Source: a virus
Virus record (IMG/VR): IMGVR_UViG_3300036885_000168
Coordinates: 1 to 35,422 of that record
Length of the DNA stretch: 35,422 nt
Direction: 5' to 3' (one strand)
Under the pieces are notes generated by a model. It worked only from the letters and a program-made list of their open reading frames with translations. It was not told where the DNA came from and did not search any database. Both the position numbers and the translations under genes were made by a program. Below, one piece after another: positions 1 to 35,422 of the stretch; position 1 is the first letter of the stretch; every line of letters begins with the position of its first letter.

Positions 1-1126
1 AATTAGTGGTTACATTGGTATTAATAGCCGTACCTATATTTGTTCCTACAAATGTGCAATTGGTTGCTGTTCCTCCTGGCATACTAGCAAGTGCTGAATC
101 ACCAATAACAATGCAATTATTTGTATTGGGAGCAGTTCCACTAAGAACATTATATCCTATCGCGATTCCGGTAGTTGCCGAACCTATATTTCTACAAGCT
201 TGATATCCAATTGCTATTAGACGAGTAGCAGCTCCTACACCACCAAGTGCATTATAACCTATAGCAATTAACCCATTTGAAGCATAATTATAATTAGATC
301 CACCTGCCCCTGAACCAATAAAAACAAAATTACTATTAGCGCTAAAAATTGAACCGGAATTATAGCCGATTGCCACAGCGTCCGTACCAGTTGTGAGCGC
401 AGAAAGCGCGTTAGTTCCAATTCCTATATTTCTTAAAGCAGAGGCGGTTGTTAGTGTAAAATTGCCTGCATTATATCCCGCGAAAAAGTTACCCGTAGAT
501 CCGGTTGTTCCATAGTTATGTATATATGGAATAGAGTTCCATACTACTCGGCCAACAGAACTTGTAGACATAGGAAATGTTAAATTCCCACTAGTTACAA
601 CAACATTGCCCGAGGTTGCGGTTATTGCTCCAGAAGTACAAGTTATACCACCACCCGAAACCGTTAAGCCTGTGTCTGAATCCGGTGAATTTATAGTGAC
701 GGCTCCTGTAGACGCTATCACCATGCGTTGAGTGGATGAAGTCGTAGAATCGGGATGCGTCCAAAATTCAAGATTAGAAGCTACTCGATTTGTACCTATA
801 GTGCCTGATGAGGTTGATTTAATCTGTGAACTTGTAATAAACTGTGTGCCGTCGTGGCCTTGAAAGGTTAATAGAGCCAGTTGATCACCGGTGGTTATTA
901 CGCCACCCGTTCTGGACTTTTTAAAATCTTGTTCAGCTCCCGCGGTAGAAGCCACGGTATTATTAATAACATTAGAACCATTGGTAATTGATATCCCCGT
1001 GGCTGCCGTAACAGATCCTCCAAATGAAGGCGAACTGGTAAAACTGGGAGCGGTTCCGGTACCTGCCATCAGCACCGCTCCCGTTAAACCGTTGCCCGTA
1101 TTAAGAGCATTATTTGTAGATGACAT
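1..1126 (-). CDS. tail fibre / adhesin-like protein, 3' end outside window
   Basis: The frame starts at ATG 1126, five bases after GGAGA, and stays open to the window edge, giving 375 visible residues. It is low in charge and rich in Gly, Ser, Thr and Asn. The N-terminus (MSSTNNALNTGNGLTG) closely resembles that of the next gene upstream. The part nearest the window edge has recurring AIGYNAL, AIGYNSG, AIGYQAC and AIGYNVL motifs about 25-35 residues apart. Such motifs occur in the YadA-like head of trimeric adhesins and in phage fibre shafts. I infer a receptor-binding fibre. It is the last of a run of leftward tail genes. The C-terminal end is missing from the window. Confidence 0.75.
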   Translation of the reverse strand, partial: MSSTNNALNTGNGLTGAVLMAGTGTAPSFTSSPSFGGSVTAATGISITNGSNVINNTVASTAGAEQDFKKSRTGGVITTGDQLALLTFQGHDGTQFITSSQIKSTSSGTIGTNRVASNLEFWTHPDSTTSSTQRMVIASTGAVTINSPDSDTGLTVSGGGITCTSGAITATSGNVVVTSGNLTFPMSTSSVGRVVWNSIPYIHNYGTTGSTGNFFAGYNAGNFTLTTASALRNIGIGTNALSALTTGTDAVAIGYNSGSIFSANSNFVFIGSGAGGSNYNYASNGLIAIGYNALGGVGAATRLIAIGYQACRNIGSATTGIAIGYNVLSGTAPNTNNCIVIGDSALASMPGGTATNCTFVGTNIGTAINTNVTTN

Positions 1127-1137
1127 TTATTCTCCAA

Positions 1138-1821
1138 TTAGTTAACCGTCAATGTTCCTTGGGATTCAATAACTACCCATCCGTTATTCGCAATATTGCA
1201 TTGCAGAGTTACGGCATCATATTGATTGGTAGACGCGAGATAACCGCCCGTGCCGGTTGTAGATACCTCTGACCCAAAATTGATGTACTGGGAGGCATTC
1301 TGCGCTATCTTCCATCCTCCCGCTCCTGAACCTGATACTTGTATAATACTTAGAACGGCAGCGGTAACCGGTAGGGTAATTGTCACAAGACCCGCGTTAT
1401 TGGCCATATAGCCATTATTTACGGCAGCGGAAGCTGATGCACCTGTTACGTTTGTCCAAGATAAGCCTACTGGGGCCTGCCATGATGGAGCAGCGGATCC
1501 ACCGTTGCTGGTTAAAACATAACCTGAAGATGATAAACCTGTGGATGCTGTCGCAAACTCAGTACCATCAAAATAAATAACCCCATAATTTACATATGAT
1601 CCACCCGCGGTATTTGCACCACCGTTAGCAATAGGCAATATACCCGTAACACCCGCGGTCAGACTTAATTGCTGAAATGATGGGGCAGAGGCTAAATTAC
1701 CCACCAAAGGATAATACTGTGTAGCTGCCGCCGTAAATGATGGGGCCGCACCCGTATTACCGACGCATACTGAACCCGTAACTGAATTACCTGTATTTAT
1801 ACCATTATTTGTTGTAGACAT
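1138..1821 (-). CDS. tail fibre-like virion protein (227 aa)
   Basis: Starts at ATG 1821 behind GGAGAAA. The N-terminal 30 residues match the fibre gene downstream (MSTTNNGINTGNSVTG, then GAAPSF), and a GILPIANGGANTAGG stretch in the middle is typical of phage fibre collars. The last 100 or so residues (NNGYMANNAG, GSGAGGWKIAQ, GGYLASTNQYDAV, NNGWVVIESQGTL) form a compact beta-rich domain that recurs in the neighbouring 158-residue protein. I infer a fibre or fibre-tip protein. The shared N-terminus suggests a common attachment region, and the shared C-terminus suggests an exchangeable tip. No enzymatic motif was seen. Confidence 0.7.
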   Translation of the reverse strand: MSTTNNGINTGNSVTGSVCVGNTGAAPSFTAAATQYYPLVGNLASAPSFQQLSLTAGVTGILPIANGGANTAGGSYVNYGVIYFDGTEFATASTGLSSSGYVLTSNGGSAAPSWQAPVGLSWTNVTGASASAAVNNGYMANNAGLVTITLPVTAAVLSIIQVSGSGAGGWKIAQNASQYINFGSEVSTTGTGGYLASTNQYDAVTLQCNIANNGWVVIESQGTLTVN

Positions 1822-1842
1822 ACTTTCTCCCAGACTACTTTT

Positions 1843-2319
1843 TTAGACTAATAAAACCGTACATGAACTGTTTCTTATTACCCAATCCGAATTTGCTATA
1901 ATGCAAATTAATTCCACGCAGTCATACTGACCGGTAGATTTAAGATACCCATTTGTTCCTCGCGTTGTTCCCGATGACCCAATATGAATTGTAGTTCCCG
2001 CGGGTTGCGCTAGCTTCCAGCCACCGGCCGAAGCACCGACAACCGCTATAATATCCCCTACGGCATATGTAACCGGCAATAATATCACTGTAAGCAATGC
2101 TCCATTATCTGAGATATAGCCGTTATCAATCGCCGCCGTACAACCTGGAGTGGGCGTCCATGGCAACAATGTCGCTCCAGTAAAACTTATTTTTATATTT
2201 TGACCGATTGGAGTTATGGAGATATCGCTACCGGCCGTAAGATTTATGTTGCCCGTCAATCCGTTAAGAGAATTAACAAAGCCTATATAAGGTGAAATTA
2301 TTTGACCTAATTGAGACAT
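1843..2319 (-). CDS. short tail fibre-like protein with shared C-terminal domain
   Basis: ATG 2319 follows AAGGGG at good spacing. The protein has 158 residues. A short N-terminal region (YIGFVNSLNGLTGNINLTAGSDI) is of the type found at the start of fibre stalks. The C-terminal hundred residues (DNGYISDNGALLT, GASAGGWKLAQ, NGYLKSTGQYDCVEL, NSDWVIRNSSCT) align by eye along their length with the end of the next gene. The two look like duplicated tips on different stalks. Function as a virion receptor-binding component is inferred from context. Confidence 0.65.
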   Translation of the reverse strand: MSQLGQIISPYIGFVNSLNGLTGNINLTAGSDISITPIGQNIKISFTGATLLPWTPTPGCTAAIDNGYISDNGALLTVILLPVTYAVGDIIAVVGASAGGWKLAQPAGTTIHIGSSGTTRGTNGYLKSTGQYDCVELICIIANSDWVIRNSSCTVLLV

Positions 2320-2328
2320 GTGTTCCCC

Positions 2329-2667
2329 TTATTCTGAATAAACTAATGAGAAATAAACCGATCCGGTCGAGGGAGCACTTATCTGTTTAACATATAATCT
2401 TTTAGATCCCGGTAAAAAGAAGCCATTAATGCCTGACTGGTTAGTTGTCAGATCAATAACCATGTATCCGCCAGGTGGCAGTACAAAATTATCTTTTATT
2501 CCATCCCAGGAAAACATTAACAACGCATCAGTGTTATTTAGAATATGAATTATTCGAACGGGAGTGTTTAAAGCAGTTCCCACTCCCACGTAAGTGTTTA
2601 AAATAGAACCGAATGGCAGACTTCGCAAAGGCGCCCAGGCGGCCCTAATTGAATCATTATAAGGCAT
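2329..2667 (-). CDS. small virion-associated protein, paralogue of 2707-3045
   Basis: A 112-residue protein from ATG 2667. I do not recognise a named family. The centre (HILNNTDALLMFSWDGIKDN, then FVLPPGG) matches the centre of the adjacent 112-residue protein (IVNDSAVGVYISYDGVIDN, then DYIPP). Size and position of the motif are the same, so the pair looks like a tandem duplication that has diverged strongly. The predicted content is beta-rich with aromatic residues, which suits a small tail or fibre-attachment subunit. It lies between fibre genes, and that context is the main reason for a structural call. Confidence 0.6.
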   Translation of the reverse strand: MPYNDSIRAAWAPLRSLPFGSILNTYVGVGTALNTPVRIIHILNNTDALLMFSWDGIKDNFVLPPGGYMVIDLTTNQSGINGFFLPGSKRLYVKQISAPSTGSVYFSLVYSE

Positions 2668-2706
2668 GCTCGTTCTTTCTTCATTACTACTCTTTTATTC
2701 TCTTTT

Positions 2707-3045
2707 TTATGCAGTCAAGTAATATCCTAAAAGATGGATAAAACTATCTCTGGCGCCCGCGGATCCTGATACATAAACAATGGTTCCCTTTCTCCAAGTC
2801 CCCATTGTTCCCATTTCCTGCCAGCCCCATGATCCAGGGACTTCTAGGCTAGTTTTAGGTGGTATGTAATCATTATCTATGACGCCGTCATAACTTATGT
2901 ATACGCCGACGGCTGAATCATTAACGATACGCAATAAAAAGCAGGGGGCTGTGATGCCCCCAGGATTTATTGGCTGGAAAATATTCGTCAAAGAAGACGC
3001 GACGAATGACATTCTCTGTATCGCTTTTATACTTCGTCCGGACAT
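2707..3045 (-). CDS. small virion-associated protein, paralogue of 2329-2667
   Basis: A 112-residue protein from ATG 3045. The N-terminal part is basic (MSGRSIKAIQRMSFVAS), followed by a beta-rich centre with the SYDGVIDNDYIPP motif shared with the downstream paralogue. A Trp-rich loop (GSWGWQEMGTMGTWRKG) is unique to this copy. There is no signal peptide or membrane helix. It sits in the tail fibre cluster, so a minor tail protein is likely. The exact role is unknown. Confidence 0.6.
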   Translation of the reverse strand: MSGRSIKAIQRMSFVASSLTNIFQPINPGGITAPCFLLRIVNDSAVGVYISYDGVIDNDYIPPKTSLEVPGSWGWQEMGTMGTWRKGTIVYVSGSAGARDSFIHLLGYYLTA

Positions 3046-3054
3046 TTATTTTCC

Positions 3055-3336
3055 TTAATTTACAGGGTCTACGGGCTTATCCGCCGCGGGAACTTGTTCC
3101 GCGGGAACTTGTTCCCCAGGAACTTGTGCTTGAGCCTGGCGAGCGGCTTCCGCTTCTTCCATCTTCTTAACATCCGCGATAAGTTCGGTTAATACACTGT
3201 AAACTTCTTCAAAAGATGTATTTAATGGAATGATGAAGTTATACATCCGAGTTAATTCTTGATCGACATTTTGAGCGTCTTTAACTACGAACTTACGCAA
3301 ACAGTCCAAAATAAGTGATCCACGACTAAAATTCAT
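3055..3336 (-). CDS. small protein with VPxEQ repeat tail
   Basis: 93 residues from ATG 3336. Residues 1-60 are predicted helical (NVDQELTRMYNFI, EEVYSVLTELIADVKKMEEAEAAR). The C-terminal part is a short low-complexity repeat, VPGEQVPAEQVPAADKPV, encoded by tandem copies of a sequence containing GAACTTGTTCC near 3090-3125. The helical part resembles small phage proteins found next to tail fibre genes, where they may act as assembly factors, but I cannot assign a family. The repeat is likely a disordered tail whose length can change by slippage. Confidence 0.55.
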   Translation of the reverse strand: MNFSRGSLILDCLRKFVVKDAQNVDQELTRMYNFIIPLNTSFEEVYSVLTELIADVKKMEEAEAARQAQAQVPGEQVPAEQVPAADKPVDPVN

Positions 3337-3361
3337 TATCGTCTCCCATAAAATAAAAATA

Positions 3362-4333
3362 TTAAGATACTGTTGTTACTGCTACCCAGGCTGTTCCCGC
3401 GTTACTATTTACGAATAAACGATCGGCAACACCTGAACCTGCTAAATTTAAATATAAAGATCCCAAAGGCGCTGTTACGACAGCATTAGGATCTCCGGTT
3501 CCGCAAACTATTTGAGCTCCACCGCCTAAAACAACACCTGTTCCCGCGGTACTCGCGACAAAATTACCGTCAGTGGCAGTTATATCGCCAAGCGTGGCTG
3601 TTACAGTTGTCCCCGCGCTGACTGAACCGGCAGTGGCGGAAATATTTCCCGTAACGGCTGTGATATCGACCTGGGCTATAACATCGCCTGCTAAGGCCGT
3701 AATGTCGCCTGTGGTGGCTGTGATATCTACATCTGCTATAACATCGCCTGCCGAGGCCGTAATATCGCCCGTGGTGGCTGTAAGATTAATTGCCGCGGCT
3801 ATTGAACCACCGGCAGCTGTAATATCGCCCGCGGAGGCTGTGATATTACCTGTCACGGCCGTGATATCTACGTGAGAACTGATCGAACCAGCCAAGGCGT
3901 TAATATCGCCTGTAGTGGATGTGATATCTGACGCAGCGGTTATAGTTGTTCCGGCGTTTACCTGACCGGCAGACGCGACAATATTACCGGCGCTAGATTG
4001 AATGCCTGTACCGGCTGTGATTGTTGTGCCTGCTAACATAGCGGCACCCGCTGTCACGCTTCCTAAAGTGGCAATGATATCGCCTTGCGTGGCTGTGATA
4101 TTGCCAGGATTAATGAGCATTACTGCTCCCATAACTCCACCACCACCCAGACCTACCCATGTGGCCCTATTTCTGTATACACTAGTTAGTATGAAGCCTG
4201 AATTTGTAAGTTTATTGACCCACAAAGTTCCTAAACCATTTTTAGGCTTATCTTTGACTGTAGGGTTTCTATTGGAAACAATTGGGGGATTGTTTAAGTC
4301 ATAAGGTATTAATTGTAAATTTTCCGTGGACAT
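3362..4333 (-). CDS. tail fibre protein with 20-residue beta-helix repeats
   Basis: 323 residues from ATG 4333, behind GGAGAAA. Residues 1-75 form a globular head (NPPIVSNRNPTVKDKPKNGL, GTLWVNKLTNSGFILTSV) of the kind that anchors fibres to a tail. Residues 85-260 carry successive 20-residue repeats with the pattern xDITAxTGDITAxAGDVxA, which fits a triangular or solenoid beta-helix shaft. The end (GDPNAVVTAPLGSLYLNL, then RLFVNSNAGTAWVAV) is a compact domain frequent at the C-terminus of phage tail proteins. It is the largest complete fibre gene here. I infer a stalk and tip in one chain. Confidence 0.75.
   Translation of the reverse strand: MSTENLQLIPYDLNNPPIVSNRNPTVKDKPKNGLGTLWVNKLTNSGFILTSVYRNRATWVGLGGGGVMGAVMLINPGNITATQGDIIATLGSVTAGAAMLAGTTITAGTGIQSSAGNIVASAGQVNAGTTITAASDITSTTGDINALAGSISSHVDITAVTGNITASAGDITAAGGSIAAAINLTATTGDITASAGDVIADVDITATTGDITALAGDVIAQVDITAVTGNISATAGSVSAGTTVTATLGDITATDGNFVASTAGTGVVLGGGAQIVCGTGDPNAVVTAPLGSLYLNLAGSGVADRLFVNSNAGTAWVAVTTVS
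3592..3955 (-). repeat. 60-base tandem repeat coding for the fibre shaft
   Basis: Within the fibre gene, units rich in GGCTGTGATATC and ACATCGCCTG recur at an exact 60-base period for about six copies, matching the 20-residue protein repeat. Copies differ by several bases each, so the array is not recent. It is a likely place for recombinational change in fibre length. Confidence 0.7.
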
Positions 4334-4392
4334 AGCTTTCTCCTAGAAAGACTGGTGATAAAAATCATTACTAGACTCAGTTTCCGTAGCTG

Positions 4393-4421
4393 TTGACTTG
4401 TATCCAAATCTTTTATAAAAT
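4393..4421 (+). promoter_or_regulatory. sigma70-type promoter for the plus-strand cassette
   Basis: TTGACT at 4393-4398 and TAAAAT at 4416-4421, spaced 17 bases apart. Each matches the consensus at five of six positions. It points rightward at the ribbon-helix-helix gene about 75 bases downstream and lies in the only sizeable gap between the leftward tail genes. Confidence 0.5.
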
Positions 4422-4447
4422 AGTTATATAAATATATAAACGGCTTG

Positions 4448-4483
4448 CCCTTCATAGCTACGAAGCGTAGCGAGAGCGAAGGG
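4448..4483 (+). promoter_or_regulatory. nested hairpin in the leader of the RHH gene
   Basis: CCCTTC (4448-4453) pairs with GAAGGG (4478-4483), enclosing a perfect GCTACG-AAG-CGTAGC hairpin (4457-4471). The outer 3' arm runs straight into the G-rich ribosome binding site (GGGGGGAGAGG, 4481-4491). A related CCTTCRTAGC element lies in the portal-gene leader at 24969. Confidence 0.5.
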
Positions 4484-4494
4484 GGGAGAGGATA

Positions 4495-4641
4495 ATGAAA
4501 AAAAAGAGAATTTTGATAGACGTGACGGAAGATATGCACACTAAAGTTAAAAAGCATGCGGTAGAAAGAAATATAACAATGCGGATATGGGTGACCAGGG
4601 CACTCCAGGAAGCTTTAAGGCGCGAGGAACAGTTTGAGTAA
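4495..4641 (+). CDS. ribbon-helix-helix (Arc/MetJ-like) DNA-binding protein, 48 aa
   Basis: A 48-residue protein from ATG 4495, behind a very strong G-rich ribosome binding site. The sequence fits the ribbon-helix-helix fold. A short basic strand (KKKRILIDV) is followed by a first helix (EDMHTKVKKHAVERN), a turn (NIT) and a second helix (MRIWVTRALQEALRREE). Family members dimerise through the strand and insert it into the DNA major groove, usually as repressors. It is the only regulator inside the late region and reads against all its neighbours. It has its own promoter candidate and is followed by two tiny membrane-peptide frames. Its target may be its own leader or a late promoter, but that is unproven. 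Confidence 0.75.
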   Translation: MKKKRILIDVTEDMHTKVKKHAVERNITMRIWVTRALQEALRREEQFE

Positions 4642-4717
4642 TTTTGAATTTGCTATGTTGATATTTATTTCAGTCGCAATAGTGGGGCTATTATTAGAAT
4701 TCGAAATTATTAATTAG
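4634..4717 (+). CDS. 27-residue single-helix membrane peptide (TTG start)
   Basis: TTG 4634 overlaps the end of the RHH gene, and GAGG at 4624-4627 lies six bases upstream. The peptide is MSNFEFAMLIFISVAIVGLL followed by LEFEIIN, one hydrophobic helix with acidic ends. ATG at 4655 would give a shorter 20-residue form. It may be a small regulatory or toxic membrane peptide. Support is the coupling, the ribosome binding site and the hydrophobic pattern only. Confidence 0.4.
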   Translation: MSNFEFAMLIFISVAIVGLLLEFEIIN

Positions 4718-4724
4718 GAACAAT

Positions 4725-4826
4725 TTGAATAGAGCAGAATATCTTTTGTGGGCTGTATTTATATGCGTGGGGAATATAGCAATTGTGTATGGGGTAATGG
4801 GGGTTTGCAGGTTATTGGCTAAATAG
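4725..4826 (+). CDS. 33-residue membrane peptide (TTG start)
   Basis: TTG 4725 follows AGGAA (4716-4720), eight bases after the previous stop. The peptide has a short charged start (MNRAEYLLW), one hydrophobic helix (AVFICVGNIAIVYGVMGV) and a basic end (CRLLAK), which suggests a defined membrane orientation. It ends four bases before the end of the convergent virion gene. The gap between the two stops carries the palindrome AATAGTTGACTATT. A holin-like role is possible but unsupported. Confidence 0.4.
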   Translation: MNRAEYLLWAVFICVGNIAIVYGVMGVCRLLAK

Positions 4827-4830
4827 TTGA

Positions 4831-7251
4831 CTATTCTCCACCAATTACATGTTTATATATTTGTTTCAACTTTCCATATCCGGATTTAAACTTGCTTGCA
4901 CTTCCTAATGAAGCTCCATCCAATGCTTCAAGGTAAGCTTTTTGTCCGGCTTCATGTCTTAATAAGCTTTGTACTTTCATCGCATCACGTCCGAGAAAAG
5001 AGCCGCCGCCTTTAATCATATTCCAGATAAATTTCGCACCTTCACCACGATCCATCAATTCGGCATTATCTATTAACCATTGAGTTGCCGCGTCATGCGT
5101 ATGTAATCCCTTCCAGATATCTTTGCCTACAATGTATTGATTTGCATGAACTCCTAAGGCGGGATTTTTTTTAGCAGATCTCGCGACGCCTTGATCCATA
5201 ATATCAATTATCTTTCCCAAATATGGACGCATCTCCACGGGAGTAAAATTACCACCTGGAACACGTTCATATACCGACCAGCCATACATGTCATTTGCAT
5301 TTTGTGCCGCTTCTACTAAAGAATTAACGGGATGATTATGTATATTGGTTTTTGTCTTTTTAGTCGCGCCTGAAAGTTTATTTATAACTTGAGTCTCTGT
5401 TTTGGTTCCTTTAGACATTTTTATACCATCAATAAAGCCATCAATAGTTTTTACAATTTTGTCTTTATAGCCATGACCACTTTTTAATGCTTCATTTTTC
5501 AGAGCGGAAAGTTTACGTATTTCAGGAGTGGCATCCATCTTTGAAGACCCAAATCCTGATTTGGCATTTTCAATGATTTTTCCCGCGTCTGCTTTAAGCT
5601 TACCACGTGTACCCGCTGTACCGGTCAAAAGGAATCCCGCGGTTTCCGCTGCCAAACCGATTAATGGATCATCGCTTATAGTATTCGCGGCGGCTTTTAA
5701 AGTTTTACCGGCCGCTACGCTCGCGATTAATTTTTTAGTAGAACCCGCGTAACCACTAAAAGGCAGAATGATTTTTTGAGCTATTTTTGCATTTTTACCG
5801 ATTAAGCCAGCTTTATTTATCCAACCTGCTACTTTACCGACAGCAGTTTCAGGCATAAGGAAAGACGCGACAGTTTCAGCTATATCATAACCAAATTTTT
5901 CAATTGGTCCTTGTGGATCAGTATAGCCTTTAGACCATTTTGAAAATCTTTTCTCTACAGATTCAGAAGTAGGTAGCGGATTATATTTTTCAAAAGCTTC
6001 ACCGGCCCCCATGCCTTGTTCTTCCAGCTCTTTATTTCCGGTAAATTTGCCTACTTTGCTCGCTGCGTAATCAGCCACGTTAGCTGCAAGTTGTCCGACA
6101 TTACCCGTACCGGTTGCCATCTGTGGCAAAACTCTGGATCCTACACTAACGGCATATCTTGCCATTTGATCAACTATATCTTCCTTAGAGGCATCATAAG
6201 GTTCTTGCGGTTGTTCTTGCATAGATTGATTAGGTTCGTTAGGTTGTCCGCCTAGACTACCAGCTTCTGTTTGCGCTTTTTTTCTACCATAGCCACCTTT
6301 AAATTGTTCCGCTAATTCATCAAGCTGCTTAGACGCTCTTTCCTCGATTAATTCTTCCATATCTCTGGGACGTCTGCCGCCATTTTCTTTTTTAAGTTCT
6401 CGCATAATATCGAAACGAATTTTAGCCGCGTCCGCAATGGATTCCATGTTAGATATGACACGCTCTCTGCCTTCGGGAGTTTGCATCAAACTTGGAATAG
6501 TTTTAAGAAAATTGTCTACTTCAGTTTGTAAAATTCTGGCTCCGAACATGTCTTTCATGTTTTTCATAAAGCCGGTAGAAATTTTTTCAAATTCTTGAGC
6601 GTCTGCTGATAGTAGCGCGGGAATATCCAAGCCTACTTTTTTCATTAAAGCCCATTTGCCTCCGGAAGGTAATTTTCCGGCTCGATTAAGTTCACGCAAT
6701 CTTGCTAATTCCATTTTTTGAGTTTGAGCGGCTTTATAAGCATGAACTGTATTTTTATAACCTTCTTCAGTTTCTTTATCAATTAACTCTTGTTCACGTA
6801 AAGAGATATCTTGCGCGTGACGTCTTTCTTTGCCCGTCTCTGCTTCACGTGCCATCGTTTCCTGTGGAGTTTCAAAATGTTTTCTAGCAGGCGCATTAGC
6901 ATATTTATTCGCAATTTCATCCGCTGGCGATTGAATGCCTGGAACTGCTTGCGTTTGGCCAATTTGTCCGGTAGGCTGTCCGCCTTGTTCAGCCGGTTGT
7001 GTTCTCATTAATTCCCGCAATCCTTCAACTCTTTTTTCCGCGGGAATAGCCATTAAGAATTGCGCCCATTCAGGTTTAGCGCCAGGTAATTGTTTAAGCC
7101 CCTGCTCCAACGTGGATTGTTCTTGTGAACGTTGCTGACGCTGTTGCATGTTCTGCAACTTCATCTGCGCCATAGTGCTTAGACCGGTCTTGAGTTGCTG
7201 CCCCAGAAGATCGCCAAAATTCTGTTGCGGTTTGCCTTCAATAAATGCCAT
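4831..7251 (-). CDS. large internal virion / DNA-ejection protein candidate
   Basis: 806 residues from ATG 7251, behind GGGAGAA. Residues 1-70 are Gln-rich and helical (QMKLQNMQQRQQRSQEQ). Residues 100-330 are charged and coiled-coil-like (ETMAREAETGKERRHAQ). Residues 350-600 alternate amphipathic and weakly hydrophobic segments. The C-terminus is helical and basic. No lysozyme or transglycosylase motif was found. Long helical proteins of this kind next to the tail nozzle gene are typical of the ejection proteins that podoviruses release into the cell envelope. The gene lies between fibre genes and a small internal virion protein, which supports the role. A tail-tip scaffold is an alternative. 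Confidence 0.6.
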   Translation of the reverse strand: MAFIEGKPQQNFGDLLGQQLKTGLSTMAQMKLQNMQQRQQRSQEQSTLEQGLKQLPGAKPEWAQFLMAIPAEKRVEGLRELMRTQPAEQGGQPTGQIGQTQAVPGIQSPADEIANKYANAPARKHFETPQETMAREAETGKERRHAQDISLREQELIDKETEEGYKNTVHAYKAAQTQKMELARLRELNRAGKLPSGGKWALMKKVGLDIPALLSADAQEFEKISTGFMKNMKDMFGARILQTEVDNFLKTIPSLMQTPEGRERVISNMESIADAAKIRFDIMRELKKENGGRRPRDMEELIEERASKQLDELAEQFKGGYGRKKAQTEAGSLGGQPNEPNQSMQEQPQEPYDASKEDIVDQMARYAVSVGSRVLPQMATGTGNVGQLAANVADYAASKVGKFTGNKELEEQGMGAGEAFEKYNPLPTSESVEKRFSKWSKGYTDPQGPIEKFGYDIAETVASFLMPETAVGKVAGWINKAGLIGKNAKIAQKIILPFSGYAGSTKKLIASVAAGKTLKAAANTISDDPLIGLAAETAGFLLTGTAGTRGKLKADAGKIIENAKSGFGSSKMDATPEIRKLSALKNEALKSGHGYKDKIVKTIDGFIDGIKMSKGTKTETQVINKLSGATKKTKTNIHNHPVNSLVEAAQNANDMYGWSVYERVPGGNFTPVEMRPYLGKIIDIMDQGVARSAKKNPALGVHANQYIVGKDIWKGLHTHDAATQWLIDNAELMDRGEGAKFIWNMIKGGGSFLGRDAMKVQSLLRHEAGQKAYLEALDGASLGSASKFKSGYGKLKQIYKHVIGGE

Positions 7252-7263
7252 TGTATTCTCCCT

Positions 7264-7818
7264 TTAAAGCATCATTAACCAAGGTAACATCTGCATTAGA
7301 TTGCCCATTCCGGCTTGTCCAACACCATTCGCCTGATTCATCATGCCGCGACCAAATACGCCATGTTGCGCGGCCATACCAACGCCCATTCCCAAAGCGG
7401 GACCTGCCAGATGTTGCAATAACCCCTGCGTACCAGGTTGATGGTATGTATCAAAGCTAGATTGCATTGCAGGCCCCATAAGAGATTGCAGCATTTGCAT
7501 GTTATAATTTGATCTATCAGTAGCCAATCCCCTTTCCAGGCCTGCACCCGCATTACCTAGAGCGCCCGTAAAGGCGCTAGAATTCTGTGCGCCATTGCCC
7601 ATGGATGTAAACATCTCGGCTATTCCAGGGATTGTGCGGCCTTGAAAATTGGCTCTTGCTTCCGCTTCATTCGCTCTGGGATCTAAACCACCGCCTGGAG
7701 CTAATAGACTTTGAATATTCTGACCCGCTCCTTGATGGAGTGCCATCTGCGTCGGATCCATGTTTGGTATCTGCTTAAATTTCTCTTTAGAACCCGTTAA
7801 AAAATCAAAAAAGCCCAT
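7264..7818 (-). CDS. small internal virion protein, Met/Gly/Gln-rich
   Basis: 184 residues from ATG 7818, ending 12 bases before the large virion gene. The start (MGFFDFLTGSKEKFKQIPNM) and the middle (RTIPGIAEMFTSMGNGAQNS, then SAFTGALGNAGAGLERGLAT) match a pattern I recognise from small structural proteins of podoviruses encoded just before the ejection proteins. The C-terminal third is rich in Met, Gly and Leu (GMGVGMAAQHG, MLPWLMML) and could insert in membranes. I infer an internal core or ejection subunit. The exact family name is uncertain. Confidence 0.6.
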   Translation of the reverse strand: MGFFDFLTGSKEKFKQIPNMDPTQMALHQGAGQNIQSLLAPGGGLDPRANEAEARANFQGRTIPGIAEMFTSMGNGAQNSSAFTGALGNAGAGLERGLATDRSNYNMQMLQSLMGPAMQSSFDTYHQPGTQGLLQHLAGPALGMGVGMAAQHGVFGRGMMNQANGVGQAGMGNLMQMLPWLMML

Positions 7819-7827
7819 GATATCCCC

Positions 7828-8367
7828 TTACTGTTTTAAGTATTCGATTATTACATAACTGATTGTATACGCACTGTAATTTGTAGCCAAAGTATCGATA
7901 TAAATATAAGTGTCATCCGCGTATAAACTTATATTAGCACCCGCCGCGTCAACATAAGGCAATGGTAAAAACCATAAATTTGGTGGAGCTGCCGGCTTGG
8001 TGGTCCCACCGTAAAACTTGACTACAGAACTTGCTTTATTCAATGGTATGTGATGTTCTACTTTTTTTATTGCCGCATTTGGTAATGCTCCAAAATTAAC
8101 GACAGATCTGTAAACCTGGCGACGATCTTGGGGTGCGCCGGCTATTGGGTTAACGTTGGGATAAAACGTTGCGCCTGTGACAAATTCAGAGGTGTCATAG
8201 ATGCCCGTGTCTTTATTGTTGACCGCTTGCGTTATATTACCCGTATTTTGGTAGAGACGGATAATCAGTTCCTTAAAATCAGAACTATTAACGTCCATCT
8301 TTTTAATTGACTCGGGATCCCAGACATAATTTAAAGGTAAAAACGCACCGACTTCATTGCTTGCCAT
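7828..8367 (-). CDS. conserved podovirus structural protein
   Basis: 179 residues from ATG 8367, overlapping nothing and tightly packed between nozzle and virion genes. The N-terminal part (GAFLPLNYVWDPESIKKMDV, SSDFKELIIRLYQNTGNITQ, NNKDTGIYD) resembles a phage structural protein type I have seen in podovirus tail modules. The rest is beta-rich with a Pro and Trp segment (PPNLWFLPLPYVDAAGANIS), which suggests a jelly-roll or sandwich fold. It probably joins the tail, perhaps as a nozzle or fibre adaptor. No catalytic motif was seen. Confidence 0.55.
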   Translation of the reverse strand: MASNEVGAFLPLNYVWDPESIKKMDVNSSDFKELIIRLYQNTGNITQAVNNKDTGIYDTSEFVTGATFYPNVNPIAGAPQDRRQVYRSVVNFGALPNAAIKKVEHHIPLNKASSVVKFYGGTTKPAAPPNLWFLPLPYVDAAGANISLYADDTYIYIDTLATNYSAYTISYVIIEYLKQ

Positions 8368-8368
8368 A

Positions 8369-10615
8369 TTATCTCACTCTGCTAGATGTTGGCTGACAGT
8401 ACAAAATTAAACCCTGTATCTCGAACGCTGATTCGGATATTAGGGGATTACGCATCTGGTCATCTGAAAAATAAAGATACAATTGGATACAATCGCCTTC
8501 GCCTTGAAAGTAAACAGTATGCCAGAGTTGATCTTGCATCTGTTCCATGCGGTTATAAGTATAAGGTGAAGTCTCCAGAATATTAATTCCCAGATTGGAA
8601 TCAGTATCAACAGCTTCATCAATCAGCGATAGTTCAGTAGAATTAGGATAGTAATCAACCGTTATCTGTCCATTGGTGGTCTTCAGAGCGCAGAAATCGA
8701 CTTTGGCGAGGCTGAAGTTGCGGCCTTGACTGATGTACGGGTTCCACTGTTTTGACAAGATGCCGATTTGGGACACTCTTGCGGCCGTACCGCCTCCTGC
8801 ATATGGGGCAGAAAAAACAGTACCTCCAATGTCAAGAGTATTACCATCAACCACGCTAACTTGATAAATATTTCCATCGAGTCCCGTATTCGTGTTATCG
8901 ATTTTAATATAGTCATCATCTATTAAATTATGATCTATTACGGTCAGTATTGTATCACCACCGATAGCGACTTGTACATCGGTAATATAAAGAGACATGG
9001 CATTACTGGATTCATCAGGGGCGATCTGTAAAATAAAGCCTTGCTGATTACCCGCTATTACTTCACGATAATTAGCCCGTGATACACCACTTGTCCATGT
9101 TAACTGACTCGTTTTCCAGGCAAAATTAGATTCGGCCCAGTTTCTGCCATCGCCTTGCTCAAAATACCCAAAAGCGGTAAATGAATCATCAAAAAAAGCC
9201 CAAGAGTTATTGCGATAGTTATATGCTAATATCGTATCGGGATAAAGCGTAGCGCTATCTTGAGCGTTCATCGGCGCTGCCCAATAAACCATCTCGGTTT
9301 TAAAATCTCTTATGCCCGCTATGCGTTTAACCGCGTCAGTTTTATGCACAAGCGCAAATACTTCATCCGGTATTTTTTGGTCGATTCTTTCCACATTTGA
9401 TCCATTGCAGGCCTGGATGCCAGTTGTGCCTATTCCCAGTACCACCGTATCAAACGGTACAACTGAAAAAGTCCCTTCGACTCCCAGTTCAGTGTTTAAC
9501 TTATTCCAGACAAAAGGCAGCACCTGATTACCCGTATAGGCTAACTCCCACGTAGATCGCTCAAAATAAACGATTAATCTGTCCTTGATGAACTGCGCCG
9601 AGACTATCTGTTCCGTTGTCGGTGCGTCAATATAGCCGCCTCCCGTGGCATAGTTGCCTCCATTGGTTACATTTGGTTCCCACCAAGCAGTTGTTGCTAG
9701 TGGACTTGCCGAATGACTAAATCTACATCTGTTAACATACGCGGCGTTTGTATTATGGCCCGAGCCGTCATCCGCGCCCGTGGATTCTATTGTATTAAGC
9801 ATAATAAGACGATTCTTAAAAGGCAGAATAATTCTGGCCGTTTTAATTGCTCGTGGATATGTAGGACTATTATTAGGATTTATGACCCCTAAAGGTGTTG
9901 TAAATGTAGCCCAAGCAGTTCCGTCATAGTACCAAATAGGATCATCAGTAGCGCCTGGCGTTCCAATTGTCGCGTTAAAGTTAGAAGTGAATAAAGCAAT
10001 TTGTCCTGGACTTGTTCCTTGCCAATTACATGACCAGAAAAAATCAGTATTATCTCCGTTAAATTGTGTAGTCGGGCCAAACTGTACCCATTCACCGCCC
10101 GAATATTGATAAACAAACTGAGTATCAAACGCGTAAGCCGTATGATTATTGATCGCTCCCGCTTCATACATCGTCAAACCCATAACGGGCTCAGATGGAT
10201 AAAAGTACGCGGTAGTAGTTGGCGTAGCGCCTACAAAGACAAATGCTCCATTAGCTAGATTAAACGTGCAAGTCGAAGCTAATCCCGTTGTGTACATTGG
10301 ATTAGCGCCCGCGGCCGCATTATAGACCGTAAAGATCTCTGTGCCGATAGAGAATGATTGCCCCACTTTAAAGATCGATCCTGGAGCTGTGCCTGATAGA
10401 TTGCCGCTGCCATTAGTAGATCCTAAGACTACGCTAAGTCTGGATTCGAGTTGAGTATCGCCTGTAAGCAATGATCCGAATCTTTTGCGGATACGGCCAC
10501 GAAAGATGTAGGCGTTATCTAATTGAGCCATCGCGTCATCGGGAATCTGCCAAACGGGTAGGTCTGTTTGCAGTCCTGTGTTTATTGGAGCTATGAGAAA
10601 GCGATCGTATGGCAT
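8369..10615 (-). CDS. tail nozzle / tail stabilisation protein candidate
   Basis: 748 residues from ATG 10615. The start (MPYDRFLIAPINTGLQTDLP, then PDDAMAQLDNAYIFRGRIRK) is characteristic of phage tail nozzle or stabilisation proteins of the P22 gp10 and T7 gp12 functional class. The body has repeated short beta segments with Trp and Tyr, consistent with a propeller or barrel. Around residues 540-610 an inserted domain (LTVIDHNLIDDDYIKIDN, VVDGNTLDIGG) resembles the FCCH-like domain also seen in two head genes of this phage. It lies between connector and fibre genes, as expected for the distal tail tube. Confidence 0.7.
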   Translation of the reverse strand: MPYDRFLIAPINTGLQTDLPVWQIPDDAMAQLDNAYIFRGRIRKRFGSLLTGDTQLESRLSVVLGSTNGSGNLSGTAPGSIFKVGQSFSIGTEIFTVYNAAAGANPMYTTGLASTCTFNLANGAFVFVGATPTTTAYFYPSEPVMGLTMYEAGAINNHTAYAFDTQFVYQYSGGEWVQFGPTTQFNGDNTDFFWSCNWQGTSPGQIALFTSNFNATIGTPGATDDPIWYYDGTAWATFTTPLGVINPNNSPTYPRAIKTARIILPFKNRLIMLNTIESTGADDGSGHNTNAAYVNRCRFSHSASPLATTAWWEPNVTNGGNYATGGGYIDAPTTEQIVSAQFIKDRLIVYFERSTWELAYTGNQVLPFVWNKLNTELGVEGTFSVVPFDTVVLGIGTTGIQACNGSNVERIDQKIPDEVFALVHKTDAVKRIAGIRDFKTEMVYWAAPMNAQDSATLYPDTILAYNYRNNSWAFFDDSFTAFGYFEQGDGRNWAESNFAWKTSQLTWTSGVSRANYREVIAGNQQGFILQIAPDESSNAMSLYITDVQVAIGGDTILTVIDHNLIDDDYIKIDNTNTGLDGNIYQVSVVDGNTLDIGGTVFSAPYAGGGTAARVSQIGILSKQWNPYISQGRNFSLAKVDFCALKTTNGQITVDYYPNSTELSLIDEAVDTDSNLGINILETSPYTYNRMEQMQDQLWHTVYFQGEGDCIQLYLYFSDDQMRNPLISESAFEIQGLILYCQPTSSRVR

Positions 10616-10627
10616 GGTGTGCCTTTC

Positions 10628-11152
10628 TTATATTTTACCTGTAACGAAAACATAAGCGCTTTGATTCTTGGAGCTGGCATTGTATACCGTAACATTAGCA
10701 TTTGTAATATTTGTAATCGACATGGGACTGTTAGGCTCATTTCCGGCACCTCCACTAACATAAGCGGAGACCTGTGCATTAAACGGCACACCTGTAAAAC
10801 CAGGAAATCCCGCTATAGCAAATGTATAAGTCGCGTGCGCTCCGTGGCCTACCGCAAAATATCCCCATCGCATTAAAATGCCACAAGGCAGAAGACACCA
10901 TCCATCATCAGCCTTGCCTGCCGTTGTGATATCGATATCAGCCGCCGATGTCTTTATATGTAATTTATTACCCGCGGCAGAATATAAAGCCATGGTATTG
11001 ATTGGCACAGTAGGAGCAGCCGTATTGCCTAAAGTTAAAGTTTTTGAAGTTGGGTTTACGATAGTTGCCAAAGCGATAAAGTTGTTTTTTAGATCCGCTT
11101 GCGATTTTGATAACAAATCGGTCGCGTTTGGTATGTTTGCTTGGTAAGGCAT
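10628..11152 (-). CDS. tail fibre / tip protein with gp53-like C-terminal domain
   Basis: 174 residues from ATG 11152, two bases after the stop of a small membrane ORF, so probably translationally coupled. The N-terminus (NIPNATDLLSKSQADLKNNF) is of the type that begins many phage fibre-like proteins. Residues 80-174 carry GWCLLPCGILMRWGYFAVG and a beta-rich remainder, matching the C-terminal domain found in phage tail fibres (gp53-like). I infer a minor tail fibre or tip. It lies unusually far from the main fibre cluster, between the connector and the nozzle. Confidence 0.65.
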   Translation of the reverse strand: MPYQANIPNATDLLSKSQADLKNNFIALATIVNPTSKTLTLGNTAAPTVPINTMALYSAAGNKLHIKTSAADIDITTAGKADDGWCLLPCGILMRWGYFAVGHGAHATYTFAIAGFPGFTGVPFNAQVSAYVSGGAGNEPNSPMSITNITNANVTVYNASSKNQSAYVFVTGKI

Positions 11153-11154
11153 AA

Positions 11155-11241
11155 TCAGTCCATATCGTTAACTAGTAAAAGAACAAAACCGATAAACAGT
11201 ACGATAACGGTTGAAAATACTATTAAACTAAAATAAGCCAC
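11155..11241 (-). CDS. 28-residue membrane protein between connector and tail genes
   Basis: GTG 11241 lies eight bases after a perfect GGAGGAGG (11251-11258), inside the end of the connector gene. The frame encodes MAYFSLIVFSTVIVLFIG followed by FVLLLVNDMD, almost all one transmembrane helix with an acidic end. It ends two bases before the next ATG. The strong ribosome binding site and the tight coupling argue that it is real. Its role is unknown; a membrane peptide from the late operon could be holin- or antiholin-like. Confidence 0.55.
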   Translation of the reverse strand: MAYFSLIVFSTVIVLFIGFVLLLVNDMD

Positions 11242-12253
11242 CGCTAAACCCTCCTCCGGTTATGGTATTACCTTGTTCACTATAAATAGTTGAAACACGT
11301 TCATTACTCATCTGGATTATGGTCTTTCTATTGACCAGTCTTTCTTGGTGCTTAAACTCAGGCAAAATCAACATGATGCTGTCTTGATCGAGTCGATCCT
11401 CAAAAACTTTTTTAGCCGCTCCATAAGCTATGTACTGCCACCAGTTAGCCAGATCGGGGGATTGAGAAGTTGAAAGCAACTCAGTCGGTCTTACATATGC
11501 TTCAAGTTCGATTCTGTATGGCATATCCGGCACAGGTCTGACCAGAAAATAATCATCAAAATAAAGTATGGCTTGAGGTCTTGCCGGTACATAAGGTATA
11601 GCCTGGCAATAGATTTGCTGACCGGCGGCTGGCGGATCAATCAAAATGATTTGATAGACGCCTGTTACATAATTTAGAGAGCCATAAACAATTGATGGAA
11701 AATTAGGGATTATTAAGTTAGCGTTTTGCGTAGGGTATCCGGTAGTCGGATCAATGATTGGACTATCTATCAACACTATCGCGTTATTATTAACATCAAT
11801 AGATGTAAACGTTACATTATTTTGCACGACAGGTTTAGCCGCTAAAGTACCTGAAAATAAAGTAGTAATCCCGTCGCCAACTCCAACTTGTTCAGTATTA
11901 TTCAGCAAGGGATAAGCGTTAAAAAACTGCTCTTGATTTTGTGAAAAGAATACTTGATATCCCGCCACGTAACATGGAGGATGCACGGTCGAATATTGAT
12001 TTATAAAGTTATAAAGCGGATCAGTAGGATTAACCGTATTATTCTGATATTTATCCACATATGGCGAGGTATAAAATACAATATTGTCCCGTAAGTCAAA
12101 TAACCTTAATGTTTCAGGCATATCGTACAGTACAAAATTATTAACATACTGATCTATGTCCGCGTCGGATAACTGTGAAGTCGATGGACTTCTGGTTAAT
12201 CGTCGAACTTTAATGCGTATCTGCTCTAAAGTCGACAGTGTATTATCTGGCAT
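11228..12253 (-). CDS. head-tail connector / tail adaptor protein
   Basis: 341 residues from ATG 12253. The helical N-terminus (STLEQIRIKVRRLTRSPSTS, then LSDADIDQYVNNFVLYDMPE) is a pattern I recognise in podovirus ring or adaptor proteins that dock under the portal. The middle is a beta domain (VGVGDGITTLFSGTLA, NYVTGVYQIILIDPPAAG), and the C-terminal part returns to helix (WWQYIAYGAAKKVFEDRL, QERLVNRKTIIQMSNERV). This helix-beta-helix order suits a ring protein. It is followed downstream by tail genes and preceded by small head proteins, as expected for the head-tail junction. Functional analogues are P22 gp4 and T7 gp11. Confidence 0.65.
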   Translation of the reverse strand: MPDNTLSTLEQIRIKVRRLTRSPSTSQLSDADIDQYVNNFVLYDMPETLRLFDLRDNIVFYTSPYVDKYQNNTVNPTDPLYNFINQYSTVHPPCYVAGYQVFFSQNQEQFFNAYPLLNNTEQVGVGDGITTLFSGTLAAKPVVQNNVTFTSIDVNNNAIVLIDSPIIDPTTGYPTQNANLIIPNFPSIVYGSLNYVTGVYQIILIDPPAAGQQIYCQAIPYVPARPQAILYFDDYFLVRPVPDMPYRIELEAYVRPTELLSTSQSPDLANWWQYIAYGAAKKVFEDRLDQDSIMLILPEFKHQERLVNRKTIIQMSNERVSTIYSEQGNTITGGGFSGGLF

Positions 12254-12268
12254 ACTACTTCCTAGACT

Positions 12269-12637
12269 CTAAACTCTACCCGTATCTTGCACGGCAGCCG
12301 TTAACATGCCGTTATCTTCTCCAATTGGAACTACCTGGGCGCATACATCCCACAAAGGGGTAATATTGGGATCCAAGACCACAACATAGGGATCCATTTG
12401 GCTTGTATCAATGCTTATAAAGAACGTGCTTGGGCTGGTTACGGTTATAGTTCCCGTTAAATGGTTCGCCGCCTGCATCCCCCTAGGCTCGGGGATATCC
12501 AATCTGACTACCGTTCCCGATAGGTATCCATGTGGATTAATGGTAGTCACCAATGCCTGAGCGGCATTGGTGATTGATTGAATATTTCTGCGAGCGGGCG
12601 CAAACTTAGGATCAGCAACTTCCCATGTGTTATACAT
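12269..12637 (-). CDS. small head protein with FCCH-like domain
   Basis: 122 residues from ATG 12637. Nearly the whole protein is one beta domain: LVTTINPHGYLSGTVVRLDI, then PRGMQAANHLTGTITVTSPS and TFFISIDTSQMDPYV. The same arrangement (hydrophobic strand, PHGY or DHGY, G-M, a TFxIxxDTS strand) occurs in the 319-residue virion protein upstream, and the ends (VPIGEDNGM and VKPVGEDSVV) also match. I infer a stripped-down homologue of that domain, probably a head decoration or connector accessory subunit. It packs within two bases of the preceding gene. Confidence 0.6.
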   Translation of the reverse strand: MYNTWEVADPKFAPARRNIQSITNAAQALVTTINPHGYLSGTVVRLDIPEPRGMQAANHLTGTITVTSPSTFFISIDTSQMDPYVVVLDPNITPLWDVCAQVVPIGEDNGMLTAAVQDTGRV

Positions 12638-12638
12638 G

Positions 12639-13079
12639 TTATAACCCCGTAAGTTCTGCCGTTACGATCTGATGACCTTCTTCAGTTAAATCATCGATAT
12701 CTACAAACTCCAAAGATTGAAATCCGAAACGCCTGACCCATTGTCCGATCTTCATTACAGGATTACCGAATTCATCTTGTATATATGAATGCACGGGATA
12801 TTTGCCGTTCTTATTTAAATGCTTGGCTACTCCCAGCGGCAATGTATACACCACACCATCTACAAGATCGAAGCGTTCAACTTCATCCTCTTTGTAGGCT
12901 CGGTAGTTAAAGCTAACGGAGCCACCTGGGACTTCGTAAAAACGAAAAATTCCCTTCACTGGCTCACGATCTTTATCGCGCTGGTACTTTAGGTTAACTT
13001 TTGGTTTCTTCTCGCTTGTAGGTGATTTTGGAGTTGTTTCTACAACCGTATTTAAATTTTCAAATTTCTTCTCTGCCAT
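12639..13079 (-). CDS. virion-associated protein, unknown family
   Basis: 146 residues from ATG 13079, behind AGGAGATAGTA. Residues 1-35 are charged and low in order (TTPKSPTSEKKPKVNLKYQR). The rest is a compact mixed domain (KGIFRFYEVPGGSVSFNYRA, YTLPLGVAKHLNKNGKYPVH, GQWVRRFGFQSLEFVD). Proteins of this form lie beside capsid genes in related phages, but I cannot give a family. A terminator-like hairpin directly upstream separates it from the capsid and decoration transcript. Confidence 0.55.
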   Translation of the reverse strand: MAEKKFENLNTVVETTPKSPTSEKKPKVNLKYQRDKDREPVKGIFRFYEVPGGSVSFNYRAYKEDEVERFDLVDGVVYTLPLGVAKHLNKNGKYPVHSYIQDEFGNPVMKIGQWVRRFGFQSLEFVDIDDLTEEGHQIVTAELTGL

Positions 13080-13092
13080 TACTATCTCCTAG

Positions 13093-13117
13093 AAAAAGGG
13101 GTGAGCCATCCCACCCC
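13093..13117 (-). terminator. intrinsic terminator after the decoration gene
   Basis: Read leftward: GGGGTG (13117-13112), an eight-base loop, CACCCC (13103-13098), then TTTTT (13097-13093). This is a textbook hairpin with a U tract, placed between the 319-residue virion gene and the next small gene. It would let capsid and decoration RNA be made in excess over connector RNA. Confidence 0.7.
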
Positions 13118-13141
13118 CGGGAATTAATATGAATAAGATCT

Positions 13142-14101
13142 CTATAGATTCTCTGACTTACCGGCTACCCAGTAAATAACGTCACCTTGCACACCCGCAG
13201 GAGACTGTACTCCCGCTGCAAGTTGAATCCCGATATATCCTGTGTTGATGGTTGCATCAGCCAGCACGTTAGGCGCAACGACTGAATCCTCACCAACAGG
13301 CTTTACAATTGCATAGTTGCAAGGCACATTAGCCGCTAATGGGAATGTGAATGCAGTAAATGCGGAAGTATCAACATTAATCGAGAATGTTCCCGCGTTG
13401 ATAACTGTTACTGTTGCCTGGACATTATCAAGTTCAACCATGCCCTCATCAGCAGGGACGCTGAATCGAACTGATTGACCGGTTGTATATCCATGATCTA
13501 CAAGAGTTGTTACAACTGCCGGATAAGCGGCTGTAATGTTCGCGATGACTCTTTTACGTGGATAATACAGTGCATCAAACGGTACTAAACGATATGTTCC
13601 GGTTGTTGCTGGAAGACCAGGAGCTTGGCTAAGAGCATTAGCCAATGTGAATGTACCTGCTCCAACGCCTGAGATTGTGAAATCCAAGCCGTTCAAGTTG
13701 GCAAATTCAGTATTAGCCAATCTGACAAGTGCGCCGTTAGTCAAGCCGATAATGCCTGCTACGGTAAATACCGGAGCTGCAACGTTTGTACCGGCTGTAA
13801 CCGCGACTTGAGCACCTAGGGCTGTGCTGGATGAATCTATGAGATTGAATCCACCAACAGCAAGAGCGCCGCAAGTTGAAGCAACATAAACCGCACCACC
13901 ATCATATCCTTCGTAGATACCATCATTTACGGGCATACCGCGAAACCATTTAAATGATACGCCGGTAGAGACATCCGAACCTGCTGCCGCAGTTGTGAAG
14001 TTATAAACTTCCATCCAATCAAGATCGGATCGGAGCTGAAGTGTTTGGGCATTTCCGCTAGAGATAAAAGATCCACTTTGAATTATTGTTCCATATGACA
14101 T
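13142..14101 (-). CDS. capsid decoration / virion protein with FCCH-like domains
   Basis: 319 residues from ATG 14101. Residues 1-75 form a beta start (SYGTIIQSGSFISSGNAQTL, DWMEVYNFTTAAAGS, FKWFRGMPVNDG). Residues 95-180 and 190-265 look like two tandem copies of an FCCH-like beta unit (FTVAGIIGLTNGALVRL then AGTFTLAN; VVTTLVDHGYTTGQSVRFSV then AGTFSINVDTSAF). The C-terminus ends in GVQGDVIYWVAGKSENL. It immediately follows the capsid gene. That position and the beta composition suggest an abundant decoration or head-fibre protein. A role in the tail cannot be excluded. Confidence 0.55.
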   Translation of the reverse strand: MSYGTIIQSGSFISSGNAQTLQLRSDLDWMEVYNFTTAAAGSDVSTGVSFKWFRGMPVNDGIYEGYDGGAVYVASTCGALAVGGFNLIDSSSTALGAQVAVTAGTNVAAPVFTVAGIIGLTNGALVRLANTEFANLNGLDFTISGVGAGTFTLANALSQAPGLPATTGTYRLVPFDALYYPRKRVIANITAAYPAVVTTLVDHGYTTGQSVRFSVPADEGMVELDNVQATVTVINAGTFSINVDTSAFTAFTFPLAANVPCNYAIVKPVGEDSVVAPNVLADATINTGYIGIQLAAGVQSPAGVQGDVIYWVAGKSENL

Positions 14102-14118
14102 GATTATTCCTTTCTAGA

Positions 14119-15063
14119 TTACAGAGTGCATCTTAGGTTGATGACCCAAAGATCGTTGGTAATTCTAGGCACTTCCGCGAACTTGTATCCGACCGAGGAA
14201 TTCATAGCCAATGGTCCATCATAGATAGGCGGTCTGTAAATGAACTGCGCTGAATATCCGTCCTGTTCAATACAGGCATAAGCTTCCATACCTACGCAGA
14301 AAATGTTATAAACATTAGCGCCCAGATTGGAAGATGCTGGGGATACGCTGCCAATCGAGCTTACAAGGAAACGTAAATTTCCAATGGAGCCCCATTCGCT
14401 GCGCAATGCATTCATTGGGCTAGGATATTGGTTTTTATGGATAAAGCCGGTTACGTTATCAAGCGATCCGGTTAACTTTGTTGAAGTTAAAGCGAAGTAC
14501 GCATCCCTGACAGGAGCTGTACCGAATTTATTTTCGCCTTCAAGGTTATCCAGAATTGTGTAAGCGTTGTTATCCAATAGAGTTCTTACAACAGTATCGG
14601 TATCCGTACGGGTAATTTCACTTGGATTATCGCCATTAACCCCGTTAACACAATTTATGAATCCTGCCGTGGCAGCTAGCATATCACGTGTTAATTGATC
14701 CTCTGTTTGACGAAGCGAAACTCCAAGACGAGCCGCGCATTCATTTAAGACGGGATCTTGGGATTGTAGAGTTACCTGCTCATTGAGCTGTACGTAAGTT
14801 CCATAAAAACTCATTTTTGCATCTATGTCGATCGCAGTGAGTTGCTGAGCAGGAGGTGTTATTCCTGTGTTGCCCAGTGGAACCATTGCTGTATTTAATG
14901 GATTGTATCTACGCATACGTAGAGTTGTACCACCATTCCTTGGCATCTGTTTTAACATAGCCGGAATCTTGTGGATCATATTTGGCACGGGTACCGACAA
15001 AAGTTTAAAACTAAAACTTTGTTGAACAGGGGCGGGGAGCGAACTCGTAGTTGTTATTGCCAT
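14119..15063 (-). CDS. major capsid protein, N4-gp56 type
   Basis: 314 residues from ATG 15063. The N-terminal arm is followed by IHKIPAMLKQMPRNGGTTLR and MRRYNPLNTAMVPLGN. QLTAIDIDAKMSFYGTYVQL and LNECAARLGVSLRQTEDQLT then match the long-helix and E-loop region of the N4-gp56 capsid family. EWGSIGNLRFLVSS near residue 222 is a family hallmark. Length is a little short for the family. It should form the HK97-like icosahedral shell with the scaffold encoded at 17691. A strong upstream promoter candidate and a structured leader suggest separate high-level expression. Confidence 0.85.
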   Translation of the reverse strand: MAITTTSSLPAPVQQSFSFKLLSVPVPNMIHKIPAMLKQMPRNGGTTLRMRRYNPLNTAMVPLGNTGITPPAQQLTAIDIDAKMSFYGTYVQLNEQVTLQSQDPVLNECAARLGVSLRQTEDQLTRDMLAATAGFINCVNGVNGDNPSEITRTDTDTVVRTLLDNNAYTILDNLEGENKFGTAPVRDAYFALTSTKLTGSLDNVTGFIHKNQYPSPMNALRSEWGSIGNLRFLVSSIGSVSPASSNLGANVYNIFCVGMEAYACIEQDGYSAQFIYRPPIYDGPLAMNSSVGYKFAEVPRITNDLWVINLRCTL

Positions 15064-15157
15064 ATTTATTTCCTAAGTATATAATAAATATATGCATGAG
15101 TAATGATTTTAAGATTTATTTTATATTTCATTATTCTTGCATTGCATTATGTTACTT

Positions 15158-15225
15158 AAGATTGGACGAGAATCTTCCCATACGGGATTTTATACGTCTT
15201 AGATATAAGTTTGACGAGAACTTAT
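15158..15225 (-). promoter_or_regulatory. twin hairpins with identical loops in the capsid-gene leader
   Basis: AAGATT/AATCTT (15158-15176) and ATAAGTT/AACTTAT (15205-15225) are perfect stems with seven-base loops. The loops are GGACGAG and TGACGAG on the plus strand, so CUCGUC is common to both in capsid mRNA. They lie about 95-160 bases upstream of the capsid ATG. The gap 15064-15308 holds these hairpins and the promoter below, and no gene. Confidence 0.5.
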
Positions 15226-15279
15226 GAGAATTTAATCGTCAAGAAGCGAGGGAACGACGCTCGAAATACGTTCAAGTTC

Positions 15280-15309
15280 ATTATATTATTTTCAAAAAAG
15301 GTATTGCAA
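15280..15309 (-). promoter_or_regulatory. promoter candidate for the capsid gene
   Basis: Leftward TTGCAA (15309-15304), an 18-base spacer, then a perfect TATAAT (15285-15280). It overlaps the start codon and ribosome binding site of the divergent HNH gene. It also follows a minus-strand terminator at 15979-16007, so the capsid gene would need its own promoter. Confidence 0.45.
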
Positions 15310-15980
15310 TGCTAGGAAAAAAATTCGGAAGATGGAAAGTATTAAAATTTATAGATATCGATAAACCAGGTAAACATTATGAATGTATATGCGAATGTGG
15401 AAATATAAGATGCATTCCAGGCACTACTCTTCGAGCTGGTCGATCTACCCAATGCTCCGATTGTCAATATGCTAAACTTTATGATCCAGAAAAAATGGTA
15501 GGAATACAATTTGGAAATTGGATGGTTATGGAATATATGGGAGTGAAAAATAAATTACAACAATATAAAAGCAAATGCACCTGCGGAACCATTGGAATAC
15601 ACTATGGAGCAGACTTGAGGGCTGGGAAAAGCACTCAATGCATTAATTGCCATAACAGATCAATTTGCGTTAAACACGGAATGCATGACACCTTAATATA
15701 TGGAGTATGGCAATCCATGTTACAACGATGTGAAAATCCAAATTCTACTAATTTCAATAGATATGGTGGCCGCGGTATCAAAGTGTGCAAAAATTGGCAT
15801 AAATTTGAAAACTTTCTTGAAGATATGGGGACTAGGCCTGAGGGCATGACATTGGATCGTATCGACAATAATGGCAATTATGAACCAAGCAATTGCAGAT
15901 GGATTAGTCATAAAGAAAATTGTCAAAATCGGGGCAGAAAATATAAATTTAAAGATCAAGTTAAAATCCCAAATACATAA
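15309..15980 (+). CDS. HNH homing-type endonuclease with two zinc-ribbon units
   Basis: 223 residues from ATG 15309, behind AAAGG. Two N-terminal units (LGKKFGRWKVLKFIDID, CICECGNIRCIPGTTLRAGR, CSDC; then GIQFGNWMVMEYMGVK, CTCGTIGIHYGADLRAGK, CINC) are DNA-binding zinc ribbons of phage HNH proteins. The C-terminal half (IYGVWQSMLQRCENPN, FNRYGGRGIKVC, MTLDRIDNNGNYEPSNCRWI) is the nuclease-associated part. Such genes are mobile and often insert next to essential phage genes. This one reads against the late operon between the SPFH and capsid genes and is bounded by a terminator and promoter, as expected for a tolerated insertion. No intron boundaries were recognised. Confidence 0.85.
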   Translation: MLGKKFGRWKVLKFIDIDKPGKHYECICECGNIRCIPGTTLRAGRSTQCSDCQYAKLYDPEKMVGIQFGNWMVMEYMGVKNKLQQYKSKCTCGTIGIHYGADLRAGKSTQCINCHNRSICVKHGMHDTLIYGVWQSMLQRCENPNSTNFNRYGGRGIKVCKNWHKFENFLEDMGTRPEGMTLDRIDNNGNYEPSNCRWISHKENCQNRGRKYKFKDQVKIPNT

Positions 15981-16007
15981 AAAAACCACCGTGTTTTAAA
16001 CGGTGGT
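15979..16007 (-). terminator. strong intrinsic terminator, leftward
   Basis: Read leftward: ACCACCGT (16007-16000), seven-base loop, ACGGTGGT (15992-15985), then six Ts (15984-15979). The eight base pairs are perfect. It stops RNA from the SPFH-side operon before it runs antisense through the HNH gene. On the plus strand it lacks a T tract. Confidence 0.8.
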
Positions 16008-16032
16008 CAATGAAAGGAGTTTAGGTCAGTCG

Positions 16033-16809
16033 TTAGGTAAATTTAATCATTGGGATTGAAGATCCACAATATTGCGGCAATCTGCCATCCCATTTCTCTA
16101 TCTTCTTAAGTTCAATAATTTCGGGCGTAGTGCAATTCTTTCTGATATTGAGCGCATAAGCTTCGGCGTCAGCCTTCATCTTCGTTTGTAAGGCAATTTC
16201 CTTGACTTGTTCAGTAAGATTATGAGAAGTTTTTGCCGTCTGTTCGGCTATTTGTTTCTCTTCTACGGCGTGAATGAATTGCGGTGTAAAGTCCAGATGT
16301 ACAAAATTAAAATCAATAAGCTCAATAAATATAGGGTCAAGTCGATCCTTAAGTTCTTTATAAACATCATCTTTTGCCACATTACGTATGCGGATAAGAT
16401 CTTCGGCGGTATATTTAGCCACAATAGCCTTTATGCTTTCTTGGGCATACGGATCAAGTATAATGTTTTCAAAGTCTACGCCTACCGTTTTATAAATCTT
16501 TATTGCATCCGTAATGCGATAGTTAATCGCTACTTCCGCGCTTACGCTTTGTAAATCTTTAGATAGCGCGGTTGTACTAATTTGGACTTTGCAGATACGA
16601 TTATTTATGTAAATAATGTTATCAATAAGGGGAACTTTAAAATACATTCCCGAATCAGTACTTGCTCTTACAATCTTGCCCATACGTAAATGCAATGCCG
16701 TATAGCCTGGATTTACGATGTAGTAACCACTGAAGAACATAACAACTACAAAAGCTCCCAAAATCGCTAATCCTATTAACTTGGCAACCAATTTTTCTTC
16801 TAAATCCAT
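16033..16809 (-). CDS. SPFH / prohibitin-like membrane protein
   Basis: 258 residues from ATG 16809. One N-terminal membrane helix (LIGLAILGAFVVVMFFSGYY, about residues 11-30) is followed by the band-7 domain: NPGYTALHLRMGKIVRAST, GMYFKVPLIDNIIYINNR, then SKDLQSVSAEVAINYRI and VEEKQIAEQTAKTSHN. Prohibitin-type proteins form membrane-bound cages and influence FtsH-type proteases and membrane microdomains. Phage homologues are known but their purpose is unclear. It is the first gene after the terminator and is followed by a lipoprotein gene one base away, so the pair may act together at the envelope, in lysis timing or superinfection control. Confidence 0.85.
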   Translation of the reverse strand: MDLEEKLVAKLIGLAILGAFVVVMFFSGYYIVNPGYTALHLRMGKIVRASTDSGMYFKVPLIDNIIYINNRICKVQISTTALSKDLQSVSAEVAINYRITDAIKIYKTVGVDFENIILDPYAQESIKAIVAKYTAEDLIRIRNVAKDDVYKELKDRLDPIFIELIDFNFVHLDFTPQFIHAVEEKQIAEQTAKTSHNLTEQVKEIALQTKMKADAEAYALNIRKNCTTPEIIELKKIEKWDGRLPQYCGSSIPMIKFT

Positions 16810-17055
16810 TTAATTCCTTCCTCGACTATCTCGACCTCTAAGATTTTGCTCACTTATTATTTCCTGCGCCATCACATTCGATTTTCCGCACATTGAGCAA
16901 TTTAATGAGAAATCAAATCCATGCTTCTCGTGCCACTTATTATGCTTCTCCATAAGCTCTACATGAAGACGTAAGATCTTATCCTCGTCAGTTTCAGGAA
17001 TATCGCATCCGCACAGCATAAATAATGGAATGATTAGCAGTAGCAATTTTCTCAT
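16810..17055 (-). CDS. small lipoprotein
   Basis: 81 residues from ATG 17055. A basic start, a hydrophobic stretch (LLLLIIPLFML) and a lipobox-like LCGC place the lipidated Cys at residue 17. The mature part is charged and helical (EDKILRLHVELMEKHNKWHE) with a CSMC pair near residue 55. It could be an outer spannin-like protein or an exclusion lipoprotein. Neighbours are the SPFH gene, immediately downstream, and a Cys4 protein that overlaps its start by four bases. Confidence 0.65.
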   Translation of the reverse strand: MRKLLLLIIPLFMLCGCDIPETDEDKILRLHVELMEKHNKWHEKHGFDFSLNCSMCGKSNVMAQEIISEQNLRGRDSRGRN

Positions 17056-17255
17056 TGTTCTTCCCGATCTATAGATTTTAACTCCAACTCTTCAGTTATT
17101 GCTTTAATAGCGTAATTTCTATAACAATCACAACATATGTCATACTCACTATCAAGAAGCACAGAATGACCCATGCTAAAATGATAATGCTCCAAGCAAA
17201 GATCGCATTGCGTGTCTTTTTCGGGGCAAATTCTTAACTTCTTAGGGATTTTCAT
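17052..17255 (-). CDS. small Cys4 (zinc-knuckle) protein
   Basis: 67 residues from ATG 17255. Two Cys pairs, CDLC near residue 18 and CCDC near residue 41, are separated by about 20 residues with a SEYD strand before the second pair. This matches the layout of two other small proteins in the window (20053-20244 and 21457-21663): CxxC, aromatic strand, [DE]xCxxC, aromatic helix. I infer zinc binding. The role is unknown. It overlaps the lipoprotein gene. Confidence 0.55.
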   Translation of the reverse strand: MKIPKKLRICPEKDTQCDLCLEHYHFSMGHSVLLDSEYDICCDCYRNYAIKAITEELELKSIDREEQ

Positions 17256-17256
17256 T

Positions 17257-17691
17257 TTAACTCAAATTTCCTTCAGCCAATTTATTCCTAAGACATGCTT
17301 CACATAAATAACTGATGCATGCTCTATCTTGAATTGGTCTACGCCACATATTATTCGTAGGGCGATGTACCAGGCATTCAGAACATACCCATATGGCAAT
17401 AATTCGACCGTCCTTAAGGGTCGTTTTTTCTTTTGAATATTGAGAACTTTCACAACTTTCAAGTTCCACTTTTATGATTTTATCAAGTTCTTCGCGAATT
17501 GAAGCATGTAAATCACTGGATTGAGTCATTACGCGTATTGGACATTCATGACATCCTGAAGTTGCAATACTATATAAATGGTTTTCAACTATTTTTTTAA
17601 TTAATTTTGTAAACATTGTTTCCTTTGGAGGATGGGTACATCCCGTACAGCAACTGGAAGTTAATTGGTAACACCAACAGCCTTTACACAT
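17257..17691 (-). CDS. cysteine-rich protein of unknown function
   Basis: 144 residues. ATG 17691 overlaps the scaffold stop (TAATG), so translation is probably coupled. Cysteines cluster at the N-terminus (MCKGCWCYQLTSSCCTGC), in the middle (GCHECPI) and near the end (VCSECLVHR, LCEACLRNK). The last two CxxC pairs could form a zinc ribbon. The early cluster may be a second metal site. A later start at M26 (MFTKLIKKIVENH) would omit that cluster. I do not recognise a family. Confidence 0.5.
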   Translation of the reverse strand: MCKGCWCYQLTSSCCTGCTHPPKETMFTKLIKKIVENHLYSIATSGCHECPIRVMTQSSDLHASIREELDKIIKVELESCESSQYSKEKTTLKDGRIIAIWVCSECLVHRPTNNMWRRPIQDRACISYLCEACLRNKLAEGNLS

Positions 17692-18467
17692 TATCTCGCC
17701 TTAATTGCTTCGATCATCTCTTTATGTAATCTATCCTTGAGCTCAGGCGTTAAACCGTTAGCAAATATATCGGCCTGTGATAGCGGGCTACTTGTACCCG
17801 ATACGGCTGCCGTACTACGTGGCTTAGCCATATTGCTCTGCACCTTAGCCTTATCCGCCGCGTAGGCATCATCGACATACAGACCCATGTCTTTGATAAT
17901 ACGATATGCCGCGGCTGCCTTGCTATAAAGATCGTTAGATGAACGAATGGTTTTTTCAATTTCCGGACTTCTTTGTCTCAATGCTTCCATTGTAGCTTCA
18001 TTTACAACTTTATCAATATCAGGGAAATCTGCCTTAATGTTAGCGATTATCGCGTTAGATTCCGACTGTTTCTCTAGCTGGATTCTTTTTTGCTCGGCTT
18101 CGGCTATTTTCTGCTCAAGTTGCTTCATCTTGCGGCCAATTTTAGATAAATGCTTGCCTTCGGCTATTTCATCAGCTCCAAGATTGACTTCGAGATCTTC
18201 TTCAGGTACTTGTTCAATATGTTTACTCTTAGCCTCAATCTCAGCCAACTTCCTAGAGTATTCCTCACGCTCACGTTCCGCTCGTTCAGCTCTTTCTCGC
18301 AGAATTCTAAAGTTTTCTTGTTGCCCGCTTGCGGGTTTAGGCGTGGATTTAGATACTTCAGGCGTCGATACTTGAACTTGCGCTGTAGCGGATTCAGACT
18401 CATCAGGCACAGGCGGCAAGCCAGCGAGTGTTTGATCTTGCGTAACTTCATTTTCATTCTCTATCAT
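17691..18467 (-). CDS. scaffolding protein candidate
   Basis: 258 residues from ATG 18467. A disordered acidic and Pro/Ser-rich start (residues 1-50) is followed by a long charged coiled coil (RERAERAEREREEYSRKLAE, KIGRKMKQLEQKIAEAEQKR), a helical middle (NIKADFPDIDKVVNEATMEA) and a helical C-terminus. This order, with the gene between portal and capsid, is typical of phage scaffolds, which direct shell assembly and are then lost. The basic C-terminal helix (KDRLHKEMIEAIKAR) would contact capsid subunits. No protease gene was found nearby, so release without cleavage is likely. Confidence 0.7.
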   Translation of the reverse strand: MIENENEVTQDQTLAGLPPVPDESESATAQVQVSTPEVSKSTPKPASGQQENFRILRERAERAEREREEYSRKLAEIEAKSKHIEQVPEEDLEVNLGADEIAEGKHLSKIGRKMKQLEQKIAEAEQKRIQLEKQSESNAIIANIKADFPDIDKVVNEATMEALRQRSPEIEKTIRSSNDLYSKAAAAYRIIKDMGLYVDDAYAADKAKVQSNMAKPRSTAAVSGTSSPLSQADIFANGLTPELKDRLHKEMIEAIKAR

Positions 18468-18476
18468 TACTATCTC

Positions 18477-18683
18477 CTAATATGTATATTCTATTTCAAA
18501 ATTATCAGGTTTTGTTTTATCAGTAGTACATTCATTTAAGCATGCTTCCAAGCTGTCAATGGTATCAAAGCAACATATCCATTTATCACCATCGTAAATG
18601 GCTAAATTAAAAACTTGTCCCGTATCTTTCATGATGAATTTAAATGAATGCACTTCATTGCTATTTTTATTCATTCTCTCCAT
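18477..18683 (-). CDS. small hypothetical protein
   Basis: 68 residues from ATG 18683, overlapping the upstream gene by 17 bases. An in-frame ATG at 18674 is an alternative start. The sequence alternates strands (SFKFIMKDTGQVFNLAIYDG, KWICCFDTIDSLEACLNEC) and ends in acidic and aromatic residues. It may be a small globular mixed fold. No family was recognised. It ends ten bases before the scaffold start. Confidence 0.45.
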   Translation of the reverse strand: MERMNKNSNEVHSFKFIMKDTGQVFNLAIYDGDKWICCFDTIDSLEACLNECTTDKTKPDNFEIEYTY

Positions 18684-19134
18684 TCATCTTCTTCGCCAAA
18701 TACATTAACTTTCCCGATGCGAAATCTATCGCGAACTGTAATAGTTCTCTCTCCTCGGGAACAACTTGGGCCATATTTTTAATCAACATGACGCATGTCT
18801 CTTTATCGGGAACAACCCAGATAAATGAGATCTCTTCTAGATGCGCATTATATTTAAAAAGCGCCTGATCATAGTCAGGTGTCGGACAAGAATTACGCGC
18901 GAAAAAATAGTTGCGTAGAACATTCTCTAAGAGGCGCTCTTTTTTAGTTATTACAACTATGTAGAAATCGCCTTGATATTTTGACTTATTAGAATTAACG
19001 CATTCTATTAAATTCGCGCAGTACTCTTTGATTTGTTCATTAGTTTGATCGATTATCGAGTGATTGTTATTGCTCGCTTTCGCTTGCAACGCCACAGCGG
19101 CAGCCCCTACAGTGGGGAACTTTGGATCTTCCAT
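18667..19134 (-). CDS. hypothetical phage protein, 155 aa
   Basis: 155 residues from ATG 19134. Predicted helix (VGAAAVALQAKASNN, IIDQTNEQIKEYCANLIECV) is followed by strands (GDFYIVVITKKERLLENVLR, HLEEISFIWVVPDKETCVML) and a C-terminal helix (ELLQFAIDFASGKLMYLAKK). Its length and place beside the scaffold resemble conserved uncharacterised genes in this type of late cluster. No active-site motif is visible. Function is unknown. Confidence 0.5.
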   Translation of the reverse strand: MEDPKFPTVGAAAVALQAKASNNNHSIIDQTNEQIKEYCANLIECVNSNKSKYQGDFYIVVITKKERLLENVLRNYFFARNSCPTPDYDQALFKYNAHLEEISFIWVVPDKETCVMLIKNMAQVVPEERELLQFAIDFASGKLMYLAKKMNGENE

Positions 19135-19191
19135 TACTTCTCTCTCTCAACATTTCTCTAATCTTCATCACCGCTAAATAAATTATAGCTA

Positions 19192-19377
19192 TCATTTTCC
19201 TTTTTTGGGTATTTTCGCTCCTGCTTTGCGTGCCTCGGAAAGCGCTATTGCAACCATTTGCGAACGCTTTTTAACGACAGGGCCCTTTTTACTGCCGCTA
19301 TGCAATTCACCCATTTTCCCTTCGTGCATTACTTTTTCAATCTTGGCTTTACCCTTAGATTTCTTCTTTTTTGGCAT
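19192..19377 (-). CDS. small basic protein, DUF6496-like
   Basis: 61 residues from ATG 19377. Lys-rich ends flank the core KVMHEGKMGELHSGSKKGPV followed by KKRSQMVAIALSEARKAGA, which I recognise as the DUF6496 type common in phages and plasmids. The basic tails suggest nucleic acid binding. It begins a run of three tiny Lys- or His-rich proteins (19192-19792), which may be packaged or DNA-associated. Confidence 0.7.
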   Translation of the reverse strand: MPKKKKSKGKAKIEKVMHEGKMGELHSGSKKGPVVKKRSQMVAIALSEARKAGAKIPKKGK

Positions 19378-19385
19378 CTTGCGTC

Positions 19386-19538
19386 CTATTTAGCTCTTGA
19401 GGTTTCCTCAAAAGCGATACGATCATCGATATATTTACTTTTTAATTTCTTATTCTTCTTGGGCTCATTGGGAAGCGGTCCCATGACCGCGTCCCTTATC
19501 TTTTTAGCCTTGCCCTTAGGCCGATAGGCCACAGGCAT
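19386..19538 (-). CDS. 50-residue basic protein
   Basis: ATG 19538 to TAG at 19386-19388, eight bases before the DUF6496-like gene. The sequence (MPVAYRPKGKAKKIRDAVMG, PLPNEPKKNKKLKSKYIDDR, IAFEETSRAK) is Lys-rich with a short acidic end. It resembles its neighbour in composition but not in motif. The spacing within the run of small genes supports it. Function is unknown. Confidence 0.5.
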   Translation of the reverse strand: MPVAYRPKGKAKKIRDAVMGPLPNEPKKNKKLKSKYIDDRIAFEETSRAK

Positions 19539-19540
19539 GC

Positions 19541-19792
19541 TTAGACTTTCTTAGGTACGTTATGCGCGCGCCTCTTGCTGTTATCTTCAGACTTCTGATG
19601 ATCGATGCCTCTCATTGTGTCATCAAGGTTTTCAGGCATATAATCACTATCTTTAGGATATGGTTTCATAACCAATGCTTCAGGCATATTGGCATGTGCC
19701 CCACCATGATGTGGGATCATTCCCGAATCAGCTTTCTCCAGACGACGAACATCATCGTGATCTTCATAACTACCGTGATATCTTTTTGGCAT
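19541..19792 (-). CDS. His/Asp-rich small protein, 83 aa
   Basis: ATG 19792 follows AAAGGG at six bases. A TTG fifteen bases upstream is in frame but less likely. The protein has many His, Asp and Met residues (KRYHGSYEDHDDVRRLEKAD, GMIPHHGGAHANMPEALVMK) and no clear hydrophobic core. It could be disordered or metal-binding. It ends three bases before the next small gene. No family was recognised. Confidence 0.5.
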   Translation of the reverse strand: MPKRYHGSYEDHDDVRRLEKADSGMIPHHGGAHANMPEALVMKPYPKDSDYMPENLDDTMRGIDHQKSEDNSKRRAHNVPKKV

Positions 19793-19883
19793 GTGATGCC
19801 CTTTCAAAACTACAGTCCGGCAGATCGTGACAAAATGTCACATACTACCGCTGCAAGGTTATTAAAACCCCTAATGTGGGGAC

Positions 19884-20000
19884 TCATTTCTTCTTTTTTT
19901 TGATTATCTCTTTAATATCTTTTTTTTCGGCCTTCTCATGGCGAGCCTCTTCTTTTTCCCACTTTTTATAAGGACTCTTATAGCCGCTTTTAGCTTTCAT
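19884..20000 (-). CDS. 38-residue Lys-rich protein
   Basis: ATG 20000 is chosen because GGAG lies six bases upstream. An in-frame ATG at 20048 would give 54 residues with a weak ribosome binding site. The peptide (MKAKSGYKSPYKKWEKEEAR, then a Lys/Glu helix ending in KKKKK) is probably a charged single helix. The gap 19793-19883 on its downstream side shows no other gene. Confidence 0.4.
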   Translation of the reverse strand: MKAKSGYKSPYKKWEKEEARHEKAEKKDIKEIIKKKKK

Positions 20001-20052
20001 CTCATGCTCCAATTCCAATAAATAATATTCGGTTAATGATTTTATCATGAGA

Positions 20053-20244
20053 TTATTTTACTTCGTTCAAAGTTGAGTCCATAAAATTTTTAAATTTTTT
20101 ATGGCATTCGGGACAAAGATCGTAATTGTGATAAATATCTTCCGTGTCTTCTACCATAAAGATATAAGCTGCAAAAGAATCAAATATCTTCTTGCATCGA
20201 TCACATTTTTTTTCATATAAATTACATTCTTTTGGCCGGCTCAT
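20053..20244 (-). CDS. small Cys4 (zinc-knuckle) protein
   Basis: 63 residues from ATG 20244, overlapping the Fic gene stop by four bases. CDRCKKIF near residue 14 and CPECHKKFKNF near residue 44 form two CxxC pairs around an AAYIFMVEDTED strand. The layout is shared with 17052-17255 and 21457-21663. I infer a small zinc-binding fold. Translational coupling to the Fic gene raises the chance that the two act together, but there is no direct evidence. Confidence 0.55.
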   Translation of the reverse strand: MSRPKECNLYEKKCDRCKKIFDSFAAYIFMVEDTEDIYHNYDLCPECHKKFKNFMDSTLNEVK

Positions 20245-20903
20245 TCCATTCCCGATTCCATTAATGCTTTAAAAGGATCAGCGCATCCTCTATTTTCTAA
20301 AGTCGTTTTAATAGACGCAAAATAATGTTCTCGATCTTTTTTTCTAATAATCGCGAAGTATTTTCCCTTATTTAATAAAACCAGATTCATAATCAATCTA
20401 GCCATACGTCCGTTGCCATCAATAAAAGGATGAATTAGAACAAAATTACTATGCGCTTCGGCAGCAAATGTTAAAGGGTCTATCTCCGTAAGAAACATAT
20501 TCTCTGGAGCTAATGGAGCGGTTATTTTTCCTAGATTAAGCCATTGCATAAATCGATTCATAATTCGGGGAACTAAAGTCCAATTAGGGAATCTCAATTC
20601 GGGATCACCAACTCTGACATTAACCTTTCGCAACTTGCCCGCTTCTTCATTGTTAATATCTTTTAATAATATTTTGTGAATAGCCAAGATATCATCCAAT
20701 TTCAAATCTTTAAGGCTTTTACGCGATAAATCACAGATATAATCAAACGCTTTATGATGATTGACGATCTCTTGAAATTCTCTGTCTGATTTATCTGGGA
20801 CTCTCTTGCCTTCTGCTATCGCGTCAATTGTTTCTTGCAATGTATAACTATTGTTTTCAATCGCGCATGATTCATAAGTAAATTCATATTCTCTGTTATC
20901 CAT
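20241..20903 (-). CDS. Fic-domain AMP/UMP-transferase with N-terminal inhibitory motif
   Basis: 220 residues from ATG 20903. The catalytic motif HPFIDGNGR lies at residues 158-166 with the expected His, Asn and Arg and a following MARLIMN. Residues 12-17 (SCAIEN) fit the (S/T)xxxE(G/N) inhibitory helix of class II Fic proteins, in which the Glu blocks ATP. Such enzymes usually transfer AMP to Ser, Thr or Tyr of target proteins. The gene lies between a Cys4 protein and the endolysin in a late region. Possible targets are host proteins or phage lysis factors. It appears intact and self-inhibited, not degenerate. Confidence 0.9.
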   Translation of the reverse strand: MDNREYEFTYESCAIENNSYTLQETIDAIAEGKRVPDKSDREFQEIVNHHKAFDYICDLSRKSLKDLKLDDILAIHKILLKDINNEEAGKLRKVNVRVGDPELRFPNWTLVPRIMNRFMQWLNLGKITAPLAPENMFLTEIDPLTFAAEAHSNFVLIHPFIDGNGRMARLIMNLVLLNKGKYFAIIRKKDREHYFASIKTTLENRGCADPFKALMESGME

Positions 20904-20905
20904 AT

Positions 20906-21259
20906 TTAATCCATTTCGAAATGATTTAGATCAACAAGATGTTTAAATCTACCTCCCCAGCGATATTCAGGCCCATTTTGCTCCCAATGTTCACCAAACG
21001 GTTTAATCTCATCAAAGGTAGTTAGCATCTTATCATCCAGATCAAACAAATTCAGGTCTACGGCTAAGCGATCACAGTGAAGCGAGTGAACTATGCCTAA
21101 GCCTTCTTTTGCGTAAATTTCAGCTTGTTCTTTCGTTCTATAAGCTTCGCCAAATGTTACCTTGTATCCAATAGAATTAAGATACTCAATAAAGTAAGCG
21201 GTTTTTAAGGCAAATATATGTTGCTTAGTCAGTAGACTTAGTGGCTCTTTCATTCCCAT
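20906..21259 (-). CDS. endolysin, M15-family peptidoglycan peptidase
   Basis: 117 residues from ATG 21259. GEAYRTKEQAEIY, then SLHCDRLAVD (S59-x-H61-x4-A-x-D68) and DLNHFEM near the end supply the zinc ligands His61, Asp68 and His113 of VanY/M15C-type peptidases. Short single-domain enzymes of this kind cut L-Ala-D-Glu or D-Ala-D-Ala bonds in peptidoglycan and act as phage endolysins. No signal peptide is seen, so a holin is needed for release. Its start overlaps the membrane-anchored coiled-coil gene upstream by 35 bases, typical of a lysis cassette. Confidence 0.85.
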   Translation of the reverse strand: MGMKEPLSLLTKQHIFALKTAYFIEYLNSIGYKVTFGEAYRTKEQAEIYAKEGLGIVHSLHCDRLAVDLNLFDLDDKMLTTFDEIKPFGEHWEQNGPEYRWGGRFKHLVDLNHFEMD

Positions 21260-21467
21260 GCTTTTCTTTCTCTTTTAATTTTTTAATTTCTTCTTCTAAT
21301 CGTTTAATTTCTTTCTTTAAGTCTTTTTTGTCTTTTTTCGCACTTTCCTCACAAGATGACTTTGTCATACTAGAAGCTATGGCAGCAACAATGCAATGCG
21401 AAATTATGCCTGCTTTCATAATTGATACACTTAAAAAAAGAGAGAATAAAAATAACTTAAATTTCAT
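21225..21467 (-). CDS. membrane-anchored coiled-coil protein, spannin-like or holin candidate
   Basis: 80 residues from ATG 21467. A hydrophobic N-terminal part (FKLFLFSLFLSVSIM, then AGIISHCIVAAIASS) forms one or two membrane segments. A charged coiled coil of Lys and Glu (KKDLKKEIKRLEEEIKKLKE) follows and ends in a polar tail. This order fits inner-membrane spannin subunits (Rz-like), and the gene overlaps the endolysin start. With two membrane segments a holin role is also possible. Cys25 and Cys39 might be lipidated or disulphide-bonded. Confidence 0.55.
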   Translation of the reverse strand: MKFKLFLFSLFLSVSIMKAGIISHCIVAAIASSMTKSSCEESAKKDKKDLKKEIKRLEEEIKKLKEKEKHGNERATKSTD

Positions 21468-21663
21468 TATGTTCTTTTTTTAATCTTATAAATGATTTAA
21501 ATGATTGGTTGCATTCATCGCAAAAATCCAGTTCTTTATCCTTCGTTTGCCAACTTTCATCTTTATATTCCACTAAATAAGTATAAACAATCCGCCCGGG
21601 ATGCTTTCTTATTCCAGCACCAATTCTGCAATCGCATTTATCACAAATTCTTACTTGGCTCAT
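21457..21663 (-). CDS. small Cys4 (zinc-knuckle) protein
   Basis: 68 residues from ATG 21663. CDKCDCRIG near residue 7 and CDECNQSFKSF near residue 48 flank a YTYLVEYKDE strand, as in the two other small Cys4 proteins of this window. It overlaps the end of the methyltransferase gene by 23 bases and the start of the lysis gene by 11 bases. Such tight overlaps suggest co-translation. Function is unknown. Confidence 0.55.
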   Translation of the reverse strand: MSQVRICDKCDCRIGAGIRKHPGRIVYTYLVEYKDESWQTKDKELDFCDECNQSFKSFIRLKKEHNEI

Positions 21664-22945
21664 TATTATGTTCCTTATAAATTACTTCGCCGCCTAGTGG
21701 ATCAACTTGCCCCTTGGCCCAATTCCCATTAATAACACGATTTAAACGTTCTAACGTTAACGATTCAATGTAATCAGCTTTTTCAACTAAAATAAAAGAT
21801 CTATTACGATTTAGTTTTTTATTAGTTGATAATACCGCGTGGCCTGTAGTGCCTGAACCCGCAAAACAATCCAATACATTACCATCATTAGGACAAAATA
21901 ATTCTATAAGCATCTCAGTTAATTTTAGCGGTTTAGGCGTATTAAAAGCATTATCGCGACCCATTATTTCATATATTAACTTTGTAGCATTAGCATTGTG
22001 ATCAACTATAGTATGCGGTAATAACATTGAAAAAGCATCATCGCATAAATCTTCGGCGTGCCAATAGGTGCTCATTTTGCGGCCTTTTCCAGCAATTTCG
22101 GATAAGTATTGTAAATATCTAGGGCCGGTTGTTCCATGTTCTCCGAAAAAGATACGAGGATATTTTTTTTCTTCAAGTTTCTTTTTGGCATATTCAAGAT
22201 CGAATGATCCATCTACGACCAAATTACCATTTTCATCTTCGCGAAATAATACGCCCATTTTATTGAGTTCATCCCAAATATATTTTTTAGATCTACGCCA
22301 TATACGATTAACTGGCGGATAATATATTTTGCGATTAAATGGATTCATAATTCCGAATTTGCGTAATTGTTGTGTAGGTCTAATTTGATTATCTAATGCA
22401 GTCGAAGAAACAAGACTACCCGACTTTGAAATCGATGGGCATCCTAGGGATTCCACAGAAACAAATGAAGTCGTATCAGATGCTGGAATTTCGCTCGCAT
22501 TCATTTCTATATTAAAGCGAGCATCTTGCTTTGCCGTTCTAGGAAGACACCCATAAAAAGCCTTATCTTTTTTCTTGGCAAAAATCAGAATAAATTCTGT
22601 CGTAGAAGATATATTCTTTGAGTTATTTATTGTGGAAAATTTAGCTTCCCAGGTGATTATGCCCAATTTATTACGCGTACCGAAAGTACCTTCCATTACC
22701 ATCCCAAGATTGAATAACTCGTGATGTGATATATGAACACACATAATGCCACTATCTTTTAATACAACATGTGTTTTTTCTATTATTTCACGCATCCATT
22801 CAGACCACCCCTGCATATTGTTATCGTATTCATATTTTGTCCCCGTATTATACGGCGGATCATAGAGAGCCAAGTCGATTGAACTTGGTTCCAGTGATTT
22901 TAATACATTTAAACAATCATCCCTAAGAAGCAGATTTTGTTTCAT
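21641..22945 (-). CDS. DNA N6-adenine methyltransferase, type III Mod-like
   Basis: 434 residues from ATG 22945. Catalytic motif IV, DPPYNTG, is at residues 29-35. The AdoMet-binding motif DCFAGSGTTGHA is at about 359-370. This order places it in the beta class, as in type III Mod subunits. Between them are conserved KLGIITWEAK, TEFILIFAKKKDKAFYG and GPRYLQYL segments. No restriction subunit lies beside it. It probably protects phage DNA from host restriction or marks it for packaging. It overlaps the portal gene by 23 bases, so it is expressed late. Confidence 0.85.
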   Translation of the reverse strand: MKQNLLLRDDCLNVLKSLEPSSIDLALYDPPYNTGTKYEYDNNMQGWSEWMREIIEKTHVVLKDSGIMCVHISHHELFNLGMVMEGTFGTRNKLGIITWEAKFSTINNSKNISSTTEFILIFAKKKDKAFYGCLPRTAKQDARFNIEMNASEIPASDTTSFVSVESLGCPSISKSGSLVSSTALDNQIRPTQQLRKFGIMNPFNRKIYYPPVNRIWRRSKKYIWDELNKMGVLFREDENGNLVVDGSFDLEYAKKKLEEKKYPRIFFGEHGTTGPRYLQYLSEIAGKGRKMSTYWHAEDLCDDAFSMLLPHTIVDHNANATKLIYEIMGRDNAFNTPKPLKLTEMLIELFCPNDGNVLDCFAGSGTTGHAVLSTNKKLNRNRSFILVEKADYIESLTLERLNRVINGNWAKGQVDPLGGEVIYKEHNNEPSKNL

Positions 22946-24950
22946 TATCTCTCTCCTGATTCATAACTTCGTTCTCCTGACCTTTAATCATGTGCATTAA
23001 TGTTACAAGTTTTTCAATATGTTCAAAGTCGGCCGATTCTATCTCTTTAAGAGCCTTAGCCATATCTAATATCGCAAGATTTTCATCTTTAACAGCGGCT
23101 GCCTGACGTTCTTTAGCCAATGCTTTATTTTCTTGTATACGTGATAAACGTTCCAGCCCAAGACCCGCATCGGCAGTTGCTCTAGCATGTGATAGCTCGG
23201 TGCGTGCTTGCATTTCCTGCATGGCAACTTGTGATTGCTGTTCAGCCATTTGCTGCTGTTGCTGCTGGGCTTGCTGCATCGTCTCAATAATCTTAGTCTT
23301 TTCTTGAAATGTAGCGGCTTCAACAAGTGAAATATCAGGTATCTGTACGCCAATTTCACGTAGCTGTACCATTTGAGCGAGTTGCATCTGTTTTTGAGTG
23401 GTCGTATTAAGACCTTCTTCAATAGCGCACTCATATTTTCCAAACGCCTTACCATAAAACTGAGGCGTGGGATCTTCTTCTAGGATGCGTGAGACCTTGC
23501 CTGGCGCAAAGTTAACGTTAATAATATCTATCATTAACTTGCCGAGTAATTTCTGTGTTTTGTCTAAGTTGTCGAACAGGCCTTGAAGAGTTGTCAGGCC
23601 AGCGCCTTGACGTAACATAGCCAATACTCCGGCCTTATCGTCAATTGCCTGGCCCATTAATTCCTCATTAACACCTGAAATTGTCATTATCTCTTTAGCT
23701 AATAGCTCAGAAAGTTGGAACATGCCAGGTGGAATATCGGCGGGCATTATCTTTTGAACATCGGTTATCTGCGCCTCGTCTTTAAGAGCAATACCTTTGC
23801 CTTGGCCTGACATAAAGATGTCTTTGGGATTAACCAAAGCGGACTCTTTGTAAATCCATCCACTATTGACCTGGCTTTCGAGTACATCCATCTCGATTGT
23901 TTTCCTGTGGTTGAATAAATATTGAGGATCGCGAAGTCCGCGGACAACCCCTGTAATACGCCAAGGATAATAAGGTATCTGGGGATTGTAATAAGTTGTA
24001 ACAGGCACAAAAGGATAAGTATCTATTCCTAAGGGGTTCGGACCGTCATAGGTGACTCTGCCTTGAACGACGATCGCTAATCTGACAGTGGGGATCTCCT
24101 GTTCAATTACAGTTATCTGTGGGAACTGCTGTAAGAACCGAGTAAGCCCTTCTTCATTATTGGACTGCCATTCTTTACATTCGCCCGTCTTACTATCGAC
24201 TAACATGCGCTGAGTTCGATAAGCTCTGTAATAGAATTCGTCATAAGTTAATAAATTCTTAAAGCCCAGATTATAGTTTTCAGGTAAGAATTGAAATTTC
24301 GCATCACGTTGGTCATTACCAACCAAAGGCAGAATCATGTCAGCCTTATCAGGCAGAAGTGAAATACATTCAGCCTTGGTCAAAAATGAGCGCTTCCAGA
24401 TGCCCCTGCAGTCTGATAGGTCTGTCTTGCGAAAAAACGGATCGACCAAAAAGGAATTGTACGGCAAATTGTCGATCTTTATATCACCCGAAATACAGTC
24501 GCTTCGATAGTCCAGCCAGACATGCAAAAAGTTCATGCCGCAGACTACCGCACCTTCAAAGGCGTCGGATATGGTTTCAAGGACATGTTCACGTTGATTA
24601 ATCCACATTAAAATCTTCGTGTATTGATCGGCTGTTTTATCGTCTCCATTTTCGATTGGAACACAGATCGTGGATTTACGATTTCGGCGTTGATAGCCTG
24701 AAATCATGTTCTTTATTGGCCTTATACGGTTAAAGCTGAATTGGCGCCTGCGATTTATTGGCAAGTTGCCATAAACGTCTTGCCAAACAGTTTGATCACC
24801 ACATTCAAATCGCCAATCAGTATCGGCCTCGGCCCAGAATGATTGATTTAATGCGATAGATTCCGCATAGAAGGCTTCCATGCGTTGCTTGATAAGATTA
24901 TCTTTCTCATCATAGTACGCAGGGCTTAATTGAGGAAATATCATCTTCAT
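22923..24950 (-). CDS. portal protein, P22 type
   Basis: 675 residues. ATG 24950 is annotated; ATG 24944 is also possible and lies at better spacing from AGGGG. The wing and clip segments (FSFNRIRPIKNMISGYQRRN, GMNFLHVWLDYRSDC, YFVPVTTYY-like PFVPVTTYYNPQIPYYPWRI, GVVRGLRDPQYLFNHRKTIE) match P22-like portals. The C-terminus (residues 560-650) is a long Gln-rich helix (QQAQQQQQQMAEQQSQVA) that would form the barrel inside the head. It makes the dodecameric ring for DNA entry and exit. A large foldable leader precedes it. Confidence 0.85.
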   Translation of the reverse strand: MKMIFPQLSPAYYDEKDNLIKQRMEAFYAESIALNQSFWAEADTDWRFECGDQTVWQDVYGNLPINRRRQFSFNRIRPIKNMISGYQRRNRKSTICVPIENGDDKTADQYTKILMWINQREHVLETISDAFEGAVVCGMNFLHVWLDYRSDCISGDIKIDNLPYNSFLVDPFFRKTDLSDCRGIWKRSFLTKAECISLLPDKADMILPLVGNDQRDAKFQFLPENYNLGFKNLLTYDEFYYRAYRTQRMLVDSKTGECKEWQSNNEEGLTRFLQQFPQITVIEQEIPTVRLAIVVQGRVTYDGPNPLGIDTYPFVPVTTYYNPQIPYYPWRITGVVRGLRDPQYLFNHRKTIEMDVLESQVNSGWIYKESALVNPKDIFMSGQGKGIALKDEAQITDVQKIMPADIPPGMFQLSELLAKEIMTISGVNEELMGQAIDDKAGVLAMLRQGAGLTTLQGLFDNLDKTQKLLGKLMIDIINVNFAPGKVSRILEEDPTPQFYGKAFGKYECAIEEGLNTTTQKQMQLAQMVQLREIGVQIPDISLVEAATFQEKTKIIETMQQAQQQQQQMAEQQSQVAMQEMQARTELSHARATADAGLGLERLSRIQENKALAKERQAAAVKDENLAILDMAKALKEIESADFEHIEKLVTLMHMIKGQENEVMNQERDNETKSAS

Positions 24951-24953
24951 TAC

Positions 24954-25042
24954 CCCTAGATTTACAATTTACGCCTGTCCTTCGTAGCCACATAGGGCGA
25001 AGGAGGAAGTACTCTCATTAAAAATTGTATGTATCTCTAGGG
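24954..25042 (-). promoter_or_regulatory. foldable leader hiding the portal ribosome binding site
   Basis: In leftward RNA, CCCTAGA (25042-25036) pairs with TCTAGGG (24960-24954), and TACAATTTT (25029-25021) pairs with AAATTGTA (24970-24963). Inside is a CCTTCG/CGAAGG hairpin (24979-25003). The AGGGG ribosome binding site lies in the closing stem. The gap 24951-25145 otherwise holds only the terminator below. Confidence 0.55.
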
Positions 25043-25072
25043 ATGCAACAAAGAAAATAATATTTAGAAAAG

Positions 25073-25103
25073 AAAAAACCCCATACGCTCAAAACATATG
25101 GGG
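25073..25103 (-). terminator. intrinsic terminator
   Basis: Leftward CCCCATA (25103-25097), an eleven-base loop, TATGGGG (25085-25079), then six Ts (25078-25073). It follows the small secreted-protein gene and precedes the portal leader, so the portal needs readthrough or its own promoter. Confidence 0.75.
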
Positions 25104-25145
25104 AAGACGAACAACATTCATCGGAAAATGAATGAAATAAAGATT

Positions 25146-25397
25146 TTAATACCACCAGACTTCTAATTCACCAATACCATTAGTCGCACGACAAGGTTGT
25201 TGAATTAGTTTTATACCCGTAGCGCCAATTGATCTTATTAAAGATATATGAAACAGATCAGTAGCTCTTGATAAATTAACACGACTTATATTATAAATTT
25301 CTTGCCGTATAACCTTGCCGCTTTCACCATCCCAATAAACAGTCATTGCGTTACATGAGATAAACATTGCACCTAAAAAGAATAATAATTTTTTCAT
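25146..25397 (-). CDS. small secreted or lipid-anchored protein
   Basis: 83 residues from ATG 25397, behind AAGGA. A signal peptide (MKKLLFFLGAMFISCNA) is evident. FISC could serve as a weak lipobox with Cys15, or cleavage could follow NA. The mature part (YWDGESGKVIRQEIYNISRV, SIGATGIKLIQQP, GIGELEVWWY) is beta-rich and carries one more Cys. Exported small phage proteins often act in superinfection exclusion or lysis. No family was recognised. It is flanked by terminators on both sides and so is an independent unit. Confidence 0.55.
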   Translation of the reverse strand: MKKLLFFLGAMFISCNAMTVYWDGESGKVIRQEIYNISRVNLSRATDLFHISLIRSIGATGIKLIQQPCRATNGIGELEVWWY

Positions 25398-25419
25398 CGT
25401 AGTTCCTTAGTGTTTATAG

Positions 25420-25449
25420 AAATAATAAAGGGTGATTGCAGAATCACCC
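25420..25449 (-). terminator. intrinsic terminator, leftward
   Basis: GGGTGATT/AATCACCC perfect stem (25430-25449) with a four-base loop. The leftward strand continues into TTTATTATTT. It lies between two small genes, 25146-25397 and 25592-25846. Confidence 0.65.
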
Positions 25450-25492
25450 CGAAGATCTTATAGCCAGTTAATAATACCAAAATTATACAAAT

Positions 25493-25531
25493 TTAAAACC
25501 CCCAAGATGTATATCATTTCAACCTTAGGGG
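25493..25531 (-). terminator. second intrinsic terminator, leftward
   Basis: CCCCTAAG/CTTGGGGG type stem (25499-25531) with one mismatch and a 17-base loop, followed leftward by TTTTAAATTT. It lies 45 bases upstream of the previous terminator, so the two work in tandem behind gene 25592-25846. Confidence 0.55.
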
Positions 25532-25591
25532 ATAATACTAAGCGATTCAGAAACGATGAATAACTGAATCGGTTCTATGTCTCGGTTAATC

Positions 25592-25846
25592 TTAATTAGG
25601 CTCAATTTGGTTAATAATTTTAACCGCCCAATCAAGAACAAGTTTCAATTCAGGCATAGACGCGGGTATTAAAGCATCAATATCATTCAGCAAAGGCTTA
25701 AGAAATTCCAAAACCTTTTCAATATCCGCTATGACTGTTTTCATATTGGTCGAGCTGAATTCACCCGCAAGGAAAGAATTAATCTTTGTTTGATTAGCTT
25801 TAAGGTCATTTAATAATTTAACTGCAACTTCTTGTACTGGATTCAT
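25592..25846 (-). CDS. small helical protein of unknown function
   Basis: 84 residues from ATG 25846, behind AAAGGA. The whole chain is predicted amphipathic helix (EVAVKLLNDLKANQTKINSF, ADIEKVLEFLKPLLNDID, LKLVLDWAVKIINQIEPN), with no Cys and no signal peptide. It could be a three- or four-helix bundle. It lies between the tRNA cluster and two terminators, probably on the tRNA transcript. No family was recognised. Confidence 0.5.
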   Translation of the reverse strand: MNPVQEVAVKLLNDLKANQTKINSFLAGEFSSTNMKTVIADIEKVLEFLKPLLNDIDALIPASMPELKLVLDWAVKIINQIEPN

Positions 25847-25894
25847 AACTAATCCTTTCTAAAATACCAATTATAAAAACTATACATTCAAACT

Positions 25895-25971
25895 TGGCGC
25901 CAATAAAGGGATTTGAACCCTTGATCTCCTGATAGACAGTCAGGCGCTTTAATCCACTAAGCTATATCGGC
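25895..25971 (-). tRNA. tRNA-Asp (GTC)
   Basis: Full cloverleaf. Acceptor GCCGATA/TATTGGC with one G-T pair, D-stem GCTT/AAGC, anticodon stem CCTGA/TCAGG with loop CTGTCTA (anticodon GTC), T-arm AAGGG-TTCAAAT-CCCTT, discriminator G and encoded CCA. The parts are all as expected for Asp. Confidence 0.9.
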
Positions 25972-25974
25972 GTC

Positions 25975-26049
25975 TGGTGCTAATGGATGGAATTGAACCA
26001 CCGACACTCGGTCCTTCAAGCCGATGTTCTACCACTGAACTACATTAGC
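25975..26049 (-). tRNA. tRNA-Phe (GAA), with one anticodon-stem mismatch
   Basis: Perfect acceptor GCTAATG/CATTAGC, D-stem GTTC/GAAC, T-arm GGTGG-TTCAATT-CCATC, discriminator A and encoded CCA. The anticodon arm TCGGC-TTGAAGG-ACCGA reads GAA with G37 and a C-A mismatch at 31-39. Both are unusual for Phe, and the D-loop is Gly-like. It lies three bases from tRNA-Asp. Confidence 0.65.
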
Positions 26050-26085
26050 AAAATTTTTAAACCTGTCCTCCATTTTCAGATTTTG

Positions 26086-26158
26086 CGCAAATAACTGGAC
26101 TCGAACCAATATCCCACAACTTAACAGGTTGTTGCTTTACCAATTAAGCTATATTTGC
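26086..26158 (-). tRNA. tRNA-Asn (GTT)
   Basis: Acceptor GCAAATA/TATTTGC, D-stem GCTT/AAGC, anticodon stem ACAAC/GTTGT with loop CTGTTAA (anticodon GTT), T-arm ATTGG-TTCGAGT-CCAGT and discriminator G. The genome continues with CAA, so CCA is not encoded here, unlike the two downstream tRNAs. Confidence 0.87.
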
Positions 26159-26168
26159 ATAAATTTAA

Positions 26169-26319
26169 GGCCTACAAGCCGAACTCTCATCGGCAACGTC
26201 CTACTGTTATCAGCCGACTGGTTAACAACCTTTGCTTCAGTTGCGAGCCTGTGCTGTTTGTTGATAGGAAAGAACTGTGCAGGTTCTCGACTTCGATATA
26301 TTTAATCTTCTTGTAGGCC
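26169..26319 (-). ncRNA. structured RNA candidate closed by a 10-bp stem
   Basis: GGCCTACAAG (26169-26178) and CTTGTAGGCC (26310-26319) are perfect complements and enclose about 130 bases with no open frame. Inside are GCCGA/TCGGC (26178-26194, seven-base loop), GGTT/AACC near 26220 and AGAAC/GTTCT (26271-26287, seven-base loop). The strand is inferred from the neighbouring tRNAs. I cannot match it to a named RNA family with confidence. Confidence 0.45.
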
Positions 26320-26332
26320 TATCGTTTCTGTA

Positions 26333-26381
26333 GCCTCGGCCAATAACTTTCGCAGGGGATACCCGCTAGGCGTACCGAGGC
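26333..26381 (-). ncRNA. small stem-closed RNA element
   Basis: GCCTCGG (26333-26339) and CCGAGGC (26375-26381) form a perfect seven-base stem around 35 bases. The leftward RNA has UA after the 5' arm, as a tRNA would, and an inner GCGGG/CCCTGC-type hairpin. It is too short for a cloverleaf. It is probably a domain of the same RNA as the preceding element. Confidence 0.4.
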
Positions 26382-26693
26382 ATTTTATATTCCCCAAAGA
26401 CATCATTGTTTAGTCTTTAGCATAGAGATTTGCACTCAAGAATATAAATATCGATTTTTTAAACCTAATTTTTAAACCTAATTTTAAAATACTGCCCATA
26501 TAAGAACCCTAGAAAGAACGACCCTAAAAGATAAGGATAAACTAACTAGGCCATTCGCTATCTGCAAGAGATTGCGCACCTAACTTAAACCTAGAAACTT
26601 AAGTCTTACTTTTTTATAAACCTATAAACCTAGAAACTTAAGTCTTACGAACTTTAAATGAGATCTTTTAAGGATCTTGCGGTCTTTCCCGCC
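26382..26693. repeat. AT-rich non-coding stretch with direct repeats
   Basis: No gene was seen in these 312 bases. TAAACCTA recurs at least five times. A 24-base sequence starting TAAACCTAGAAACTTAAG is present exactly twice (26586-26609 and 26625-26648), 39 bases apart. A TTTAAACCTAA pair lies at 26458-26483. An AAAGAC/GTCTTT hairpin is near 26400 and a GCGG/CCGC hairpin near 26685. Confidence 0.6.
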
Positions 26694-26764
26694 GTCGTAA
26701 CATAGGAATCGAACCTATAATCCAAGGTTATCAGCCTCGTGTCCTACCATTAGACCAGTTACAT
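26694..26764 (-). tRNA. tRNA-Ile (GAT), weak acceptor end
   Basis: D-stem GTCT/GGAC, anticodon stem CGAGG/CCTTG with loop CTGATAA (anticodon GAT), and T-arm ATAGG-TTCGATT-CCTAT are good. The acceptor ATGTAAC/GTTACGA has an A-A mismatch at 1-72 and a T-G at 2-71. The discriminator would be C, where Ile normally has A. No CCA is encoded. Confidence 0.65.
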
Positions 26765-26837
26765 TTGTGATGTCGGATTTGAACCGACTACCCCAAGCTT
26801 AGTAGGCTTGTGCTCTAGCCAAATGAGCTAATCGCGG
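26764..26837 (-). tRNA. tRNA-like gene with anticodon ACT, degenerate acceptor
   Basis: D-stem GCTC/GAGC, anticodon stem CAAGC/GCTTG with loop CTACTAA (anticodon ACT, Ser AGU), and T-arm GTCGG-TTCAAAT-CCGAC are intact. The short variable loop and body look like tRNA-Thr. Only four of seven acceptor pairs form (CCGCGAT/ATCACAA). Its discriminator base overlaps the first base of tRNA-Ile. It may be a pseudo-tRNA or a tRNA-like domain of a larger RNA. Confidence 0.5.
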
Positions 26838-26887
26838 CTATTTCTTTTTTATCGTTTTTTGAGCATCTCGTGTTCAAAATGCTCTTG

Positions 26888-26915
26888 TTTATATGTCAGT
26901 ATAATTTTTTTTCAA
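26888..26915 (-). promoter_or_regulatory. promoter candidate for the tRNA region
   Basis: Leftward TTGAAA (26915-26910), a 16-base spacer and TATAAA (26893-26888). It points into the tRNA cluster and is followed by a GAGCAT/ATGCTC hairpin (26861-26884) at the likely transcript start. Confidence 0.4.
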
Positions 26916-26927
26916 AGATCAACTTTT

Positions 26928-27037
26928 AGGGCCATTTAACACAGCTCTTACGAGGATTCGTCAATCCTACCTAATCCGCCATTGCGTCTAGGCCCGTCAC
27001 TTATGTATCTCGCACCCGAAAGTTCGGGAATGACCCT
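26928..27037 (-). ncRNA. structured RNA candidate upstream of the tRNAs
   Basis: AGGG (26928-26931) pairs with CCCT (27034-27037). Inside are AGGATT/AATCCT with a four-base loop (26953-26968), CCTA/TAGG (26970-26992) and CCCGAA/TTCGGG (27015-27028). No open frame crosses it. The multi-branch arrangement and its place between a gene and tRNAs suggest a folded RNA. The gap 26838-27058 holds this element, the promoter candidate and nothing else that I can see. Confidence 0.45.
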
Positions 27038-27058
27038 GTATTTTTAAAATCTATTTAT

Positions 27059-27580
27059 CTAATTTATCGGACTTAATTCCGTTGTAGCATTAATAATTTC
27101 AAGCGTAGCATCAATTAAGCTTGGCTCCGAGCGATACAACTCAAGCTTCTTATCTCGTTCGCTGGGATCGAAATACAAGCGTCTCTTGGTAATAGTTTGA
27201 GGCGAACTTGGAGTTAATTGAGATGTGTAACCTTCTTTCAGGCCTTTATCAGTTAACGCCTTTTCAATTGCTTCATCTGATTTGGCTAAATCGCGACGTC
27301 TGTGCACCCATTCGGCAATTGTTTTCTTCACAAACTTGCCACCAAGTTCAATTGTAACTTCGGTTTCAATATTAGTCTTCTGAATGCTTATGCGTAAGAA
27401 ACCAATTTCTTTATAAATATCATGAGCGCTTTGTACCCAGCCCGTAACTTCACGTTTCTGATCGGGATATGTAGGAGTTTCGCACTCCAAATCAGCGCAA
27501 TATTTACTTATTTTCTCTTTCAAATCGTCCGCTTTGCGTTGAAGGTCTTTCACCTTCTTCATTGCTTCAATTATTTTCAT
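27059..27580 (-). CDS. conserved phage protein, helical with basic core
   Basis: 173 residues from ATG 27580. The N-terminal coiled coil (MKKVKDLQRKADDLKEKISK) is followed by YCADLECETPTYPDQKREVT, ISIQKTNIETEVTIELGGKF and VKKTIAEWVHRRRDLAKSDE. The last is a distinctive segment I recognise from uncharacterised phage genes that lie near terminases. The C-terminus (KRRLYFDPSERDKKLELY) is charged. There is partial resemblance to DIP1984-type proteins in the opening coiled coil. No catalytic motif was seen. It may be a head- or packaging-associated protein. Confidence 0.55.
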   Translation of the reverse strand: MKIIEAMKKVKDLQRKADDLKEKISKYCADLECETPTYPDQKREVTGWVQSAHDIYKEIGFLRISIQKTNIETEVTIELGGKFVKKTIAEWVHRRRDLAKSDEAIEKALTDKGLKEGYTSQLTPSSPQTITKRRLYFDPSERDKKLELYRSEPSLIDATLEIINATTELSPIN

Positions 27581-27630
27581 TATTCTTCCTAGACTATTAA
27601 CCTTAAAATACTTAAATTAAGATACAAAAT

Positions 27631-27759
27631 TTATCTTCGTCTAACAAGATTAATTATAAAGCCGACTAATAAACCAATACCGCTTATCATAAACAGCACT
27701 AACATAATGCAGATTAGAACGCTAAGAAATTTTAAAATTAGAAGATCATTTGGATTCAT
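27631..27759 (-). CDS. 42-residue membrane protein next to terminase
   Basis: ATG 27759 is chosen because GGAG lies six bases upstream; ATG 27762 is adjacent and in frame. The peptide (MNPNDLLILKFLSVLICIML, then VLFMISGIGLLVGFIINLVR) is hydrophobic over about 30 residues and ends in RRR, which would keep the C-terminus in the cytoplasm. A small holin is possible. It is in frame with the preceding short gene across a single TAG. Confidence 0.5.
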   Translation of the reverse strand: MNPNDLLILKFLSVLICIMLVLFMISGIGLLVGFIINLVRRR

Positions 27760-27771
27760 CATCTTCTCCGA

Positions 27772-27897
27772 CTATATCTTTTGTGGGCGGTTGGGTTTCC
27801 ACCAACGACCTCTGGGGTCGCCATAATGATAATGTTCATGTATCATGGCCTCGCCTAGCGCTCTGTAGAGTTTCCCCTTCAGCTGAGCTACGCCCAC
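27772..27897 (-). CDS. 41-residue Trp/His-rich protein (GTG start), tRNA-like DNA
   Basis: GTG 27897 lies eight bases after the terminase stop. ATG 27846 would give a 24-residue form. The product (MGVAQLKGKLYRALGEAMIH, then EHYHYGDPRGRWWKPNRPQK, I) looks like a real small protein, with a distinctive YHYGDPRGRWWKPN core. The same DNA begins GTGGGCGTAGCTCAGC and ends in CGCCCAC, so it mimics tRNA ends. There is no anticodon arm between them, and I prefer the coding view. Confidence 0.5.
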   Translation of the reverse strand: MGVAQLKGKLYRALGEAMIHEHYHYGDPRGRWWKPNRPQKI

Positions 27898-27904
27898 ATT
27901 TATT

Positions 27905-29284
27905 TTATCTAAACATCTCAGGTAAATTATTAATTCCACCCATTACAACTTCACGATACCGTTTATCAAGTTCGTCAGCCGAGAGACCGTCTCGTGTTTT
28001 ACTTAAAGATAATACCATATATCTGGCAGCGTCGGCTCCGTGGCTCCATTCATTGTGGAGAGGCTGATCTTTATACACTCTAAGCTTGCTGTCATATTCA
28101 CGCCTGTAGTTCTCTAAAGCTTTAATAAGCGTGGCACATTTTTCTTCATCAATCCACATTCGACCAAATGAGGCCCTAACCGCTTCAATTCCGTCTTCAA
28201 GTGATAGATTGGGCAAGGATGAGACCATGTGGCCTGCTGGATTTCTATGAACCTCGAACTTAATACCTAACTGCTTAGCTTGTTCAATTCGTGATAAACC
28301 TGAACCAAATTCATGCACCGCAATATCGTGCGGCGCCCAGATTTTCTTATAAACATAACCCAAGTCTCGTTCTTTATCTCGTAAGATTTTGGCATAATGC
28401 TCTAATCCCTGCAAATTATTTTGATAGTAATCTATCACACGCACTATCTGGCCCACGCATTGATAGAATACCATGCAACAAAAATCAGAATAGCCTAAAT
28501 CAAAAGCCACATTAACACCGAAATGAGTTTCATAAGGCACAGATGTAATTCGTCCGTCTAATCGCATACGATCAATATATTTAGTATAAAATGCGCCTTC
28601 CTGGCCAAGCCAACTGCAATAATATTCTTGATCGATAAGGTCATCGGACATTAATCCTTCAGCCCGTTCTTTCTCAATCTCCCATTTGGGAATATGCCCC
28701 GTCTCTTCAACGGTCATTTTGTAACAGAACCAGTCGGGGTTTTGCTGGGCGATTTGGTAAAGTTCATAAAAATGATTTTTGCCACGAGGCGTTGACACAA
28801 AGATCTGGGATCCCTCATTAGCAACCACGATCGGACGCAAGAATTTATAAGCTCGTGGATCTTGAAGAGCATATTCACTGTAGATAATAAGCCGTGCGTT
28901 AGTTCCCACAAGGGCATCAATATTATCCGATCCACAAAGTTGGAGCAATGATCCGTTAGTGAAGCGTATTTTCATGTCGGACGCATTCATGGATTGCACT
29001 AGCTCAGGCGGAATGAAATCCAAGAACCGCATCCCATTATTCAAAATCGCATCCCAAATAATTCTTCTAGCCATTGCAAAAGTTGGCAGTATATAATAAC
29101 AAGTAATCGTTTTACGAATACATTGTCTAATAGCCAAATTCCAGCACGCCACATCTTTACCTGCTCGTCTTGGCAAGACCGCTATGATTCTCTTGTAATG
29201 TTTATTTTCGTAGGCGTCCAGTAAAGGGATCTGATATGCACGTGGCTGAAACTTGTTTAAGATTATCTGACTCTCGGACTTCAT
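27905..29284 (-). CDS. terminase large subunit (ATPase and nuclease)
   Basis: 459 residues from ATG 29284. The Walker A-like motif LPRRAGKD is at residues 37-44, an atypical P-loop with final Asp, known in this terminase group. The Walker B region reads LIIYSEYAL. Motif III is VSTPRG. The nuclease half starts with VAFDLGYSD and ends with WSHGADAARYM, giving the acidic metal site. The protein cuts concatemeric DNA and pumps it through the portal. Its start overlaps the zinc-ribbon gene upstream by 83 bases. Length is usual for compact podovirus terminases. Confidence 0.88.
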   Translation of the reverse strand: MKSESQIILNKFQPRAYQIPLLDAYENKHYKRIIAVLPRRAGKDVACWNLAIRQCIRKTITCYYILPTFAMARRIIWDAILNNGMRFLDFIPPELVQSMNASDMKIRFTNGSLLQLCGSDNIDALVGTNARLIIYSEYALQDPRAYKFLRPIVVANEGSQIFVSTPRGKNHFYELYQIAQQNPDWFCYKMTVEETGHIPKWEIEKERAEGLMSDDLIDQEYYCSWLGQEGAFYTKYIDRMRLDGRITSVPYETHFGVNVAFDLGYSDFCCMVFYQCVGQIVRVIDYYQNNLQGLEHYAKILRDKERDLGYVYKKIWAPHDIAVHEFGSGLSRIEQAKQLGIKFEVHRNPAGHMVSSLPNLSLEDGIEAVRASFGRMWIDEEKCATLIKALENYRREYDSKLRVYKDQPLHNEWSHGADAARYMVLSLSKTRDGLSADELDKRYREVVMGGINNLPEMFR

Positions 29285-29618
29285 TACTACTCTTTACTTC
29301 TTTTAACCAACCGGGAATCTCGGCTTCGCTATTTCTCTTTTTTAAATCTGAATATCGAAATTGCTTAGTAGTTTCGACATAACATGTATCATCTGATATG
29401 CGACTTATATAATGTTCGGCATAAATCTTTTTTACATACAAATTCCAATAACTTATTAATTCTCTGCGGCATTTCCTGCAATAGTATTCATGTAATTCCA
29501 ATATATTTTCTATTTGGCCGTCATTGCTGAACTTACGCAGTTTGGTATTTTTACGATGCCGCTTTTTAACATGCTTTTGGCATTTATGGCATCTTTTAGG
29601 ATCAAAATCGTCAAACAT
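29202..29618 (-). CDS. zinc-ribbon protein overlapping the terminase start
   Basis: 138 residues from ATG 29618. CHKCQKHVKKRHRK at residues 10-23 and CRKCRRE near residue 50 form two CxxC pairs around a basic stretch, a likely nucleic-acid-binding zinc ribbon. The rest is helical with YWNLYVKKIYAEHYISRIS. The last 28 codons overlap the terminase gene in another frame. It abuts the XRE gene. Possibly a packaging accessory or transcription factor. Confidence 0.55.
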   Translation of the reverse strand: MFDDFDPKRCHKCQKHVKKRHRKNTKLRKFSNDGQIENILELHEYYCRKCRRELISYWNLYVKKIYAEHYISRISDDTCYVETTKQFRYSDLKKRNSEAEIPGWLKEVKSSNEVRESDNLKQVSATCISDPFTGRLRK

Positions 29619-29956
29619 TATTCGTCCGCGAGTAATACTTTAATTGCATTTTCATGACCACATTTAGCGCAAGTAATACGTGGTCTAACATCAATTACGC
29701 CATGACCGGTCGCTGTTGATATTGTTAGCTGCGGATCGCTTACGCCATGTTTTTCATCACGGTATTGTTGCAATAAAGTGTGATAACTCAAGTCTAATAG
29801 ATCACAGATCCGCTTAAATGTTTTTTCGCCAGGTAACATTGTGCCATTTTCAATACTGCGCACATAACTAACACAAACGGGAAGCTCATGCGCAAAGCCT
29901 TTATCTGAATAGTTTTTTGCAATACGCGCTGATTTGATTATCTCTCCAATTTTCAT
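29618..29956 (-). CDS. XRE-family regulator with C-terminal CxxC
   Basis: 112 residues from ATG 29956, behind GAAGGGAA. The HTH covers residues 1-60 (IIKSARIAKNYSDKGFAHEL, VCVSYVRSIENGTMLPGEKT, FKRICDLLDLSYHTLLQQY). The C-terminal part carries ITCAKCGHEN, one CxxC, which may be half a zinc site completed in a dimer. It follows a second XRE gene with related architecture, separated by one base. A cooperating pair controlling packaging or late transcription is plausible. Confidence 0.75.
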   Translation of the reverse strand: MKIGEIIKSARIAKNYSDKGFAHELPVCVSYVRSIENGTMLPGEKTFKRICDLLDLSYHTLLQQYRDEKHGVSDPQLTISTATGHGVIDVRPRITCAKCGHENAIKVLLADE

Positions 29957-29957
29957 A

Positions 29958-30257
29958 TCAATTCCCTTCAATAGATTTATTGTATAACTGCCAATATTCT
30001 CTTCTTATACGATATTCAAAAGCACCCATTTTCTCTTCAATAAAGAGCTGCCAAGCTTTGTGGTAATTTAATTCCAATAAGTCGCATAATTCCAAAAAGT
30101 AAGATGGACCAGGCAATTTATCTCCGCTTTCAACGCTTATAAGATCACTTGGATTGATATCCATCTTTGCGGCTACGTAAATTAAAGACATCTCTTTGTC
30201 TTCTCTAGTCTTCTTTATTAACTTGCCCAACTTGTGGCAATTCGCCTTGAAATTCAT
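29958..30257 (-). CDS. XRE-family regulator
   Basis: 99 residues from ATG 30257, after AAAGAAGAAA. Frame extension upstream would add eleven basic residues and is less likely. The HTH is at residues 5-65 (KLGKLIKKTREDKEMSLIYV, AAKMDINPSDLISVESGDKL, ELCDLLELNYHKAWQLF). ELCDLLELNYH aligns with CDLLDLSYH of the neighbouring regulator, so the two are paralogues. It overlaps the small terminase gene by 53 bases. Confidence 0.75.
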   Translation of the reverse strand: MNFKANCHKLGKLIKKTREDKEMSLIYVAAKMDINPSDLISVESGDKLPGPSYFLELCDLLELNYHKAWQLFIEEKMGAFEYRIRREYWQLYNKSIEGN

Positions 30258-30855
30258 TTTCTTCTTTCTTTTTTTCCGCCACCAAATCACTTTTAGGAAT
30301 CTCGGGTATAACTACATATTGAACTCTAGTATCGCCTGATTTATTCTCTGAGGCCTTCAAGGATGACCGCCATTCAACGATTTCTTTCCAGTCGTCGGAA
30401 TACATTGGCATGGTGAAAGAAATTGAACCTGAGTCAAATTTGCGCGTAATCATTCCCTTCTCGCGCCGGATAGCTATCAAGCTTTTAGCGTAAGCGTGTG
30501 CCTTCTTTAAAATCTCATATTTATTAGCTAATTCCATAAAGGTAGGTTTAGAGATTCCTAGCATTGCATAATATTCACCCAGTATTAAAGCGTCTTCCGA
30601 TTCGGCCCATTCACACATATTTTGCGCTGTTTTAATCGCCCATTGCTCAGATGCGACTTGCTTTGTCATAGTATGCATATTGAAATATTCCGTGAATGCG
30701 TAAGTGGGATTAGACGTAGCAGGAAGCTTTGCTTTTGATTCTTTTGGCGTGTTACATTTAACATCTGTTACGCTTCGCTCATTAGTTACGTATTTAACAG
30801 CGGGGCTTATTGTATCACCGCGTCTGCGTATTTTCTTATCATTCAATATCGACAT
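30205..30855 (-). CDS. terminase small subunit
   Basis: 216 residues from ATG 30855. Residues 1-55 are basic and disordered. Residues 60-160 (EQWAIKTAQNMCEWAESEDA, EYYAMLGISKPTFMELANKY, EILKKAHAYAKSLIAIRREK, DSGSISFTMPMYSDDWKE) match small terminases with an HTH-type DNA-recognition region and an oligomerisation helix. It recognises the packaging site and loads the large subunit. The large subunit gene lies 900 bases downstream, separated by two XRE genes and a zinc ribbon, which is an unusual separation. Confidence 0.75.
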   Translation of the reverse strand: MSILNDKKIRRRGDTISPAVKYVTNERSVTDVKCNTPKESKAKLPATSNPTYAFTEYFNMHTMTKQVASEQWAIKTAQNMCEWAESEDALILGEYYAMLGISKPTFMELANKYEILKKAHAYAKSLIAIRREKGMITRKFDSGSISFTMPMYSDDWKEIVEWRSSLKASENKSGDTRVQYVVIPEIPKSDLVAEKKKEENEFQGELPQVGQVNKED

Positions 30856-31234
30856 GCAGCGCCTCCGTGAATGTAAAGACGGTGCGTGGATTATCGTCGT
30901 ATATTTTGATTGCTTGTATTTTATAGATAGTGCAATCGTCGTGAAAAATTATAGCTTGAGAAATGTCGTTGATATATTTTAGAAGATTGTCCAAATCTGG
31001 ACGGAAATAATGTGGCGTGCCGAGTCGGCGTTTATTGCGGCCCGTCGGCATGTAGAAAGTGGCATCTAGAATTAATGGACCAGAAAGGGGTTTATCATCA
31101 TCCATTTGATTTTGCAATTGGATGCCATGTACGAGTTTTTCATGTTTTTGTGAGTCATAGACGGACCATTTTCCCATTCTGGCTCGAGCGAGCGGCGTGG
31201 GATCACCATTTAATATAAAAGTTAATGATCGCAT
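30839..31234 (-). CDS. RusA-family Holliday junction resolvase
   Basis: 131 residues from ATG 31234, behind GGAGAG; frame extension to 31276 has no ribosome binding site. FILNGDPTPLARARMGKWSV at the start and RPDLDNLLKYINDISQAIIF followed by HDDCTIYKIQAIKIY give the acidic catalytic pattern of RusA (Asp in RPDLDN, Asp-Asp in HDDC). It resolves junctions and branched DNA before packaging. It overlaps the small terminase gene by 17 bases. A dyad of 43 bases covers its start region. Confidence 0.85.
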   Translation of the reverse strand: MRSLTFILNGDPTPLARARMGKWSVYDSQKHEKLVHGIQLQNQMDDDKPLSGPLILDATFYMPTGRNKRRLGTPHYFRPDLDNLLKYINDISQAIIFHDDCTIYKIQAIKIYDDNPRTVFTFTEALHVDIE

Positions 31235-31270
31235 ATTCTCTCCAGTTATTAACTGAAAGTAATATGCGAT
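31228..31270 (-). promoter_or_regulatory. nested dyad over the RusA ribosome binding site and start
   Basis: ATCGCATATT (31228-31237) and AATATGCGAT (31261-31270) are perfect arms. CAGTTA/TAACTG (31243-31255) is a second pair with exactly the same centre, 31249. In leftward RNA the ATG lies in the outer arm, and GAGAG lies opposite ACTTT in a weak internal helix. Confidence 0.6.
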
Positions 31271-31298
31271 ATTCAAAAAAGTTTATGCAAGTGATTTG

Positions 31299-32225
31299 TT
31301 AAACTTTAGATTTTTCTTTTTCCATCAAACGCTTTAAAACTTCTAAGCTTTCTTCCATAAAATTGGCATGCGGTTTTAAAGGGGGATTTAAATAAAGAGA
31401 TTTATATTTTTGCGTTTGTTCGAACTTTTCGACTTCAGTGTATTTCTTAGCTTCTTTTTTGTAATAAGGCACTTGATTGTTCAAAGGATTTCTCCAAATA
31501 GCCGACTCTGCTTGTGATACGGTCATAGTTTTAATTTCGGCAAGATGATCTTCTTGTGATTTATATTGTTTCATATATTTCCCAAAAGGTAAATCAGCCA
31601 CTACGTCCGTGTATTTAAATACTAAATTCATATTATGCGAAGACTGTGGATTTTCGCAATACAAAATTTCATTTTTGTATGGTTTTCTTGGAACGGACAC
31701 AACACTAGTTGGAACGGACACAATATTGGTTGGCTGTGTGATCTTAAACTTAGATAAAAGTTGTAAAATATCTCCCGAAATTCCCTTATTTTCTTTTTTT
31801 TGGGAAATTTCGAGTTTTTCGAACGAAGTTTTACTCTCTATGTTGTTACTAGAGAGATTAAAATTAATCAATAAAGTAAATAGCAAGGCACTTTTCAAAT
31901 AGCCAAATAGGACGGCCAAGACATCAAGGTGGTGTATATCAAAAATGTTATTGTTTTTGAACTTACGGATGACGGAGATAAAGCCTGCTTTTTCTAGCTG
32001 GACGGTATGAGCTGAAATGGTATCAACATGTAAGCCTGTTTGAACTGCTATATATTTACGAGCCCATTGGCGCTTGCGGGAGTAATAAGCGGCTTTAATA
32101 AAAGCCTTAAAAGAAGTATATAATTCGGATTGTTTTGGTAATGAATCCAAAAAGTTAGATACTTTATAGAAATAATCTTGTTTTTGCTTGACTAGAGATA
32201 CGTTTATGTTATTATGAGTTCTCAA
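31299..32225 (-). CDS. winged-helix replication-type protein
   Basis: 308 residues from TTG 32225, placed seven bases after a perfect AGGAGGT (32233-32239). An ATG at 32336 in the same frame would add 37 residues including a (Lys-Ser)7 tract but has no ribosome binding site. A winged helix lies near residues 60-115 (KAAYYSRKRQWARKYIAVQT, GLHVDTISAHTVQLEKAGFI), then a hydrophobic stretch and a basic tail. The C-terminus (MTVSQAESAIWRNP to the end) is helical and charged. This matches phage replication initiators or replisome organisers. A short duplication gives IVSVPTSVVSVPR. It may bind an origin nearby. Confidence 0.6.
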   Translation of the reverse strand: MRTHNNINVSLVKQKQDYFYKVSNFLDSLPKQSELYTSFKAFIKAAYYSRKRQWARKYIAVQTGLHVDTISAHTVQLEKAGFISVIRKFKNNNIFDIHHLDVLAVLFGYLKSALLFTLLINFNLSSNNIESKTSFEKLEISQKKENKGISGDILQLLSKFKITQPTNIVSVPTSVVSVPRKPYKNEILYCENPQSSHNMNLVFKYTDVVADLPFGKYMKQYKSQEDHLAEIKTMTVSQAESAIWRNPLNNQVPYYKKEAKKYTEVEKFEQTQKYKSLYLNPPLKPHANFMEESLEVLKRLMEKEKSKV

Positions 32226-32244
32226 TTGAAATACCTCCTGATGT

Positions 32245-32286
32245 GATTTTGATTTTGATTTTGATTTTGATTTTGATTTTGATTTT
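32245..32286. repeat. seven exact GATTTT hexamers
   Basis: Seven uninterrupted copies of GATTTT (TCAAAA on the minus strand). If translated from ATG 32336 they encode seven Lys-Ser pairs. If the gene starts at TTG 32225 they lie in the leader. The hexamer unit keeps frame when it slips. Confidence 0.85.
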
Positions 32287-32334
32287 GCATTGGGTTTTTC
32301 CTTATAAGTAGATAATGGCAACCTGGCGGGAGAC

Positions 32335-32350
32335 ATTAACTACGGTTAAT
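32335..32350. promoter_or_regulatory. operator-like dyad upstream of the replication-type gene
   Basis: ATTAAC (32335-32340) and GTTAAT (32345-32350) are perfect arms around TACG. The dyad overlaps the alternative ATG at 32336. It could be an HTH binding site in the promoter of gene 31299-32225. Confidence 0.4.
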
Positions 32351-32420
32351 ATTTCAAACATTTAAAAAGACAGAATACGGGAAATTTCGACAAAACTCAA
32401 GCTCGAAATAGCGATGTTAG

Positions 32421-32451
32421 AAACGAGCCCCAGAAATGGGGCCTTTCGTTT
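32421..32451 (-). terminator. hairpin terminator after gene 32454-32786
   Basis: GCCCC/GGGGC core (32427-32442) with a six-base loop, extended by AAACGA/TCGTTT outer arms (32421-32426, 32446-32451). The T tract is short on the minus strand (CGTTTCT). It lies directly behind the gene stop. Confidence 0.5.
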
Positions 32452-32453
32452 GC

Positions 32454-32786
32454 TCAAAAATCTTTTATGTGCGCAATAAAACCTTTAACTTTGTTTTTTA
32501 TTTCTCTAGACAAACATTCTCTTTCATCATCATTTTCGCTGACTCCAAATTTATCCAATGTCCTAGAGAAATAAAAAAATGTAAGTATAAGCGCTAAATA
32601 AGTAACTACTTGTTCCGTATATTTATCTTCAATTTCGATTCTTGATGTTTTTTCATCATAAATCTCACTTGCACCATGCACTTTTTCAAATAAAGATTCA
32701 CATACATCGTTTATAACTTCTAAGTTATATCCCGATTTTTCCATAATTAAAGCGGCTTTAGTTAAATCTGATTTTTTAAACTTCAT
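32454..32786 (-). CDS. hypothetical helical protein with one hydrophobic segment
   Basis: 110 residues from ATG 32786; TTG 32792 is in frame but weaker. Helices are charged (SDLTKAALIMEKSGYNLEVI, NDVCESLFEKVHGASEIYD). TEQVVTYLALILTFFYFSRT near residues 60-80 is a hydrophobic segment that may cross or bind the membrane. The end is acidic and then basic. It overlaps the HTH gene upstream by eleven bases, so both are probably on the repressor transcript. Function is unknown; superinfection exclusion is one possibility. Confidence 0.5.
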   Translation of the reverse strand: MKFKKSDLTKAALIMEKSGYNLEVINDVCESLFEKVHGASEIYDEKTSRIEIEDKYTEQVVTYLALILTFFYFSRTLDKFGVSENDDERECLSREIKNKVKGFIAHIKDF

Positions 32787-33129
32787 TTTCAATTTCTTGC
32801 CTATTCATATATAAATCAGTGAATTTACGTAACGCTTTGTATGTTTTTAATGACATTGTGCTTTTATGTGAGTTCTTTTTGCGTCGTTTATCATAACGTC
32901 GTAGCGGTTGTTTATGCGCTTCTATACCACTTCCCAGCAAAAAATCATAAACCGTACTTAAACATAAATCGGCCTTGAAAGCTATTTCCATTAAGCACAA
33001 ATCTTCTTTTTTGGCCATTTTTACAAGATCTTTACGCAAAATCTCGATTTTTATCGCAAAGTCTAGCCCCAAAGACTTTTCAAGTTGTCTTTGAAACCTT
33101 CCGGCTTGCGGTTTTTTAGCTTCAGTCAT
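32776..33129 (-). CDS. HTH protein, repressor candidate of the early switch
   Basis: 117 residues from ATG 33129, behind GAAGA. A helical start (FQRQLEKSLGLDFAIKIEIL) precedes an HTH-type segment (LMEIAFKADLCLSTVYDFLL) and a basic linker (HKQPLRRYDKRRKKNSHKS). TMSLKTYKALRKFTDLYMN resembles the last helix of small Cro/XRE-like proteins. It is transcribed away from the early operon across a region with three related dyads, the usual place for a phage repressor. No protease or oligomer domain is present, so it is more like a Cro or a short repressor than a full CI. Confidence 0.65.
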   Translation of the reverse strand: MTEAKKPQAGRFQRQLEKSLGLDFAIKIEILRKDLVKMAKKEDLCLMEIAFKADLCLSTVYDFLLGSGIEAHKQPLRRYDKRRKKNSHKSTMSLKTYKALRKFTDLYMNRQEIENEV

Positions 33130-33161
33130 TCAATCTTCTTTCGAATTAAAAATATTTTAAC

Positions 33162-33247
33162 ATAAACGTTAGTTGATGGGTGATAATAATTTTTATGCTT
33201 GACTTATCTTACCATAACGTTTATTATAAGTACATAAGTAGTTTATG
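33162..33247. promoter_or_regulatory. three operator-like dyads in the divergent promoter region
   Basis: ATAAACGTTA (33162-33171) and its exact inverse TAACGTTTAT (33215-33224) flank the early promoter region. A third site, CATAAGTAGTTTATG (33233-33247), has CATAA/TTATG arms. The second site overlaps the -10 box. All three share CATAA and an ACGTT- or GT-containing centre. The gap 33130-33299 holds no gene. Confidence 0.6.
33199..33227 (+). promoter_or_regulatory. early rightward promoter
   Basis: TTGACT (33199-33204), 17-base spacer, TATTAT (33222-33227). Both hexamers match consensus at five of six positions. It drives the plus-strand operon starting at 33300 and would be blocked by a protein bound to the second dyad. 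Confidence 0.6.
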
Positions 33248-33266
33248 TTTGTTTGTTCATTACTAA

Positions 33267-33284
33267 ATGGGCTAGATGGGCTAG
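33267..33284 (+). repeat. tandem ATGGGCTAG pair upstream of the early operon
   Basis: ATGGGCTAG occurs twice in direct succession, followed by ATAGG, within the early mRNA leader and 15 bases before the first start codon. It may be a slipped duplication or a protein or RNA binding site. Confidence 0.5.
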
Positions 33285-33299
33285 ATAGGAAATAATATC

Positions 33300-33626
33300 A
33301 TGGAAAGAAAAGAATTACCGGTAAGCTCTTTGGATTTGGGTTCGCATGATTTAAGCGCAATTTCATTTGAAGAAAAAACAGCTAAAGAAGCTTATAAGCT
33401 TAAGATGCAAATTAAAGAATTACAAAATAAGCTTGATGAAGAGATGGAAATCTTAAAAAAATGGTCAGGCGGCGAAACAAAAAAATGGGGATCTTATAGA
33501 TTAGTTATTGATTGGAGAACGGGATCAGTTGATTATAAATCAATACCAGAACTCAAAAATGTAAATCTGGATCAATATCGCAAGCCCGCAACTGAAACTT
33601 GCAAACTCGAATTCTTGGGGGAATAA
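33300..33626 (+). CDS. early protein, exonuclease-partner-like
   Basis: 108 residues from ATG 33300. A charged helix (EEKTAKEAYKLKMQIKELQN, KLDEEMEILKKW) precedes a compact part (KWGSYRLVIDWRTGSVDYKS, IPELKNVNLDQYRKP, ETCKLEFLGE). The VDYKSIP and DQYRKP pair resembles the C-terminal segment found with YqaJ-type phage exonucleases and recombination helpers. There is no nuclease motif here. It is the first gene of the early operon. Likely role is recombination or an anti-host function; I am not certain. Confidence 0.5.
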   Translation: MERKELPVSSLDLGSHDLSAISFEEKTAKEAYKLKMQIKELQNKLDEEMEILKKWSGGETKKWGSYRLVIDWRTGSVDYKSIPELKNVNLDQYRKPATETCKLEFLGE

Positions 33627-33627
33627 C

Positions 33628-33810
33628 ATGTTACACGCTAATATATGCCCATGCTGCGGCGAACAGATTATGCCAGGCGATCAACATCGCAACTGTTGTG
33701 ACTTTTACTGCGATTGTAAATCTATAAATAACTCAATCGACGCAGAAAATAACGTTTTACAATATTTAGTTACCCATGAAGATAACGGAATTGATAAGGA
33801 ACAATTATGA
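33628..33810 (+). CDS. small zinc-ribbon-like early protein
   Basis: 60 residues from ATG 33628, seven bases after GGGGGA and one base after the previous stop. CPCCGEQI near residue 7 and the later CC, CDC cluster (RNCCDFYCDCK) could bind zinc. The C-terminus (DKEQL, then TGA) overlaps the next ATG in ATGA form and lies in the first copy of a direct repeat. Function is unknown. Confidence 0.6.
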   Translation: MLHANICPCCGEQIMPGDQHRNCCDFYCDCKSINNSIDAENNVLQYLVTHEDNGIDKEQL

Positions 33811-33851
33811 TCGGCTGGTTAATCTTAATAATAATCTTGCTTATAATTTAA
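33807..33851 (+). CDS. 14-residue hydrophobic micro-ORF, copy 1
   Basis: ATG 33807 overlaps the upstream TGA, and AAGGA (33796-33800) lies six bases upstream. It encodes MIGWLILIIILLII. TAATG links it to the next frame. The near-identical second copy 103 bases on supports it. Confidence 0.45.
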   Translation: MIGWLILIIILLII

Positions 33852-33913
33852 TGAATAACTTCTGGTACGCGTGGGAGCATAGTAAGTTTGCGAATAAAAA
33901 GGAACAATTATGA
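33851..33913 (+). CDS. 20-residue peptide with KEQL end
   Basis: ATG 33851 overlaps the stop of micro-ORF copy 1. It encodes MNNFWYAWEHSKFANKKEQL. The last residues repeat the end of the zinc-ribbon protein because both lie in the direct repeat. The stop overlaps the next ATG (ATGA). It may be only the bridge of a duplicated unit. Confidence 0.35.
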   Translation: MNNFWYAWEHSKFANKKEQL

Positions 33914-33960
33914 TCGGCTGGTTAATCTTCATAATAATCTTGTTAATAATTTGTGGATAA
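33910..33960 (+). CDS. 16-residue hydrophobic micro-ORF, copy 2
   Basis: ATG 33910, again behind AAGGA at six bases (33899-33903). It encodes MIGWLIFIIILLIICG. The TAA stop ends one base before the helicase ATG. It differs from copy 1 at few positions. Confidence 0.45.
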   Translation: MIGWLIFIIILLIICG

Positions 33961-33961
33961 C

Positions 33962-35422
33962 ATGATAAATACAAAAGACGAATCAAATAGATTTACACCA
34001 AGACCGCATCAAGTTGATGCGGTCAATGCAATCACTAAGGAGTTAATGATTAGCGACCGAACGACAGCAGTTATGGCTTGCGGATCGGGAAAGACTTTAG
34101 TCGCGTTATGGGTAGCGGAAAGTCTTGATGCAAAAAATATTCTTATTTTATTGCCCTCATTGGCTTTAGTATCGCAAACATTTCTAGAATGGTCCGAACA
34201 TACTAAATTTAAGGACTATGATTGTTTATTTATCTGCTCAGATAAAACGATTGGACAAGACGAAGACGAAATAAAAATAAATCCTGAAGAGTTGGCTTTC
34301 CCCGTAGCCACTGATATTAAAGTTATTAAACAATTTCTAAATCAAAATTCATATCGCAAAATTGTTTTTTCAACATATCATTCTTGCGATCTTATTCCCA
34401 AAGAGTTTAAATTTGATCTGGCGATCTTTGATGAAGCGCATAAAACGGCTGGACGACAAGATAAAGCGTTCGCCTACGCATTGCAAAATAAAAACATTAA
34501 CATTTCTAAGCGATTATTTTTGACCGCGACTCCTAAACATTATGACATCAATAAGAAACAATCAGCGTTCTCTATGGATGACGAATCAATTTACGGAAAA
34601 GTATGTTATAAACTTTCATTTTCGGCTGCGGTTAAACAAAATATAATTTGTCCATATAAGATAATTATTTCAACATTAACGGAAGAAGAAGTTAATAGAG
34701 AGTTGATCAATACCAGCACAGTGAATATAAAAAAAAAGTTACTCGATGCGAAAAATATTGCTAATTCACTGGCATTAACTAATGCAATTTCACAGAATGA
34801 TATTAAAAAAGCATTCACTTTTCATAAATCAATCAAAGAGGCAAAATGTTTTGCCTCTAATTCAAGCAGAATCATAACGGCATCGCTTAAAAAGTATAAA
34901 ATCCTACATATTAACGGTGAAATGAATTCAATTGAACGTAAGAGAATTATGGAAGACTTTAAGCGATCGTCTTTAGCCATATTATCAAATGCGAGATGCC
35001 TAACGGAAGGCATTGATGTGCCATCTGTTGATATGGTTGTTTTTATGTCACCTAAAAAAAGCCAAATAGATGTCATTCAGGCGGCTGGACGAGCAATGCG
35101 AAAACATGAAGGCAAAAAAGAAGGTTATATTTTAATTCCTATTTTTCTGGAAGCACAAGAGAATATCGAAGAAGCATTAAATAAAACACAATATAATGAT
35201 GCCTGGAATATATTGCAGTCTTTACAGGAATATGATGAAGATTTATTTAATACAATCGCTGGATTACAGAGAAATGCTATACGTAAAAAAAAGGTTGATT
35301 TTACTCCATTAAATAAAAAGATTGAGATTATTGGAGATAGGTCAAATTTACAATTAGAAACTTTACGTAAAACAATAATAACCAAAATAGTGGATAAATT
35401 AACATTTAATTGGGATGACCAT
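33962..35422 (+). CDS. superfamily 2 DEAH-box helicase, 3' end outside window
   Basis: 487 residues visible from ATG 33962. Motif Q/Ia region PRPHQVDAV, motif I GSGKT (residues 41-45), motif II DEAH (157-160), motif III LTATP (187-191), then TFHKSIKEAKCF, NARCLTEGIDVPSVD and motif VI QAAGRAMR complete two RecA-like domains. It resembles ATP-dependent DNA helicases of restriction-subunit or UvsW type. It lies in the early operon, so replication or recombination is likely. A type III Res partner for the Mod-like gene at 21641 is possible, but the nuclease part would lie beyond the window. Confidence 0.85.
   Translation, partial: MINTKDESNRFTPRPHQVDAVNAITKELMISDRTTAVMACGSGKTLVALWVAESLDAKNILILLPSLALVSQTFLEWSEHTKFKDYDCLFICSDKTIGQDEDEIKINPEELAFPVATDIKVIKQFLNQNSYRKIVFSTYHSCDLIPKEFKFDLAIFDEAHKTAGRQDKAFAYALQNKNINISKRLFLTATPKHYDINKKQSAFSMDDESIYGKVCYKLSFSAAVKQNIICPYKIIISTLTEEEVNRELINTSTVNIKKKLLDAKNIANSLALTNAISQNDIKKAFTFHKSIKEAKCFASNSSRIITASLKKYKILHINGEMNSIERKRIMEDFKRSSLAILSNARCLTEGIDVPSVDMVVFMSPKKSQIDVIQAAGRAMRKHEGKKEGYILIPIFLEAQENIEEALNKTQYNDAWNILQSLQEYDEDLFNTIAGLQRNAIRKKKVDFTPLNKKIEIIGDRSNLQLETLRKTIITKIVDKLTFNWDDH

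What the first reader, a model, noticed from the sequence alone, without database searches (positions are those of the whole stretch)
26169..27037. Possible large structured phage RNA with tRNAs embedded in it
About 870 bases between tRNA-Asn and gene 27059 have no protein gene. They contain three stem-closed modules (26169-26319, 26333-26381, 26928-27037), many smaller hairpins, and two tRNA-like units in the middle with poor acceptor stems. Large ornate RNAs of phages such as GOLLD are known to occur beside tRNA genes and are of similar size. The stems are visible directly. That they form one RNA is inference. A promoter candidate at 26888-26915 could split the region in two.
Basis: partly seen in the sequence, partly recalled or inferred. 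Interest (0 to 1): 0.85.

Follow-up and report, generated by a model that had tools for sequence, protein, structure and literature searches.

The report
tRNA-bearing RNA paired with DIP1984 protein
Many uncultured phages, and unrelated bacteria and plasmids, carry an unreported structured RNA next to one small protein of unknown function (DIP1984 family); the RNA often holds a whole, a rearranged or a partial transfer RNA, which points to an unrecognised RNA-protein machine that mimics or carries tRNA.

Summary
The conserved RNA is about 410-430 nt on the minus strand (26489-26921): boxA-like signal, pseudoknotted core, tRNA-Ser and tRNA-Ile, 7-nt repeats, 3' domain. The three stem-closed modules lie outside it and have no relatives.

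A covariance model built without the window finds only this place (E=5e-4). Covariation is strong across phages, and no Rfam family matches. Every viral relative of the adjacent gene (27059-27580) that I examined has the RNA beside it, and nearly every RNA found independently has the gene. The protein belongs to the DIP1984/DUF6847 fold family (PDB 3KDQ).

Bacterial DIP1984 genes also have an RNA, a different one, 4-101 nt downstream: 23 of 23 such genomes, against 3 of 376 others (p=2e-34). It has T-arms, a covarying helix and weak 7-nt periodicity.

So DIP1984 is the partner of structured, often tRNA-like RNAs in cells, plasmids and phages. Function is untested. My best guess is a ribonucleoprotein whose tRNA-like limb engages tRNA-handling machinery; an AbiF or type III toxin-antitoxin-like pair is the main rival.

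The parts
27059..27580 (-). Protein partner: 173-aa divergent DIP1984/DUF6847-family protein, gene immediately 5' of the RNA
   Evidence: NCBIfam NF038048 E=1.6e-8, 34.9 bits, below the 70-bit cutoff; 34 of 35 relatives match; AF2 pLDDT 94.4; Foldseek only to PDB 3KDQ DIP1984, E=6e-5
26910..26921 (-). boxA-like antitermination element TGATCTTTGAAA
   Evidence: 1 mismatch to TGTTCTTTGAAA; 15 of 46 phage RNAs have it 24-34 nt 5' of the core, shuffled mean 0.11
26889..26902 (-). 5' strands of closing helix P1 (ATACTG) and P2 (CATATAA)
   Evidence: pair with 26489-26503 in the MFE fold; P1 and P2 covary across phages
26861..26884 (-). 5' hairpin GAGCATTTTG..CGAGATGCTC
   Evidence: 10-bp hairpin in the fold; many relatives have a hairpin at this place, seen by eye
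26764..26837 (-). embedded tRNA-like unit, ARAGORN tRNA-Ser(ACT), without the long variable arm of tRNA-Ser
26694..26764 (-). embedded tRNA-like unit, ARAGORN tRNA-Ile(GAT)
   Evidence: Rfam tRNA 50.4 bits
26583..26690 (-). AAG/AAGTTT short-repeat tract with a local duplication
   Evidence: 7-8 nt periodicity in 40 phage copies: lag-7 identity 0.36, shuffled 0.27; sequence
26489..26585 (-). 3' domain: hairpin, GAATGGCC, helix P5a CCTAG/CTAGG (26546-26550 with 26508-26512), P2' TTATATG (26497-26503), P1' CAGTAT (26489-26494)
   Evidence: cmsearch R1, built without the window, E=4.7e-4, only significant hit; 72% identity to L072 4139-4267, E=2e-9
26489..26921 (-). whole conserved tRNA-bearing RNA

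Best explanation
The region encodes a structured non-coding RNA that works together with the adjacent DIP1984-family protein as a two-part, mobile ribonucleoprotein module. Shown by comparison: the RNA is real and conserved, has a closing helix P1 and a core in which the strand between P2 and P4 (GAGAUAAAAA in most relatives) pairs with the loops of two 3' hairpins, carries a variable tRNA-derived limb (normal tRNA, permuted tRNA, anticodon-arm or T-arm remnant) and a 7-nt repeat tract, and is almost always beside the protein gene. Bacterial members of the same protein family are followed by an RNA too, of different sequence. Inferred: the protein binds this RNA, perhaps as several copies along the 7-nt repeats, and the tRNA-like limb docks on a tRNA-recognising partner (ribosome, EF-Tu, RNase P, or a tRNA-cleaving defence nuclease), acting as decoy or tether. 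In the window the core is partly degenerate (GAGAUAAAAAC reduced to AACAAG), so this copy may be weakened.
For: P2 182/200 paired against 125.0 +/- 5.4 shuffled; P4 137/160 against 105.1 +/- 3.3. P1 mean stem 8.0 bp against 5.76 +/- 0.22. P5a has 22, 14 and 13 sequences changed on both sides at three pairs. Model R1 finds the window and 53 of 81 sources around relatives of the protein at E<1e-6 plus 10 at E<0.04 (sources include training loci and duplicates); all nine inspected without such a hit show the RNA or its core by eye. Flanking genes share no family, at most 3 of 124, so the pair travels alone. Cells: R2 finds the RNA in every held-out DIP1984 locus and in no negative; 23/23 linkage, p=2e-34, gaps 4-101 nt; helix H1 114/120 against 87.0 +/- 3.6. 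tRNA-type hairpins in 18 of 29 inserts without an annotated tRNA, shuffled 1.7 +/- 1.3. Permuted tRNAs have 5-7 bp acceptor stems in all eight copies examined and 4-5 bp anticodon-side stems in seven. Rfam YrlA, itself a permuted tRNA mimic, scores 43.7 bits in L003.
Against: No expression, binding or phenotype data. Phage and cellular RNAs do not find each other with covariance models, so common origin is not shown. Some inserts have no tRNA-like part, and L069's anticodon arm reads as a UUCG-type hairpin (by eye), so decoding is not the point. Protein scores are below the NF038048 cutoff. The 7-nt periodicity in cells is weak (lag 7 0.30 against 0.26). Shuffle tests ignore relatedness of sequences.
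Confidence: 0.62

Rival explanations
1. RNA antitoxin and protein toxin or effector (type III TA or AbiF-like): the DIP1984 protein is harmful and the adjacent RNA neutralises it by binding; plasmids and phages keep the pair for maintenance or exclusion.
For: Small two-part, sporadic, mobile unit: 23 of 399 and 4 of 399 genomes above cutoff, 370 plasmids of which 341 Acinetobacter, unrelated phage contexts. AbiF/RCd22 is a precedent of a prophage protein with an adjacent neutralising ncRNA (PMC12373285).
Against: No nuclease or HEPN-type motif recognised; no PADLOC match; no abiF motif found by Rfam; in cells the RNA is downstream at every locus examined; the core is more elaborate than repeat-only antitoxins; tRNA elements unexplained.
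Confidence: 0.22
2. The RNA is a scaffold whose internal loop is a neutral landing site for tRNA genes; RNase P and RNase Z cut the tRNAs out and they are ordinary phage tRNAs.
For: Whole tRNAs of many identities (Asn, Ser, Met, Thr, Leu, Gln, Ile, Lys) occur at the same place; L072 carries a 17-tRNA array; GOLLD linkers sometimes hold tRNAs (PMC12286853).
Against: Permuted tRNAs, anticodon-arm-only and T-arm-only modules cannot yield ordinary tRNA, yet keep good stems; T-arms recur in the unrelated cellular RNA.
Confidence: 0.2
3. The RNA is a cis-regulatory leader or 3'UTR that controls expression of the protein gene.
For: Tight adjacency; in some phages the RNA ends close to the start of the gene (L020, L023, L026).
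Against: The RNA is downstream in most phages and in all cells examined, has its own boxA in a third of phage copies, and lies about 1.7 kb from the gene in L041.
Confidence: 0.1
4. RNA-only cage like GOLLD or ROOL, with the protein gene a passenger.
For: Phage RNA near tRNAs with pseudoknots and tRNA in a linker, as described for GOLLD (PMC12286853).
Against: Near-absolute linkage to one protein family; no Rfam match to GOLLD or ROOL.
Confidence: 0.05
5. Chance stems and decayed tRNA genes in an intergenic region.
For: The three modules outside the core have only modest z-scores and no relatives.
Against: Covariation, model hit and protein linkage of the middle part.
Confidence: 0.02

Closest known systems
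GOLLD RNA (and ROOL)
   Same: Phage-encoded structured RNA near tRNA genes; GOLLD linkers can contain tRNAs; conserved 3' part and variable 5' part (PMC12286853)
   Different: Half the size, different sequence and structure, no Rfam hit, linked to one protein family
YrlA / bacterial Y RNA with Rsr (Ro60)
   Same: RNA with a permuted tRNA-like domain paired with a protein; YrlA model scores 43.7 and 31.8 bits in L003 and L040
   Different: Below the 69-bit gathering score, no Rsr identified beside it, DIP1984 instead, extra pseudoknot core and 7-nt repeats; many copies have a normal tRNA or none
AbiF-ncRNA and type III toxin-antitoxin pairs
   Same: Small mobile unit of one protein gene and one adjacent ncRNA (PMC12373285)
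   Different: Protein family unrelated by profile; no PADLOC match; RNA not made of long antitoxin repeats; toxicity untested
Two-piece (permuted) tmRNA
   Same: Permuted order T-arm, acceptor, linker, acceptor, D-arm inside a larger pseudoknotted RNA (tmRNA architecture from general knowledge)
   Different: Canonical D-arm and anticodon side present, only weak partial tmRNA matches, no tag reading frame recognised
DIP1984/DUF6847 ('septicolysin') family
   Same: Protein fold and NCBIfam profile
   Different: No RNA partner or function recorded in the papers I could search

Membership tests
GOLLD (Rfam) | match to the GOLLD covariance model | tested here: not met
   No hit at gathering or at E up to 10 in the window nor at gathering in 15 relatives
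GOLLD (Rfam) | length above about 800 nt for many members | tested here: not met
   Length about 410-430 nt here, core 257-406 nt in relatives
GOLLD / ROOL | RNA-only multimer (nanocage) | not testable with these tools
   needs cryo-EM or sizing of purified RNA
YrlA Y RNA | Rfam YrlA score above gathering (69 bits) | tested here: not met
   43.7 bits in L003, 31.8 in L040; window no hit
YrlA Y RNA | adjacent rsr (Ro60) gene | tested here: inconclusive
   No Ro/TROVE family among the 25 most frequent families of flanking genes; not searched specifically
DIP1984 / NF038048 protein family | score above the curated cutoff of 70 bits | tested here: not met
   34.9 bits; cellular homologues over the cutoff score 93-204
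DIP1984 / NF038048 protein family | fold of PDB 3KDQ | tested here: met
   Foldseek E=5.6e-5, probability 1.00, the only significant PDB entry
Type III TA / AbiF | protein toxic alone, neutralised by adjacent RNA | not testable with these tools
   needs expression experiments
New phage RNA family (this report) | 3' domain model R1 plus P1/P2 closure | tested here: met
   R1 E=4.7e-4 without the window in training; P1/P2 in the fold
New phage RNA family (this report) | GAGAUAAAAACYGG core strand | tested here: not met
   Window has AACAAG after P2; degenerate copy

The most novel reading that the evidence does not exclude
DIP1984-family proteins found across Bacillota, Actinomycetota, Pseudomonadota, Cyanobacteriota, plasmids and phages are the protein half of an unrecognised class of ribonucleoprotein whose RNA half carries tRNA or tRNA parts and 7-nt protein-binding repeats, used in phage-host or plasmid-host conflict over tRNA and translation.
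Probability: 0.45. Interest if true: 0.95.

Novelty: categorically new. Interest (0 to 1): 0.87.

Why it matters
It defines two structured RNA families absent from Rfam, gives a protein family of unknown function (misnamed septicolysin, on hundreds of Acinetobacter plasmids) a first candidate molecular partner, and shows permuted and fragmentary tRNAs kept inside phage RNAs. Because cultured hosts and possible cultured phages exist (Enterococcus faecium and Acinetobacter plasmids, Streptomyces; Cronobacter phage vB_CsaP_009, Aeromonas phage LAh_9), RNA-protein binding and function can be tested directly.

Tried and rejected
GOLLD, ROOL and other Rfam families: no hit; an EGFOA-assoc-1 match (E=0.07, 16 of 224 bits) was judged chance. 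Packaging-RNA idea (gene lies between terL and portal here): rejected, because relatives sit in unrelated contexts. Self-splicing permuted intron-exon: considered for the permuted tRNAs; Rfam shows no group I or II match and many copies hold whole tRNAs. Shine-Dalgarno-decoy reading of AAGG repeats: weakened, since the group nearest the window has AAG, not AAGG. Homology of phage and cellular RNA by model: not shown. Cultured-phage and plasmid searches with the phage protein: no match. DNA of the three outer modules against fetched loci: no relatives. An automatic regex count of the cellular helix used a wrong register and was replaced by the alignment count.

Full report
Observation. The window is a 35.4-kb virus record with all genes around the finding on the minus strand. 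Between the gene at 27059-27580 and tRNA-Asn there is no credible protein gene. ARAGORN finds tRNA-Ser(ACT) and tRNA-Ile(GAT) inside it. None of the three modules has a relative in the fetched loci or in cultured phages.

Relatives. A scan of IMG/VR with the adjacent protein gave 25 relatives. In each, next to the gene, a similar non-coding stretch can be read: a strand GAGAUAAAAACYGG, a hairpin, a tRNA or tRNA piece, a run of AAGG-type repeats, and a 3' domain GAAYGUCC...AAGUU...AACUU...AGGCUUCCUGUNNGGGAG. A DNA pattern for the 3' domain alone gave 30 contigs, two of which are false positives; 27 distinct copies, including loci already held, passed a 5'-motif filter. Where the held sequence reaches, these have the protein gene nearby; five copies at stretch ends (L027, L031, L033, L040, L045) could not be fully checked, though L031 and L033 show its C-terminus. 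A scan of 84,980 prokaryote genomes found only one true copy, on a contig binned with a candidate-division WOR-3 genome. A wider protein search gave 112 relatives, 80 kept. The covariance model R1 of the 3' domain (35 sequences, window left out) hits 53 of 81 sources at E<1e-6 and ten more below 0.04; those sources include loci used in training and duplicate contigs. Nine loci without such a hit were read by eye and all show the RNA, in L137 only its core. In the window R1 gives one significant hit, 26490-26585 minus, E=4.7e-4, and the same stretch is 72% identical to L072.

Structure. Helix P5a has compensatory changes in 22, 14 and 13 of 35 sequences at three pairs. P2, the five bases 5' of the GAGAUAAAAA strand with the five bases 3' of AGGCUUCC, pairs in 182 of 200 cells against 125.0 +/- 5.4 after shuffling partners. 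P4, CYGG with CCRG inside the P5 loop, pairs in 137 of 160 against 105.1 +/- 3.3. P1 joins the two ends (mean longest stem 8.0 bp against 5.76 +/- 0.22). The strand P2-GAGAUAAAAA-P4 thus braces the loops of two hairpins, a double pseudoknot. The repeat tract has a 7-8 nt period (lag 7 identity 0.36, shuffled 0.27). A boxA-like TGTTCTTTGAAA lies 24-34 nt before the core in 15 of 46 copies (shuffled 0.11). In the window P1, P2 and P5a are kept and boxA has one mismatch, but the GAGAUAAAAAC strand is reduced to AACAAG; this is a degenerate copy.

The tRNA limb. Of 41 copies classified by script, 11 hold a whole tRNA, 5 a permuted tRNA, 8 only a T-arm and 17 neither; the script is rough, and some of the last class hold an anticodon-arm-like hairpin. 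Permuted means that T-arm and 3' acceptor come first, then 5' acceptor and D-arm; eight examples have acceptor stems of 5-7 bp, and seven of them an anticodon-side stem of 4-5 bp. Among 29 inserts without an ARAGORN tRNA, 18 have a tRNA-type hairpin with a 7-nt loop (anticodon arm or T-arm), 1.7 +/- 1.3 expected. Rfam's YrlA model, a permuted tRNA mimic, scores 43.7 bits in L003, below its cutoff.

The protein. It matches NCBIfam DIP1984 over its full length but below the cutoff. The AlphaFold2 model (pLDDT 94) matches only PDB 3KDQ, a functionally unknown protein of Corynebacterium diphtheriae. Flanking genes of 78 distinct phage loci share no family: the pair is a self-contained cassette, not part of the packaging region.

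Cells. Cellular DIP1984 genes were fetched from Clostridia and related genomes, Pseudomonadota, and plasmid records including Actinomycetota, Cyanobacteriota, Enterococcus and Acinetobacter. Immediately downstream lies another RNA of about 200 nt with a 3' motif GAGGGYGGGNNNGGGG, often a tRNA T-arm, and a helix H1 (114 of 120 cells paired against 87.0 +/- 3.6, two or three Watson-Crick types at every pair). A model R2 from 24 of them finds the RNA at all held-out cellular DIP1984 loci, including Acinetobacter at E=0.009, and in no negative and no phage locus. In one sample of 399 genomes, all 23 genomes with DIP1984 above cutoff have the RNA 4-101 nt downstream, while 3 of 376 others have a hit, one of them beside a truncated DIP1984 (p=2e-34). 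No Rfam family matches it.

Interpretation. Shown: two RNA families, each linked to the DIP1984 protein fold. Inferred: the protein binds the RNA; the tRNA-like limb contacts tRNA-recognising machinery. [quoted passage not shown] The AbiF-RCd22 pair (PMC12373285) is the precedent for the antitoxin rival. I cannot separate these by sequence.

Leads. Two cultured phages found by fold search, Aeromonas LAh_9 and Cronobacter vB_CsaP_009, have a protein of the size of the matched one (218 and 209 aa) with weak similarity to the phage profile, followed by non-coding gaps of 605 and 384 nt; the Cronobacter gap folds with z -4.3, the Aeromonas gap with only -1.7. Neither is hit by R1 or R2 convincingly at that place, so an RNA there is only suggested.

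Limits. Shuffle tests ignore relatedness; R1 and R2 E-values are rough; phage loci are from metagenomes, so hosts are mostly unknown; the literature search covers open-access papers only, and absence there does not prove that the system is unreported.

Noticed in passing
L146-L151, L155-L163, L172-L193, L198-L204 (downstream of DIP1984): Cellular DIP1984 genes are followed by their own conserved ~200-nt RNA (3' motif GAGGGYGGGNNNGGGG), not in Rfam.
   Followed up: yes
L206 (MK838115) 18994-20255; L205 (LC519601) 31979-32992: Cultured phages LAh_9 and vB_CsaP_009 carry a DIP1984-like protein followed by a 605-nt and a 384-nt non-coding gap; in LAh_9 the preceding gene is annotated as a ProQ-like RNA chaperone.
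   Followed up: partly
window 26169-26319, 26333-26381, 26928-27037: Three stem-closed segments outside the conserved RNA, modest folding z-scores, no relatives found; L005, L070, L071 and L072 also have extra structured-looking stretches between gene and RNA.
   Followed up: partly
L069 3918-3993: tRNA with anticodon TTA (ochre suppressor type) directly 3' of the RNA.
   Followed up: no
L072 3594-5626: 17 tRNA genes, one inside the RNA and most in an array directly 3' of it.
   Followed up: no
G610, G694, G977 (L198, L199, L188): Tandem copies of DIP1984 with RNA, or a second RNA nearby, in bacterial genomes.
   Followed up: no
L137 upstream of 3001: Minimal RNA: only the GAGATAAAAACTGG strand and the CCAGAAACTTCTGAGGCTTCC part remain, without tRNA, repeats or P5 5' strand.
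   Followed up: no
L011 5951-6829: Gene 3' of the RNA encodes a protein of long NSGN/NSGH-type tandem repeats.
   Followed up: no
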